Both the position numbers and the translations under genes were made by a program. Positions 1 to 64,000 of a DNA stretch of 64,000 nucleotides are shown here, piece by piece. The stretch is taken from NCBI GenBank assembly GCA_025357755.1, contig JANXOP010000054.1, forward strand, positions 1 through 64,000, given 5' to 3'. Under the pieces are notes generated by a model. That model was given only the letters and a program-made list of their open reading frames with translations, ran no database searches and was not told the origin of the DNA. Positions within the stretch are counted from its first letter, which is position 1. Every line of letters starts with the position of its first letter. This DNA is from Kofleriaceae bacterium (lineage in GTDB: Bacteria > Myxococcota_A > Polyangia > Haliangiales > Haliangiaceae).

Positions 1-189
1 GTCGATCTCGCGCCACATCGAGGCGAACTTCGCGTCGGGCACGTCGTCGGCAGCGAGCTCGAGGCGACCGCGTACGAGCTCGCCGAGCTCGTGCAAGCCG
101 TCGATCTTGAGCTGACCGTCGGCGCCGAGCTCCGTCGTCGCTTCGCCATCGGCGTGCTCCATCAAATCTAGATCGCGATCTGTACTCAC
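1..189 (-). CDS. Partial protein encoded after the ECF sigma factor (possible anti-sigma-like partner)
   Basis: Only the first 63 codons are in the window; the gene runs off the left edge. The GTG start overlaps the sigma-factor stop in a GTGA arrangement, so the two are probably translationally coupled. The visible part is acidic and hydrophilic (for example [19 protein letters not shown]) with no membrane segment or Cys pair. The position suggests a regulator of the sigma factor, but no known anti-sigma motif is visible here. This role is an inference from context only. Confidence 0.6.
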
Positions 190-872
190 GACCGGCTCCC
201 CGACGCCGCAGCGTCATCCATTTCACCCTCGCCGCTCGCGTCGGCCGGCAGCGTTGCACCGTCGACGAGATCGACGAGCTGACGCTGCATGTTCTTTCGC
301 GCGTGAAACAGCCGCGACATGATCGTGCCCTTCGAGCAGTTCATCGCCTTGGCCATCTCTTCGTACGACAGGCCTTCGAGCTCGCGCATCACGAGCACGG
401 ACCGGTGATTTTCCGATAGCAAGGCGAGCGCCGCGTCGATCCGAGCACGGATCTCCTTGTCCATCAACGCCCGGCTGGGGTTGCCGCCGAGCACCTTGGG
501 GAGGAGCCCTTCGTCCGCAGCCTGGTCGAGGTGGGTCTCGTCGAGCTCGACGGGACTCACCCGACGATGCTTGCGCAGGTGGTCGATGGCGAGGTTCATG
601 ACGATCCGGTACAGCCAGGTGTAGAAGCTTGAGTTGCCTTCGAATTTGTCTAAGTACTTGTGAGCTTTGATGAAAGCGTCTTGAACGACGTCGAGGGCGT
701 CTTCCTGATTCCGCACGACGCCAACAGCCAGGGCATAGGCACGGCGGTGGTACCGCTCGAAGAGGGTGCGGAACGCCTCGCGATCGCCACGTTGTGCGGC
801 GAGTACCAGGTCCCGATCGTCGACAGCTTCACGTCCAGTGGACGAGGGCTGCCCTCCCTTATTCACGCTCAC
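186..872 (-). CDS. ECF (RpoE-type) RNA polymerase sigma factor
   Basis: This is a 228-residue sigma-70 family factor of the extracytoplasmic-function group. Region 2 is visible around [17 protein letters not shown] and [20 protein letters not shown], and region 4 as [21 protein letters not shown], the -35-binding helix-turn-helix. The ORF track extends it to 986, but that extension is low-complexity and overlaps the divergent gene at 937. I chose GTG at 872 (VSVNKGG); GTG at 866 is equally possible, and neither has a clear ribosome site. It is coupled by a 4-nt overlap to the next leftward gene and faces a MoxR/DUF58 operon. Whether it controls that operon is unknown. Confidence 0.9.
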
Positions 873-936
873 TTGACGAGGAGTTATATCACCGCCATAG
901 GCCCGGCATCCCGGTGAGGTCATAATCGAGCGACAC

Positions 937-3900
937 GTGGCGGAGGTGCGTACATCGACGGAGCTAGCCGAGCTAGCGGAGCGCAAAGACCAACCAACGC
1001 AGATTGGCGGGTTTTTGCAGCGCGTGCGAGGCCTCGTCTATCGCCACGAGGCCAAGCGCGCCTCGTTCACCGCGATCGCAGCCCTCGGTGGGCTCGCGCT
1101 GGTGTTGCCCTTGATCGGTCACGCCGCGTCGACGAATCGCCCCCTCGCGATGGCCGTGCTCGGCATCGGCGGCCTGCTCGCGATCCTCGTCGCGATCGCC
1201 GCGACCGTGATCGGATGGATCGCACCGCGCCGGTCCTATGCGCACGATCGCGAGCTCGCACGTTGGGTCGGCCGGCGCCATCTGCCGGTCGCATCGGATC
1301 TGTTGTCGTCGGTCGAGCTCACGAGCTCGCCCGATCGCGTCGCTGCGCCCTCGGGAGATCTGGTCGGTGCCTTGATCGCCTCGACCACGGCGCAGCTCGA
1401 GAAGCTCGAGCCCGTCGCGTTGCTGCCGACGCACGAGATCGTGCGCGCGCGTGCGTGGATGCTCGGCGCGCTCGCCGCGAACCTCGCGCTCGTGGTGATC
1501 GTGCCGCACTTCGTCGCGCTCGGATGGCGATCGTTGGTCGCCGCGCCGCCCGCACCCTTCGACGGTGCCGAGCTCTCCGCGGTGCCGCTGGTCGGCGATC
1601 TCGGCGTCACGCTGACCGCCCCCGCGTATGCCAAGCGCAAGATCGTCGAGCTGCCATCGTCGTCGGGCGATCTGCGTGGCTTGCCCGGGACGGCGGTCGC
1701 GTTCAAGGCCAAGTTGCTCGTGCCTGCCACCGCAGCCGAGCTCGTGATCGAGCCGCTGGCAGGGACCGCAGGCACGCCCAAGCCCATCCCCGCGAAGATC
1801 GAAGGCGACACGCTCACCGCCGCGTTCACGATCGAACACTCCGCGCGCTACCGCTTCGCCGTCACCGATCCCAGCGGGGCCCGTTCGATCGAAGCGACGC
1901 CGCGCGCGATCGAAGCCGAGGTCGATCAGGCGCCGACCGTACAGTTGATGGCGCCCGGCGATCCTCTCGATGTCTCGAACTTGAAGTCGGTCGAGCTCGC
2001 CTACGTGATCGAGGACGACTTCGCCATCACCTCGGCCGAGCTCGTATGGGAGGCCGGCAAGGATCGCGGACGTAAGCCGATCGGCCTCGCTGGCCAGCCG
2101 ATCCAGGGCGCGCGCGCGCAGGGCAAGCTGACCTGGGACATCGCCGAGGTTCAGGTCCAATCCGGCGGTGAGGTTCGCTACTGGATCGAAGCGAAGGATA
2201 ACGACTCCGTCGGTGGGCCGAACCTCGGCAGGTCGCGCGAGCTGCACCTCCGCGTGATCTCGCCGCGCGAGCGCCACGAGGAGACCCTGAACCGCCAGCA
2301 AGCGGTCGCCGAGAAGGTGTTGAAGAACCTGGGCGCGCGGCTGGTCGGCCCGGGTGATGACATCGCGATGCGCGACGAGCTCGAGCATCAGATGCGCGAC
2401 GCGATCGTCGAGCTGCGCTCGGTAAGTGCGGCGTTCGAAAAAGATCCGCACGCGTCGGATCTCATGCGCAAGTCGCTCGCGGCGATGAGCGAGCGGCTCG
2501 ACAAGCTCGCGAGCTCCGAGCAACTCATCGAATCGAAGTTCGTGGCAAAGGGCGCGACGAAGGCGAAGTCCGGCACGTTCGGCGTGATCGATCCGAAGAT
2601 CATCGGCGAGCTCGAGGACGACACGATCAGCCTCGCCGATTGGTTGGATCGCGAGCGCGTCGAGGGCCTGCTCGATCTCACCGACGAGATCGCGGCGCAC
2701 CAGAAGCGGCTCGCGGATCTCCTCGCGCAGTACGCGCGCACCAAGGATCCGCGCTTGCTCGAGGAGATCGATCGCGAGATGCGCGCACTCGATCGCACGT
2801 ACGCGGAGCTCCAGAAGCATCAACAGGGCATGCCCGAAGATGTGATGGATCAATACGTCAGCCGTGATGCGGTCCAGGCGCAGCAAGGCTCGAGCTGCAT
2901 GGCCGAGGTCGCGGCGCTCGTCCACGCGGGCAAGACCGCGGCGGCGCAAGCCAAGCTCGAGACCTGCCAGCTCCAGCACCAGCGCGCCTCGGCGTCGCTC
3001 GAGGGCTCGCTCGCGCAGCTGCGCGGTGACAAGTTTGGCGACGAGCAAAAGAAGCTCGACGAGGTGATGAACGAGCTCGCAGATGTCGCGAAGGACCAGG
3101 ACGACATCGCGGCCGAATCGAACCGGCTGTTCGAGTCGTACGCGCAGAAGGCCGACGAGGTCGCCCGCGATCACCGCCGCGAAGCCAGCAAGAAGGTCGG
3201 CGCGCTCGTCGAGAAGTTGAAGAAGCGGATCGATGCGATCAACGAATCCGGGCTCACGCCGTTCGCGAAGGAGGAGCTCGATATCGTCCAGCGCCGGCTC
3301 GGCGACGTCGAGCACATGGTCGGCGACGGTGACCTTGCCGAGGCGCTCGGCATGGCGCGGCAGGCCAAGACCAGCCTCGAGACGATCGCCGGCGAGCTCG
3401 AGTCCGCGATCAACGACGATCCGAAATCGAAGTGGGCCGATGCGACCGCCGATGCGCTCGATGGCGTCGAGCGGACCCAGCCGGTCGCGAAGGACCTGAT
3501 CGACGAGCTTTCGGCGCTGTCGCCGCGGCCCGATCAGATCATGAGCGGCGATGATCAGAAGTCGCTCGAGCGCTTGCGGCGGCGCCAGGCCATGAACCAG
3601 CAGCGCGCGAAGCGGCTCGGCGATCGCACCAAGCAACTCGGTGGGGAGCTCCCGGGCGATACGGCAGGCGAGCTCGGCAAGAAGCTCGGCTCCGCGCTCG
3701 ATCACATGGGCAAGGCCGACGAGCGGATGAAGGGCAAGGATCCCTCGGGCGCGCGCGAGGCCACGCGCTCGGCCGCGGACGATCTCGCCAAGGCGCGCGA
3801 TCGGGCGCGCAGCGCCGCCCGCCAGGCCCAGCAGAATGCGGTCGGGGACGAGCCGATCCGGATCCCCGGTGCCGACGAGTATCGCGCGCCGGAGCGCTAT

Positions 3901-3999
3901 CGCGAGGACATCCTCGAGGCCGCGAAGAAGCGTGGCGCGAAGGCGCCCGAGGGCTACGACGATCAGATCAAGCGCTACTACGAGGATCTCATCAAATGA
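937..3999 (+). CDS. Large membrane-anchored coiled-coil protein, DUF4175-like
   Basis: This is a 1020-residue protein with two hydrophobic segments near the N-terminus (about residues 45-65 and 72-92) and a third near 175-195. A beta-rich region follows to about residue 440, then a long charged coiled-coil domain to the C-terminus. The layout resembles DUF4175 proteins that accompany MoxR and DUF58 genes in several phyla; this is recalled, not searched. It is the first gene of the operon and overlaps the next gene by ATGA. Its likely place is the inner membrane with a large soluble part, possibly a scaffold or substrate for the MoxR-VWA machinery. The GTG start lacks an obvious ribosome site, so the exact start is uncertain. 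Confidence 0.75.
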
Positions 4000-5546
4000 A
4001 AAGACTCGTCGTCGCAGCGCTGTTGGTCGCGAGCGCGGCGAGTGCGCGCCACGATCGCACCGTCACTGGTGACGTGATCAAGGCCGCGCGCCTCCTGCAA
4101 TCGTCGCGGCTCGAGGAAGCGCGCGTCGTGTTGCAGGAGCTCGAGAAGCGCGCGGGCGACAACCCGGATGTGAAGTGGCTCGCGGCCGAGCTCGCGTTCC
4201 AGACCGGCGATTACGCCGCCGCCGTGAAGGGCCTCGACAAGGTCGCCGACGACGCGGCTGATGGCATGGCCGGTCAGACCAAGAAGCTCGCGGCCTCCAC
4301 GCTCGCGGTGACCGAGACCTTCGTCGAGACCCGGTCGCCCAAGGGTCACTTCTTGATCCGCTATGCGCCTGGCAAGGACGCCGCGATCGCCGAGCTGGCC
4401 GGCGACATCCTCGATGCCGCCTGGCAGACCACCGGCGAGGACCTCGGGCTCCAGCCCGCAGATCCGATCCGGGTCGAGATTCTCGGCGCGCCGAAGGACC
4501 TCGCGCAGATGTCGCCGCTCTCGGAGACCGAGATCGAGACGACCGGCACGATCGCGCTGTCGAAGTACAACAAGCTCATGGTGGTGTCGCCGCGAGCGAC
4601 GCTGTTCGGCTATCCGTGGATGGACACCCTCGCGCACGAGTACACGCACTTGATCGTGTCGCGGATCTCGCACGACACCGTGCCGGTATGGATGCAAGAA
4701 GGACTCGCACGGTTCGAGCAGACGCGCTGGCGGCGCCCGCCCGAGGTGGTGCTGACCGCGACCGAACAAGCCCTGTTGACCGCGGGCCTCCGCAAGGGCC
4801 GCCTGATCACGTTCGACGAGATGCACCCGTCGATGGCCAAGCTGCCGAGCCAGGAAGCGGCCGCCCTCGCCTACGCCGAGGTCTACACGCTGATCGGCTG
4901 GATCCAGACCAAGGTCGGCTACAAGGGCCTACGCGACATGCTCGCGTTGCAAAAGGATGGCAAGAGCGCGAAGCGCGCGGTGACCGAGGCGATGAACCTG
5001 CCGTGGCCGCAGGTCGAGACGGAGTGGCACGCGCACCTCAAGGTCGGCGACGGCAAGGCGCGCGCGGGCCGTCCGATCAAGTTCGGCAAGGGTGGCGCGG
5101 ATTCAGAGAATGTCGGGATCGAGCAGGTTTCGGCCCGCGCCCGCAAGCACGCCCGGCTCGGCGGCATGCTCCGCGCGCGCGGCGCGCTCGAGGCTGCGGC
5201 CGTCGAGTACGACAAAGCCTTGGCCGCCGGCGGTGGTACGCCGGAACCGTTTGTCGCAGGCAAGCTGGCGCGCACCCTGGTCGAGCTCGGCCGGTACGAC
5301 CGTGCGATCGAGCTCGCCACCCCTCTGGCGGCCGCAGATGCCGATGATGCGGTGGCGTCCGTGACGCTCGGCATGGCCCGGTCCGCGAAACAAGACTGGG
5401 CCGAGGCGATCGTCGCGTACGAACAAGCGTTGCGCGTGAGTCCGTTCGATCCGCAAACTCGCTGCGGTCTTGCCGAAGCGTATGCCAAGATGAAGGATGC
5501 ACGGAGTGCTCGCGAGCGAGCCGCGTGTGACCTGTTGAAGAACTAG
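3996..5546 (+). CDS. Exported TPR protein with MA-type (gluzincin) metallopeptidase domain
   Basis: This 516-residue protein opens with a short signal peptide ([17 protein letters not shown]). TPR-like helices come next, then a peptidase MA-like domain with the zinc motif HEYTH and a downstream EGLARFE, which would supply the third ligand in gluzincins. TPR repeats return at the C-terminus. The expected role is a periplasmic zinc protease or a protein-interaction module with a peptidase fold; the substrate is unknown. It starts inside the stop codon of the DUF4175-like gene (ATGA) and is followed 7 nt later by moxR, so it is part of the same operon. All HExxH residues are present, so it could be active. 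Confidence 0.8.
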   Translation: MKRLVVAALLVASAASARHDRTVTGDVIKAARLLQSSRLEEARVVLQELEKRAGDNPDVKWLAAELAFQTGDYAAAVKGLDKVADDAADGMAGQTKKLAASTLAVTETFVETRSPKGHFLIRYAPGKDAAIAELAGDILDAAWQTTGEDLGLQPADPIRVEILGAPKDLAQMSPLSETEIETTGTIALSKYNKLMVVSPRATLFGYPWMDTLAHEYTHLIVSRISHDTVPVWMQEGLARFEQTRWRRPPEVVLTATEQALLTAGLRKGRLITFDEMHPSMAKLPSQEAAALAYAEVYTLIGWIQTKVGYKGLRDMLALQKDGKSAKRAVTEAMNLPWPQVETEWHAHLKVGDGKARAGRPIKFGKGGADSENVGIEQVSARARKHARLGGMLRARGALEAAAVEYDKALAAGGGTPEPFVAGKLARTLVELGRYDRAIELATPLAAADADDAVASVTLGMARSAKQDWAEAIVAYEQALRVSPFDPQTRCGLAEAYAKMKDARSARERAACDLLKN

Positions 5547-5553
5547 CCTTGCG

Positions 5554-6645
<1,092 letters not shown>

Positions 6646-6651
6646 GGGCAC

Positions 6652-7578
6652 GTGAAGCTCGATCCTGCGCAGCTCCAACGACTCGGTAGCTTGCCGATCA
6701 AGGCGCGCGTGATCGTCGAGGGCGCCCTGTCGGGGCTGCACCGCGCGAGCGTCCGCGGCAGCTCCGTCGAGTTCGCCGAGCACAAGGAATACTCGATCGG
6801 CGACGAGCTCCGGCATGTCGACTGGAAGGCGTACGCGAAGCTCGATCGCTACTACGTGAAGCAGTTCGAGCAGGAATCGCAGCTCACGGTCTACCTGGTC
6901 CTCGATGCCTCCGCGTCGATGAAGTTCGCGGGCGGTGGACTCGCGAAGCTCGAGTACGCCGGGCTCGCGCTAGCCGCGCTCGCGTATCTCGTGATCCAGC
7001 AGCAAGACAAGGTCGGGCTCGTCGCATGTGGCGATCGCGGCATCGAGACCATGGTGCCGCCCCGCGCGCGCAGCTCCCATCTCCACGATCTGCTCGGCGT
7101 GCTCGATCAGCTGATGCAGAAGGGCGGCACCGGCGACGAATCTCCCGCCGAAGCGCTCGGCCGGATCGCCGAGCTCTCGCGCCGCCGCCGCTCGCTGATC
7201 ATCCTCGCGAGTGATCTGTTCGATCCCGCGGACGAGACCGTCCGCGCGCTCTCGAACCTGCGCGCTCAGCACCACGATGTCTCGGTCCTCCACGTCCTCG
7301 ATCCGCACGAGCGCACGTTCCCGTACGAGGGCCTCACCGAGTTCCAGGCACTCGAATCAGGCGCCAAGTTACTCGCGAATCCGCTCGCGATCCGCAAGGA
7401 CTACCTCGAGCGGATGGACGCGTTCGTCGCGAAGTGCCGCGGCACGCTGGCGAACGCCGGCGTCGATTACCACGAGGTCTCGACCGATCGTCCGCTCGAG
7501 GAGACGCTGCTCGAGCTGCTCGTCTCGCGCGCGCGGTTGCTGCCCGGCGCCCGTCGGGATGCTGGGAGGACCAGCTAG
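6652..7578 (+). CDS. DUF58 domain protein (VWA-like), MoxR partner
   Basis: This 308-residue protein shows the DUF58 hallmark stretch EYSIGDELRHVDWKAYAK followed by a VWA-like fold with a MIDAS-type DASASM motif. DUF58 proteins nearly always follow moxR genes and are thought to be its clients or adaptors. It starts at a GTG six nucleotides after moxR. Its TAG stop shares one base with the GTG start of the next gene. It has no signal peptide and is probably cytoplasmic or membrane-associated. Confidence 0.93.
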   Translation: MKLDPAQLQRLGSLPIKARVIVEGALSGLHRASVRGSSVEFAEHKEYSIGDELRHVDWKAYAKLDRYYVKQFEQESQLTVYLVLDASASMKFAGGGLAKLEYAGLALAALAYLVIQQQDKVGLVACGDRGIETMVPPRARSSHLHDLLGVLDQLMQKGGTGDESPAEALGRIAELSRRRRSLIILASDLFDPADETVRALSNLRAQHHDVSVLHVLDPHERTFPYEGLTEFQALESGAKLLANPLAIRKDYLERMDAFVAKCRGTLANAGVDYHEVSTDRPLEETLLELLVSRARLLPGARRDAGRTS

Positions 7579-9698
7579 TGGGCTTCCTCGCGCCCTTCAT
7601 GCTGATCGGGGCGATCGCGATCAGCGTTCCGATCGCGATCCATCTGATCGGCCGGCGACGCGCGAAGATCGTGTCGTTCGCGGCGCTCGATTTCTTGATG
7701 GCGACGAAGCGCAAGACCGCGCGTCGCCTCCAGCTCCGCGAGCGCATGGTGTTGCTCGTCCGCGCCCTCGCCTGCCTCGCCGTCGCGATCGCGCTCGCGA
7801 AGCCATTCACGTCGTGCGAGCGCAAAGGGCCCCAGGTCACCCGCGGCCCGCAAGCCGCCGTGCTCGTCATCGATGATTCGTTCGCTGCTGGCTACCTCGT
7901 CGAGGGCAAGCCGTGGATCAAGCGCGCGAGCGACGAGGCGCGCCGGATCCTGACCCAGCTCGGCCCCGAAGCCGAGATCGCGATCGTCCGCGCCTCCGAG
8001 GGTGCCGAGCAACCGACCGAGCTCACGCGCGATCACCTGCGTCTTCGCGACCAGTTACTCGCGCTCGAACCGAGTGCACGGCCCGCCGATACCACCCGCG
8101 CCCTGACCCGCGCCGCCCACCTGCTCTCCGCTTCGAGCCACGAGCGCAAGACCGTGTTCTTGATCTCGCTCGTCGCAAAATCGGGCATCCAGGCCGACGA
8201 GGCAGCGTGGGGAAAAGACGGTCCGACGCTCGTCACCCTCGATCTGCGCCCGAGCGCGATGCCGAACCTCGCGATCACGAGCCTCAAGGTTGATTCGGAT
8301 CCAGGCACCGGCACGCGCGGCGTCGGCTTCGATGCCGAGGTCGGCAACTTCAGCGACACCCCGCAGAAGGTCGAGCTCTCGCTCTCGATCGCCGATCACG
8401 TCGTCGCGCGCGGCCAGCTCGAGCTCGGGGCGCACGAGAAGAAGACCAAGCGCTTCCTCGCGGCCCTCCCAGCCGGTAACCGCGCGAGCGATGCCTCGGT
8501 CTCGCTCGGCACGCCCGATGCGTTGCCGACCGACGACCGCCGCTTCGTCCGCGCCACCCTGCGCGACGAGGTTCGCGTGCTGCTCGTCGATGGCGATCCG
8601 CGCACCGTCCGCCACGACGACGAGCTGTTCTATCTCGAGGCCGCCCTCCGCCCCGGCGATCGCGAAGACTCCGGCACCTCGGTCCGCTCGATCACCGCCG
8701 AGGAGCTCGCCGGCATCACGAAGATCGCGGGCAAGCCCGCCACGATCAACCTCGACGACTTCGACGTCGTCGTGCTCGCGAACGTCGCCGCCCTCCCGCC
8801 CGAGCGCGTCGCCGTCCTCGCCGAGTGGGTGCGCGCCGGTGGCAGCATCCTCGTCGCACCGGGCGATCGCGTCGACCCCGCCGCCTATGACAAGACCATG
8901 CTCGCGCTGATGCCGCAGAGCCTCCGCGATCCGATCGACACCACGTGGGGCGCCTCCCCCGAGGACAAGGACAGCCGCGCGCTCCACCTCGTGAAGTGGG
9001 AGGCCGATCACCCGATCTTCGCGCCCTTCTCCAAGGACGCCCCCGAGCTCGCCGACGCGAAGTTCTACAAGATCTCGCTGCTCGGCCCGACGACCGCGAC
9101 CTCCGATCGCAAGGTCCTCGCGCGCTTCACGAACGGCGCCGCCGCGCTGGTCGAAGCCTCGATCGGTTCGGGCCGCACGCTCCTGTTCACCTCGACGCTC
9201 GATCGCGATTGGAACGACCTCCCCATCCATCCCGGCTTCCTCCCGCTCATCCAGGGCGCGGTGCGCCACCTCGCGCGCAAGCACGCGCTCGGCACCGAGT
9301 CCGATCACCTGGTCGGCGCGTCGGTCGCCTTACCCACCGGCGACCTCCGCAAACTCGAGGTCCGCGGCCCCGACAACCTCGGCGCCGTGTTCGAAGGCGA
9401 CCGGATCATGAACCGCAGCTCGGTGCGCTACGGCCGCACCGAGAAGCCGGGCATCTACCGCGTGATCGGCACCGATCAGACCGGCGCGACGCACGAGCGC
9501 GACGAGCTCGCGTTCGCGATCAACCTCGATCCGCGCGGCAGCGATCTCACGGCCGCAACCGCATCGGCGCTGCCCGCCTCCGGGACGGGTGGGGCTTCGG
9601 CGCCCGCCGACAACACACGGCGCATCGAGCTGTGGCACGCGCTCGCCGCGATCGTGCTCTTGCTGCTGCTCGCTGAAGGCATCCTCGTCCAGCGCTAA
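7578..9698 (+). CDS. BatA-like membrane protein with VWA-type and glutamine-amidotransferase-like regions
   Basis: I place the start at GTG 7578, just after a strong ribosome site (GGGAGGA, 7-nt spacing), rather than the longer ORF at 7434, which overlaps the DUF58 gene. The 706-residue product begins with a BatA N-terminal domain (membrane helix FMLIGAIAISVPIAIHLIG, second helix near ALACLAVAIALA). A VWA-like domain starting AVLVIDDSFAAGYL follows, then a large domain resembling the amidotransferase-like part of such proteins. It ends in a C-terminal helix (ALAAIVLLLLLAEGILV). The MIDAS-type motif (DDSFAAG) differs from the usual DxSxS. It is the last gene of the operon and probably spans the inner membrane with the VWA part in the periplasm. 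Confidence 0.85.
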   Translation: MGFLAPFMLIGAIAISVPIAIHLIGRRRAKIVSFAALDFLMATKRKTARRLQLRERMVLLVRALACLAVAIALAKPFTSCERKGPQVTRGPQAAVLVIDDSFAAGYLVEGKPWIKRASDEARRILTQLGPEAEIAIVRASEGAEQPTELTRDHLRLRDQLLALEPSARPADTTRALTRAAHLLSASSHERKTVFLISLVAKSGIQADEAAWGKDGPTLVTLDLRPSAMPNLAITSLKVDSDPGTGTRGVGFDAEVGNFSDTPQKVELSLSIADHVVARGQLELGAHEKKTKRFLAALPAGNRASDASVSLGTPDALPTDDRRFVRATLRDEVRVLLVDGDPRTVRHDDELFYLEAALRPGDREDSGTSVRSITAEELAGITKIAGKPATINLDDFDVVVLANVAALPPERVAVLAEWVRAGGSILVAPGDRVDPAAYDKTMLALMPQSLRDPIDTTWGASPEDKDSRALHLVKWEADHPIFAPFSKDAPELADAKFYKISLLGPTTATSDRKVLARFTNGAAALVEASIGSGRTLLFTSTLDRDWNDLPIHPGFLPLIQGAVRHLARKHALGTESDHLVGASVALPTGDLRKLEVRGPDNLGAVFEGDRIMNRSSVRYGRTEKPGIYRVIGTDQTGATHERDELAFAINLDPRGSDLTAATASALPASGTGGASAPADNTRRIELWHALAAIVLLLLLAEGILVQR

Positions 9699-9744
9699 AC
9701 GTACGTACCCACATCCGAGAGCTCGAACTCGAGGTCGTCGATTC

Positions 9745-10395
9745 TCACAACGATCCGCTGAACTTGAACGGGCGATCTTGATCATCGAAATGGACTTCGA
9801 ACGTGGTCGCGCCGCGCTGCGCGCTCACCGCCGAAGGACGCTGCTCGACCGCGAATCCCAGGCCACGAAGAAAGACCGCGACCGCGGTCGGTGCTTCGCC
9901 AAAGATGAATGTCATCATGTCGAGGACGAGCCCCGGAATGGCTGCGGTCGAGAGCTGGGTGACATCGAGCTTCACGTCGGTGACCACGAGCATCGCGATC
10001 GCCGAGCCGACATTCGCGGCGAACACCGGAAATCCACCCGCGAGCTCGCCGCACACCCACGCGAGCTCGTACGGCTTGACCCATTTCGCGGCGACTTTTG
10101 GCTCGCGAAACACCGCGTTGCCCGGCTCGTCGCCGCGCTTGCGCAACCACGTCGCCATCGCGAGCGAGCTCGCCCAACCGGCAGCGCCCGGGTTCGCCCA
10201 TGCCCACATGAAGGTGTCACCCGAATAGGTGCCGAGGATTTGCACATGGTGGACGCGGTCGCCGAGGGTGAGCTCGCCGCGATCGAGTGCGACGCTCCAC
10301 GTGCCGCTGGTATCGAACATGTGTGCCCGTGCGCGCCCCATCAACGCATGGTCCTGCACGGCGAGGTCGTATTGACTCAGATCGAGATCGGACAT
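9745..10395 (-). CDS. DUF6882 family protein, function unknown
   Basis: This 216-residue soluble protein contains the segment LGTYSGDTFMWAWANP and the following helix region typical of the DUF6882 family, as recalled from family members. No catalytic motif, signal peptide or membrane span is visible. It is transcribed convergently with the BatA-like gene and lies just left of the truncated nagZ copy, so it marks the left flank of the repeat-bounded segment. Confidence 0.7.
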   Translation of the reverse strand: MSDLDLSQYDLAVQDHALMGRARAHMFDTSGTWSVALDRGELTLGDRVHHVQILGTYSGDTFMWAWANPGAAGWASSLAMATWLRKRGDEPGNAVFREPKVAAKWVKPYELAWVCGELAGGFPVFAANVGSAIAMLVVTDVKLDVTQLSTAAIPGLVLDMMTFIFGEAPTAVAVFLRGLGFAVEQRPSAVSAQRGATTFEVHFDDQDRPFKFSGSL

Positions 10396-10517
10396 CTAAG
10401 CTCCGAGCGCTAGCCTAGACGCCGGTCGCAGTAAATTCCTCGGGTTGTCGCCCGATTTTTCGGCCCCTGCGTTGGGTCTCGGATGCGATCCGTCCTCCTC
10501 GGCGCCGCGCTGCTCAC

Positions 10518-10690
10518 GCCAGCGTCACGCGCGACCGCCGAGACGATCCGCGAGCCGGCGATGCTCGAAGCTCCCGACGACCTCGCGCGACGGCGCGGGA
10601 TGCTTCGCCTGATTCGCGACATGCGCGGCCTTCATCGCGCGGACGCGCGCCGCGCTCTCCCCGATCCGACGGCGCAGCTCGGAGTCGCGC
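10518..10690. repeat. Left copy of a 173-bp direct repeat (nagZ 3' end)
   Basis: This stretch aligns without gaps to 16740-16912, with 158 of 173 positions identical by hand count (about 91%). Both copies have the same orientation. The right copy is the 3' end of the intact nagZ; the left copy is an orphan. The two bracket about 6 kb of accessory DNA. Similarity stops sharply at 10690 and fades to the left of 10518. Confidence 0.9.
10525..10690 (-). pseudogene. Orphan 3' fragment of a nagZ-like gene
   Basis: Read on the minus strand this encodes the last 55 or so residues of a NagZ-type protein (from RDSELRRRIGESAARVRAM to RLADRLGGRA) and ends at the same stop position as the intact gene. 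It differs from the intact copy at 15 bases: 9 silent and 6 causing five amino-acid changes, with no indels. That pattern suggests it diverged while still coding, before being cut off from the rest of its gene. There is no start codon or upstream nagZ sequence, so it cannot make a functional enzyme. Confidence 0.85.
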
Positions 10691-10775
10691 GGGATCCGGG
10701 CGCGCGGTACCCGACTACGGGAGCGGATCAAGCCCAGTGGCCGCTCGTTCGCGACTCGAGCGGACCATCACAGGC

Positions 10776-11168
10776 CTAATCGCCGAGCGTCCGGAATCCT
10801 TTTCCAGCCAGGAGTCTTTCGTCGACGGTCGCGAGCACGAGGTCGTAGACGCTCGCCGTGGCGGCGATGAATCGATCCGCCGGATCCTGGTGAGCCAGCC
10901 CGACGCGCCGGCTCTCCTTGGCGACCTCGTACGTAACAGGCGCCTCGGTGAGGCGCGAGGCATCGAGGGCGTTCGCGATCCAGCGCTGCGGATCAGCTTT
11001 TAGACGAAGCCGACCGGCCTCGATCAAGAGCTCGACCTCCCAGACCGAGATCGGCGACAGCCAGAGCTCGTTGTCCGCGGCGTCGAGCGCCTTCGCGATC
11101 CGCGCCGGGAGTCGCTTGGTGTCGGCGAAGCCCCATAACCAGATGTGCGTATCGAGCAGGATCTTCAT
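10776..11168 (-). CDS. vapC: VapC-type PIN-domain ribonuclease toxin
   Basis: This 130-residue PIN-domain protein has the first acidic residue in MKILLDTHIWLW, the second in SVWEVELLIEAG, and the later pair in HQDPADRFIAATA. These acidic residues bind metal in VapC RNases that cut tRNA or rRNA. I placed the start at ATG 11168, which overlaps the antitoxin stop codon (ATGA); the ORF track's longer version only adds out-of-frame antitoxin sequence. The catalytic residues look intact, so the toxin is probably active. It lies within the repeat-bounded segment. Confidence 0.9.
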   Translation of the reverse strand: MKILLDTHIWLWGFADTKRLPARIAKALDAADNELWLSPISVWEVELLIEAGRLRLKADPQRWIANALDASRLTEAPVTYEVAKESRRVGLAHQDPADRFIAATASVYDLVLATVDERLLAGKGFRTLGD

Positions 11169-11416
11169 TTTCTGCGCTTCTTCATCGCGAGCACTTCCCA
11201 CTCGACGTCGAGCGGCGCCACGAGATCGCCCACGAACGTGACGGTTCCTTCGCCGGCGCCGATCCATGTGCGCCCGGCAAGGTCCGGCTTCGGCGGGGAG
11301 ATGTCTGCGATCGGGCGGCCGAATCGAGTCACTCGCAGAACCCGTCCAGTCTTGCGAACTCGTTCGAGCGCCGCCAGGCACGTGGCTTTGAACTTCGAGA
11401 TCGGCATCGTGTCCAT
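11165..11416 (-). CDS. Phd/YefM family antitoxin
   Basis: This 83-residue protein has the Phd/YefM N-terminal DNA-binding fold (MPISKFKATCLAALERVRKTG, then RFGRPIADISPP) and a C-terminal tail that would neutralise the toxin. It is encoded immediately upstream of and overlaps vapC. Such antitoxins bind their own promoter. The ATG at 11416 is only six bases from a possible -10 box, so the internal ATG at 11407 is an alternative start. Confidence 0.88.
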   Translation of the reverse strand: MDTMPISKFKATCLAALERVRKTGRVLRVTRFGRPIADISPPKPDLAGRTWIGAGEGTVTFVGDLVAPLDVEWEVLAMKKRRK

Positions 11417-11452
11417 TCGAAAATATTACCATGGTCAAAGACTATGGTCTAA
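11417..11452 (-). promoter_or_regulatory. Candidate promoter and operator of the toxin-antitoxin pair
   Basis: On the minus strand a TAATAT -10-like box (11423-11428) is separated by 18 bp from TTAGAC (11447-11452). Overlapping this are the 8-bp palindrome ACCATGGT (11428-11435) and two copies of ATGGTC at 11431 and 11444, spaced 13 bp apart. Repeats of this kind fit autoregulation by a Phd-type antitoxin. The stretch is AT-rich against its GC-rich surroundings. Confidence 0.5.
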
Positions 11453-11854
11453 CTCTTCCCGGCTTGACCATCACCAACGGCGCAGGGTGGATCGTACGCC
11501 GTGAAGCTTCTTGCTCGAGCGTCCGCCCGAGTTCGCTACCTCCGATGCCGACGCGTGGATTTTCGGCAATCCACCGATCGCTCGCGCGAACCGATCCGCG
11601 TGACCCCACGTCCGTGGCTCGACGACGCCTGGATCGTCTACGCGTTACCAGCGCGCGAAGCTCCGAATCCGAGGTCCCTCGAGGCCGCGCGAAGGACCCA
11701 AGTCGAGGACGACTACCAACCCCAACCCGACGACGATTACATCACCCGGCAAAAGTAATTGACGCCAATCACGTGGGGTACGACACCGCTTCTATGCGCT
11801 CATCAGCAACCAAAACATGAGCCTGCGCGCCGCCTTCAAAATCAAGGGACAGCC
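11417..11854. other. Intergenic stretch with TA promoter and no confident gene
   Basis: Apart from the toxin-antitoxin promoter, this 438-bp stretch holds only an 85-codon plus-strand ORF (11501-11758). The first part of that ORF is Arg-rich and its end acidic (QVEDDYQPQPDDDYITRQK). I do not recognise it and do not count it as a gene. It may be a remnant of inserted or eroded DNA. Confidence 0.5.
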
Positions 11855-12415
11855 ATGGGCAAAATGACGCCTGCCGGCCTCCGTAGTGCCGCACTGGGCA
11901 CCCAAATCTCAGCGTTGACCTGCGCGCCAGACGGCCTGCAACTGCTGGCCAAGCGCTTGCCCCGCGCGGGCCGCCCAGCCTTTGTCAAACTCCATCCGCA
12001 GACCCTCGATCCGGTCGACGTCGAGCTGCCTTTCCGGTTCATCAAGGCACGCTGGCTGCCCATCAGCACGGTCGATACGGCGTACGCCACGCGCGGACTC
12101 ATCTGGCGGGTGGGCCGATTCGGCCAAGGCCTGTTCGTCTCCAAGTCAAACGGAGGACCGCAGGACATGCCACCGCCGTTCAACGACCCCAAGCTCACCG
12201 TCACCGCCTTCGCCATCAGCCCAGACGAGCGCCTAGCCCTGGTGGGTAACGCAAGCGGGTTTGTCGCGGTGTTTGACACGGCGATGGACAACGAGCGCTT
12301 CGGCCAGCGCCTGCACCGGGGCCATGTGACGGCGGCCTGCTTTGCGCCGGACGGCAAGCAGGCCTTCACCGGCAGCGCGGGCGGCGAGTTGTGCGCCATC
12401 GACCTGCCGCAATGA
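11855..12415 (+). CDS. Short WD40-like repeat protein, probably a fragment
   Basis: I chose ATG 11855 because it follows an AAGGGA ribosome site at 5-nt spacing; the ORF track begins earlier. The 186-residue product contains two recognisable beta-propeller blades (FAISPDERLALVGNASGFVAVFD and GHVTAACFAPDGKQAFTGSAGG) and weaker repeats before them. A full WD40 propeller needs about seven blades, so this is either a truncated gene or a partner that assembles with others. It shows fewer GATCG/CTCGAG-type codon runs than its neighbours, which hints at a foreign origin. Confidence 0.6.
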   Translation: MGKMTPAGLRSAALGTQISALTCAPDGLQLLAKRLPRAGRPAFVKLHPQTLDPVDVELPFRFIKARWLPISTVDTAYATRGLIWRVGRFGQGLFVSKSNGGPQDMPPPFNDPKLTVTAFAISPDERLALVGNASGFVAVFDTAMDNERFGQRLHRGHVTAACFAPDGKQAFTGSAGGELCAIDLPQ

Positions 12416-12932
12416 ACGGCGGCAAGCTACCGTCACCGCCGACCCATGCAGCTCACCGTCGAGCTGCTATCGAGCGCGGGCATGCCCCGATCACACGTGC
12501 GTGCTGCGCTTCACGTTCATGCTGTAGAACCAGCCGGGTAAGACGTTCGTCGTATCGCATGCTGAGCGCCCAGCGTCGGGCAATGGTGATTCTCGCGCGG
12601 ATCGTCAACGAACAGCATGCTGCAGGCTCGTCGCGAACCGCGCGCCCGACGAGCTTCGTGGCTGGCTGGCGGCGGTCCAAATCGCGCTCGCCGATACGCA
12701 GGACCAAGTTCCGAGCGGGGCCAGCCTCCTTGCGACGACCACGCACAAGCTCTCCGAGCAGACGCTGCGCGTGCTGGTTTCACTGCGGCAGGCGCGGCGG
12801 GACGACCTCGACTCCGTAGACGCGGGCGATCGCGGCGATCGTCAGGGGCGACTACTGCTGTGGCCACCCACGGGCCATGACCCGCAGATCATTGAGGCGC
12901 AGCTTGGAGCATCGGTTGCAGCTCGACGATCC
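12416..12932. other. Stretch upstream of the kinase gene with a possible gene remnant
   Basis: No complete gene is visible. From 12591 the reading frame of the downstream kinase is already open and encodes protein-like sequence (ANRAPDELRGWLAAVQIAL, then LRVLVSLRQARRDDLDSVD), but no ATG or GTG precedes it until GTG 12771. Other frames hold only Arg-rich spurious ORFs. This may be the eroded N-terminus of the kinase gene or a fused remnant of another gene. Confidence 0.4.
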
Positions 12933-15689
<2,757 letters not shown>

Positions 15690-15704
15690 CGCCCACCGGG
15701 TGGG

Positions 15705-16171
15705 GTGCAGCGCCTGCTCGTCGTCCTCGCCGTTCTGTTCGCGTTGCCCCTGATCCGCTCGTCGTGGGCACCCGCGTCTTTCCGCCGTTCGTGATCCATC
15801 GACCGGACGGCACGTATACGGGCATCAGCATCGAGCTGTAGAAGCGCGTCGCAACGGCAGCGAAGCTGACGTACACGATCCGCGAGGCGCCGATTCCATC
15901 GCTGCTCGATCCCGAGACGCACGGCCTCGACGCCGTGGTCTCCCTGCCGATCGCCCAGCGCAATGGGGCCCAGATGGATCTCACCCACGCCTTCTATTCG
16001 ACGGGCCTTTCGATCGCGACGCGCGCCGAACCGACGAGTGGCCTGTTCGCGATCGCATCGAAGATCCTGTCGCTGACCTTTATCAAGTGGCTCGCGATCC
16101 TCGCGAGCGCGCTCTGCGCCGCGGGGCTCGTGGTCTGGAGCGTCGTTCGCTCACCGGAGTTCAAGCCCTAG
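15705..16171 (+). pseudogene. Broken GluR0-like ligand-gated ion channel / substrate-binding gene
   Basis: GTG 15705 opens a signal peptide (VQRLLVVLAVLFALPL). The frame then shifts, and from 15752 the new frame reads like a type-3 solute-binding domain (VVGTRVFPPFVIHRPDGTYTG, then GISIEL). At 15839-15841 a TAG stands where homologues have the Trp of IELW, so one base change (TGG to TAG) would explain it. The same frame continues as HGLDAVVSLPIAQRNGAQMD and a membrane helix (WLAILASALCAAGLVVWSVV), then stops at RSPEFKP, just before the pore loop expected in GluR0-like receptors. Frameshift, nonsense codon and truncation together make a pseudogene. Family assignment is from motif memory. Confidence 0.75.
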
Positions 16172-16223
16172 CGGTCCGTCAAGATCACGTCGTGCGACTT
16201 CGGCCCCTGACCGGCATCTGTCG

Positions 16224-16538
16224 ATGAAGACCATGTCCAATCCTCGCCTGATGTTCCTGTTGCTCGTGCTCGTTCCGGCAGCCTGCAAGAGCAGCCCTGC
16301 GAACCAGTCCGCCGTCCCTGGCCCTGCACCGAGCAGCCCTGTCACCACCTCCACGTCTACCGCGGGATCCGCGACGGTCGGGTCGACCGAAGAGACGGAG
16401 CGCCTCGACATGTGTTGTTGCGAGGCGACGTTCGCAGGCGAGACACCGCCGAAGCAGCGGGTGATGATGAGCGAGACGCGCTGCCACTCCGCCACGGAAG
16501 ATGGCCTGTGCGTCGCTGCCAAGCTCTGCAAGAAGTAG
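16224..16538 (+). CDS. Small Cys-rich lipoprotein
   Basis: This 104-residue protein has a lipoprotein signal peptide with lipobox LVPAAC, a Ser/Thr/Pro-rich linker (PSSPVTTSTSTAGSATVG), and a C-terminal domain with seven cysteines beginning MCCCEATF and ending CVAAKLCKK. Such compact Cys-rich domains are common in exported myxobacterial proteins, but I recognise no specific family. An internal ATG (MSNPRL) three codons downstream is an alternative start. It is the last gene before the right-hand nagZ repeat. Confidence 0.7.
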   Translation: MKTMSNPRLMFLLLVLVPAACKSSPANQSAVPGPAPSSPVTTSTSTAGSATVGSTEETERLDMCCCEATFAGETPPKQRVMMSETRCHSATEDGLCVAAKLCKK

Positions 16539-16739
16539 CAAGCGCCTCGACGAGGCAGTTCGTGAACGATCTCCTGGTCCTGCGCGTCCGATCGCATCAG
16601 GAACTGACGCTGCTGCGATCACGGCGGCTGCGGGTCCGAGCAGCTCCGGGAATCACGAGCGATCACAGGAACACAGTGCCCGGGGCGAATCGGGTTTCGG
16701 CGGCTTTGCCGCGACGCTGCCAAGTCGCGGGCAGCACGC

Positions 16740-16912
16740 GCCAGCGTCACGCGCGACCGGCGAGACGATCCGCGAGCCGGCGATGATCGAAGCTCCCGAC
16801 CACGTCGCGCGACGGCGCTGGATGCTTCGCCTGGTTCGCGGCATGCGCGAGCTTCATCGCGCGCACCCGCGCTGCGCTCTCGCCGATCCTCCGGCGCAGC
16901 TCGGAGTCGCGC
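16740..16912. repeat. Right copy of the 173-bp direct repeat (within nagZ)
   Basis: This copy is the 3' end of the intact nagZ gene plus seven bases beyond its stop codon. It matches 10518-10690 in the same orientation at a constant 6222-bp offset with no gaps. It forms the right boundary of the accessory segment. Confidence 0.9.
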
Positions 16913-17871
16913 TCCGCGGCCTTCGTCAGCCCCTCGACGGCGAGGCGCTGGTTGTCTTCATTGCAGCACAACAGGATCACGTCGCAACCGGCGCGGATCG
17001 CACCGACCGCCGCATCATCGACACCCATGTGGGCGGCGATCGCCTTCATGTCGAGATCGTCCGAAACGATCACGCCGCGATATCCGAGCCGCGTGCGGAG
17101 TAACCCCGTGATGACCTGCTCCGACAGCGTCGCCGGGCGCTGCGCATCGAGCGCCGCGAACACGACGTGCGCGGTCATGATCATCGGCAAGTTTGCCGCG
17201 GCGGCCGCTTTGAACGGCGCGAGCTCGACCGCCTCGAGCCGCGCCCAGTCGTGATCGATACGCGGCAGCGCGAGGTGCGAATCGGTATCGGTATCGCCGT
17301 GCCCCGGGAAGTGCTTGCCGCACGCGAGGATGCCGGCGGCGTCGAGACCGCGCGCGAACGCGAGCGCGCGGCGCGTGACCGTGGTGGCGTCGTGACCGAA
17401 CGCGCGGTCGCCGATGATCGGATTCGCGGGGTTGGTGTGGACGTCGAGGATCGGCGCGAAATCGAGATCGAGACCGAGCGCGCGGAGCTCGTCGCCGATC
17501 GCGCGGCCGACCTGTTCGGCGAGCTCGGTGTCGAGCGGTGCGGCGAGCCCGTCGTGCGCCATCATCGGCGGCCACATCGTGGCGGGTGCGCGCACGCGCT
17601 GGACGAGGCCACCTTCTTGATCGATCGCGATCAAGGCCGGTGTGCCGTCGGGTGCGGCGAGGTGGAGGCCGCGATTCAGCGCGACGAGCGCGTCGAGATC
17701 ACAGATCTCCTGGGTGACCGCGCCGCCACCACCCACGGTCGAGATCGCGAGGTTGCGCTTGAACAGGATCGAGGCGCCGTAGGTTCCCGCCGAGAGCTGC
17801 TTGGCGAGCTCCTGCGGTAGCGTGGTTCCTTGAAAGCCGACCCACAGCAGCTGACCGACGTCATCGCTCAC
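16747..17871 (-). CDS. nagZ: Beta-N-acetylhexosaminidase NagZ (GH3)
   Basis: This 374-residue family 3 glycoside hydrolase has the NagZ catalytic loop KHFPGHGDT and the nucleophile motif VIVSDDLDM, plus LDFAPILDVHTNPANPIIGDRAF. It removes N-acetylglucosamine from muropeptides during cell-wall recycling in the cytoplasm. I start it at GTG 17871 (VSDDVGQLLWVG); the ORF track's extra N-terminus is unrelated low-complexity sequence. It lies 23 nt downstream of a lipoprotein gene on the same strand. Its last 55 or so codons are duplicated at 10525-10690, so the 3' end may have been replaced during an insertion. Confidence 0.93.
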   Translation of the reverse strand: MSDDVGQLLWVGFQGTTLPQELAKQLSAGTYGASILFKRNLAISTVGGGGAVTQEICDLDALVALNRGLHLAAPDGTPALIAIDQEGGLVQRVRAPATMWPPMMAHDGLAAPLDTELAEQVGRAIGDELRALGLDLDFAPILDVHTNPANPIIGDRAFGHDATTVTRRALAFARGLDAAGILACGKHFPGHGDTDTDSHLALPRIDHDWARLEAVELAPFKAAAAANLPMIMTAHVVFAALDAQRPATLSEQVITGLLRTRLGYRGVIVSDDLDMKAIAAHMGVDDAAVGAIRAGCDVILLCCNEDNQRLAVEGLTKAAERDSELRRRIGESAARVRAMKLAHAANQAKHPAPSRDVVGSFDHRRLADRLAGRA

Positions 17872-17894
17872 GCGGCGACAGTAGCACTGCGGCG

Positions 17895-18881
17895 TCAGCG
17901 CGGAAACGAGGTCGCTTCGCCGGCGAGCTCGAGCCGTTGCGCCTGTGCGGTCGCGGTGTAGACGAGGATGGTTCGAACCGTCGCGAACTGCAGGGCGAGC
18001 ACGAGCTCGCGTCGACCATCGCCATCGACATCGACGACGCCGAGCACGTCCATCGTGACCCGCGATTTCGGATCGACCGCCTTGCCCGGCTCGGCCTCGG
18101 CGTCGAGCTTGACGCCATACAGCTCGTACTTCGGCTCGCACGCGGCGGTCGAGGTCGGCGACGAGGTCCACTCGGTGGCCGGCGAGCGCGATCCGTCGAG
18201 CACGCCGGCGAACGGGAACGATTCGATCCGGCCATCGCCGTCGATATCGACCGCCAGCTGATCGCCAGAGATGCAGGCGCCACCGGTGACGTACGTGGGC
18301 GTCGCGGGTGGATCATCGGGATGCACGACATCACCGATCGCGATGCCGCAGCTGTTCGTTGCTTGTCCGCACTTCAGATCTTCGGACCGCGTCGAGATGT
18401 CGCCCGGCTTGGGCTGCGCGACCACCGACGAAGCGAACGTGCACGGTGACGCGCCGGCATACGCGCCCGCGGCCACCGCTTGCGGCAAGCCGACATCGAC
18501 GATGCCCATCGTGTCGAACACGCCGGCGAGCTTGCCGTCGACGCCGAGCACCACGAACCGAGGGACGCTTCCGCGCTCGACCGCCGAGGTCATGTCGGCA
18601 GGGTTGTCGGTCCACGTCACGGAGCGCATCGCGATCGGCGCGACCGCTGGCCGGCCGCCGGCACCTTGCGGGCACATCTCGCCGATCAACACCTGTCGAC
18701 CACCACCACGGATCCCGGAGGGCGCCGCATGCATCCGGTTCACGTTGCCGTTCGGCTCGCCGCCAGGCCCCGGTGGGACCTTCAGCGTGGGTACACACGA
18801 AATGACCGCAGAGATCAGCACGGGCCAGGCAACGCGAGGCAGCGGGCCACGGTCTTTAGCAGGCGGCATTTCGAGCACCAT
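17895..18881 (-). CDS. Predicted lipoprotein with FG-GAP/VCBS-like calcium loops
   Basis: This protein is 328 residues from ATG 18881 (ATG 18869 is an alternative). The signal peptide ends in lipobox AVISC, giving an outer-envelope lipoprotein. Two DxDxDG loops (DIDGDGRIESFPF and DVDGDGRRELVLAL) resemble the calcium-binding blades of FG-GAP/VCBS propellers. Several cysteines are spaced through the middle (CTFASSVV, CGQATNSCG). No enzyme motif is seen. It precedes nagZ and may be co-transcribed with it, although the functions look unrelated. It is divergent from the porin-like gene. Confidence 0.7.
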   Translation of the reverse strand: MVLEMPPAKDRGPLPRVAWPVLISAVISCVPTLKVPPGPGGEPNGNVNRMHAAPSGIRGGGRQVLIGEMCPQGAGGRPAVAPIAMRSVTWTDNPADMTSAVERGSVPRFVVLGVDGKLAGVFDTMGIVDVGLPQAVAAGAYAGASPCTFASSVVAQPKPGDISTRSEDLKCGQATNSCGIAIGDVVHPDDPPATPTYVTGGACISGDQLAVDIDGDGRIESFPFAGVLDGSRSPATEWTSSPTSTAACEPKYELYGVKLDAEAEPGKAVDPKSRVTMDVLGVVDVDGDGRRELVLALQFATVRTILVYTATAQAQRLELAGEATSFPR

Positions 18882-18922
18882 AACGGTCAGATCGCGGACC
18901 CGCCAATTAAGGATGCTCGCGA

Positions 18923-18952
18923 TTGACCCCGTTCCAACCGGATGCCTATAGT
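18923..18952 (+). promoter_or_regulatory. Candidate sigma-70 promoter of the porin-like operon
   Basis: TTGACC (18923-18928) and TATAGT (18947-18952) are separated by 18 bp, close to the housekeeping consensus, and lie 42 nt before the ATG at 18995. The region also separates this operon from the divergent lipoprotein gene. Confidence 0.6.
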
Positions 18953-18994
18953 CCGCCGCAAGTTCGCGATGCTCCCAAAAACCTCGCCATATCC

Positions 18995-20827
18995 ATGCGT
19001 TACTTAGCAAAGACCTTCCTCGCGAGCATCGTGTTCCTCGGCGTCATCGGCGACGTCGCTTCCGCCCAGATGGGAGGCGGCATGCCGATGGGCGGAGGCC
19101 CACAAGGTGGCATGACGCCTTCGGGTGAAGAGAAGAAGGAGGGCGTGGCCGAAGCGGCACCGAAGACGCCCGCTCTCCTCCCGACCGCACCGGATCTGCC
19201 GGCACCGAAAGGTCGTCGCAAGCGCTTCCAGCTGTTCGAGCTCGGTGGCTACTACCGGATGCGAACCGATTGGTTCAAGAACTTCAACCTCGGCTTCCGC
19301 GACGAGGATTCCCTCGGGGGCGCGCCGTTCCCGCGCGCCCAGTCGTGTAACTCGACGACCTTGAACCATCCGTGTGACGACACCTTGTCGAGCACGAACA
19401 TGCGGCTCCGGCTCGAGCCGGTGTTCAACATCGACGAAGACACCTCGGTCCACATGCAGGCCGACGTCTACGACAACCTGGTGCTCGGCTCGACGCCGTA
19501 CGGCGAGAACCTCTCGGGCGTCTACTCGACGACGAACCGTCCGCCGATCGGCGCTTTCGGCAACACGCAAGCCACGTCGATCGCCGGCGTCAACAACACG
19601 AGCTCGGCGTTCACCGTCAAGCGCGCGTGGGCCGAGGTCGGCGTTCCGCTCGGTGTCATCAAGGCCGGCCGCATGCCCAACCACTGGGGTATGGGCATGC
19701 TCTACAACGGCGGCGGCAAGGATCCGATCAGCGGCGAGTACAACTACAACGCCGATTACGGCGACACCGTCGACCGCGTGAGCTTCTCTGCGGAGATTCC
19801 GGGCACGGGCCTCCGCGCGATGATCGCCTCGGATTGGGACATCTCGCGCCTGATCTCGAGCCAGACCGACGCCAACACGGGGCATGAAGGCCACGCCTTC
19901 AACCTCGACAATAACGACGACATGAACAGCTGGGTCGGCGTGATCTCGAAGATGGACGAGCCGCAGAAGTTCAAGGATGCCGTCGACCGTGGAGAGACCG
20001 TCGTGAACTACGGCGCGTACTTCGAATACAAGACCCAGCAGTGGGACTACGACCTCACGAACTTCAAGTTCGGTGGTGCGTTCGATCCAGCGGCGTTCGT
20101 GCCGCGTGGGTTGAAGACGTACAGTCCCGACCTCTGGGGCAAGCTCGCGAGCGGCGCGCACACGCTCGAAGGCGAATTCGCGGGCCAGTTCGGCACGCTC
20201 GCGACGCTCACCGATCAGGGCATCACGGGCTCCTCGACGATCCGCAAGTTCGGTGGCGTCGGTCGCTACACGTTCAAGGGGCTCGAGGGCAAGCTCCGCC
20301 TGGGAGTGGAAGGTGGCTTTGCCACCGGTGATCAGTGGGACAACACGGTCGCGGGTAAGACGAACGTCGCATACGCCAACCTCCTCGGAGATCCGGCGGT
20401 CTGCACCGCGAACCACGGCTGCACGCTCACGCAGTTCATGTTCAACCGCGATTACCAGGTCGACTTGATCCTCTGGCACGAGCTCTACGGCGCGGTCACG
20501 AACGCCGCGTACGCCAAGCCGTTCCTCCAGTACGACATCACCAAGTCCATCATGCTCAAGTTCTCGAACGTGACCTCCTTCGCCCTCAAGCCCGTCTCGA
20601 CGCCCGGTAACGGCACCGTGTACGGCACGGAGTTCGACGGTGACATCGGGTACAACGGCAACCACATCTTTGCCGGGATCTCGTACGGCGTGCTGTTCGC
20701 GTTCAGCGCGCTCAGCCACCCTGACAGCACCTCGCTCGGTGGCCCGGGGCTCGGCTATGGCACGGGCAACATCGGTGATGCCGGCACGGCACACACGATT
20801 CAGTCGCGGCTTGTTCTGACGTTCTGA
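18995..20827 (+). CDS. Outer-membrane porin-like protein, TIGR04551-like
   Basis: From ATG 18995 the product is 610 residues; the longer ORF adds sequence that overlaps the promoter. A signal peptide (YLAKTFLASIVFLGVIGDVASA) is followed by a Gly/Met-rich patch (MGGGMPMGGGPQGGM) and then alternating amphipathic strands rich in aromatic residues. It ends in RLVLTF, as outer-membrane barrels do. It resembles the myxobacterial TIGR04551 family (from memory, unsearched). It heads an operon with a di-haem/propeller lipoprotein 12 nt downstream, so it may serve as the outer-membrane component of that system. Confidence 0.75.
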   Translation: MRYLAKTFLASIVFLGVIGDVASAQMGGGMPMGGGPQGGMTPSGEEKKEGVAEAAPKTPALLPTAPDLPAPKGRRKRFQLFELGGYYRMRTDWFKNFNLGFRDEDSLGGAPFPRAQSCNSTTLNHPCDDTLSSTNMRLRLEPVFNIDEDTSVHMQADVYDNLVLGSTPYGENLSGVYSTTNRPPIGAFGNTQATSIAGVNNTSSAFTVKRAWAEVGVPLGVIKAGRMPNHWGMGMLYNGGGKDPISGEYNYNADYGDTVDRVSFSAEIPGTGLRAMIASDWDISRLISSQTDANTGHEGHAFNLDNNDDMNSWVGVISKMDEPQKFKDAVDRGETVVNYGAYFEYKTQQWDYDLTNFKFGGAFDPAAFVPRGLKTYSPDLWGKLASGAHTLEGEFAGQFGTLATLTDQGITGSSTIRKFGGVGRYTFKGLEGKLRLGVEGGFATGDQWDNTVAGKTNVAYANLLGDPAVCTANHGCTLTQFMFNRDYQVDLILWHELYGAVTNAAYAKPFLQYDITKSIMLKFSNVTSFALKPVSTPGNGTVYGTEFDGDIGYNGNHIFAGISYGVLFAFSALSHPDSTSLGGPGLGYGTGNIGDAGTAHTIQSRLVLTF

Positions 20828-20839
20828 TAAAACTACGGC

Positions 20840-22792
20840 GTGCCGAGGCCGCGCATCTCGTTGGTGATCGGGTCGATCTGCTGCATCGGCTCGGTCGTCG
20901 CGTGCGGCCACGACCCCGCGAGCACGCCCGATGCGGTGATCACCGGCGATGCGCCGGTCGCGGTGCGGCCGACCGGCCACAGCTCGTCGATCGCGGTCAG
21001 CGCGAACGGCAAGACGCTCTATGTCGTCAACGCCGATGCCGATTCGGTCTCGGTGATCGATACGGCCACGCGCGCGCTCGTGGCCGAGGTCCACCTCGGT
21101 CCTGCACCCACGCTCGCGGGCGATGGCTCGTTCACGCCCAACGTGATGCCGCGCGCGCTCGCCCTGTCACCGGATGGCGCCACGCTCTTCATCACGGGCG
21201 AGCGGGATGGCAAGGTCTACGCGCTCGATGCGGGCACGATGGCGGTGACCGCATCGGTGATCTGCAGCGAGCCGATCGGCGTCGTCGCAGCGCGCGATGC
21301 GGTCTACGTCGCGTGCACGCAGGATGCGATGATCGTGAAGCTCGATGCGCAGACCCTCGCACCGCTCGCCCGGACCCAGCTCGCGAGCACACCGTGGGGC
21401 CTCGCCTGGGCAGCCGACGGGTCGCTCGTAGTGTCGCTGTTCTTTGGCCCCGGTGCGACCGTCCTCGATCCGGCCACGCTCGCGATCACCGCGCAATGGA
21501 CGGTGCCGGTGGTCGCACCGCGTAGCGACGCGCGGCTCGCACATGGCCAACCACGCGGGTTCTACGATCTCGCGGCGCGTCCTGGCACGCACGACGTGTG
21601 GCTCGTCCACGAGCTGCTCGGCACCGATAGCGCTCAACCCGCCTTGGATTTCGAACGCACCGCGTTTCCCGCGATCTCGATCGTCTCCGGTGGCGCATTC
21701 ACCACGACGCTGTCGACCGATGCGCAAGATGTGCCCGGTATCGATGGCTCGATCGGCGACGTGGTCTCGGGTCCGCACGCGATCGAGTTCACCCACGATG
21801 GCGCGTTCGCGCTGGTCGTCGATACCAACAGCGAAGATCTCCTCGCGGTCTCGAGTGCGCGCGTCGAAGCGGCGCTCGCGCGGCCCCTGCCCGGTCACAT
21901 GCCCGAGGGTATCGCGATCGCCCCGGATGACAGCGTCGCGTATCTCGACGAACGCAACACGGGCGACGTCGCCGTCGTGAAGCTCGCGCGCACGGGCAAT
22001 GGCATCAGCCTCGCCGTCGAGGGCCCGCCGATCGCGCGCCTGACCTCGGACCCGATGCCCGCGCAGATGCGGCTCGGTCAGCATCTGTTTTATTCGGCGA
22101 ACAGCGACGAGTACCCGATCACGAAGAACCACTGGATCGCGTGCGCGACCTGTCACATGGAAGGCCGCAGCGATCAGGTGACCTGGTTGTTCGCGCAAGG
22201 ACCGCGCGATACCCCGTCGAACGCGGGCGGCACGATTGGCACGGGCTTCTTGTTCCGCACCGCCGATCGCACCCAGGTCGCGGACTACTGGCACACCATC
22301 AACACCGAACAAGGTGGCAGCTTCGATCCGACCGCGCAGGCCACGTTGCTCGCGGCGCTCCAGGCGTATGTCGATCACGCGCTGCCGCTGCCGGTACCGC
22401 CCGCGACCGATGCGACGAAGGTCGCGCGAGGCGCCGAGTTGTTCGCGCGTGCAGATGTCGGCTGCGCGACCTGCCACAGCGGTCCGCGGTTCACCGATTC
22501 GGGTGCCGGCAATCCCACCCTCGATCTCGGCGGCCCGATCACGCTGCACGCTGTCGGGACGTGCAACCCGGCCGATGTCGCGCACCAAGATCTCGCCGGT
22601 CACACGCGCGCGGCCTGCATGTTCGATACGCCCTCGCTCGACGGCATCGCCTCGTCACCGCCGTACTTTCACGACGGGCGCGCGGCGACGCTGCACGATG
22701 CCCTCGAGATGACCCGTGGCGTGATGGGCGACATCACGATGTTGTCGCCGGCGGACGAGGACGCGCTCGTCGAGTACCTGAGGTCGCTGTGA
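20840..22792 (+). CDS. Lipoprotein with YVTN-type beta-propeller and di-haem cytochrome c peroxidase-like domain
   Basis: This is a 650-residue lipoprotein (lipobox SVVAC). Residues about 40-370 form YVTN-like propeller repeats (for example SVSVIDTATRALVAEVHLG). The C-terminal third carries two CxxCH haem sites, CATCHMEG and CATCHSGP. The later segment DTPSLDGIASSPPYFHDGRA is characteristic of MauG and cytochrome c peroxidase relatives. It is therefore probably a periplasmic or surface di-haem oxidoreductase with a propeller docking domain. It follows the porin-like gene by 12 nt and overlaps the next gene (GTGA). The substrate is unknown. Confidence 0.87.
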   Translation: MPRPRISLVIGSICCIGSVVACGHDPASTPDAVITGDAPVAVRPTGHSSSIAVSANGKTLYVVNADADSVSVIDTATRALVAEVHLGPAPTLAGDGSFTPNVMPRALALSPDGATLFITGERDGKVYALDAGTMAVTASVICSEPIGVVAARDAVYVACTQDAMIVKLDAQTLAPLARTQLASTPWGLAWAADGSLVVSLFFGPGATVLDPATLAITAQWTVPVVAPRSDARLAHGQPRGFYDLAARPGTHDVWLVHELLGTDSAQPALDFERTAFPAISIVSGGAFTTTLSTDAQDVPGIDGSIGDVVSGPHAIEFTHDGAFALVVDTNSEDLLAVSSARVEAALARPLPGHMPEGIAIAPDDSVAYLDERNTGDVAVVKLARTGNGISLAVEGPPIARLTSDPMPAQMRLGQHLFYSANSDEYPITKNHWIACATCHMEGRSDQVTWLFAQGPRDTPSNAGGTIGTGFLFRTADRTQVADYWHTINTEQGGSFDPTAQATLLAALQAYVDHALPLPVPPATDATKVARGAELFARADVGCATCHSGPRFTDSGAGNPTLDLGGPITLHAVGTCNPADVAHQDLAGHTRAACMFDTPSLDGIASSPPYFHDGRAATLHDALEMTRGVMGDITMLSPADEDALVEYLRSL

Positions 22793-23262
22793 AGTTCCTC
22801 CTCTGCATGCTCGCGTGCGCATGCGGAGATCATCGGGCAGCCGCGATCGACGGCGCCGCGCCGAGCGACGCGGCGAGAGCGTGTGCCGGGGTGTTCACCG
22901 GCAACTTCTCCGAGACCGCGTCCACGGTCGCGGCCTGCGCCACGCTCGATGGCGGCAGCTTCACGCTGACCCTGCCGGCCCCGAGCCTGACCGCCGGGCT
23001 CGTCGTGGCGATTCCGGTCACGGGCGACACGGCGACCTCGCAGACCGCGACCGGCTGGCGCGTGAAGGCGACGCGAATGGTCGATCACGATCTGTGCGTG
23101 CTCGATGCCGGCGATGCGGTCGTGCCGCACGGCAGCTTCGCGCTCGCGCTCACCAGCACGAACCCGCCACACGGCACGCTCGCGCTCGATCAGCCCGTGC
23201 GCGCCGCGGCGCTCGCAGCTTGTGGCGATCCGTTGACCGAGCACGTCGAGATCACGTTCTGA
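22789..23262 (+). CDS. Small lipoprotein of unknown function
   Basis: This is a 157-residue product. The GTG start overlaps the previous stop codon (GTGA) and its own stop overlaps the next start (TGATG), so it is translationally coupled on both sides. A very short signal peptide ends in lipobox MLACAC. The mature part holds four to five further cysteines (ACAGVFTGNF, VAACATLDGG, DHDLCVLDAG, AACGDPLTEHVEITF) in a beta-rich sequence. I recognise no family. Its place between the di-haem protein and a large lipoprotein suggests it is a partner or substrate, by inference only. Confidence 0.75.
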   Translation: MKFLLCMLACACGDHRAAAIDGAAPSDAARACAGVFTGNFSETASTVAACATLDGGSFTLTLPAPSLTAGLVVAIPVTGDTATSQTATGWRVKATRMVDHDLCVLDAGDAVVPHGSFALALTSTNPPHGTLALDQPVRAAALAACGDPLTEHVEITF

Positions 23263-25592
23263 TGCGCGCGTGCGGCTTGCTCGTACTCGCCGCGTGCACG
23301 GGTCCGCGGCTGCCTTCGTTTGGTGCGAGCGATGTGGGCACGGCGCCAGACGCGGCGACGGGATCGAATGCGGCCGACGAGGTCGCGGTGACCGCGGTCG
23401 TGAACAGCACGCGGTTCGTGGTGCGCGAGCACATGCTCGCCGCCGGCGAGATGCAGATCAGTGGCGAGCCGTTCGCCGAGGCGATGGGGCGCGACCTCGG
23501 CGGCTACAGCCGCGACCTCTTGCCGACCGATCTCTATACGGATCCCTCGCTCGGCTTCGCGTGGATCGATCTCGCGGGGTTCTCGACCGCGGTCGAATCG
23601 TACGAGTACTCGAAGCAGCCGATGAACTTCCTCGGCTTCGAATCGGGCGCCGGCACGTCGCTATCGCACAGCGCGCGCGGCGCGAACCTCGCAGTCTCGG
23701 TCCAGCACTTCGCGGCCGGCTCGAGCGCGCTCGGCAAGTGGGTGTTCCCCGCCGGTACGTATCCGCTCCACAATCCGGTCGGCAACACGAACCCCACCGG
23801 GACGGGAAAACCCGAGAACAACCCGCTCGGCTGGCCCGGCATCTGGCCGACCGTGCATCTGTTCCAGAGCTTCGATCCGAAGATCGCGCCGACGGCCGCC
23901 GTCGCGCAGCTGTGCTCGATCAGCTCGGACGACAGCCCTGCCGGCCTCGGCACGCGCGAGCTGTGTGGCGACTACGAGTGCGATGCGAGCGCGCTGCATC
24001 TCGTGGATCGCAGCGCGCAGGTCGATGCGACGATCGCTCCCGGGTCCGATGGCTTTGCGACGTGGAAGTACGGCCTCTGGGTCCTCAACTACCTCCAGGT
24101 CATGCACGACGATCAGGAGACCGCGATCGACACCGTGCCCGAGGCCGAGCTCGGGCTGGTCGGGACGCCGAGCTACGCGATCCGTCTCGGCTCGAGCGAC
24201 ATCGAGGGGTTTCAGGCGGCGATGTTCATCCTCGAGGTCGATGCCCGCGCCGATGATTGGCTCGCGCGGCTGACGACCAGCGACGGCATTACGCTCTCGG
24301 GCTTCGCGACGACCGCGGACGCGCTCGCGTATGACTACGCACGCCCGCTGCGCTGGTTCCCGGGCCAGATCGCGGTCACCGAGACCGCCGGCAGCGACGG
24401 CTTTCCCGTCCCCGCCTACGCGATCGGCTCGGCCGACAGCGAGCTACTCGACCTCGCCGGGCTCGCGCTCGGCTACAGCGAGTTCTTCGCGCTCACCGAT
24501 CGCGGCAACACCGATGTCGGTGGCAGCCAACCCGCGCGCGTGTACTTCGATGGCGATCCGTTCGCGAGCGATGATCAGCTCCCCGATGGCGAGGACACGC
24601 TGCACGATCGCGCACTCGCGATGATCCGCGTCGCGGTGATCGATATGGATCGCATGCACTCGGCTGGGGGCGTGCTCGTCGATCACGCGACCGCCGCGGG
24701 CCCCGGCGATGTGGCCTCGACGATCACGACCGCGTACACGCTGCTCGCGCTGCGCACGGTCAACCGCGCGCTCGGATCCCAGCTCGAGCTGTACTCGAAC
24801 AACACGCCGGATTCGGCCACCGCGGGTGCGCTCGACGCGATCGCGCTGAACTATCCGAGCAATCCCTCACTCGCGTTCAGTGCGCGCGTGCGCGCGCTGA
24901 TCCACGCCGAAGGCGACCTGCTCTACGACCACCTCACCGATGACACCGGTCGCGCCTACGCCGGCTGGAATACCTCGACGCAGGCCTTGATCGATCCGTC
25001 CGACACGCTCGATAGCCACACCGCCGCGATCCGTGGCCTGTTCGCGGCGTTCCTCGCGACCGGCGACACCAAGTATCGCACCCGTGCACGCGCGGTCTAC
25101 GCGCGGATGGAGGCCACGTTCTACGACGCCGATGCGCGGGTCTATCGTCAGGATCCGGCCGCCGATGTGATGGCCTACACCGTGATCTACACGCCACTCC
25201 GGTTCGCACTGTTGCAGAGCACGCTGCGGGACATGTACGAGCTCGTCGCGAACCAGCCCGGTGGCGAAGCGCTCGTGCCAATCCTCGAGGAACGCGTAGG
25301 CCGGCTCGACAAGCTCGTCTTGAATGGCTGGGACGATCGCGATCGCAACCAGCACGTCGATACGGTCGAGTGCGTGCGCTACGACCCGAACAGCTCGAAC
25401 GGCCACGGCGGGCTACAGATGGCCGAGCGGGCCTTGACCGGTGAGATCGGGCGCCAGACCGATGAAGGCGCACTCGGTCCCGAGAGCGCCGATCGCAACG
25501 CGAACTGCGTGCCCGAGGTCGACAACGCCGGTCTACCCGCGGCGCTCGCCGATGCGATCACGTTCACCGTGACTCGCACGCGCCGAAACTAG
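23262..25592 (+). CDS. Large predicted lipoprotein, possibly alpha/alpha-toroid fold
   Basis: This is a 776-residue product from ATG 23262, which overlaps the previous stop (TGATG); the ORF track starts earlier in another gene. The signal ends in lipobox VLAAC. The sequence is Ala/Asp-rich. The latter half (SHTAAIRGLFAAFLATGDTK, RTRARAVYARMEATFYDAD) has the helical-hairpin look of alpha/alpha-barrel glycosidase-like proteins, but I see no firm active-site motif. A DRDRNQHVDTVEC loop near the C-terminus could bind calcium. It is the last gene of the porin/di-haem operon and is convergent with radA. Confidence 0.7.
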   Translation: MRACGLLVLAACTGPRLPSFGASDVGTAPDAATGSNAADEVAVTAVVNSTRFVVREHMLAAGEMQISGEPFAEAMGRDLGGYSRDLLPTDLYTDPSLGFAWIDLAGFSTAVESYEYSKQPMNFLGFESGAGTSLSHSARGANLAVSVQHFAAGSSALGKWVFPAGTYPLHNPVGNTNPTGTGKPENNPLGWPGIWPTVHLFQSFDPKIAPTAAVAQLCSISSDDSPAGLGTRELCGDYECDASALHLVDRSAQVDATIAPGSDGFATWKYGLWVLNYLQVMHDDQETAIDTVPEAELGLVGTPSYAIRLGSSDIEGFQAAMFILEVDARADDWLARLTTSDGITLSGFATTADALAYDYARPLRWFPGQIAVTETAGSDGFPVPAYAIGSADSELLDLAGLALGYSEFFALTDRGNTDVGGSQPARVYFDGDPFASDDQLPDGEDTLHDRALAMIRVAVIDMDRMHSAGGVLVDHATAAGPGDVASTITTAYTLLALRTVNRALGSQLELYSNNTPDSATAGALDAIALNYPSNPSLAFSARVRALIHAEGDLLYDHLTDDTGRAYAGWNTSTQALIDPSDTLDSHTAAIRGLFAAFLATGDTKYRTRARAVYARMEATFYDADARVYRQDPAADVMAYTVIYTPLRFALLQSTLRDMYELVANQPGGEALVPILEERVGRLDKLVLNGWDDRDRNQHVDTVECVRYDPNSSNGHGGLQMAERALTGEIGRQTDEGALGPESADRNANCVPEVDNAGLPAALADAITFTVTRTRRN

Positions 25593-25725
25593 CCCGTGCT
25601 GCGGTCGATCGATGGTCTGGGTGATGCCACGCCGCACGCCACGTGCGATCGAAACACCTCGACGCCCCCCGTGGGACATCGAGCGCCTGATTGGTCGGCA
25701 AAGCGTGGATCGCGAGCGCGATCTG

Positions 25726-27096
25726 CTAGAGGTAGCCGATCGCGGTCTGCAGGCGATCGACGGCGATCAGCTCGAGCCCCGAACGATCGCTGATGCGCTT
25801 CGCGTTCTGTGCCGGCAAGATCGCGCGCTCGAAGCCGAGCCGCGCGGCCTCGGCGAGGCGCTGCTCGCACAGCGTGACCGCGCGGATCTCGCCGGCGAGC
25901 CCGACCTCGCCGAACATCACGGTGCGCGCATCGATCGCGCGCCCGCGGGCCGACGACGCGATCGCACACGCGATACCGAGATCGATTGCCGGTTCGGCGA
26001 GTCGGATGCCACCGGCGACGTTCACGAACACGTCCCGATCGAGTACGTCGCAGGCGGCGCGTTGCGCGAGTACGGCGAGGAGCAGGGCGACGCGATTGCT
26101 ATCGACGCCGGCCGCGGTGCGACGGCCGAACGTGGCGACGGCGGGCGCGACGAGCGCCTGGATCTCGACGAGGAGCGGCCGCGCGCCATCGGCAGACGCG
26201 ACGACGACCGATCCCGGTGCGCCGATCGCACGCTCGGCGAGCAGGTGTGCCGACGGGTTCGTGACCTCGGCCATCCCAGCGCCGACCATCTCGAACACGC
26301 CGATCTCCTGGGTCGACCCGAACCGGTTCTTGTGTGCGCGCAGGATCCGGTATGGCCCGCCATCGCCTTCGAGCTGGAGCACCGCATCGACGAGGTGCTC
26401 GAGGGTCTTGGGCCCCGCGAGTCCACCATCTTTGGTGACATGGCCGACGATCACGACCGGCGTGCCGGTGGTCTTCGCGAACTGGACGAGCCGGCTCGCG
26501 CACTCGCGGACCTGCGCGAGCGAGCCCGGGATCGAATCGAGGGCGGGGGTGTACACGGTCTGGATCGAATCGACCGCGAGCACGGCCGGGCGCGCCGCGA
26601 TCGCGTGCGCGAGGATCTTCTCGACATCGGTCTCGGCGACGATCGAGATCGCATCGCGCGCGGCGCCGACGCGACGCGCGCGCATCGCGGTCTGCGCGAC
26701 GGATTCCTCGCCGGTCGCGTAGAGCACGGTGCCCGAGGCGCACAACCCGGCGAGCGCCTGGATGAGCAGCGTCGATTTGCCGACGCCCGGATCACCACCG
26801 AGCAGCACCGCGGAGCCGGCGACGAGACCTCCGCCGAGCACGCGATCGAGCTCGCCGATGCCCGCGACCAGGCGCGTGCCATGGATCTCGACGACGCTCG
26901 TGATCGATTGCGGTCCTTCGCCGACGGCGACGCCGCTCGAGCTCGGCCGCGGCATCGCGACCTCGGCGAACTGCTCGACGAGCGAATTCCACTCCTGGCA
27001 GGCCGGACAGCGACCGAGCCACTTGGTCTCTTCGTGGCCGCACTGCTGGCAGACGTGGACGCTCTTCGGCGCCTTCATCGCCCTGATCTTGGCCAT
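25726..27096 (-). CDS. radA: DNA repair protein RadA (Sms)
   Basis: This 456-residue RadA has the N-terminal zinc finger C-x2-C...C-x2-C at residues 16-33, Walker A GGDPGVGKST, the KNRFG motif in AHKNRFGSTQEIG and a Lon-like C-terminal domain. RadA helps branch migration and processing of recombination intermediates together with RecA, whose gene is also in this window. It ends a leftward run with three short-spaced upstream genes (29-nt gap to the nearest). All motifs are present, so it is probably functional. Confidence 0.97.
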   Translation of the reverse strand: MAKIRAMKAPKSVHVCQQCGHEETKWLGRCPACQEWNSLVEQFAEVAMPRPSSSGVAVGEGPQSITSVVEIHGTRLVAGIGELDRVLGGGLVAGSAVLLGGDPGVGKSTLLIQALAGLCASGTVLYATGEESVAQTAMRARRVGAARDAISIVAETDVEKILAHAIAARPAVLAVDSIQTVYTPALDSIPGSLAQVRECASRLVQFAKTTGTPVVIVGHVTKDGGLAGPKTLEHLVDAVLQLEGDGGPYRILRAHKNRFGSTQEIGVFEMVGAGMAEVTNPSAHLLAERAIGAPGSVVVASADGARPLLVEIQALVAPAVATFGRRTAAGVDSNRVALLLAVLAQRAACDVLDRDVFVNVAGGIRLAEPAIDLGIACAIASSARGRAIDARTVMFGEVGLAGEIRAVTLCEQRLAEAARLGFERAILPAQNAKRISDRSGLELIAVDRLQTAIGYL

Positions 27097-27125
27097 GGCG
27101 GGTTCATACCAGCCTGATCTGACGT

Positions 27126-27875
27126 TCAGCTAAGGCGCTTACGCAGCGAGTCTTGCTTCTGCTGCAGCTTCTCGGCGAGGTCGGTCTTGCCGAGCTCCTG
27201 CGCGCGGACCGCGCCGATACCCAGCCACTTGAGCGCGCGGCTGACGCTGCCCGCGGCGAGGAACGCGCGGCTCGCCGAGAGCGCGACCGCGACATCGCCA
27301 TGATCCTCTTCGTGGCGGCGTTCGAACATCGCCTCGGCGCGATCGAGCAGGCCCGCGCTCACGTACATGTCCGCGAGGCCATCGCGCATCGCACCGATCC
27401 GGGGCGCGCCGTGCGGCATCGTGGCGAGCGACGCGGTGTACGCATCGGTGAACTCCTCGTAGATCTTGATCGTGGTCTCGGGAGCGCCCGGCGACAGCGA
27501 GACCAGGAGCTCGAGGAACGGCGCGTAGAACACGTAGTTGTCGATCGGACAGCGAAGGACGCCGATCACCTCCTCGCGCCCGAGTGCCTCGCCCTCGTGC
27601 GCCGCGGCCGCGATCGTCGCGGCCTCGATCGCATTGCCCGAGCCACCGAAGCGCTCGCGCGCCGCGACCAGCCCATGCTCGCGGACGACCTCCGAGACGC
27701 GCTCGGCTCGTGCGACATGCTCCGTGATCCCGGGCCAATCGAGCAGCTGGGGCTCGGTCGGTGCGGCCGGCGCCACGAACGCCGGGGTGAAGTGGCTCTC
27801 GTACGTCGCCCCGTTCGCAGTGAGTGCCGCGCGAGCCGCGGCGATCTCCTCGGGGGAGAGCCAGCTGATCCTCAT
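27126..27875 (-). CDS. Hypothetical helical protein, TPR-like at the C-terminus
   Basis: This is a 249-residue soluble protein without signal peptide. The C-terminal half (YVSAGLLDRAEAMFERRHEED, then ASRAFLAAGSVSRALKWLG) looks like helical repeats. I recognise no family in the N-terminal half. It lies 23 nt downstream of an exported TPR gene and 29 nt upstream of radA on the same strand, so co-transcription is likely, but the sequence does not show its job. Confidence 0.7.
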   Translation of the reverse strand: MRISWLSPEEIAAARAALTANGATYESHFTPAFVAPAAPTEPQLLDWPGITEHVARAERVSEVVREHGLVAARERFGGSGNAIEAATIAAAAHEGEALGREEVIGVLRCPIDNYVFYAPFLELLVSLSPGAPETTIKIYEEFTDAYTASLATMPHGAPRIGAMRDGLADMYVSAGLLDRAEAMFERRHEEDHGDVAVALSASRAFLAAGSVSRALKWLGIGAVRAQELGKTDLAEKLQQKQDSLRKRLS

Positions 27876-27898
27876 GGAGGTCAGCGTACCACGCAGCG

Positions 27899-28804
27899 CT
27901 ACTTCTTCTTCGGCGGAGTCTTCGCGGGCGGCTTCTTGCTATCGGCGCCACCACAGTTCGCAGTGCCCATCGCCGCGCACTCGTCGGTAACCCGCTTCAC
28001 GCCATCGGCCGCCGACGAGTCGCCCTTCTTGAGCTTCAAGTAGTGCGAGAACGCATCGGCCGATTTCGCGTTGTCGTGGTTCTCCTTGTACATGTAGCCG
28101 AGATCGAACCAGCCGTCGGCGTTCGCGGGATCGAGCTCGGTCGCACGCTCGTACTGGGGAATCGCCTTGTCGATGTCCTGCTTGCGGCGATACGCGACCG
28201 CGAGATCGAAGTGGTACTGCGCGTCGTTGTCGTTGAGAGCGACCGCGGCCGAGAGCGCCTTGATCGCATCGTCATCGCGCTTCGCGAACCGATACGCGAC
28301 GCCGAGGTTGTGCTGCCAGTCGGCGTTGTCGGGCTTGAGCTTGACCGCCATCTCGAGGTTGAGGATCGCGTTCGGGTAATCGTTCTTCTTGCGCTGGACC
28401 GTGCCGAGCCACGCACGAATCTCCGCGTCTTTCGGGTTCAGCTTGCACGCGGTCTGCAAGGCGGTGAGCGCCTGGTCCCACTTCTCGGCCTTCGCGTAGG
28501 CGGTTCCGAGGTTCGTCCACAGCACGGGGTCCTTCGTGATGAGCGCGGTCGCGTGCTCGTAGGCATCGATCGTCTTCGGCAGATCCTTCTTCTGCCGGTA
28601 CATCGCGCCGAGCGATGCCCACGCCATGCCGTGCTTCGGGTTGGTGGCGACGGCTTCTTCCATCGACTTGATGGCCTGGTCGGGCTTGTTCTCGGCCTTG
28701 TAGGCGAGGCCCTCCTTGTAGGAGGCATCGGCATCCTTGTCGGCGAAGGCAGGAGCCGAGACCGCCAGCCCGAGGGCCAGCACCAATCGAGTAAGCGCGC
28801 GCAT
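27899..28804 (-). CDS. Exported TPR-repeat protein
   Basis: This 301-residue protein starts with a signal peptide (LTRLVLALGLAVSAPAFA). About six to seven consecutive TPR units follow (for example AWASLGAMYRQKKDLPKTID, NADGWFDLGYMYKENHDNAK), with a Lys/Pro-rich tail (KKPPAKTPPKKK). It is expected in the periplasm as a scaffold. It is the second gene of the leftward run ending in radA. Confidence 0.85.
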   Translation of the reverse strand: MRALTRLVLALGLAVSAPAFADKDADASYKEGLAYKAENKPDQAIKSMEEAVATNPKHGMAWASLGAMYRQKKDLPKTIDAYEHATALITKDPVLWTNLGTAYAKAEKWDQALTALQTACKLNPKDAEIRAWLGTVQRKKNDYPNAILNLEMAVKLKPDNADWQHNLGVAYRFAKRDDDAIKALSAAVALNDNDAQYHFDLAVAYRRKQDIDKAIPQYERATELDPANADGWFDLGYMYKENHDNAKSADAFSHYLKLKKGDSSAADGVKRVTDECAAMGTANCGGADSKKPPAKTPPKKK

Positions 28805-28827
28805 GGCGCTGATCGTATCAGCGTTGG

Positions 28828-29844
28828 CTACGCTTCGCCCACTTGTGCCTCTAGCGCCTCCCCTTCCGCCACATCCCGCGAAAGATCCTGGAGTTGCGAC
28901 CCCAGCTCCAGCGCGCGCTGGCTGGAGCTCACACCGACGGCGAGCTGGAACTTCTCGAGCGCGGCGAGGTGGTTGTGAAGCCGCGCGACCAGGCGCTCGC
29001 GGTGCTGACGGATGCGGTCGCGATACGTCCGCTGATCCGAGAGCGCGGCGCGTGCCGAGGTGTACTGGGTCTTCACCTCGGTGTCGGTGGCCTCCGCGAT
29101 CCGGCGATCGAGGTCTTCCATCCGGCGACCGAGATCCTCATCGCCGCTGTTCGGCGTGCCGTTGAGTTGGCTCTCCGCGCTGGTCGCTGCGACCTCGAGC
29201 GTCTTGACGACCGCCTCGCGCACGAGGCTCGCACTCGGATCGGTCTCCGCGAGCTTCGTCTTGATCTCGTTCCAGATCGCGACGGTGCGCGTGCACAGGC
29301 CGCGGACCTCGCTATCGAGCGTGGCCGGCAACAGCGCGATCGCGCGCTTCACCGGATCGATCTCGAACGAGAGGTGACGCGGCAACATCGCGATCACGCC
29401 GACGATGCCCATCGCTGCGCTCGACGCCGCGGCCGTGACCCACGGCGCCCACGTCGCGGTCGCGCGCGCGTGATCGAAGCGCAGCGCGGTCCACATCGCG
29501 AGCAACGTCACCGTCGCACCGAGCAGCGTGATCGCGAGGCCTCGTAGCCCGCGGCCGCCGATCGTACCGAGGGCGAGGATCCCCGCGCACAGCGCGAGTG
29601 CGGGCGAGCTGGTCGCCATGAAGAGGAGCGGCACGCTCGCGAGTGCAGCCGCGCCGAGGCGCACGATCGGCTTGCCGTAGCCGAGCGACGCACCGATCGC
29701 GATCCCGAACAGCCCACCAAGTACCGGTACCACCGGCGAGCTCGGCATCACACCGTGGAGCGCGATGCCGAGCGCCGCAGAGCTCGCGGTCATGCCGAGA
29801 GCAGCTCGATGAAACGAGGCGTGATCGCTAAACCGAATATCCAT
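28828..29844 (-). CDS. Membrane protein with C-terminal coiled coil
   Basis: This is a 338-residue protein. The first half holds about five to six hydrophobic helices (for example VVPVLGGLFGIAIGASLGY, LCAGILALGTIGGRGL). The second half is charged and coiled-coil-like (RRMEDLDRRIAEATDTEV, DRIRQHRERLVARLHNHLAA). I do not recognise the family. It is the first gene of the run 28828-27126-radA and lies downstream of a strong terminator hairpin, so the run probably has its own promoter. Confidence 0.75.
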   Translation of the reverse strand: MDIRFSDHASFHRAALGMTASSAALGIALHGVMPSSPVVPVLGGLFGIAIGASLGYGKPIVRLGAAALASVPLLFMATSSPALALCAGILALGTIGGRGLRGLAITLLGATVTLLAMWTALRFDHARATATWAPWVTAAASSAAMGIVGVIAMLPRHLSFEIDPVKRAIALLPATLDSEVRGLCTRTVAIWNEIKTKLAETDPSASLVREAVVKTLEVAATSAESQLNGTPNSGDEDLGRRMEDLDRRIAEATDTEVKTQYTSARAALSDQRTYRDRIRQHRERLVARLHNHLAALEKFQLAVGVSSSQRALELGSQLQDLSRDVAEGEALEAQVGEA

Positions 29845-29896
29845 GAGCGGTTAAACGGCCGAGTAGGCGATTTCGGTCTGACCGCCGAAATACAAC

Positions 29897-29923
29897 AAGG
29901 CCCCGTGATCACGGGGCCTTTTT
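29897..29923 (-). terminator. Strong palindromic terminator hairpin after the TonB receptor gene
   Basis: A 24-nt perfect palindrome (half-site AAGGCCCCGTGA, 29897-29920) is flanked by T-rich sequence on both strands. It lies 22 nt past the stop of the TonB receptor gene and before the next leftward operon. Because it is symmetrical it could act in both directions, although only the receptor gene runs into it closely. Confidence 0.8.
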
Positions 29924-29944
29924 CGATCCAAAGGATCGGTCCGC

Positions 29945-32900
29945 TTAGAACGTCAGGCGGACGCCGAACCGGAAGCTACGCGGCGCCTGGAAGTACGCCG
30001 TCGTGTGCCCGAAGTTCGGGTTGAGTACGGGGGTGTGAGCGCCCTCGGCAGAGGTATCGACGTTGAGCGCCTTCACGTGCTTGAGGTCGTTCAGGTCTCC
30101 GCCGACGATCGGACGGACCGCGTCGTTCGTGTAGTCCTCATCCACGGTGGCCTCCTGCTGAGCATCGGTGATGTTGAATACATCGCCGAAGATCTCGAGG
30201 GTCTTCGTCTTGTCGAGACGACGACCATAGCTCAGGTGGAAGTCGGCCTGGCCAGTGGTCGGCGAGCGTGCAGCCGAACCGCGCGGGAGGATGTAGCTCT
30301 CGCCCGGGCCGTACGCAGCGTCGTTACCGAGCACGTTGTGCGCGATCCCCGACTGCGCACGGAGGCTGGTGCCCACCGTGACAAGCCCTGCCGCCTTGAG
30401 GTCGAAGCGGTAGAAACCGTCGATCTTCACGTTGTGCGGGCGGTCGAGGCCGAGCGCGCCGTAGCGGTTGGCAAGCAGCGCCGGGAGATCAAACTGCGAC
30501 GTGATGTTCGGGTCGAGCTGGCCGGTTTCCGTCGAGAACAGACCCGGGAAGTTACCCTGCTCCTTCGCGTAGGTGTACGACGCGAGGATCAGCGAGTTCT
30601 TCGTCGGGCGCTGCGTCAGGTTCAGGGTGACCGAGTCGTAGTTGCGCGACGGCTTGTCGTACAGCTTCACGCGGTACATGCCCTGGGCGCGCGCAGCGTC
30701 GAGGTTGCCCTGCGCGACCGTGTTCGCGTCGGTCGACATCTGCTCGGTTTTCGCCTTCGCGAGGAGCTTGTTCGCTTCGTCGTCGAAGTTCTCCGATGGG
30801 TTCGTGATGCCGTAGTCACCGTTCGCGAGGAAGATGTCCTCCACGACGACCGGCAGCGTGCGGTGCGTGTAGGTGATCCCGAGCTTGGTATCCGGGAGGA
30901 CCTCGTACTCCGCGCCGATGATGAGCTCCTGCGAGTACTGACCCTGCATACCCGGAGTCACGTACTCGACGCCACTGCCCGCGATCTGGACCTGCGTGAA
31001 GTCTGTACAGTTCCTGAGCAGCTGACCGGGCTGCTGGCCGGCCAGGTGGTTGACGTTGCAGTTCGGATCGTAGCCCGCGGCACCCGGCTGGAGGTGCTTC
31101 GAGTTGAGGTTTGCGATGTTGTCGATCTCACCGCCGAGCGACCGGATGTTGAGATCCATCGGGATGTTCTCGTAGAACCGGCCCCAGTGAGCAAAGATCT
31201 TCGACTTACCTTCCTGGGTCGGATCCCACACGAAGCCGATGCGCGGCGCCCAGTTGTTGAGCGTGAAGCCGGTGCTACCGACCGTCTCGCCCTCGGGAGT
31301 GATCGACCCCTGAATCTGGCTCGGGATGCCCGCGCTCTGGTGCTCGAAGCGGACGCCGGCGTTGAGCGTGAAGTTCGGGACGATCTGCCAGGAGTCCTGC
31401 AGGTAGGCGCCCAGCGAGCCGTCGCTCGCATTGCGCGCGAGGGTCGGACTCTGCGCGCAGAGCGAGCGGCCATTCGAGCAGATCGTCTGACCCTGCGTGA
31501 GCGCGACCGTGCTGGGGTTCGCGATCTCGTCGGGCGTGAGGTTACGCACGATGTTGTAGAAGTTGTTCAAGCGCCACGTGCCCGCCGTCGAGCGGCGGAA
31601 CGAGCCGAAGCCACCCGAGTACGTCTGAGTCGTGTCGTAGGTCGAACCCTCGTAGTCGATGCCGCCCTTGAACACGTGGTAGCCCGCGAGCTTCACGCGC
31701 TGGGTGATCGACAACGACCCCGTGAGACGATCGTTCGTACGGTTCTCGAGGAGGCCGAGGCCGGACTCCTGGTAGAGGTTGACCGGGCAGTTGACGATCT
31801 TCGGATAGGGGTCGCCAGCAACGTTGTCGGCACACTTCGACGCGACCGCCGCACCTTCGACATCCGAGAAGTCGGCGAGCGAGCGCGAGTAGTTGTAGTA
31901 GACTAGGTCCTGGTTGCCGACCGGCGTACCCGAGGTCGTGTTTTGGGTCGCGTGGTGATATCCGACGATCGCGTCGAACTCGGTCTTGCCGCCGTTGAGC
32001 TTCGAGGTCCACTTCGCCGACACGTCCTCCGCACCGCTATCGGTGTGGAGCAGGTTGTCGTTCAGCGCAGACGTCGTGTTCGCCGACGCGGCACCGGTGT
32101 ACGGACGGTCCGCATTCCGCGGGTTACCGAACGCGCTAATCTGGAACTGGTTGTTCTGATCGATCGCGCCGTTGATCTTCGCCGTGAAGTAGTAGGTCTT
32201 CGACGAGCCGTTGGTGACCGAGCGCGAGACTTCTTGATGCTTCGTGAAGCCGGTGACCGGATCGACATCGGGAACGCCGTCTTGGTTCTCGTCGACCTGG
32301 CTCTGGACGATACGAGTGTTCGACGAGTTGGTCACCGAGGGGTCGAACCCTACGTGGAACCACAGCTTGTCCTTGATGATCGGACCGCCGACCTCTGCGC
32401 CGACATCCCAGATGTTGCCGTTGTTGAACTGGTTATTGATCGAGCCACCCGCGGTCTCGACCGTCTTGGCCTGCGAGGTGAACGAGCTCGGGCTGAAGTT
32501 GCCGAACACCGAGCCGTGGAACTCGTTCGAGCCCGACTTGGTGACGACGTTTACGATGCCGCCGGTCGCGCGGCCGTACTCGGCGTTGTAACCGCCGGTG
32601 ATGACCTCGGTCTCGTTGATGAACTCGTTCGGCAAGTTCGACGACAGCTGGCCGTAGGCCGTATCCGTCGTGTTGATGCCTTCGACGACGTACGTATTCT
32701 CGACCGACGTAGCGCCGCCAAACGAGATGCCGTACTGGTCGCCCTGCGAACCGGCCGCGGCGCCCATCGTGGCGCCGAACGTACGGCCCGTCGGCACGTT
32801 GTTCGTATAGTCCGACGTCAGCGTCATGCCGGTCTTCGTCGATCCCTGATCGACGATCGGCGCGGTGCCCTTGATCTCGATGACTTCGCCCTTGGGCTTG

Positions 32901-33262
32901 CCCGCATTCGTGACCGAGTTAACCGAGATGTTGATGACGACTTCTTTGCCGACCTGCACGAGGACGTTGCCGCGCGAGTAGGTGGCGTCGTTGTAATAGA
33001 CCGTCAGGGTATACATACCCGGCGGCAGCGACGTGACGAAGTACTGACCTGTCTCGTCGGTGATGACGACCTGCTCGCCCTGGAGGGCGGGCGACGTCGC
33101 GACAACCGTCGCACCAACGGCAGGCTCTTTCGCACCGGTGTCGCGCACGACACCGCGAAGCTGGCCGGCCTGGCTCGCTTGAGCGAACGCAGTCTCGGTC
33201 TTGATGAGTGCCACTCCGCCAAAGGCGAGGGCAGCCGCCATGAATGTTGATAGCTTTTTCAT
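29945..33262 (-). CDS. Oar-like TonB-dependent receptor with carboxypeptidase-regulatory domain
   Basis: This 1105-residue outer-membrane protein has a signal peptide, an N-terminal CarboxypepD-regulatory-like fold (AVGATVVATSPALQG, SLPPGMYTLTVYYND), a plug (GTAPIVDQGSTKTGMTL, TYVVEGINTTD) and a long beta-barrel ending RFGVRLTF. This is the Oar architecture; in Myxococcus an Oar protein acts in protease export and development. A ribosome site AAGGGA lies just before the ATG. It follows the lipoprotein gene by 12 nt and probably forms an operon with it. The cargo is unknown. Confidence 0.93.
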   Translation of the reverse strand: MKKLSTFMAAALAFGGVALIKTETAFAQASQAGQLRGVVRDTGAKEPAVGATVVATSPALQGEQVVITDETGQYFVTSLPPGMYTLTVYYNDATYSRGNVLVQVGKEVVINISVNSVTNAGKPKGEVIEIKGTAPIVDQGSTKTGMTLTSDYTNNVPTGRTFGATMGAAAGSQGDQYGISFGGATSVENTYVVEGINTTDTAYGQLSSNLPNEFINETEVITGGYNAEYGRATGGIVNVVTKSGSNEFHGSVFGNFSPSSFTSQAKTVETAGGSINNQFNNGNIWDVGAEVGGPIIKDKLWFHVGFDPSVTNSSNTRIVQSQVDENQDGVPDVDPVTGFTKHQEVSRSVTNGSSKTYYFTAKINGAIDQNNQFQISAFGNPRNADRPYTGAASANTTSALNDNLLHTDSGAEDVSAKWTSKLNGGKTEFDAIVGYHHATQNTTSGTPVGNQDLVYYNYSRSLADFSDVEGAAVASKCADNVAGDPYPKIVNCPVNLYQESGLGLLENRTNDRLTGSLSITQRVKLAGYHVFKGGIDYEGSTYDTTQTYSGGFGSFRRSTAGTWRLNNFYNIVRNLTPDEIANPSTVALTQGQTICSNGRSLCAQSPTLARNASDGSLGAYLQDSWQIVPNFTLNAGVRFEHQSAGIPSQIQGSITPEGETVGSTGFTLNNWAPRIGFVWDPTQEGKSKIFAHWGRFYENIPMDLNIRSLGGEIDNIANLNSKHLQPGAAGYDPNCNVNHLAGQQPGQLLRNCTDFTQVQIAGSGVEYVTPGMQGQYSQELIIGAEYEVLPDTKLGITYTHRTLPVVVEDIFLANGDYGITNPSENFDDEANKLLAKAKTEQMSTDANTVAQGNLDAARAQGMYRVKLYDKPSRNYDSVTLNLTQRPTKNSLILASYTYAKEQGNFPGLFSTETGQLDPNITSQFDLPALLANRYGALGLDRPHNVKIDGFYRFDLKAAGLVTVGTSLRAQSGIAHNVLGNDAAYGPGESYILPRGSAARSPTTGQADFHLSYGRRLDKTKTLEIFGDVFNITDAQQEATVDEDYTNDAVRPIVGGDLNDLKHVKALNVDTSAEGAHTPVLNPNFGHTTAYFQAPRSFRFGVRLTF

Positions 33263-33274
33263 GGGTATCCCTTC

Positions 33275-35014
33275 CTAGAGGCAAACGTGAGGCGTCGTCG
33301 TGGACGGCGCGGTGACGGTGAAGTGGATCACCTGGTCGGTGCCCGGCGAATACAGGTTGCCAAGCTTGTCGGCTACCGAAGCGGTGCCCTTGAGCGTGAA
33401 CGTGTACGTGCCCGGAGCGAGAGCCGCGGCCGGGGTGAGCCGGAGCTGCTCATAGGATCCCGCGCCAGCGACACCACGGTTGGAGGCCACGAGCGTCACT
33501 GCCGGCGAGATCGTGTAGTCGGCTGCCGTGAGGGTCGCCGGGTCGATCTCCTGGTTGAACGTGAGGGTGATGCCAGTGGCCGAAGCAGACACCGACTCGC
33601 TCGCGTTGTCCTTCGGCGTGATCGACTTTAGCGTGATCGCCGCAGCCGTCGTGAACGTGACGACCTGATCGGCAGCCTGGGTGTACGTCGCCGAGCTGAC
33701 ACAAGCGCCGAACTCAGCGCCCGGACAATCGGAGATCGCCGCGCCACCCTTGAGCGTGAACGTGTAGGCGGTTCCGAGTGCGTAATCCCCCGCGAGGCGG
33801 ATATTTCCGGTTACCGGATTGATCTCCACGAGTGCATTCGCGAGCGCCGGTGTAATCGTGTAATCAGCCGCTGTGAACGTGGCGTCGTCCATGTACTGGT
33901 TGAACGCGAGCTCAATCTTGGCGCCCGGCTCGGTGGCCGGCGTGATGCCGACGAGCTTGAGCGCGTTCGTCTTGAACTCGGTCTGCGTCAGCGCCGCCAC
34001 CGAGGGTGCGCCGAGCGTCGTCGACTTACCGCACTGGTCGACGAGCACCGTGCCCGCCTTGAGCGTGAATGTGTAGTCACCGCTCGTGATGAAGTCAGCA
34101 CCGATGCTGTAGTCGTCAGGCGCATTTGCCGAGACGAATACGTTGGCTGCAGCTGGCGTGAAGTCAACGCCCGACTGCACCGATGCCTGAGTGACCGGGG
34201 CGTTGAAGGTGACGTCGACGCCTGCGGCGATCGGGTCGACCGACTTGCCGTCGGCGGGCGTGATCGCGATGACCTGGATCGGCGCGATCTTGAACTTGTA
34301 AGGAATGGCCGTGGTGCCGCGCTGATCCGCGGGGACCTGGTTGCCATCCTTGTCGTGGATGATGTCCTTGAGGCTGACGAAGCACTCCGCGCCCGTCGCG
34401 ACCACGGTCGGATCATTCGGGATGATCGCGAGGCTGGGTCCGAGGGGGTAGCTGATGCTGTTACCAGCCGGCGAGTAATAGCCGTCGTACGGAACGTCGA
34501 CGAGGCCCGTGCCCGCGGCGCTCTCGCACTTGAGCGTCACCGGCTGGGTGTTCTTCAGCGTGCCTGTGTATGTGCCCGTCGGCATTCCCATGGCATTGAC
34601 GTCGGGAACCAGATCCTCGATCGAAGGATCGAGCAGCTCGTCGAACTCGATGCGGACGTACCAGGACTCCGGCATCGCGCTGATCAGCTCGTCGACAGGT
34701 TTGGTACGATCCGTTGGACAGATCACGAGCTGCGTGACGTCGTTGAGATCGACCTGATCGGGACGCTTGTCGTCCCCGATCCCTTGGTCGTTCGGCCCGA
34801 TCGTCTTGCAGTATGTGGCCTGCTCGAGCGCAGCCCCCCCTCCTGCTAAACCAGGGCGCGTATCGAGCGCGTTGACGGAGACGGTGAGTACCTCTGGCGG
34901 ACCCTCGGGCCGCAGATCGCTGTACTCATTAGGACGGGTGCAGGCAGTGAGCGCGAGCGCAGACGTCGCGACCACGCCGACCCATTTCCAACGAAGTGGA
35001 AGATAGACGGACAT
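33275..35014 (-). CDS. Lipoprotein with bacterial Ig-like (SbsA/Big_5-type) repeats
   Basis: ATG 35014 follows a GGGAGG ribosome site; the track's TTG start upstream is less likely. The 579-residue product has lipobox LALTAC and then at least three to four Ig-like modules, each starting like ITPADGKSVDPIAAGVDVTF or ITPKDNASESVSASATGITL and containing a YTFTLKG strand. These are typical of cell-surface adhesion or spacer lipoproteins. A run of seven G on the coding strand (34834-34840) lies near the N-terminus. It is immediately upstream of the Oar-like receptor gene, so the lipoprotein is a likely outer-membrane partner. Confidence 0.85.
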   Translation of the reverse strand: MSVYLPLRWKWVGVVATSALALTACTRPNEYSDLRPEGPPEVLTVSVNALDTRPGLAGGGAALEQATYCKTIGPNDQGIGDDKRPDQVDLNDVTQLVICPTDRTKPVDELISAMPESWYVRIEFDELLDPSIEDLVPDVNAMGMPTGTYTGTLKNTQPVTLKCESAAGTGLVDVPYDGYYSPAGNSISYPLGPSLAIIPNDPTVVATGAECFVSLKDIIHDKDGNQVPADQRGTTAIPYKFKIAPIQVIAITPADGKSVDPIAAGVDVTFNAPVTQASVQSGVDFTPAAANVFVSANAPDDYSIGADFITSGDYTFTLKAGTVLVDQCGKSTTLGAPSVAALTQTEFKTNALKLVGITPATEPGAKIELAFNQYMDDATFTAADYTITPALANALVEINPVTGNIRLAGDYALGTAYTFTLKGGAAISDCPGAEFGACVSSATYTQAADQVVTFTTAAAITLKSITPKDNASESVSASATGITLTFNQEIDPATLTAADYTISPAVTLVASNRGVAGAGSYEQLRLTPAAALAPGTYTFTLKGTASVADKLGNLYSPGTDQVIHFTVTAPSTTTPHVCL

Positions 35015-35187
35015 TAACGAGCCTCCCAACAGTTGCTTTCGGCAGCGGAGTGATCGCCCACTTGTGTGTCGAACGCAAGCTACTCAAATGACAAAGGCCA
35101 GCAGAATGCCAGCCTTGTCACAACTAGATCCCGTGTCCGGAATCCGTACGTCAGATAATTTGACTACCAATTACACGTGAGCATTGC

Positions 35188-36384
<1,197 letters not shown>

Positions 36385-36418
36385 CCGATTTGTCTCCCGG
36401 AGCGTGCTGAAGCGCTCC

Positions 36419-37099
36419 TTATTTGGCCCGTTCGCGTGGCCATCCGTCGTCAGTTTCGTCCGCCATGTCTACGGCTTCGGTCTGACGTTTTTCGGGCTGT
36501 ACCGGCGCTCGATCGGCTGTTTTGAAGGCGATTTTGGAGATTTCGTTGTATGCAGAAACCTCTGATATCGTTTTGCTTTCGAACAAAATCACGCCGTCCA
36601 CCCGGGTATCACTGAACATTTGTTCCGACATGGGTAACACGACGTCTTTCAGCGGTCGAGTTTCTCGTGCACGACCTAGCGTGACGTGCGCTTTAAAGCC
36701 GCGGCTCTCGGCGGCGAACCCGAGCGTCGCGCAGGCCAGGTCGATCCGGCTGGCGAGCTCTGCGGTCTCGCCGCGATCTTCGACCCCGGCCCACACGACA
36801 TTGGCCGAATCCAGCGACGGAAATCCGCCGAGCCGAGCCGTCCGAAACTTGAACGGCTGGCAGCCAACGAGCGCGGCCGTGATCCGATCCTCGACGGCGT
36901 GGACCAGCTCGGGCTGGACCCAGCCGAGGAACTTCAGCGTCAGGTGATAGTTGGTCGGCGAGGCCCACTTGATATCGAGGTTGGCGTCCTTGGCGCGACG
37001 CGCGAGCTGCTCGGCACATTGCGCGAGCGCATTGGCGGTCTGGACCGAGACCCGAACACCGACGAACAAGCGCGTCCCGCGCTCTGATTCTTCACTCAC
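36419..37099 (-). CDS. thpR: RNA 2',3'-cyclic phosphodiesterase (2H phosphoesterase)
   Basis: This is a 226-residue protein from GTG 37099, which overlaps the cinA stop (GTGA) and has a GAGGAGG ribosome site; the ORF track extends far into cinA. Two HxT motifs, YHLTLKFLG and AHVTLGRA, define the 2H phosphoesterase (LigT/ThpR) family, which opens 2',3'-cyclic phosphates. The C-terminal 35 residues are extra and charged ([20 protein letters not shown]). The gene is coupled to cinA upstream and precedes recA. Confidence 0.92.
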
Positions 37100-38385
37100 G
37101 ACTTCACCTCCTCGAGGATCAAGCTCAAGGCCCACCACGCGGCGAGCTGACGGATCTGGTCGCGTGTCCCCGGCCACGCGAGCTGCTTGGTCTTGACGGC
37201 CGTGTGCGTGGCGATCGCCAACCACACCGTGCCGACGGGCTTGTCGGGCGTCCCACCGTCGGGGCCGGCGATCCCGCTCACCGCGACGGCGAGATCGGTC
37301 CCGAATCGCTCGCGTGCGCCACTCGCCATCTCGCGCACGGTCGCTTCGCTGACCGCGCCGTGGGTCACGAGCGTCGCCTTGGCCACGCCGAGCTGACGGA
37401 TCTTCTCTTGATTCGAGTACGTGATCGCGCCGCCGGCGAACGCCGCCGAGCTCCCAGGCAGCGACGTCAACAGCTCGCCGATCAGGCCGCCCGTGCACGA
37501 CTCCGCCGTCGCGACGGTGCGCTTGGTCGCGATCAGCTGCTTGGTCACGACCGCGACGAGGTTGTCGGCGCCCGTTCCGTAGAGCACCCCCGCGAGGCGC
37601 TCGCGGACCTGCGTATCCATAGAAGCGAGCCGCGCATCGGCCGTCGCTTGATCGCGATCGCGGACCACGAGCTTCACGAGGGTCTCGGGAAACTTCACCT
37701 GATAGTGGATCGTCGCGCCGGGCACGTCGTCGACGATGCCCCGACAGAGTTGCGAGATCTGCGACTCGCCACGCCCGAACGCGCGATAGATTTGACGCGC
37801 GATCCGCTCGACGCTGCCGGCCGCTTCCCGAAGCTCGGCGAGCCGCGCCCGCAAGGTCGACTCCCAGATCCCGGCGATCTCGCGCGGGAACCCCGGCAGG
37901 CAGAACACCGGGATCGGCGAGCCCTGCAGGCTTCTATAGATTGATTGTTCGAAACACGGCGCCAGCCCGGCCGGGTTGCCGAGCACGCGGGCCCCGGTGG
38001 GGACCCGGACCTGGCGGAGCTGGATCGCGGCGAGGCCCGGATTGACCGAAGCTCCCGGCATGCGGGTAAAAAACGACTCCATCCGCGCCCGGGCCGTCTC
38101 GTCGACCACGGGAGCTACACCCGCAAGCGCCGCGACCACGTCGACGGTTAGATCATCCTCGGTCGGCCCCAGCCCCCCGGAGCAAATCACGACGTCGGCG
38201 CGCTCGACCGCCTGACGCAGCGCCGAGGTGATATCGTCAGCGTCATCGCAGCAACTGGTCATCCAGCGTGTCGTGATATCGAGGTCCCACAGGCGCTGTG
38301 CGAGGGTGGACGCATTCGTGTTCACGATCTCGCCGCGGCACAGCTCGTCGCCAATCGTCAAGATCTCGGCATTCATGGCCCGCAC
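37096..38385 (-). CDS. cinA: CinA family protein (NMN deamidase / competence-damage protein)
   Basis: This 429-residue protein has an N-terminal MoCF-like domain ([16 protein letters not shown]) and a C-terminal nicotinamide-nucleotide amidase domain ([40 protein letters not shown]). I keep GTG 38385, because AAGGAG lies 7 nt upstream; the ATG at 38376 is too far from it. CinA salvages pyridine nucleotides. It leads the cinA-thpR-recA run and is divergent from a PP2C phosphatase gene. Confidence 0.96.
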
Positions 38386-38423
38386 ACTCTATCTCCTTCA
38401 GGCCGAGAAGTAGGGCGGTTCGG

Positions 38424-38453
38424 TTGACGCAGCACCGCCGCCCCTCCTATGAT
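38424..38453 (+). promoter_or_regulatory. Candidate sigma-70 promoter of the PP2C phosphatase gene
   Basis: TTGACG (38424-38429) and TATGAT (38448-38453) are separated by 18 bp. They lie 32 nt upstream of the ATG at 38486, in the gap between divergent cinA and the phosphatase gene. Confidence 0.6.
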
Positions 38454-38485
38454 TTCGGTGGAGTACGGGGCTCTCAGTTCTTCCT

Positions 38486-39252
<767 letters not shown>

Positions 39253-39253
<1 letters not shown>

Positions 39254-39750
39254 TGACCTACCAGGTCACGGGCAAGCTGACCGTCAAGGCGCGGTCGAGC
39301 GTCCACGACACGACCACCGTGTGGGACAAGATCACGGGCACGGTCGAGGCCGATCCGAGCGCGCCTGGTGGCATCGAGGCCGCGAAGGCGACGTTCTCGG
39401 TCGACATGACGGCGTTCGACGCCGGCGATTGGCTGAAAAACCGGAAGCTTCGCAAGGACTTCGCGATCGAGGACCACCCGACCGCCACGTTCGCGCTGGA
39501 GCGCGTGTCGGAGGTCGTGAAGGACGGGGCGAGCTTTGCCGCGAAGGCCGAAGGTCAGTTGCGCTGGCGTGGCAAGACGGTTCCGCTCAAGCTTGTAGGC
39601 AAGGGCTCCCTCGATGCCGATCGTCTCACTGCCTCGGCCAGCTTCGACCTCGACATCCGGTTACTCGGGCTCGCCGCGCCCAAGTTCTTGCTGTTCAAGG
39701 TCGAGGACGTCGTGACCGTCGAGATCGTGTTGCAAGGCCGGCCCTCGTGA
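39253..39750 (+). CDS. YceI-like domain protein
   Basis: This is a 165-residue protein from GTG 39253; the ORF track's longer version is out-of-frame phosphatase sequence. It resembles the YceI lipocalin-like fold: [20 protein letters not shown] at the N-terminus, [17 protein letters not shown] in the middle, and [18 protein letters not shown] at the end. YceI proteins bind polyisoprenoid-type lipids. No signal peptide is visible, which is unusual because many YceI proteins are periplasmic. It is coupled on both sides by start/stop overlap. Confidence 0.8.
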
Positions 39751-40232
39751 AGGGGCTGTTGCTCGTCGCAGCGCTGGCGGCCTGCGATGGCGCGAAGGTC
39801 GAGCCGAACGGGCTCGGCAACTACCGCTTCGGGCACACCACGATCGCTGGCATCCACGACGGCAACTGCCAGCCGACCGAGCTGCGCGATGGCCGCAAGG
39901 CGATCTGGTGCTTCGGCCTGCCACCGATCAAGGTCGGCAAGCGGGTCGCCGAGGTCGATGCGTACTTCAATGCGATGCCGCCGTTCGATCCGAAAACGAC
40001 CGCACCACTGATCGAGCTCCAGCTCAAGGTCCGCGGCTGCTCCGAGGATGAAGCCGAGCGCTGGCTGCGCGAGCGCTTCGGTCCGCCGATCGAGAGCAAA
40101 TCGACGCGCGAGTACTGGAAGAATTCGTTTCTGTGGGTCGGCGCGTTCCTGCCGAGCGAGCCCGGCCGCTGCCTGATCCATCTGCTGCCGCTCTCGGAGA
40201 ACGCCGAGATCGATCGCATCAAAGCAGAGTAG
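39747..40232 (+). CDS. Small lipoprotein of unknown function
   Basis: This is a 161-residue protein from GTG 39747 (GTGA overlap with the YceI gene stop), with lipobox VAALAAC directly after a short signal peptide. The mature part contains three further cysteines ([37 protein letters not shown]). I recognise no family. It is the third gene of the phosphatase-YceI-lipoprotein run. Confidence 0.75.
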
Positions 40233-40300
40233 TCACGAGCTCGAGCGAACGCGGGCATGGTGGCGACCGCTCACCTCGCGAAGCGACCCGCCGATCAGGA

Positions 40301-41341
40301 TCAATAAGCTGGGGTCGTGATCGCCCAGTCCGCATCGAACTGGGTCTGGATCACCTGCACCTGATCGGGCTCGAGCACGAGCCCACCGACTTCGCGATTC
40401 TGCGACAGCGACGTCGACGACATGTTCTCGCTGCCGACGAACGCGACGCCATCGCCGATCATCAGCTTGGCGTGGAGATAGAACTGATCGATCGCGTAGC
40501 GCACCGGGATGTTGCGCTGCTGCATGAAGGTCGCGACGCCCGCGGCGCTGGACGTATCGCTCGTGCTATCGCTCTCCAGGATCACGCGTACCGTCGCGCC
40601 GCGATCGTGCGCCGCTCCGACCGCGTTCCGGATCGTGGCGTCGGTGATGTAGAGCACCTCGACATCGAGCGTCGTGGTCACGCTGTTGATGAAGTCATAG
40701 ATCCGCTGGTTCGAGTTGATCGGCGAGACGATCATGCGCGTGCAAGCGAGGTTCGCGACCGGCGGGCTCTTGCCCTGCGCGAGCTGCCAGTCCTGATCGA
40801 AGATCGCCTGGATGTCGGTGACGTCTTCAGGATCGCGATCGACGAAGCCGTAGTTGCGCTCCTTGTCCATCGCATCGGCGTTGAAGTTCATCGACATCAC
40901 GAGCGCGCTGGTGCGATCGACGATCACGTACTTCGCATGCGCGTACGTGTAGACCCTGGACGCGTTCAGCCACTGGACGCCGCCGGTATTGAAGATGCCG
41001 GTGACCGAGGCATTCCCCGCTTCATCGGGATCGAGGATCACGCGCACGGTCACACCGCGCTTGCGCGCCGTGACGATGTGGTTCGCGATGTCCTTGACCG
41101 TGAACAGATACATCTGGAGATCGAGGCTCGACTGCGCGCTATCGATCGCCGCGTTCACACGATCCTGGAGCCCGGTCGGTCCGACGAAGGCCTCGAGCGG
41201 CACGGTCCGCGCCGTGCGTGGCGTGCAGCCGGTGCCGTCGACACCATCGGGCTCGAGCGCGGCCGAATCAGGAGCGGCGCCATCACTGCCTCGGCACGCC
41301 ACGATCGTGATCCATGCAACAACGAGCATCAGGCCGCGCAT
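40301..41341 (-). CDS. Phospholipase D-like lipoprotein
   Basis: This 346-residue lipoprotein (lipobox ITIVAC) has two HKD catalytic motifs, YAHAKYVIVDRTS and YLHAKLMIGDGVAFVGSEN, each followed by the GSxN/SxN-type strand. PLD-superfamily enzymes act on phosphodiesters in lipids or nucleic acids; here the lipid anchor places it in the periplasm or on the outer membrane. Both histidines, lysines and aspartates are intact. It is convergent with the upstream lipoprotein gene and stands alone. Confidence 0.9.
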   Translation of the reverse strand: MRGLMLVVAWITIVACRGSDGAAPDSAALEPDGVDGTGCTPRTARTVPLEAFVGPTGLQDRVNAAIDSAQSSLDLQMYLFTVKDIANHIVTARKRGVTVRVILDPDEAGNASVTGIFNTGGVQWLNASRVYTYAHAKYVIVDRTSALVMSMNFNADAMDKERNYGFVDRDPEDVTDIQAIFDQDWQLAQGKSPPVANLACTRMIVSPINSNQRIYDFINSVTTTLDVEVLYITDATIRNAVGAAHDRGATVRVILESDSTSDTSSAAGVATFMQQRNIPVRYAIDQFYLHAKLMIGDGVAFVGSENMSSTSLSQNREVGGLVLEPDQVQVIQTQFDADWAITTPAY

Positions 41342-41385
41342 CCGGCGCGACTATGCGCGAGGCTGCTCGTCGCCGAAAGCGGAAT

Positions 41386-41922
41386 CTACTTCTTGGCCCG
41401 CTGCTCGTTCGGGCACGTGCCGTTGGCATCACCCGAATACTTGGGGCACGTTCCATACAGCTCGTGGCGGTGACGGAGCACCGTGAAGCCGCCGAGCTTT
41501 GCCGCGATGCGCTCCTGCAGCCGCTCGATCTCGTCGTCCTCGAACTCCAGGATGAGGCCGCACTTGATGCAGATCAGGTGATCGTGATGGTCGCCGACGA
41601 CCTCGTAGCGCGCCTGACCATCGCCGAACTGGCGCTCGATCGCGAGGCCGCTCTCGACCAGCAGCTTGAGCGTGCGGTAGACCGTGGCGTAGCCGACCCT
41701 GGGGTGGCGCTTGCGGACCTTCGAGAGGAGCTCGTCGATCGAGACGTGATCGCGGGTCCGCAGAAACTGCTCGACGATCGCCTCGCGCTGGGCGGTAGTA
41801 TTGAGGCGATGATCGGTGATGTACGACCGCCACCGATTTTTCAGCTCGTCCGTATCGTTCGGCCTGAAGTCCGAGCGCTCCCCCATGGGTTTCAGCTTCT
41901 CCGCAACTGCCTTTGACGTCAA
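41386..41922 (-). CDS. Fur family ferric-uptake-type regulator
   Basis: This 178-residue regulator has a winged-helix N-terminal part ([40 protein letters not shown]) and the metal-binding [11 protein letters not shown] with HRHELYGTC later. The last cysteine pair is spaced unusually, [12 protein letters not shown], ten residues apart instead of two to four. It is either a Fur (iron) or Zur/PerR-type repressor. The N-terminal [12 protein letters not shown] is an unusual extension; ATG 41886 is an alternative start. It is divergent from xseB. A Fur-like site is seen upstream of bfd in this window. Confidence 0.92.
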
Positions 41923-41971
41923 GCGATCTCGGAGGGATGACTTTTCAGTTTTGCGCAGCTACTCTCCGGCC

Positions 41972-42205
41972 GTGGCCGATCCCGAGCTCGGATTTGACGC
42001 GATCATGTCGCGCTTGCGCGAGGTCGTCAGCAAGCTCGAATCGGGCGAGCTCACGTTGGAGCAGTCGCTCGCGGTCTACGAGGAAGGCGTCAAGCTCGCA
42101 CGCACGGGTCAGACGCAGCTCGCCTCGGCCGAGAAGCGCGTCGAGATCCTGGTCAGCGCCTCGGGCGGGGTGCAAGCCGTGCCCTTCGACGAGACGAGCT
42201 CCTGA
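41972..42205 (+). CDS. xseB: Exodeoxyribonuclease VII small subunit
   Basis: This is a 77-residue protein from GTG 41972; the ORF track's long N-terminus is intergenic. FDAIMSRLREVVSKLESGEL and LEQSLAVYEEGVKLAR match the XseB family, which binds XseA to degrade single-stranded DNA. The stop overlaps the ATG of ispA (TGATG), so the two are coupled, a frequent gene order. Confidence 0.93.
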   Translation: MADPELGFDAIMSRLREVVSKLESGELTLEQSLAVYEEGVKLARTGQTQLASAEKRVEILVSASGGVQAVPFDETSS

Positions 42206-43158
42206 TGGCGACGCTCGCTCCAGCCAGCGCTCCGAAAGAGCTCGCCGCGTTTCTCGACGAGATGCGCGCGCTCGTCGATCGCGACCTCGCGCGTCGGCTC
42301 GCGCCACCCGCCGAAGATCCAGGTCGCCTGGTCGAAGCGATGCACTACGCCGCGACCGGTCCCGGCAAGCGGCTGCGTCCCGCGATCCTGCTCGCTGCGG
42401 CCGAAGCGTGTGGTGGTTCGCGCGAGGCCGCCCTCCCCGCGGCCTCGGCGCTCGAGATGCTGCACGCGTACACGCTCGTCCACGATGATCTCCCGGCGAT
42501 GGACGACGACGACATGCGGCGCGGTCGTCCGACCGTGCACATCGCCTTCGGAGAGGCGATCGCGATCCTCGCCGGTGATGGCCTCCTCACGGCGGCGTTC
42601 GGCACGCTCGCCGAGCTCGGTCCGAATTGCGCGCCCGCGGTGCGCGTGCTCGCGCAGCGCTCCGGTAGTGCCGAGCTGCTCGCCGGTCAGGCAATCGATC
42701 TCGCGTATGCGCGGGCCGGCAGCATCAGCCAACCCGCCGACGAGGTCGAGCTGATCGACATCGAGCACCGCGCAGCGCGAACGTCGTCGCCGCTGATCGA
42801 ATCGACCCGGGTCACCGATACCGCGCTCGAGCTCGTGCCGGCGCGTACGCTCGACGAGATCGAGCACATGCACGCCGCGAAGACCGGTGCGTTGTTCGCG
42901 GCGGCGGGCGAGCTCGGTGCGATCGCTGCGGGTGCACCGGCCGCGACGATCGCGGCGCTCGGTCGCTACGGGATGGCGATCGGGATCGCGTTCCAGCACG
43001 CCGACGATCGCGACGACGCCGAGCTGCTCGAGCACGGGTCCGCGGCCGCCGAACGGATGCGGACGCTGTGTACGCAAGCCCGCGCCGAGATAGCCCCGCT
43101 CGGTCCACGTGGCCGGCATCTCGACGCAATTGCGGCGTGGATCCTCGCCCGCGCTTGA
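42205..43158 (+). CDS. ispA: Polyprenyl (farnesyl/geranylgeranyl) diphosphate synthase
   Basis: This 317-residue synthase has the first Asp-rich motif DDLPAMDDDDMRRG and the second DDRDD in FQHADDRDD, with GKRLRPAILLA upstream. It makes C15-C20 isoprenoid chains in the cytoplasm. Between GQAIDLAY and HMHAAKTGAL there is an extra stretch of about 45 residues (including SISQPADEVELIDIEH) that I do not recall from typical FPP synthases. The key residues are present. It is coupled to xseB and followed 13 nt later by an FHA-GGDEF gene. Confidence 0.92.
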   Translation: MATLAPASAPKELAAFLDEMRALVDRDLARRLAPPAEDPGRLVEAMHYAATGPGKRLRPAILLAAAEACGGSREAALPAASALEMLHAYTLVHDDLPAMDDDDMRRGRPTVHIAFGEAIAILAGDGLLTAAFGTLAELGPNCAPAVRVLAQRSGSAELLAGQAIDLAYARAGSISQPADEVELIDIEHRAARTSSPLIESTRVTDTALELVPARTLDEIEHMHAAKTGALFAAAGELGAIAAGAPAATIAALGRYGMAIGIAFQHADDRDDAELLEHGSAAAERMRTLCTQARAEIAPLGPRGRHLDAIAAWILARA

Positions 43159-43171
43159 GGTACGAATAAGA

Positions 43172-44074
43172 GTGACCGACGAGTGGGACGAGGAGACGGG
43201 TGCGACCGACATCGAGGAGCTCCAGCGTACTGGTGCCGTCTCTGCCCGCCGCGCCTGCCTCACGATCCTGACCGGCACGCTTTCGGGTCAGCTGTTCAAG
43301 GTCACCAAGGGCCACCTCAATATCGGCCGCTCGCCGCAAGCGGAGCTCCGGCTCGATGACGATGGCATCTCGCGCAACCACGCGCGGATCCGCAGCGAGA
43401 CCAACAGCGCGTGGATCGAGGACATGGAGAGCCGCAATGGCACCTTCCTCAATGGCGAGAGGATCAAGCAGCCGATGGAGCTGCGCGATGGCGACAAGAT
43501 CCAGGTCGGGCGCGGCACCGTGCTGCGGTTCGGCTTCCAGGACGCGCTCGACGAATCGTTCCACGAGAACCTCTTGTCGTCGGCGCTGCGCGACGGCCTG
43601 ACCAAGCTGTTCAACAAGCGCTACCTGATGGATCGCCTGGACAGCGAGCTCAAGTTCGCGGTCCGGCACGAGACCTCGCTGTCGCTGCTGCTCCTCGATA
43701 TCGATCACTTCAAGAAGATCAACGACACCCACGGCCACCTCGCCGGCGATGCCGTACTCGCGAACTTCGCGCAGGTGCTCGGCCGCGCGGTGCGCAATGA
43801 AGATGTCGTCGCGCGATTCGGTGGCGAGGAGTTCGCGATCATCCTGCGCGCGATCGGGATCGAGCCCGCGTTTCAGATGGCGGAGCGGCTCCGCAAGCTG
43901 GTCGAGCAGACCTCCGCGATGTCGAGTGCCGGTCCACTCAAGGCGACCGTCTCGATCGGTGTGGCGGGGTTCCCGTCGTCACCGGTCAAACTGCCAGATC
44001 AGCTCGTCGAAGCCGCCGACAAGGCCCTCTACCGCGCCAAGGGTGAGGGTCGTAACTGCGTGCGTCGCGCGTAG
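43172..44074 (+). CDS. FHA-GGDEF diguanylate cyclase
   Basis: This is a 300-residue protein from GTG 43172. Residues about 35-120 form an FHA domain, which binds phosphothreonine (GRSPQAELRLDDDGISRNHARI, DMESRNGTFLNGE). A GGDEF domain follows with the active-site variant GGEEF and, five residues before it, RNED, the RxxD product-inhibition site. It should make c-di-GMP and could respond to the Ser/Thr kinases in the window. No membrane segment is seen. It lies directly after ispA with a 13-nt gap. Confidence 0.93.
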   Translation: MTDEWDEETGATDIEELQRTGAVSARRACLTILTGTLSGQLFKVTKGHLNIGRSPQAELRLDDDGISRNHARIRSETNSAWIEDMESRNGTFLNGERIKQPMELRDGDKIQVGRGTVLRFGFQDALDESFHENLLSSALRDGLTKLFNKRYLMDRLDSELKFAVRHETSLSLLLLDIDHFKKINDTHGHLAGDAVLANFAQVLGRAVRNEDVVARFGGEEFAIILRAIGIEPAFQMAERLRKLVEQTSAMSSAGPLKATVSIGVAGFPSSPVKLPDQLVEAADKALYRAKGEGRNCVRRA

Positions 44075-44078
44075 TCGC

Positions 44079-44110
44079 TCGCCCGGAGGAAGGGAATTTG
44101 GCCCGGGCGA
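44079..44110 (+). terminator. Hairpin after the FHA-GGDEF gene (no U-tract)
   Basis: TCGCCCGG (44079-44086) pairs perfectly with CCGGGCGA (44103-44110) around a 16-nt loop, starting 4 nt after the stop codon. There is no run of T behind it, so it may be a factor-dependent terminator or an mRNA end structure. Confidence 0.4.
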
Positions 44111-44132
44111 TCGGCGTTGCTAGGGTCTGAGC

Positions 44133-46502
44133 ATGCGCCCATGGCTCTTGTTACTGGCGGCCGTCAACCTCGGGGCCTGCTCGGGTGACGATTCGCACCG
44201 CCACGTCACGAAGCCGGCGACCGGGCCCACCCCGATCGCCAAAGGCGAGACCAGCGCGCCCGCGGGTCCGGGGGTCTTGTCCGAGGCCCAAGCGGTCTCG
44301 TACTGGACCACGCCCGACGAGCTGGCCGGCGCAGCCGCGTTCACCGCGAAGGACTACGCGACCGCGAAGACCGCGTTCACCGCCGCGCGCGCCGCGATCA
44401 AGGAGACGGATCCGAAGCTGCCGCGGCTCGAGCTCCTGCTCGGGCTCTGTGATGCGGAACTGAATGACCACCCGAGCGCGGTCACGCACCTGGCGGTCGC
44501 GTACAAGGCGCTGCCGGACCTGTCGGACTACATCGGCTATCACCTCGCGCGCTCGCTGTGGCTCGCCCACGATCCGGCCGCGCACGACATCGCCTCGAGT
44601 ATCGCCAAGGACTCGATCGTCGGCGCCGATGCCGAGATCTTGCTCGGCGACCTGTTGCGCGGCAAGAACGACTGGCCCGCGGTCGTCACCTACTACACCG
44701 ACTATCTGTCGCGCCATCCGAACGGCCCGTTCCGCTCGGAGGCGCGCTTCGATCTCGCGGATGCGCTGACCAACGCGAAGCAGGATCCGCAGAAGGCGAT
44801 CGCGCTGTATCGCCAGATCACGATCGATGATCCGTTGTCGTCGTGGACGCCGAAGGCCGAAGCGGCCTTGAAGGCGCTGAACGCGACACCGGATCCGCTG
44901 AACGGCGCCGAGCACGTCACGCAAGGCATGGTGCTGTTCGACAACATGCGCAACCCGGAGTCCGAGGCGGCCTTCACGGCGGCACTCGCGGATCCGAAAA
45001 TCTCGGCGGCCGACAAGTGCACGGCCGCGTACAACCAGGCGCAGAGCCGGTTCAAAGCGCGCGATCGCAAGGGCGCCGCGCCGCTGTTCGATGCCGCCGC
45101 GACCGCGTGCGCCGCGGCGAAGAACACCGACCTCGAGATCAAGAGCAACTACCAGGCGGCACGCTCGTACTCGTTCATCGGCGATCACACGACCGCGATC
45201 GATCACTACAAGAAGGCCCAGACGATCGATCCGAAGCACAGCTACGCCGACGATGCGACGCTGCGCGAGGCCGAGGAGTGGCAGTCGCTCAAGAACGGCA
45301 TGATGGTCGATCAGGTGCTCTCGGCGATGCCGGCGAAGTATCCCGATGGCGACAACACCGCCGAGGCGATGTGGCGGCTCGGCTTCCGCGCGTGGCGCGA
45401 GCAGCGCTACGACGATGCGATCAAGTGGTGGAACGAGCAGATCCGGCTCGTCCCGCACGACGACAACTGGTTCGGCGAGGGCGAAGCCCAGTACTGGCTG
45501 GGCCGGGCCTTCGCCGCGAAAAAGCAGCTGCCGAAGGCGATCGCGCAGTGGCAGCTCACGGTACGGAGCTATCCCGCCGCGTACTACGCGCTGCTCGCGC
45601 TCAATCGGTTGAAGGAGAACGCGCCGCAACAGTACCAGCAGATGCTCGTCGAGATCAAAACCGATCCACCCGGCTTCGATCCGAAGGCACCGGCGTTCAC
45701 GTTCAAGCCGCGTCCCGAGTGGTCGTCGCCGGGCTTCCAGCGCGCGATGGAGCTGTTGCGGATTGGCCTCGGTGAACCGGCCGAGAAGGAGCTCAAGAAG
45801 CTCGGCCTGACCACGCCGAACGATCGCAAGCGCGTCGACGATCCCGACAAGCTCGAGAAGCTGTGGGCGATGGCGTTCCTCTACGATCGCGCGGGGCGGT
45901 TCGCGACCTCGATCTGGCCGACGCGCTGGCACGCCCTCGACTATCGCCGCGCGTGGCCGACCGGCGCGAACCGCGCGAAGTGGTTGATCGCGTATCCCAA
46001 GGCGTACTGGCCGCTGCTCACGAAGTACGCGAAGCTCAACAACGTGCCGATCGCGATGCAGATCGGCATCGTGCGCGAGGAGAGCGGCTTCGATCCACTC
46101 GACGAGAGCTACGCGAACGCGATCGGCCTCACGCAGATGATTCCGTCGACCGCGAAGGACAACGCACCGGCCGGCGTGACGCCGAACCGCGAATATCTCC
46201 GCGATCCGGAGAACAACGTCACGGTCGGCTCGCACTTCCTCGGCGGTCTGTTCAAGAAGTGGAACAACTTCGTGTTGCTCGTGCCGACCTCGTACAATGC
46301 GGGCCCGGCCGGCGTGACCAAGATGCTGCGCGCGCGCGGCACGTGGGATGCCGACGAGTTCGTCGAGGGCATCGTCGACGATCAGGCGCGCAACTACACC
46401 AAGCGCGTGCTCGGCAGCTTCTTCACGTACACGTGGCTGTACCAGGGCGAAGTGCCCGAGGTGCCGAACACGATCCCGCCCGAGCTACTTCCGAAGAAGT
46501 AG
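44133..46502 (+). CDS. Slt70-like lytic transglycosylase lipoprotein with TPR repeats
   Basis: This 789-residue lipoprotein (lipobox NLGAC) has a long helical, TPR-rich superhelix (about residues 60-560) and a C-terminal SLT domain with the catalytic Glu in IGIVREESGFDP and the motifs GLTQMIPSTA and SYNAGPAGV. It cleaves the glycan strands of peptidoglycan with formation of anhydro-MurNAc. NagZ at 16747 works on the downstream turnover products. Its 3' end overlaps the convergent kinase gene by 18 bp. Confidence 0.93.
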   Translation: MRPWLLLLAAVNLGACSGDDSHRHVTKPATGPTPIAKGETSAPAGPGVLSEAQAVSYWTTPDELAGAAAFTAKDYATAKTAFTAARAAIKETDPKLPRLELLLGLCDAELNDHPSAVTHLAVAYKALPDLSDYIGYHLARSLWLAHDPAAHDIASSIAKDSIVGADAEILLGDLLRGKNDWPAVVTYYTDYLSRHPNGPFRSEARFDLADALTNAKQDPQKAIALYRQITIDDPLSSWTPKAEAALKALNATPDPLNGAEHVTQGMVLFDNMRNPESEAAFTAALADPKISAADKCTAAYNQAQSRFKARDRKGAAPLFDAAATACAAAKNTDLEIKSNYQAARSYSFIGDHTTAIDHYKKAQTIDPKHSYADDATLREAEEWQSLKNGMMVDQVLSAMPAKYPDGDNTAEAMWRLGFRAWREQRYDDAIKWWNEQIRLVPHDDNWFGEGEAQYWLGRAFAAKKQLPKAIAQWQLTVRSYPAAYYALLALNRLKENAPQQYQQMLVEIKTDPPGFDPKAPAFTFKPRPEWSSPGFQRAMELLRIGLGEPAEKELKKLGLTTPNDRKRVDDPDKLEKLWAMAFLYDRAGRFATSIWPTRWHALDYRRAWPTGANRAKWLIAYPKAYWPLLTKYAKLNNVPIAMQIGIVREESGFDPLDESYANAIGLTQMIPSTAKDNAPAGVTPNREYLRDPENNVTVGSHFLGGLFKKWNNFVLLVPTSYNAGPAGVTKMLRARGTWDADEFVEGIVDDQARNYTKRVLGSFFTYTWLYQGEVPEVPNTIPPELLPKK

Positions 46503-47747
46503 GTACCAGGCGCCGGCACCGATGCCGGCCGCGATCGCGACGACGAGCAACAACCACGGCCAGAGCCTGCCACCTTGGGCCGCCGGCAGCGGGACCGAGG
46601 TTGCCGGCAGGGCCGAGGTCTCGAACATCGGCGTCGGTGGCGTCGGGTCTTTCTTCGCTTCGGCCTTCGCTTCGGCTTTCGGTTTTGGTCTCGGGTTCGT
46701 TACGGGGACGCGTATCGGCTCGGGCGTGGGGGTCAGCATCATGTCGGGCTCGATCGTGATCGGCCGCTGATCGCTCGGATCGCCGAGCATCTGGATCACT
46801 TGCGACAGGCCGCTGACATCACGGCGCGGCTGCTGCGTGAACGCCCACTCGGTCCACTGCGCGAGCTTCTCGCGACTCGATTGCAGGCCGAGCTCGCGCG
46901 CATTGTTGATCAGCGCCGCGCGCAGGGCCGCCGCGCTCTGCCAGCGCGATTCCGGATCGCGGCTGAGCGCGGTCATCACGATGTCATCGAGCGTGGGCTG
47001 CACCGACGAATTCCACCGCGACGGCGGCTGGATCGGCATCTCGCGCAGCATGTTGATGATCTCGTAGTCGTTGTGGTGATCGAACAGCCGCTTGCCGGTG
47101 AGCAGCTCGTGCGCGATCACGCCGACCGCGAACAGATCGGCGCGGTGATCGAGCTGACCGAGCGTGTACTCCGGCGCCATGTAGCCGAGCTTGCCCTTCA
47201 AGATCCCGGCCTTGGTCCCGCGACTCGAGGTCACCTTCGCGAGTCCGAAATCGATCAGCTTCACCGTGCCCGATCCGGACACGATGATATTCGCCGGGGA
47301 GACATCGCGATGAACGATGCCGAGCGGCACACCCTTCTCGTCGACGAGGTTGTGTGCGTAGTCGAGCGCTTCGCACAGCTGGATCAGGATCTCGATCGTG
47401 TGCGGAATCGGAATCGCACCCGCGGCGTCTTCGCATTGACGCACGACCTGGCGCAGGGTCGGCCCCGGGACCAGCTCCATCGCGATAAAGTACGTACCGT
47501 CGCGAATTCCCAGGTCGTAGGTCTGCGCGATGTTCGCGTGACGCAGGTGTGCGGCGAGCTTGGCCTCGCGTGCGAACGACTCGACGACCTCGGGCTCGTC
47601 GAGCAGATGTGGCAGCAAGCGCTTGAGCGCGACGCGCTTGCGAAAGCCGCCAGCCGATTGCGACTCCGCGCGATGCACGGTCGCCATCCCGCCCTTGCCG
47701 AGCAGCTCGTACACGAGGTACGTGGCGAATTTCTCCGGTTCCGTCAC
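46485..47747 (-). CDS. Ser/Thr protein kinase, membrane-anchored
   Basis: This 420-residue Hanks-type kinase has glycine loop GKGGMA (residues 18-23), VALKRLLP, catalytic HRDVSPANI and IDFGLAKV. A Lys/Ala/Pro-rich linker follows (PRPKPKAEAKAEAKKDPTPP), then a single C-terminal membrane helix (LWPWLLLVVAIAAGIGAGAWY). HRDVSPAN replaces the usual HRDLKPxN, so the lysine of that motif is a serine; this variant is frequent in myxobacterial kinases and its activity is uncertain. It lies 4 nt after an SDR gene on the same strand. Confidence 0.92.
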   Translation of the reverse strand: MTEPEKFATYLVYELLGKGGMATVHRAESQSAGGFRKRVALKRLLPHLLDEPEVVESFAREAKLAAHLRHANIAQTYDLGIRDGTYFIAMELVPGPTLRQVVRQCEDAAGAIPIPHTIEILIQLCEALDYAHNLVDEKGVPLGIVHRDVSPANIIVSGSGTVKLIDFGLAKVTSSRGTKAGILKGKLGYMAPEYTLGQLDHRADLFAVGVIAHELLTGKRLFDHHNDYEIINMLREMPIQPPSRWNSSVQPTLDDIVMTALSRDPESRWQSAAALRAALINNARELGLQSSREKLAQWTEWAFTQQPRRDVSGLSQVIQMLGDPSDQRPITIEPDMMLTPTPEPIRVPVTNPRPKPKAEAKAEAKKDPTPPTPMFETSALPATSVPLPAAQGGRLWPWLLLVVAIAAGIGAGAWYLLLRK

Positions 47748-47751
47748 TCCC

Positions 47752-48510
47752 TTACTTCGGGGGCATGCGCAGCGCGCCGTCGAGCCGGACCGTCTCGCCG
47801 TTGAGATAGCCGTTCTCGACGATCGACGCCACGAAGGCAGCGTAGTCGGCGGGATCGCCGAGCCGCTTGGGGAACACGACGTCCTTCGCGAGCGCGGCGC
47901 GCACCTCTTCCTTGAGCGACCCGAGCATCGGCGTATCGAAGATGCCCGGCGCGATCGTGACGACGCGAATCCCGACCGGCGCGAGGTCGCGCGCAGCAGG
48001 CAGCGTCATTCCGACGACGCCGGCCTTCGACGCGGCGTAGGCGATCTGACCGATCTGACCGTCGTACGCGGCGACCGAGGCGGTCATGATGATCACGCCG
48101 CGCTCGGCATGCTCGAGGGCCTCGGTCTTCGAGATCGCCGCAGCCGCGACGCGCAGGACGTTGAAGTGGCCGACCAGGTTGATCGCGATGATCTTCTGGA
48201 ACAGCTCGAGGTCGTGCGGCTTGCCGGTCTTGTCGAGCGTCCGCGCGGCCCAGCCGACGCCGGCGCACTGCACGACCACGCGCAGCGGGCCGAGCGTGCC
48301 GGCTTGCTCGACCGCGGCTTCGACCTCGGCGGCATTCGTGACATCGGCCTTCGCGAACGCGCCGCCGACTTCCTTGGCGAGCTCGGCGCCCTTGTCATCG
48401 CGATCGACGATCAAGCACTTCGCGCCGCCGGCGCTCAGATGACGAACCGTGGCAGCTCCGAGACCGGAGGCTCCGCCCGTGACGAGTGCGACAAGACCTG
48501 GCAGCTTCAT
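47752..48510 (-). CDS. Short-chain dehydrogenase/reductase (type-2 hydroxyacyl-CoA dehydrogenase-like)
   Basis: This is a 252-residue SDR from ATG 48510; the track's longer ORF includes antisense of the next gene. It shows TGGASGLG (NAD-binding), NxxG-like CAGVGWA, and Ser-Tyr-Lys catalysis (TASVAAYDGQIGQIAYAASKAG). PGIFDTPML and the overall pattern match HSD17B10/3-hydroxyacyl-CoA dehydrogenase-type SDRs. It is followed 4 nt later by the kinase gene and is divergent from an exported-protein gene. Confidence 0.92.
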   Translation of the reverse strand: MKLPGLVALVTGGASGLGAATVRHLSAGGAKCLIVDRDDKGAELAKEVGGAFAKADVTNAAEVEAAVEQAGTLGPLRVVVQCAGVGWAARTLDKTGKPHDLELFQKIIAINLVGHFNVLRVAAAAISKTEALEHAERGVIIMTASVAAYDGQIGQIAYAASKAGVVGMTLPAARDLAPVGIRVVTIAPGIFDTPMLGSLKEEVRAALAKDVVFPKRLGDPADYAAFVASIVENGYLNGETVRLDGALRMPPK

Positions 48511-48558
48511 GCGTTGGAGCGTACTCGAACCTCGGCCGCGACGTGGCATGCTTCGGGG

Positions 48559-49458
48559 ATGAAGCCAGTGCAGCTCCTCACCGCCCTTGCCCTCCTTGCC
48601 TCGCCTTCCGCCTTCGCGGACTCCAAGGCATGGACCGCCGGCAAGGCGGTGATTCCTTCGAGCGCGACGATCGTCGGGGGGATCACGGCATCGAGCCTGC
48701 GGTCGAGCGGCCTCTACCAGCAGTTCTTGCCGCTCGCCATGTCGCAGGCCGGGCAGCTCAAGGCCGGCATCGAGTCGATCCAGAAGACCTGCAGCATCGA
48801 CCTCCTCGGGTCGATCGATTCGGCAGCGGTCGGCGTCGACGACGCGGGCGTCGGTACGATCGTGATCTCGCTCAAAGGAGTCACCCACAAGTCGCTCGAT
48901 GCGTGCGCGCAGAAGATGGCCAAGGCGGACAGCAAGGACATCGCGATCACGACCGACGGCAAGTTCACCAAGTACGCGGGCTCGGCCATGGGAGAGAAGG
49001 CGATCTACGTCGATTGGATCTCGGCCGACACGCTCGCCGTGTCGACCTCGCCCGATGACAAGGAGGTCAGCACCAAGCTCCTCGCAGGCGGCATCGACAA
49101 GAGCGCCGTGCTCAAGACCGGCCTCGCGACGGTCAACAAGAACGCGAGCGTCTGGCTCGTCGGCAACAAGCTCACGCCACTGCCGGACCTCGGCGGTTCG
49201 ATGAAGGCGTTCTACGTCAGCGCGACGGTCGCGAACAAGAAGATCGACGTCAACGCACACCTCGTGACCGACAGCGACAAGACCGCGACCGCGCTCGTCG
49301 CCGATGGTCAGAAGAAGATCGCGGGCCTCGCGGGTTCCGGCCAGTTCAAGGCGACGCTCGCGACCGTGAAGTTCACCAGCGCCGGCAGCGATGCCGTCGC
49401 GAGCGCGTCGATCGCCGAGGACGACGTGATCTCGATGGTGATGATGTTGGCCAAGTAG
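48559..49458 (+). CDS. Exported protein of unknown function
   Basis: This is a 299-residue protein from ATG 48559 with a signal peptide (QLLTALALLASPSAFA). The mature part is Ala/Lys/Asp-rich, with a Cys pair (KTCSIDLLG, DACAQKMAK) and alternating strands (KGVTHKSLDACAQKM, VSTSPDDKEVSTKLLAGGID). I recognise no family. It is expected in the periplasm. Its stop at 49458 abuts the stop of the convergent 49459 gene. Confidence 0.7.
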   Translation: MKPVQLLTALALLASPSAFADSKAWTAGKAVIPSSATIVGGITASSLRSSGLYQQFLPLAMSQAGQLKAGIESIQKTCSIDLLGSIDSAAVGVDDAGVGTIVISLKGVTHKSLDACAQKMAKADSKDIAITTDGKFTKYAGSAMGEKAIYVDWISADTLAVSTSPDDKEVSTKLLAGGIDKSAVLKTGLATVNKNASVWLVGNKLTPLPDLGGSMKAFYVSATVANKKIDVNAHLVTDSDKTATALVADGQKKIAGLAGSGQFKATLATVKFTSAGSDAVASASIAEDDVISMVMMLAK

Positions 49459-50331
49459 TTAGTACGCCTCGCACAGCGTCCCCAGCGGTCCGTAGATGCC
49501 GAGGTCGCGGTAGATCAACCGAGAGTTGACGTCGAGGTCGAGGATCCGCAACTCGGTCCTCTTGTCGCCTTTGACGAAGGCCGCTCGGTTCTTGTCGGGT
49601 TCGTTGTTATCGAAGACGAACCGGACATCGCCAGTCTTGGTCGAGTACACCTCGCCGCCGCTGTCGGCGACGGTGTCGGTCAGCGGCACTTCCTTCATCG
49701 CGCCCTTCTTGCCGACGAACAAGCGCTCGCCGTGACCGCCATAGTCTTTGCGGATGTGATCGACGTAGTAGTAGACGCCCGCATCGTCGCGCGCGAGGCG
49801 CTGGGCACCACGGATGATGCGAGTCGTATAGAACTTCGCCTTCGCGATGACTTGCTTCGCGCGCTCGGCCGAGACCTGCTTGAGCGGAATGCGCGCGGGC
49901 TCGACGTTCGGGCAGAACAGGTCGAAGCTACCGTCTTCCCGCCGCGTGATCTGGGCGGGACTGAGCCCGTCCGATTTCGGTACCCACACTCCGAGCGAGA
50001 ACGGATCGATGCCACCTGCGCCGACCGATCCGCTGGTCGTGACTTTCACCTGGGCGTAGACGGCCTTGTCGCTCGGCCCGTAAAATACGTGATCTTCATT
50101 GACCGAGTTGCGCGTGGTCGTCGTCGTCTCGACCGTCTCGTCTCGAGCGACCACTTGACCATGCTGGATCACGACGCTGTGCTCGACGATCAGCGTTCCG
50201 CCTTGTGCGTCTTCGAGCACGAAGAGTTTGTCGCGATAGCCTTTGACGTCGACTTCCTTGGGGGTCGGGTCACCCCCGGACGCAATTCCGCATAGACCTG
50301 CCACCAGAGCAATCGCGCTGCGTGCACCCAT
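49459..50331 (-). CDS. Exported protein of unknown function
   Basis: This is a 290-residue protein with a short signal peptide (ARSAIALVAGLCGIASG). The mature part has strands such as DKLFVLEDAQGGTLIVEHSV, a VSAERAKQVIAKAKFYTTRI helix, and a C-terminal beta-rich half. I recognise no family. The ATG lies 9 nt from a TATAAT box on the same strand with no ribosome site, so its transcript may be nearly leaderless. It is divergent from a Ser/Thr kinase gene 27 nt away. Confidence 0.7.
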   Translation of the reverse strand: MGARSAIALVAGLCGIASGGDPTPKEVDVKGYRDKLFVLEDAQGGTLIVEHSVVIQHGQVVARDETVETTTTTRNSVNEDHVFYGPSDKAVYAQVKVTTSGSVGAGGIDPFSLGVWVPKSDGLSPAQITRREDGSFDLFCPNVEPARIPLKQVSAERAKQVIAKAKFYTTRIIRGAQRLARDDAGVYYYVDHIRKDYGGHGERLFVGKKGAMKEVPLTDTVADSGGEVYSTKTGDVRFVFDNNEPDKNRAAFVKGDKRTELRILDLDVNSRLIYRDLGIYGPLGTLCEAY

Positions 50332-50358
50332 CGTGGATGCATTATACGCTCAAGCCGG
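50332..50358. promoter_or_regulatory. Compact divergent promoter region with TATAAT/TATACG boxes
   Basis: Only 27 nt separate the start codons of the exported-protein gene (minus) and the kinase gene (plus). ATTATA at 50341-50346 gives a perfect TATAAT on the minus strand, 9 nt from its ATG. TATACG at 50343-50348 lies on the plus strand, 10 nt from the other ATG. No Shine-Dalgarno-like sequence is present for either gene. Confidence 0.5.
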
Positions 50359-52134
50359 ATGGCGAATTCATCGGCCAGGGCCGTCGTCGATGTCGGGACC
50401 GTCATCGACGGCACCTACATCATCGAGGGCATCATCGGCCGCGGGGGCATGGGTGCGGTCTTTCTCGCGAAGCACAACCGGCTCGAGGGCAAGAAGGTCG
50501 CGATCAAGATGCTGCACGTGGACGTGGGGAGTGGCGATGTCCTCAAGCGGTTCAAGACCGAAGCCGATATCGCCTCGAAGCTCAACCACCCGAACATCGT
50601 CGCCGTCATCGACTACGACGAGCTCGAAGACGGCACGCCGTACATCGTGTACGAGTTTCTCCCGGGCGAATCGCTTGCGCAGCGCCTCGCCGATGTCGGC
50701 GCGCTCGACCTCGAATCGGTGTTCTCGATCATGCGTCAGGTCGGGTCCGCCCTGTCGGCCGCGCATCGCGCAGGCATCGTCCATCGCGACCTCAAGCCCG
50801 CGAACATCTTCCTCGTGCCGACCGAAGCGGATGGTCGCGCGGTCGAAGTCGCGAAGGTCCTCGATTTCGGGATCTCGAAGATCATCGATGGCTCGACCTC
50901 GGCGGTGAAGACCCAGGAAGCAACGCTCTTCGGCACGCCGCAATACATGTCGCCGGAGCAAGCGAACGGTCAGCACTCGATCGTCGATGCGCGCACCGAT
51001 ATCTTCGCGCTTGGCGAGATCCTCTACGAGCTCGTCTCGGGGTCGCCGGCCTTCAGCGGCTCTAGCATTCCGGAGGTCGTGTACAAGGTCGTCCACCAAG
51101 CGCCGAAGCCGCTCGCCGAAGCGGCCCCCGACGTGCCTGATGCGATCGTCGCGGTGATCATGAAGGCACTCGCGAAGAAGCCCGAAGATCGGTATCAGAA
51201 CGTGAGCGATCTGGTCGAAGCGCTGACCGGTTCGCCGCTGAGCGTGACCCGCAAACCGCGCGCGAGCGGAGCGGGCAGCCCGCCGCACGCGGCCGATTCG
51301 AACCACAGCTCGCACGACGCGTTCGCGCGCACGATGGGCTCGGGAGAGCACGGCGAGTCACCAACCGCCGCGTCGGCGCCGAGCGTCGCCCCGATTGCCC
51401 CGATTGCCCCGATTGCCCCGATCGAGAAGTCCGCCGTGACGGTGAGCACCGGCGGGCCAACCGAGATCCCGCAGCTCGAGAACGCCAGCACGGTGGCGCC
51501 GTTGACGAGCGCTCCGAGCGCGGGCGCCCACGCGGGGGCCACCGCAGGCGGTCGTGGCGTCCTCGCCGTCGCCGTCGTCGGTGTTCTTGCGGTCGGCGCG
51601 GTGGTGATGTTCTTGACGATGCGCGGCAGTAACGAGTCCCCGGCTCAGATCGCAGCTCCGGCTCCGACGACACCGGTGATCGCAGAGGAGGCGCGTCCCT
51701 TGCCACCCGTGCAACCACCGGTCGCCGTACCAGCCGATGCGGCGGTGGCGCATGATCCTGTCCCGGGCGTCGTTACGGGCGGCAAGAAGCCGAAGCTCCC
51801 GAACGACCCCATCGTAAAGGTCGTCGCACCGACGAAGTCCGACGACAACGGCGATCCAGAGGTCGAGCCGTTGCTGAGCCAAGCCGATGCCCTGTTCGCG
51901 TCACGCGACTGGGACAAGCTCATCCAGATCGCGAACCGGATCTTGGCGTTCAACGTCAGCACCACGCAGGCCGCGAAGGCGAAGGCCTATCGCGGCATGG
52001 CGATGTGCGGAAAAAATAGCGACGGCAATGCGCGCACCGATCTACGCGCGATCAGCCAGCTTCATGTCCCCGCGCAGCGCGCCCGCCTGCTCGAGTTCTG
52101 CCACAGCGAGCATCACCTCCAAGCCGATCAGTGA
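50359..52134 (+). CDS. Ser/Thr protein kinase with Pro/Ala linker and membrane helix
   Basis: This 591-residue Hanks-type kinase has GRGGMG (about residues 27-32), VAIKMLH, catalytic HRDLKPANI (about 141-149), LDFGISKI and GTPQYMSPEQ. The kinase part ends near residue 290. A Ser/Pro/Ala-rich linker with four tandem API tripeptides follows. Then come a transmembrane helix (about 399-417, GVLAVAVVGVLAVGAVVMFL) and a C-terminal region with a helical domain (PLLSQADALFASRDWDKLIQ). The full HRDLKPxN motif is present, so it should be active. Its last 7 nt overlap a convergent PDZ-like gene. Confidence 0.93.
   Translation: MANSSARAVVDVGTVIDGTYIIEGIIGRGGMGAVFLAKHNRLEGKKVAIKMLHVDVGSGDVLKRFKTEADIASKLNHPNIVAVIDYDELEDGTPYIVYEFLPGESLAQRLADVGALDLESVFSIMRQVGSALSAAHRAGIVHRDLKPANIFLVPTEADGRAVEVAKVLDFGISKIIDGSTSAVKTQEATLFGTPQYMSPEQANGQHSIVDARTDIFALGEILYELVSGSPAFSGSSIPEVVYKVVHQAPKPLAEAAPDVPDAIVAVIMKALAKKPEDRYQNVSDLVEALTGSPLSVTRKPRASGAGSPPHAADSNHSSHDAFARTMGSGEHGESPTAASAPSVAPIAPIAPIAPIEKSAVTVSTGGPTEIPQLENASTVAPLTSAPSAGAHAGATAGGRGVLAVAVVGVLAVGAVVMFLTMRGSNESPAQIAAPAPTTPVIAEEARPLPPVQPPVAVPADAAVAHDPVPGVVTGGKKPKLPNDPIVKVVAPTKSDDNGDPEVEPLLSQADALFASRDWDKLIQIANRILAFNVSTTQAAKAKAYRGMAMCGKNSDGNARTDLRAISQLHVPAQRARLLEFCHSEHHLQADQ
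51388..51423 (+). repeat. Four 9-bp tandem repeats in the kinase linker
   Basis: Four units of GCCCCGATT (the last ends ATC) are in frame and encode API repeated four times within the linker of the kinase. Being a multiple of three, expansion or contraction would change linker length without a frameshift. Confidence 0.8.
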
Positions 52135-52490
52135 AGCAGGACGAGCACGCGACGTTGCGTGCCGATAGCCGTTCGACCGATCGTTAGATCGATAAAGCTT
52201 CGCGCCGTCGGCCGCGCGATGGCGATCACGGTGTCCGCATCGAGGTTGCCGGTCACCGGCTGATCATCGACTGCCGTGACGAGCTCACCCGGCGCGAGTC
52301 GAACGAGCTGCGCGAGCTGCGACGTCGAGGTACCGGGCGCGACATCGATGATCGTGGGTACGTCAGCGTTGGAGGCCACCGCGACGAGCTCGCGTTCGTG
52401 CTCGATGCGCGGCGACACCTCGGGCCGCAAGGCAAGGAGCACCAGGCACGCCCCGAGGAGCCCGACCGCGAGGGAACGGAACAGCATCAT
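52128..52490 (-). CDS. Small membrane-anchored PDZ-like protein
   Basis: This is a 120-residue protein from ATG 52490 with an N-terminal hydrophobic anchor (LFRSLAVGLLGACLVLLALR). The rest resembles a PDZ domain (APGTSTSQLAQLVRLAPGEL, VTAVDDQPVTGNLDADTV), lacking any protease part. The stop codon overlaps the end of the convergent kinase gene. Such small PDZ proteins may act as adaptors; this one is unassigned. An internal ATG one codon later is an alternative start. Confidence 0.65.
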   Translation of the reverse strand: MMLFRSLAVGLLGACLVLLALRPEVSPRIEHERELVAVASNADVPTIIDVAPGTSTSQLAQLVRLAPGELVTAVDDQPVTGNLDADTVIAIARPTARSFIDLTIGRTAIGTQRRVLVLLH

Positions 52491-52562
52491 GCCGCTGGAT
52501 TCTGCAAAGCAGCGGCCGTCCGAGACCCCGCGGTCTCGCGTAGTTAGCCGTGGCTCGTTCGT

Positions 52563-52589
52563 CGCGCGTTGCCACAATGGCGACGCGCG
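52563..52589 (-). terminator. Long hairpin just after bfr
   Basis: CGCGCGTTGCCA pairs with TGGCGACGCGCG around a 3-nt loop (CAA), giving a 12-bp stem with one wobble pair, 16 nt past the bfr stop. A second 7-bp hairpin (CGAGACC/GGTCTCG, 52521-52538) follows further downstream. Neither has a clear T-run, so this may be a Rho-type terminator or an mRNA-stabilising end. Confidence 0.45.
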
Positions 52590-52604
52590 CTCGCAGCACT
52601 TCGA

Positions 52605-53078
52605 CTACTCGTCTTTGATCTGCTGCGAGAGGTAGTTCTGCTCGCCGACCTGACGCACGAGCTCGAGCTGGGTCTCCAGCCAATCGGTGTGCTCTTCCTC
52701 GGAGACCAAGATCTTGGTCATGAGGTCTTCGGTCGCGTTGTCGCCAGCCTTGCGGCAGGCCTCGATGCCCTGGTTGAGGAAGGCGATCGCGGCGTACTCG
52801 AGCTGGAGGTCGACCTCGAGCTGCTCCTTGACGGTCTCGCCGACGTGCAGCTTGTGATAGCGCTGCATGTTCGGGACGCCATCGAGGAAGAGGATCCGAT
52901 CCATGACGAGCTCGGCGTGCCTCATCTCGTCGATCGACTCTTCGCGCACCTTCTTCGCCAGGCGGAGATAGCCCCAATTGCGGCACATCTTCGCGTGGAT
53001 GAAGTACTGGTTGATCGCGGTCAGCTCGTTGGTCAGGAGCTGATTCAAGAGGTTCAGAACCTCCTCGTTACCCTTCAT
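52605..53078 (-). CDS. bfr: Bacterioferritin
   Basis: This 157-residue bacterioferritin has the ferroxidase residues in [18 protein letters not shown] and [20 protein letters not shown], the latter containing the haem-ligand methionine position (IDEM). [18 protein letters not shown] contains the last ferroxidase Glu/His. It stores iron in 24-meric haem-containing shells. It follows the bfd gene with a 33-nt gap on the same strand, so they form a bfd-bfr unit. Confidence 0.97.
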
Positions 53079-53111
53079 GTCGTGTTCGTCCTCGCCGAGC
53101 GGTAGGGCCGC

Positions 53112-53333
53112 TCAGCGCGACCTTATCGACACGAGCGCGGACGTACAATCACGGGTGGCCGCGTTCTCACCGCAGCCGCGAGCCTCGAGTCGCTCGCGCA
53201 ACTCGTCGTGGCACATGCCGCAGCCGGTGCCGGCGCGACATCGCGCGCCGATCTCCTCGACACTGCGCGCACCTTCGTCGATGACCGCGTCGATATCGCG
53301 GTTCGAGGCCGGGTAACACATGCAGACGATCAT
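53112..53333 (-). CDS. bfd: Bacterioferritin-associated ferredoxin
   Basis: This is a 73-residue protein from ATG 53333. It has the [2Fe-2S] cluster ligands C-x-C in MIVCMCYPAS and the downstream Cys pair in GARCRAGTGCGMC. The C-terminal tail includes two extra cysteines (ARGCGENAATRDC). Bfd reduces iron stored in bacterioferritin so it can be released. It is encoded just upstream of bfr and has a candidate Fur box 11 nt from its start. Confidence 0.92.
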   Translation of the reverse strand: MIVCMCYPASNRDIDAVIDEGARSVEEIGARCRAGTGCGMCHDELRERLEARGCGENAATRDCTSALVSIRSR

Positions 53334-53343
53334 GTTTCGAAAT

Positions 53344-53358
53344 TGATAATGCATTTCA
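53344..53358. promoter_or_regulatory. Candidate Fur box upstream of bfd-bfr
   Basis: TGATAAT-G-CATTTCA matches the 7-1-7 Fur motif (TGATAAT-N-ATTATCA) at 11 of 14 half-site positions by hand count. It lies 11-25 nt upstream of the bfd start codon and about 65 nt upstream of a divergent lipoprotein gene. A Fur-family regulator is encoded at 41386. Confidence 0.55.
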
Positions 53359-53422
53359 AAACCGGTTACGTCAAGGGCTTCGTTCGACGCGGAATATTGG
53401 CCTCCAAGGGCCCGGATTCACT

Positions 53423-54295
53423 ATGCTCTGGCCCGTGCGAAGCGTCCTGGTCATCGGCTCGATGATGCTCGTCGGCTGTAAACAACCGGATCCGCCCGCC
53501 CCACCGGCCAAGAGCGATCTGGTCGTGGTGACCGCAGGGGCACCGCCGCAACAGCTGCTGCGCTACCACCTCGCGAAGGGCAGCAAGGCGATCGTGGAGC
53601 TCGAGCTCGAAGAGAAGCTCGTGGCGGGTGAGATGAAGAGCTCGTCGCCCTCGCTGTCGTTCACGCTCGAAGTCTCGGTCGACGAGGTCCGGCCGGATGG
53701 CGCGATGAAGTTGACCTCGACGATCACGAACATGACCGCGCGTGGTGCACCGGATCAGCCGGGCGTTCCGCGCGCCACCTCGGAGGCCGTCGCGCTCAAG
53801 GGTACCGCGATCACGTCGCTGCTCAGGCCCGACGGCTCGATCGATGACGTGCGAGCGAACATCGACAAGCAGCTCTCGGAGTCCGCGAAGGCCGAGGTCG
53901 ATCAGATCGTGCGAGCGATGCCAAAGCTGGTGATGCCGCTACCGAGCGTGCCGGTCGGCGTCGGCGCGAAGTGGCGAAGCTCGCGTGGCCTCGGGCCCGC
54001 GAGCCTACTCGCGCTCACGAGCGTCACCACGATCGATCTGACGGGGATCGCCCACGATGTCATCAACTACACCGTGACCTCGACGGTCCATGGCGACGAT
54101 CAAGTCGTAAAGCAGGACGAGGTCGAAGTCGACTGCAAGGCGATCACGGGAACCGCGACAGGGAATGGTTCGTTCGATCTAGCCAAGCTCGCGATCAACG
54201 GCGCGCTCGCCGCCGAGCTCCACATGGACATGACGACCGGCAGCGACAAGACGAGCATGCTGATGCAGCTCGAGCTCCACACCTCGAGTCACTAG
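53423..54295 (+). CDS. Predicted lipoprotein, function unknown
   Basis: This is a 290-residue protein with lipobox MMLVGC and a Pro-rich segment (CKQPDPPAPPAKSD). The mature part has a beta-rich first half (SPSLSFTLEVSVDEVRPDGA, KLTSTITNMTARG) and a helix (LSESAKAEVDQIVRAMPKLV) before a second beta half. I recognise no domain. The TAG stop shares the CTAG palindrome with the stop of the convergent gene, an overlap of 4 nt. Confidence 0.75.
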   Translation: MLWPVRSVLVIGSMMLVGCKQPDPPAPPAKSDLVVVTAGAPPQQLLRYHLAKGSKAIVELELEEKLVAGEMKSSSPSLSFTLEVSVDEVRPDGAMKLTSTITNMTARGAPDQPGVPRATSEAVALKGTAITSLLRPDGSIDDVRANIDKQLSESAKAEVDQIVRAMPKLVMPLPSVPVGVGAKWRSSRGLGPASLLALTSVTTIDLTGIAHDVINYTVTSTVHGDDQVVKQDEVEVDCKAITGTATGNGSFDLAKLAINGALAAELHMDMTTGSDKTSMLMQLELHTSSH

Positions 54296-54783
54296 GGAGC
54301 GCACAGCGCGCCGTACTTGGCGCACGTGCCGCCGGTCACGGCATCGCAATGGTGATAGAGGCCATCACCGAACGAGAACATGCATCCGCTCTTCGGTGCA
54401 CATGCGGCGCCCCACTGCGAGCACACTCCCTCGACCGGCGCCGAGCACTGCTTGTACGTCCGATCGGCGGGATCGATCATGCAACTCTCGGGTGGCGTGC
54501 ACGCTGCACCGAAGTGAAAGCAGATGCCCGCGCCTCCCGCGAGGCACGTGAAGTAGGTCGCGGTCGCTTGATGGAACGCGCAGGTCGCGGTCAAGCAACC
54601 TACGTCGGGTGCCGCGATCGCGACTTGCGATCCGGATCCTGCACCGCTCGGGTTGGGTGTCGCGACGGCGCCACTGCCCGCACGAACCGGTGTGCGCGGT
54701 GGCCCAGAGGTCCCATTCGTGACGTCGGGCGGATGGCCTCCGCAAGACGCGACAGCGACGACGATCACCAGGGCACAACGCAC
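54292..54783 (-). CDS. Lipoprotein with three Cys-rich repeat modules
   Basis: This is a 163-residue product from GTG 54783; the track start is upstream and unlikely. Signal and lipobox (IVVAVASC) are followed by a Gly/Ser/Pro-rich linker and three modules of about 33 residues. Each module runs C...C/M...Y..C....G.C...GA.C.P (for example YFTCLAGGAGICFHFGAACT and YKQCSAPVEGVCSQWGAACA). This suggests disulfide-bonded repeats on the surface. I recognise no family. Confidence 0.7.
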   Translation of the reverse strand: MRCALVIVVAVASCGGHPPDVTNGTSGPPRTPVRAGSGAVATPNPSGAGSGSQVAIAAPDVGCLTATCAFHQATATYFTCLAGGAGICFHFGAACTPPESCMIDPADRTYKQCSAPVEGVCSQWGAACAPKSGCMFSFGDGLYHHCDAVTGGTCAKYGALCAP

Positions 54784-54841
54784 CGCGTGAATATAGCGTA
54801 AAGAATCCTCCGCGCCGGCGATTCGATGTACGGTCCGAGCG

Positions 54842-56788
54842 ATGAGGGGACTCACCGTCGGCTTGGGTCTGATGCTCGCGGCATGCAGCGGCGACACCGC
54901 GCTGCCAATCGAGGCGCAGTGCAATCCGCTCGGCATCAACAACTGCATGACGCCGTGGCCGTCGGCCGTGTTCGAAGTCGATGACTCGACCACCTCGACC
55001 GCGCGCAAGCTCGCGATTCCGGATCACACGCTGCCGACCAACTTCGACCACGACACCGTCGATCCGGCGGGCTGGAACAAGGCGGATGGCTTCTCGCCCT
55101 CGGCGCCGATGGTGATGTCGTTCCCTGGTGGCGTCTCGGCCGAGGGGCTACCGCAGGCGAGCGACATGACGTCGTCGTTGATGCCCGAGAGCCCGACCGT
55201 GATCCTCGACATGACGACCGGCACGCGCGTCGCGCACTTCGCCGAGATCGACATGCAGGCGGACTCGACGCCCGATGCGCAGGCGCTGTTCATCCGGCCA
55301 TCGCAGCGCTTGATCGGTGGCCATCGCTACGCGGTGGCGATCACGAACAAGGTCAAGGCGCGCGATGGGGGCGAGCTGCCGGTTCCGCCCGGCTTTGCCG
55401 CCGTGGTGAACGGCAAGCACACCGATCACTCGCTCCTCGAGACATATCGCCCGCGGATGAAAGAGGTGCTCGACGCCCTCGCGACCGCCGGCTTCGACTC
55501 CGCGGATCTCGTCGTCGCGTGGGACTTCACGGTCGCCTCCGACGACTTCATCCACCGCGACATGATCGCCGCGCGCGATCGCGCGATCGCGGCGCTCGAT
55601 GCGCATCCGATCGCCTTCACGATCACCACCGATGCGCCGATCGACGACGGCTCGCAGATCAAGCGCAAGATCACCGGCTACCTCGACGCGCCGCTGTTCC
55701 TCACCAACGGCGGCAACAACACCGTCGGCACCGTGATCGCGCGCGACGATCAGGACCTGCCCGCGCTGCAGGGCTTCTATCAGATCCCGTACACCGCGAT
55801 CGTGCCTGCGTGCGCGTACACCGCGCTCGCGCCGGTCGGCATGGTGCTCTACGGCCACGGCCTGATGGGCACCGCGGCGGAGGTGAGCTACGGCGTCCAG
55901 AGCCAGACCGCCGCCGAGGCTTGCCTCGTGATGGTCGCGACCGACATGCGCGGCATGTCGACGCCCGACTTCAGCGCGGTCGCGACGGCGCTCAACGATG
56001 CGACGCACGCCGACGGCGTGATGGAAGTGCTCGAGCAGGGCATCGTCAACAACGTCACGCTCGTGCGCGCGATGCGGACCACGTTCGCGAGCTCGCTGTT
56101 CGTCGATGCGGCGAACGCGAACCATGGCCTGGTCGATCCGACGAAGGTCTACTACTACGGGCTCTCGCAGGGCGCGATCTTCGGGACCTCGATCATGGCG
56201 TACGAGCCGACGATCCAGCGCGCCGCGCTCGGGGTCGGCGGCGCGAACTACTCGCTGCTGCTCGACCGCTCCGCCGATTGGCCGCAGTACCGTACGATCC
56301 TCTCGGGCGCCTATCCCGATGCGCTCGACGACACGATGGTGATGAACCTGTTCCAGATGCGGTGGGACAAGGTCGAAGGCTCGGGCATCGTGAACACCGT
56401 GCTCGCAGGACCGCCGACCGCGCCGATCGCCAAGCAGATCCTCATGCAGATCGCTCTGTCGGACGAGCAAGTGCCGAACCTCGGCAGCTACTGGCAGGCG
56501 CGCTCGATGAACCTTCCGGTCATCGGTCCGACCCCCATCACGCCGTGGGGCCTCGAGGTCGCTCCGAGCCCGCTCGCTCCGGGCGCGAGTGGCATCTTGA
56601 TCATGGACGGCGGCGCTGCGGCTCCGCCGACGACGAACTTGCCTGCTCCGAAAGTCGACCCGAGCATGCACGACCTCACGCGCACGCAGGCCGCGACGCG
56701 GCGACAGCTCAAAGCGTTCTACGCGACCGGGACGATCACCAACGAGTGCGCAGGCGTGTGCACGTGCCAAGCCGGCCAGTGCGACTAG
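54842..56788 (+). CDS. Secreted alpha/beta-hydrolase-type lipoprotein
   Basis: This 648-residue lipoprotein (lipobox LMLAAC) has a nucleophile elbow GLSQG in YYYGLSQGAIFGTSIMA and an oxyanion-type segment MVLYGHGLMGTAAE. About 300 residues of unassigned sequence precede it. The fold resembles large bacterial lipase or esterase-like lipoproteins. The C-terminus has a Cys-rich tail (CAGVCTCQAGQCD). Its stop overlaps the start of the TSP3-repeat gene by 10 nt. Confidence 0.78.
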   Translation: MRGLTVGLGLMLAACSGDTALPIEAQCNPLGINNCMTPWPSAVFEVDDSTTSTARKLAIPDHTLPTNFDHDTVDPAGWNKADGFSPSAPMVMSFPGGVSAEGLPQASDMTSSLMPESPTVILDMTTGTRVAHFAEIDMQADSTPDAQALFIRPSQRLIGGHRYAVAITNKVKARDGGELPVPPGFAAVVNGKHTDHSLLETYRPRMKEVLDALATAGFDSADLVVAWDFTVASDDFIHRDMIAARDRAIAALDAHPIAFTITTDAPIDDGSQIKRKITGYLDAPLFLTNGGNNTVGTVIARDDQDLPALQGFYQIPYTAIVPACAYTALAPVGMVLYGHGLMGTAAEVSYGVQSQTAAEACLVMVATDMRGMSTPDFSAVATALNDATHADGVMEVLEQGIVNNVTLVRAMRTTFASSLFVDAANANHGLVDPTKVYYYGLSQGAIFGTSIMAYEPTIQRAALGVGGANYSLLLDRSADWPQYRTILSGAYPDALDDTMVMNLFQMRWDKVEGSGIVNTVLAGPPTAPIAKQILMQIALSDEQVPNLGSYWQARSMNLPVIGPTPITPWGLEVAPSPLAPGASGILIMDGGAAAPPTTNLPAPKVDPSMHDLTRTQAATRRQLKAFYATGTITNECAGVCTCQAGQCD

Positions 56789-57585
56789 CGCTCGCCTTGG
56801 CGCTCGCCGGTTGCGGCTTCGCGCCGACCGCGACGCCGGGCGACAGCTCGATCGGCCACGATACGACCGTGCAGCTCGACGGTGGTGGAGCTGGCGATGC
56901 GCGCGTCGTAGCCGATTACGATCACGACGGCATCCCCGACGATGTCGATCTCTGCCCTCACATCGCGAACCCACAGAACCCCGATACCGATGGCGATGGC
57001 GTGGGCGATGACTGCGATCCGCGCCCCGGTCAGATCGACAGGCGCGTGTACTGGAGCTCGTTCGACAACCCGCTCGAGATCAACAGCTGGCTCGGCATCG
57101 GCGCATGGTCGGTGCAGTCCGGCGAAGCCGTCCAGGGCAGCTCGGGCCATACCACCTCGTATCTGCAAGTACCGATCGTCGTGAACCGCGCGTACGTCGC
57201 GACCTCGCTCGTCGCGGGGACGCTGAACGGCAACCCACCTACGGTCGGAATCCGGGTCACGACGACGAGCGGCAACCAGTACGGCTGCGCGTTCTTTCGC
57301 GCGATGGGAACGATCCACACGACCGCGTCGACGAACACGACGATGAATGCGATCGGCTCGTGGTCGACGAACGACATCACCGGCCACGCATACCGCGTGA
57401 CCGAGGATCTCAGCACACCCACCAGCACCAATGGCTGCGCGTTCGTCGATACGAGCTCGACGATCCACCTGACCAGCGCGTACGCCGGTGGTGAGACGGC
57501 CCCAGCGGGTCACGTCGAGATGACGACGATCGACGCGACGGCGACCTACGAGTACCTGTTCATCGTCGACACCGCGCCGTCTTGA
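56779..57585 (+). CDS. Lipoprotein with thrombospondin type-3-like calcium repeats
   Basis: This is a 268-residue protein from GTG 56779, overlapping the hydrolase gene by 10 nt; the ORF track extends to 55519 out of frame. After lipobox LALAGC come two TSP3-like motifs (DYDHDGIPDDVDLCP and PDTDGDGVGDDCDPRPGQ) that bind calcium. A beta-rich lectin-like domain follows to the C-terminus (VYWSSFDNPLEINSWLGIG). The coupling suggests co-production with the hydrolase. Confidence 0.82.
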   Translation: MRLALALALAGCGFAPTATPGDSSIGHDTTVQLDGGGAGDARVVADYDHDGIPDDVDLCPHIANPQNPDTDGDGVGDDCDPRPGQIDRRVYWSSFDNPLEINSWLGIGAWSVQSGEAVQGSSGHTTSYLQVPIVVNRAYVATSLVAGTLNGNPPTVGIRVTTTSGNQYGCAFFRAMGTIHTTASTNTTMNAIGSWSTNDITGHAYRVTEDLSTPTSTNGCAFVDTSSTIHLTSAYAGGETAPAGHVEMTTIDATATYEYLFIVDTAPS

Positions 57586-57607
57586 ACGGCGCGGGCCGGC
57601 CTGCCGA

Positions 57608-58927
57608 TCAGGGGAAGATGCCGCGCTCTTTGTAGACGTGCTGCAGCCGCTCGAGGCCGATCGCGTAGCTCGCGGTCCGCCAGTCGGTCTTCTGCGCGAG
57701 CGCGTACTGGCGGACGTTTTGATACGTCTGCTTCATGCGGCGCTCGAGACGACCGAGGACATCGGCCATCTCCCACTGCTCGGCGCGCTTGTTCTGGAGC
57801 CACTCGTAGTAGCTGACGATCACGCCGCCGGAGTTGCAGAGAATGTCGGGGATGACCGCGATGCCCTTCTCGAGCAGGATCTCTTCGGCCTCGGGATAGG
57901 TCGGGCCGTTCGCCCCTTCGACCATCATCTTGACCTTGAGAGCCTTCGCTTCGGCGACACCGACTTCGAGCTCGAGCGCGGCGGGCACGAAGATGTGCGC
58001 GTCGAGCGCGAAGAACTCTTCACGCGTGATCTTCGAGGCACCCTTGTAACCGGCGACCGAGCCGGACTTGTGGACGTGCTCGCCGAGCTTGTGCGGGTTG
58101 ATGCCTTCGGAGTTCGCGATGTAGCCGCCGACGTCGCCGACGCCGAGGATGACCGCACCCTTTTGCGAGAGCAGGCGCGCGGCGTAGCTGCCGACGTTGC
58201 CGAAGCCCTGGATGATCACGTGGCAACCATCGAGGTTGAACCCCGTGTCCTTCGCCCACTCGGTGATGCAATGGACGACGCCCTGGCCGGTCGCTTCCGC
58301 GCGGCCGTGCGAGCCACCCGCCGAGACGCTCTTGCCGGTCACGACACCGCGAACGGTGTTGCGGTCCGAGGCGCCCGCGATGTTCATGTACGTGTCCATC
58401 ATCCAGACCATGGTCTGGCTGTTGGTGTTCACGTCGGGCGCCGGGATGTCGTGGTCCGGGCCGATGTTGGTGCCGAGCGCCGCGGTGAAGCGACGCGTGA
58501 TCCGCTCGAGCTCGGTCTTGGAGTACTGGCGCGGATCGAACTTGATGCCGCCCTTACCGCCGCCGAACGGAATCTCGTGGAGCGCGCTCTTGTAGGTCAT
58601 CCACGATGCGAGCGCCTTCATCTCGTCGAGGTTCGCCTCGTGGTGGTAGCGCATGCCGCCCTTGTAGGGGCCGAGGATGTTGTTGTGCTGAACGCGGTAA
58701 CCCTTGAACATCTCGATCCGGCCGTTATCGCGGCGGACCGGGAAGTTCACGATCAACTCGTTCTTCGGCTGCCCGATGATCTGGGCAATATCCGGCTCCA
58801 TATTGATCAGCTTCATCGCCTTCTCGATCTGCTTGGTAGCGATCTCGAAAAGGTTGCCGCGATCTTTCAGAGCGACTTCAGCGTTCTTCTGCGCCACCGG
58901 TGCTACCGGCGTTTGTGCGGTGCTCAT
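57608..58927 (-). CDS. Glu/Leu/Phe/Val dehydrogenase (glutamate dehydrogenase type)
   Basis: This is a 439-residue enzyme from ATG 58927; the ORF track extends into the divergent gene. PFGGGKGGIKFDP holds the catalytic Lys region, DIPAPDVNTNSQTMVWMMD the substrate part and IIQGFGNVGSYAARLL the NAD(P)-binding Rossmann fold. It interconverts glutamate and 2-oxoglutarate with ammonia in hexameric form. It is divergent from the RsmB-like gene with a 73-nt gap and convergent with the TSP3 gene. Confidence 0.95.
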   Translation of the reverse strand: MSTAQTPVAPVAQKNAEVALKDRGNLFEIATKQIEKAMKLINMEPDIAQIIGQPKNELIVNFPVRRDNGRIEMFKGYRVQHNNILGPYKGGMRYHHEANLDEMKALASWMTYKSALHEIPFGGGKGGIKFDPRQYSKTELERITRRFTAALGTNIGPDHDIPAPDVNTNSQTMVWMMDTYMNIAGASDRNTVRGVVTGKSVSAGGSHGRAEATGQGVVHCITEWAKDTGFNLDGCHVIIQGFGNVGSYAARLLSQKGAVILGVGDVGGYIANSEGINPHKLGEHVHKSGSVAGYKGASKITREEFFALDAHIFVPAALELEVGVAEAKALKVKMMVEGANGPTYPEAEEILLEKGIAVIPDILCNSGGVIVSYYEWLQNKRAEQWEMADVLGRLERRMKQTYQNVRQYALAQKTDWRTASYAIGLERLQHVYKERGIFP

Positions 58928-59000
58928 ATGAGGCGTTAGGCGTACCGCCGCTCGCTGCGACCGAGCAACCAATTTCCCTACTATTTCGGTCGATTGCGCA

Positions 59001-60362
59001 GTGCGTTGGAGTATAAGGCCCTTCTTGACGAACGCTCCCGAAACCGTCGACCCCAAGCTCGCTGATGCGGTTGCCGAAGGCGGGAAATTACGCGCCACCG
59101 TGATGGAGCTGTGGCAGCGAACGCGCATGGACTGGGGATTTGTCACAGACCGACTCGCGGTCACGTTTCGCAAAGAGAAATGGATCGGCTCGCACGAGCG
59201 CCGGTTCATCAGCGAGACGCTCTACGGGATCGTCCGCAACTTGCGGCGGATCGATCTCGGCCTCGAACGCGCGACCAAGACCAAGCGCGCGCCCAAGGAT
59301 CTCGAGCGCCTGCTCGCGCTCCTCGTACTCGAAGGCCAGCTCCCCCCCGCACGCGCCGCGAAGGTCGCGCCCGAGCTCGATTGGACGCGCGTGATCGGCG
59401 TCGACGACGTGATCGCGGGCGAGCGCAAGCTGGTGAAGCGGATCGCGCTCGCGTCGTCGCTCCCCGACTGGCTCGCGGAGCGCTTCGTGGCGGACTGGGG
59501 CGAGCGCGCCGAACCGCTCGCGCGCGCGATGAACCAGCGCGCGCCGATGACCGTCCGCGCGAACACCCTCATCGGTGACAGGGACGCGTTGATCGGCGCG
59601 CTCAAAAAAGAGCAGCTCGAGACCCACGCCGGCAGGTGGACCGATACCGCGGTCATCATCGACAGCCGGACGAACTTGTTCGGCACCGAGGCGTTCACGG
59701 CCGGTGCCTTCGAAGCGCAGGATGAAGGCAGCCAGCTGCTCGCCGAGCTCGCGACGCCGACGGCTGCGCGCCCCCTCGTGGTCGACTACTGCGCCGGCGC
59801 CGGCGGCAAGACCCTCGCGATCGCCGCGCGGCTCGCGAATCGCGGCCGGATCGTCGCGACCGATATCGATGACAAGAAGCTCGAAGAGCTGCGCCGCCGG
59901 GCTCGTCGCGCGAAGGTCTCCAACGCGCGCGCGCTGCGGGTCGATGACCGCGAGCTCGATGCGATGAACCAGCAGGCCGATCTCGTGTTCGTCGATGCAC
60001 CATGCACGGGCACCGGCGCACTGCGTCGGAATCCCGAAGCACGCTGGCGGATGCGCGAGACCGAGCTGCCGGGGTTCGCGGCACGTCAGCTCCAAATCGT
60101 GACCGATGCGAAGCGGTTGCTCGCGCCGGGTGGCACGCTCGTCTACGCGACGTGCTCGGTCCTCTCGATCGAGAACGCCGAGGTCGTCGCGCAGATCCTC
60201 GCCGTGCACAAGGATCTCGTAGCCGTCCCGCTCTCTGAACGATTCGGCGTCGAGCGCGCGGCCTCGCTGGGAGGCCTCGCCTCGGACCCCGATGCACTCT
60301 CGGTCACGCCCGATCGCCACGGCACCGACGGGTTCTACGCGCGCGTGTTCCGTAGAAGCTGA
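59001..60362 (+). CDS. RsmB/NOL1-type RNA (cytosine-5) methyltransferase
   Basis: This is a 453-residue protein. The N-terminal third is helical and NusB-like (LLALLVLEGQLPPARAAKVA). The C-terminal SAM-dependent methyltransferase carries VVDYCAGAGGKTLA (motif I), DAPCTGTGALRRNPEARW and the catalytic Cys in VYATCSVLSIEN. It modifies a cytosine in rRNA (or tRNA). GTG 59001 is the longest start; TTG at 59025 or ATG 59103 is also possible. It stands apart from the next gene by 143 nt. Confidence 0.93.
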   Translation: MRWSIRPFLTNAPETVDPKLADAVAEGGKLRATVMELWQRTRMDWGFVTDRLAVTFRKEKWIGSHERRFISETLYGIVRNLRRIDLGLERATKTKRAPKDLERLLALLVLEGQLPPARAAKVAPELDWTRVIGVDDVIAGERKLVKRIALASSLPDWLAERFVADWGERAEPLARAMNQRAPMTVRANTLIGDRDALIGALKKEQLETHAGRWTDTAVIIDSRTNLFGTEAFTAGAFEAQDEGSQLLAELATPTAARPLVVDYCAGAGGKTLAIAARLANRGRIVATDIDDKKLEELRRRARRAKVSNARALRVDDRELDAMNQQADLVFVDAPCTGTGALRRNPEARWRMRETELPGFAARQLQIVTDAKRLLAPGGTLVYATCSVLSIENAEVVAQILAVHKDLVAVPLSERFGVERAASLGGLASDPDALSVTPDRHGTDGFYARVFRRS

Positions 60363-60505
60363 TTCGCCGGCATTCGACGTGCACTACACCCCTCGTGGAA
60401 CTCGTTTCGGCCGCGCTCACGACGCATAGCGCAACACCCGGGGCGAACGACGTTGCCGTTGGCAACGCGATCGCTTCGCAACACCGTGATACCTTTGCGA
60501 GGCGA

Positions 60506-62233
60506 ATGGCGATCGATGTAACGGTAGTGCGGGAGCTCGCCGCACTCCGTGCGTTGGAGAGTGAATGGCGTGCGCTGGCGGCGGATGGCCCCGGCGTCTT
60601 GTTCCGCGGCCCCGATTGGTTGATCCCGTGGTGGCTCGCCTATCACAACACGCTGCACGGCGAGCTCCACGTGCTCGTCGGTCGCGCCACCGAGCCCGAT
60701 GCAACCGGCATCAAGGCCGGCGAGATGGTCTGCCTCGCGCCGCTCTATCGCCGCACGGTCAAGGTCGCGCTGCTCGATAGCCGCGAGCTCCGCATGATGG
60801 GCGACGCCGGACCGCGTCCGCCGTCGCTCGATCTGCTCGCGCGCGTCGGCTGGGAAGATCGCGCCGGTCAGGCGATCGCGCGGACGTTGATCGAAGATGC
60901 TCCGAACTGGGACCTCATCGATCTCGAGCCGCTCGCGGACCCTTCGCGCGTGCGCGCGCACCTCGTTCAACGCCTCGCGCCCGCCGGCTTCACCGTCGAG
61001 AGCTCGCCGTCGGCGGGTGGCGCGAGCCGGATCGGGCTCGCGTCTGCGCCCGGCGACATCACGGACGCGGGTGGCCTCGTCACCACGTTCGGCGAAGACC
61101 TCGGCGATCTGCGCAAGGGTCTCAACGTCATGCGTCGGCTCTCGCGCCTCGAGTGGGCCGAGCGCGACGAACCCTCGCCGCTCGCCGATGCCGATGCGAG
61201 TACGCTGCTCGAAGAAGTCGCGCTCGCACTCGCGAAGCAGGGCCGAGTCCGGCTCGCGCGCCTCGACGATGCGACCGGAGAAGCGGTCGTCGCGGCGCTC
61301 GTCGTCGACGACGGTGATCGCGCGGTGATCCTCGCGATGGCGGTCGATCCACAGGTCGCGGCCAATGGCTCGCCGCAGCGCCTGATCCACGCCGAGGCAC
61401 TCGCGGCCAAGTCGCGCGGTTGCGTCGCACTCGATGTCGTGACCGGCGCTGGCGAGTACCCGCTCTCGACGATGCCGAGCTCGAAGCAACCTGCCCTCGC
61501 CGTCCGCGTGTGGGGGAACTCCGCGGCCGCCTCGGTCGGTCGCACGTACTCGCAAGTCGCGCGGCGTGCTCGCCGTGCGCGAGAGACGCCGTCGGTCGCG
61601 GCCGCGCAAGCGCGCGCGGCGTGGACGAAGATCCGCAGCGCCGCCGCGAGCGTCGCGCAATACGATCGCTATGGCCTGTATCGCGGCCAGTTGTGGACGC
61701 GCGGCATCGAGCTCGCGCCCGGCCTCGAGCTCGCGGAGCTGACCGAAGCGGACTACGACAAGCTCGAAGATCACGCGCGCGCGGATCTGCTCGAGCAGGT
61801 CTCGCTCGTCGAGCTCACCGCGCGCAAGTTCTGGCGCCGCGGCGATCACATGGTGCTCGCGAAGCTCAACGCCCGGCCCGCCGGGGTCGCGTGGACCGCG
61901 CGCGGCCCGATCGAAGTACCGGAGCTCCAGCGCACGCTGCGGATGATGAAGTACGACGCGTACATCCACTCGGTGTTCGTCTCGCCCGGCGCGCGTGGTC
62001 GGGCCGTCGCCCCCGCGATGCTCGAGCACATCACGAAGGATCTGCGCGCGACCGACGCGTATCGCAGCTGGGCGCTGATCGAAGCGCACAACGAAGCCTC
62101 GATTCGCGCGTTCGTGAAGGCCTCGTTCACGCCCGTGTGTGACGTCATCCACGCGAAGATGGCGACGGTCGATCGCGTGGTCTGTCGACCGCCCGACCCC
62201 GAAGCGCGCGAGCTGCTCGGCCTCGACGATTGA
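60506..62233 (+). CDS. Double GNAT-like acetyltransferase protein
   Basis: I place the start at ATG 60506 after GAGGCGA; the ORF track starts at 60395 with poor coding character. The 575-residue protein has a first FemAB/BioF2-like acetyltransferase half ([20 protein letters not shown]) ending near residue 330. A second GNAT half is recognisable by [19 protein letters not shown] and [18 protein letters not shown]. Such proteins may transfer acyl groups to surface polysaccharides or amino groups. The 4-nt overlap with the next ORF start is not used, because the next start lies at 62272. Confidence 0.75.
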
Positions 62234-62271
62234 ACGCCCGCCCCCGCGCCGCGTGGCGTATTCTCCACGAG

Positions 62272-63750
62272 ATGGGGCGCGTCTGGGTCGTGCTATCGGT
62301 CCTGCTATCGGTCGTGCTCGCTGCGTGCAGTCCTGGGGTCGGGGACACGGGCGATGCGACGAGCGCGACGAGCGATGGATCGGGCCTCGATCCGAACGAC
62401 GGCGCGAAGTCCGGCTCGCGCCTGAAGCTGACCTGGTACCTGTTCACCGATGGCACCAAGCAGTGGAGCGGGATGTACGACGCCCAGAACAAGGAGCTGT
62501 GCAGTCCGTACTACGGGGCGTGGGCGGACGGGAAGGTCTACTGCGTGCCGCAAACCGGCGGCGCGCTCGTCTACACCAACTCGACGTGCACCACCAAGGC
62601 GCTCGAGTACTACGTCGACTCGATCTGCCCGCGAGATCCGAGCAAGTACTACCTCGAGTACGCCGCCTCGGGTTGCTCGTCGGTGCCCGCGCATCTCTAC
62701 CTGCGCGGCGCCAAGATCGCGCCCGCCACCACGTACACCAAGCTATCGAACGGGACGTGCGCATCGAACGGTGCGCCGCAGGCGTACGATGCGATCTACG
62801 CGCTCGGCTCGGAAGTCGCGACGAGTCAGCTCGTCCAGCTCTCGCTTTCGGCACCCGAAGGAAGTGGTCGGATCGGCCTGCGCTACTACGAGAGCTCCGA
62901 CGGCATGCAGTTCCCGTGGACCCTCCACGACAACACGCTCGCGACCGATTGCTACACCAACTACAACACCCCGAGCTCGACATCCGCGCGATGCGTGCCG
63001 GCAGATTCGGGCTTCGCGTACTACTCGCACGATGCGGCGTGCACCCAGCGCGAGCTCGGCGTGCAGACCACGTGCGAGCAGCCGACCTACGCCTATCCCG
63101 AATCGTTCACGCGCTGCCCGTACGACGACACGCCGTACTACACCCTGAATGCGGTCGCCGCGTCGCCGCTGTACGAGGCGGTCGGCACGAGCTGCATCGC
63201 GATCTCACCATCGTCGGGCACCAGCTACTACACGATGGGCTCGGAGGTCGATCTCCCGTCGCTCACGCGCACGGTCGACACCAGCACCGCGCATCGCGTC
63301 CAGCAGGCGCACTTCACGACCCCCGAAGGTCTGCGCTACCGCGATCCGTATGCGCTCTACGACGCGCAGATGGCGACGGAGTGTTATCCGGCCACGTTGC
63401 CCGACGGCTCGATCCGCTGCATCGCCGAGGGTGGCTACGTCAGCACGTTCTATGCAAACCCCGGCTGCACCACGCCGCTCGATGTCGTCGAAGTCTATCA
63501 AGGTCCGTCGGGCTGCATGACCCCCGCCCCACCCGCGTACGCTCGCAAATCGATCGCACCCGAGCCGGGCACGTGCACCTACTCGACCGAGATCCACCAG
63601 GTCGGCGCGATTCGGACCGGCGCCGTGTATGCCGGTTCACCTGGCAGCTGCAACCTGTACACGGCATACGAGGGGACGCTGTACAGCGTGGGACCCGTGG
63701 TCCCTTTGACCGATTTCGTCGGTGCGTCGATCGCGATCGATACCCACTGA
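62272..63750 (+). CDS. Lipoprotein built from three Cys-containing repeats
   Basis: This is a 492-residue product from ATG 62272 (the ORF track begins 14 codons earlier). Signal and lipobox SVVLAAC are followed by about 30 low-complexity residues and three modules of about 145 residues. Each has a Y-D-A-Q or similar start, a T-x-C-Y segment, a single RC(V/I) pair, and a closing Y.MGSEV.. or similar strand (for example [15 protein letters not shown]). No enzyme motif is seen. It is probably a surface protein; the family is unknown to me. Confidence 0.75.
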
Positions 63751-63833
63751 GGTGGGCCCTTCTCGCACCCGATTACGATCCCTCCTCGGGACCTATCGAG
63801 GCTGCGCGTGGCCTGCTAGCTTTGTACGTCCCG

Positions 63834-64000
63834 ATGGCACGAGTGATCAGGTTCCCCGACAAAGGTCGCCTGCTCGTATGCACGGATCTCCAGGGTTGCA
63901 TGCGCGACTACCTGCGCATGGTCGAGGTCTTCGAGCAGGCGTTGCTCGAGTACGGCGGCGACGTCCATCTGATCTTCACCGGCGACCTCATCCACGGGCC
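63834..64000 (+). CDS. Start of a metallophosphoesterase (partial)
   Basis: The first 55 codons are in the window. [20 protein letters not shown] and FTGDLIHGP fit the first two motifs of calcineurin-like metallophosphoesterases (the D-x-H/Q and GD-x-(V/I)-x-x-(G/R) elements). The catalytic histidine that usually follows D-x is a Gln here (DLQG), as in some bacterial phosphatases. The rest lies beyond the right edge. Confidence 0.7.

What the first reader, a model, noticed from the sequence alone, without database searches (positions are those of the whole stretch)
10518..16912. Accessory segment bounded by direct repeats of the nagZ 3' end
By hand, 10518-10690 and 16740-16912 align without gaps at 158/173 identical bases and share orientation and stop-codon position. 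The left copy is an orphan nagZ tail. Established knowledge: elements that integrate at a gene's 3' end often bring a replacement 3' end and leave the displaced one at the far border. Inference: about 6.2 kb was inserted at nagZ. The copies are 9% different, with 9 silent and 6 replacement changes, so the event is old or the incoming copy came from a related strain. No integrase is visible.
Basis: partly seen in the sequence, partly recalled or inferred. Interest (0 to 1): 0.75.

Follow-up and report, generated by a model that had tools for sequence, protein, structure and literature searches.

The report
Displaced nagZ tail beside accessory DNA
A soil myxobacterium carries about 6 kb of accessory genes beside its nagZ gene, with a second copy of the gene's last 165 bases stranded at the far side; it looks like an ordinary scar of DNA acquired from a close relative, not a new mobile element.

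Summary
The repeat is real: 10518-10690 and 16740-16912 match without gaps at 158/173 bases, and the left copy is an orphan nagZ 3' end (54 codons, stop, 7 bp). DUF6882 is in none of 29 other family genomes, so all of 9699-16739 is accessory, probably from at least two gains. The same junction holds other inserts in several congeners, so it is a variable site. No tyrosine integrase was found on this contig and no relative has a nagZ-tail repeat around its insert. Displaced 3' tails also occur at unrelated genes in this genome (Na/Ca exchanger, pentapeptide gene), so a nagZ-specific att site is unnecessary. Best reading: accessory DNA from a strain about 9% different in this gene end recombined at nagZ's 3' end (homology-facilitated illegitimate or Campbell-type recombination) and left the old tail behind. 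Assembly error is unlikely but needs reads to exclude. Ordinary; interest low.

The parts
7434..9698 (+). BatA-like gene (BatA N-terminal domain, VWA-like); core left border, convergent with nagZ in relatives
   Evidence: Pfam BatA; synteny
9745..10395 (-). DUF6882 gene, accessory; probably a separate gain
   Evidence: Pfam DUF6882; absent from 29 family genomes
10518..10690 (-). Orphan (displaced) nagZ 3' end: 54 codons, stop, 7 bp
   Evidence: 158/173 identity to 16740-16912
10690..10691 (.). Junction between the truncated nagZ tail and accessory DNA (proposed illegitimate join)
   Evidence: end of homology
10776..11171 (-). PIN-domain (VapC-like) toxin gene
   Evidence: Pfam PIN 4.2e-16
11165..11416 (-). 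Probable Phd/YefM-type antitoxin gene overlapping the PIN gene
   Evidence: weak Pfam match E 0.0049, below cut-off
11759..12415 (+). WD40-like short protein
   Evidence: weak WD40 matches
12771..15689 (+). Ser/Thr kinase with TPR repeats
   Evidence: Pfam Pkinase 3.3e-39, TPR
15712..16171 (+). Frame broken by stops (likely pseudogene)
   Evidence: in-frame stops; no Pfam match for the open part
16224..16538 (+). Small Cys-rich, lipoprotein-like protein
   Evidence: ORF; one distant relative in the family
16740..16912 (-). 3' end of intact nagZ (second repeat copy)
16747..17874 (-). Intact nagZ (beta-N-acetylhexosaminidase)
   Evidence: Pfam Glyco_hydro_3; NCBIfam NF003740 above cut-off

Best explanation
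The convergent junction between nagZ and the BatA-like gene is a tolerant, variable insertion site in this genus. In this strain, accessory DNA carrying a nagZ 3' end from a related strain recombined at the resident nagZ 3' end. The gene stayed whole, with the incoming end replacing or merging with its own, and the non-homologous end of the incoming DNA joined inside the resident copy's last 165 bp (10690/10691); or a small circle integrated by one crossover. Either way the old tail was displaced about 6 kb downstream. Shown: the repeat, the empty sites, the accessory nature of 9699-16739, no tyrosine integrase on the contig, other displaced tails in the genome. Inferred: the donor relationship, the crossover type, and that DUF6882 was a separate, probably earlier gain.
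For: Empty sites in relatives: nagZ-BatA gaps of 3, 47, 54, 144, 221 bp. Variable inserts at the same junction in G006 (4.2 kb), G010 (4.1 kb), G028 (2.9 kb), G003 (2.4 kb), G004-C244 (1.3 kb), none sharing DNA with the window's insert. Cargo absent or only distantly present in relatives. The two tails are sisters with equal branches, 0.081 and 0.084, dN/dS about 0.21. Other displaced 3' tails in 1.45 Mb of this genome, both on the 3' side: Na/Ca exchanger (28 residues, 82%) and pentapeptide gene (91%). Published precedent: homology-facilitated illegitimate recombination proposed for T6SS effector modules, shifting back an old effector 3' end (PMC5361080).
Against: HFIR is orders of magnitude rarer than ordinary homologous recombination in laboratory tests (PMC5361080). 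No donor was found and the event's exact type is not shown. The silent-change argument is weak: P about 0.10 if one copy had been neutral. The genome is a MAG with 5.74% contamination, and sister MAGs show two haplotypes meeting inside nagZ.
Confidence: 0.6

Rival explanations
1. Local duplication: nagZ (or its end) was duplicated in tandem, the left copy was truncated, and accessory genes came in between later.
For: The two tails are each other's closest relatives; G006 has two nagZ genes in different places, so duplication happens.
Against: No relative has a tandem nagZ or a tail repeat at this site; both copies changed mostly silently with equal branches, which a dead fragment should not show, though the test is weak.
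Confidence: 0.17
2. A site-specific element integrated at the nagZ 3' end with a replacement end, and has since lost its integrase.
For: Geometry of a replacement 3' end and displaced old end; gene 3' ends are common targets (general knowledge).
Against: No PF00589 hit on contig C154; no tail repeats around the inserts of relatives; the 25-bp shared block is in no viral contig; similar tails at unrelated genes.
Confidence: 0.12
3. Assembly chimera: a contig of one haplotype ending in nagZ was joined to the accessory contig of another.
For: MAG source; in G004, G007 and G010 contigs of two haplotypes (83-87% identical) end or start inside nagZ.
Against: A misjoin on a shared word would fuse the two nagZ copies, not leave a truncated one joined to unrelated DNA; no N in the region; BatA-like gene and the nagZ-upstream neighbour are single-copy in this genome.
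Confidence: 0.1

Closest known systems
Sequential displacement of T6SS effector 3' ends and immunity genes by homology-facilitated illegitimate recombination (Kirchberger et al. 2017, PMC5361080)
   Same: Homology-anchored insertion of new DNA with the old 3' part shifted downstream and no integrase seen
   Different: Anchor here is a housekeeping glycosidase gene, the cargo is not an effector-immunity module, and the displaced tail closely matches the intact gene's end
e14-type prophage integration at icd with a replacement 3' end (from memory; not found in the paper search)
   Same: Gene 3' end as target, a similar but not identical end supplied, old end left at the far border
   Different: No integrase or phage genes here and no recurrence at nagZ in relatives
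Accessory-gene hotspot at a convergent intergenic junction
   Same: Same core flanks, different contents from strain to strain
   Different: This one also holds a displaced core-gene tail

Membership tests
Homology-anchored insertion with displaced gene 3' end (HFIR or Campbell-type) | Direct repeat of the gene's 3' end flanking inserted DNA, same orientation, intact gene on the 5' side | tested here: met
Homology-anchored insertion with displaced gene 3' end (HFIR or Campbell-type) | Empty site in relatives | tested here: met
   nagZ stop to BatA-like stop 3-221 bp in five MAGs
Homology-anchored insertion with displaced gene 3' end (HFIR or Campbell-type) | A donor with the same cargo beside nagZ | tested here: inconclusive
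   none among the family genomes held; same-species strains are not held
Site-specific integrative element at a gene 3' end | Integrase gene within or next to the element | tested here: not met
   13 PF00589 hits in the genome, none on C154; serine recombinases were not searched by profile across the genome
Site-specific integrative element at a gene 3' end | Same att core used at this gene by related elements | tested here: not met
   no nagZ-tail repeat in relatives' loci; 0 viral contigs with the 25-bp block
Diversity-generating retroelement (VR/TR pair) | Differences concentrated at adenines of the template copy | tested here: not met
   0 of 15 differing positions are A in the orphan copy, coding strand
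Diversity-generating retroelement (VR/TR pair) | Reverse transcriptase nearby | tested here: not met
   none among the Pfam-scanned genes between the copies

The most novel reading that the evidence does not exclude
This lineage gains accessory DNA preferentially at gene 3' ends by an integrase-free process that repeatedly displaces gene tails: three clear cases (nagZ, Na/Ca exchanger, pentapeptide gene), all on the 3' side, with no orphan heads in a 1.45 Mb sample of this genome.
Probability: 0.08. Interest if true: 0.55.

Novelty: new member of a known kind. Interest (0 to 1): 0.25.

Why it matters
It is a readable scar of DNA uptake in an uncultured myxobacterial lineage and marks a variable site between two core genes. 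Displaced gene tails can be counted mechanically, so they could serve as markers of acquisition without mobile elements. The single case is ordinary.

Tried and rejected
Diversity-generating retroelement: rejected, no adenine-specific differences and no reverse transcriptase. Phage att site: no exact 25-bp match in viral contigs. tRNA or tmRNA target: none in the window. Phylogenetic incongruence of the intact nagZ tail: none seen, underpowered. Orphan nagZ tails in relatives: G004, G007 and G010 looked like cases at first, but their two nagZ pieces lie on separate contigs, are 83-87% identical, and G004-C244 carries its own BatA-like 3' end, so haplotype mixture is simpler. Enrichment of tails over heads: in the protein-level survey 3 orphan 3'-side tails against 0 orphan heads in this genome, too few to claim; 0 tails in 0.69 Mb of family sequence and 1 in 0.83 Mb of other loci. 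In the DNA-level survey one short (60 bp) orphan head appeared in L168. A weak 5'-side tail match in L191 (71% over 34 residues) was not pursued.

Full report
Observation. Aligning 10518-10690 with 16740-16912 without gaps gives 158/173 identical bases. It is by far the strongest repeat in the first 26 kb and scores E = 2.6e-65 in the held genome. The right copy is the end of nagZ (minus strand, 16747-17874; Pfam Glyco_hydro_3; NCBIfam beta-N-acetylhexosaminidase above its cut-off). The left copy holds the last 54 codons and the same stop, then joins unrelated DNA at 10690/10691. Homology ends 7-8 bp beyond the stop. Differences are 9 silent and 6 replacement bases; dN 0.052, dS 0.245.

Where it is. 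The window is contig C154 of an 8.6 Mb, 450-contig genome, 90% complete with 5.7% contamination. The nearest named nagZ relatives are Myxococcales, Deltaproteobacteria and Kofleriaceae MAGs.

Empty site. In congeners and family members nagZ and the BatA-like gene (window 7434-9698) are convergent and nearly touch: gap 3 bp in G002, 47 bp in G004-C279, 54 bp in G018, 144 bp in G024, 221 bp in G005. The window has 7048 bp there. DUF6882 is in none of the other 29 family genomes searched, so everything from 9699 to 16739 is accessory.

A variable junction. The same junction holds 4.2 kb in G006, 4.1 kb in G010, 2.9 kb in G028, 2.4 kb in G003, 1.3 kb in G004-C244 and 0.5-0.6 kb in G026 and G014. 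G003, G007 and G010 share about 2 kb of it (79-81%). None shares DNA with the window's insert, and none has a nagZ-tail repeat.

Cargo. A PIN toxin gene with a weak Phd/YefM-like partner, a WD40-like piece, a Ser/Thr kinase with TPRs, a frame broken by stops at about 15712-16171, and a small Cys-rich protein. Relatives of these are absent or distant in the family. The kinase matches PADLOC kinase models, mainly through its kinase domain, so no defence role is claimed. No Phage_integrase match lies on this contig.

Mechanism. The two tails are sisters with equal branches (0.081, 0.084), while every other genome is below 80% identical in this stretch. Both changed mostly silently. That fits two orthologous gene ends from strains about 9% apart that were brought together, better than a fragment decaying in place, but the test is weak (P about 0.10 for one neutral copy). 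Homology-anchored insertion, by HFIR or by single-crossover integration of a small circle, explains the geometry without an integrase. HFIR has been proposed for stepwise displacement of T6SS effector genes, including a shifted-back effector 3' end (PMC5361080).

Not only nagZ. A survey of 1.45 Mb of the same genome found orphan 3' tails downstream of a Na/Ca exchanger (L201, 28 residues, 82%, 0.85 kb away) and of a pentapeptide gene (L187, 174 bp, 91%, 3 kb away). A short S24-like ORF also has a 103-bp tail copy at 93% (L206), and L187 holds a second gene sharing the same tail, so paralogy is possible in those two. The three clear tails lie on the 3' side and the protein-level survey found no orphan head, but the numbers are too small to claim a bias. 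Survivor bias would give the same picture: an insertion that keeps the 5' part and supplies a 3' end leaves the gene working.

Caveat. MAG contigs in this genus can mix haplotypes: G004, G007 and G010 each hold two nagZ versions, 83-87% identical, with contigs that end or start inside nagZ, and G004-C244 carries its own BatA-like 3' end. A misjoin on a shared word would fuse two nagZ copies rather than leave a truncated second one joined to unrelated DNA, so I put a chimera at about 10%. Reads would settle it.

Verdict. The integrase reading is unsupported and the DUF6882 prediction was not borne out. This is an ordinary acquisition scar at a variable junction; interest 0.25.

Noticed in passing
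L187 (G000:C35) 1321-2694, 3848-4483, 5790-5959: Pentapeptide gene with an orphan 3' tail 3 kb downstream (91%) and a second gene between them that shares the same tail; a further 168-bp repeat (87%) follows at 6038 and 6751.
   Followed up: partly
L201 (G000:C149) 12350-13402 and 11404-11493: Na/Ca exchanger gene with a displaced 28-residue 3' tail 0.85 kb downstream.
   Followed up: partly
L206 (G000:C155) 14003-14302 and 12593-12695: Short S24-peptidase-like ORF (weak Pfam match) with a 103-bp tail copy at 93% identity 1.3 kb downstream.
   Followed up: partly
L035 (G006:C119) 6960-8045: A second nagZ in G006 sits among NRPS-like, ABC transporter and glycosyl/methyltransferase-like genes (judged by eye from translations), away from the usual nagZ neighbours.
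   Followed up: no
L042/L043 (G007), L044/L045 (G010), L036/L037 (G004): Contigs of one bin end or start inside nagZ with overlapping but only 83-87% identical copies: probably mixed haplotypes in these MAGs.
   Followed up: partly
L039, L043, L045 at the nagZ/BatA-like junction: G003, G007 and G010 share about 2 kb of inserted DNA (79-81%) next to nagZ that the window lacks.
   Followed up: no
window 15712-16171: Reading frame broken by stops; its upstream part resembles a periplasmic substrate-binding protein by eye, but the open part has no Pfam match.
   Followed up: partly
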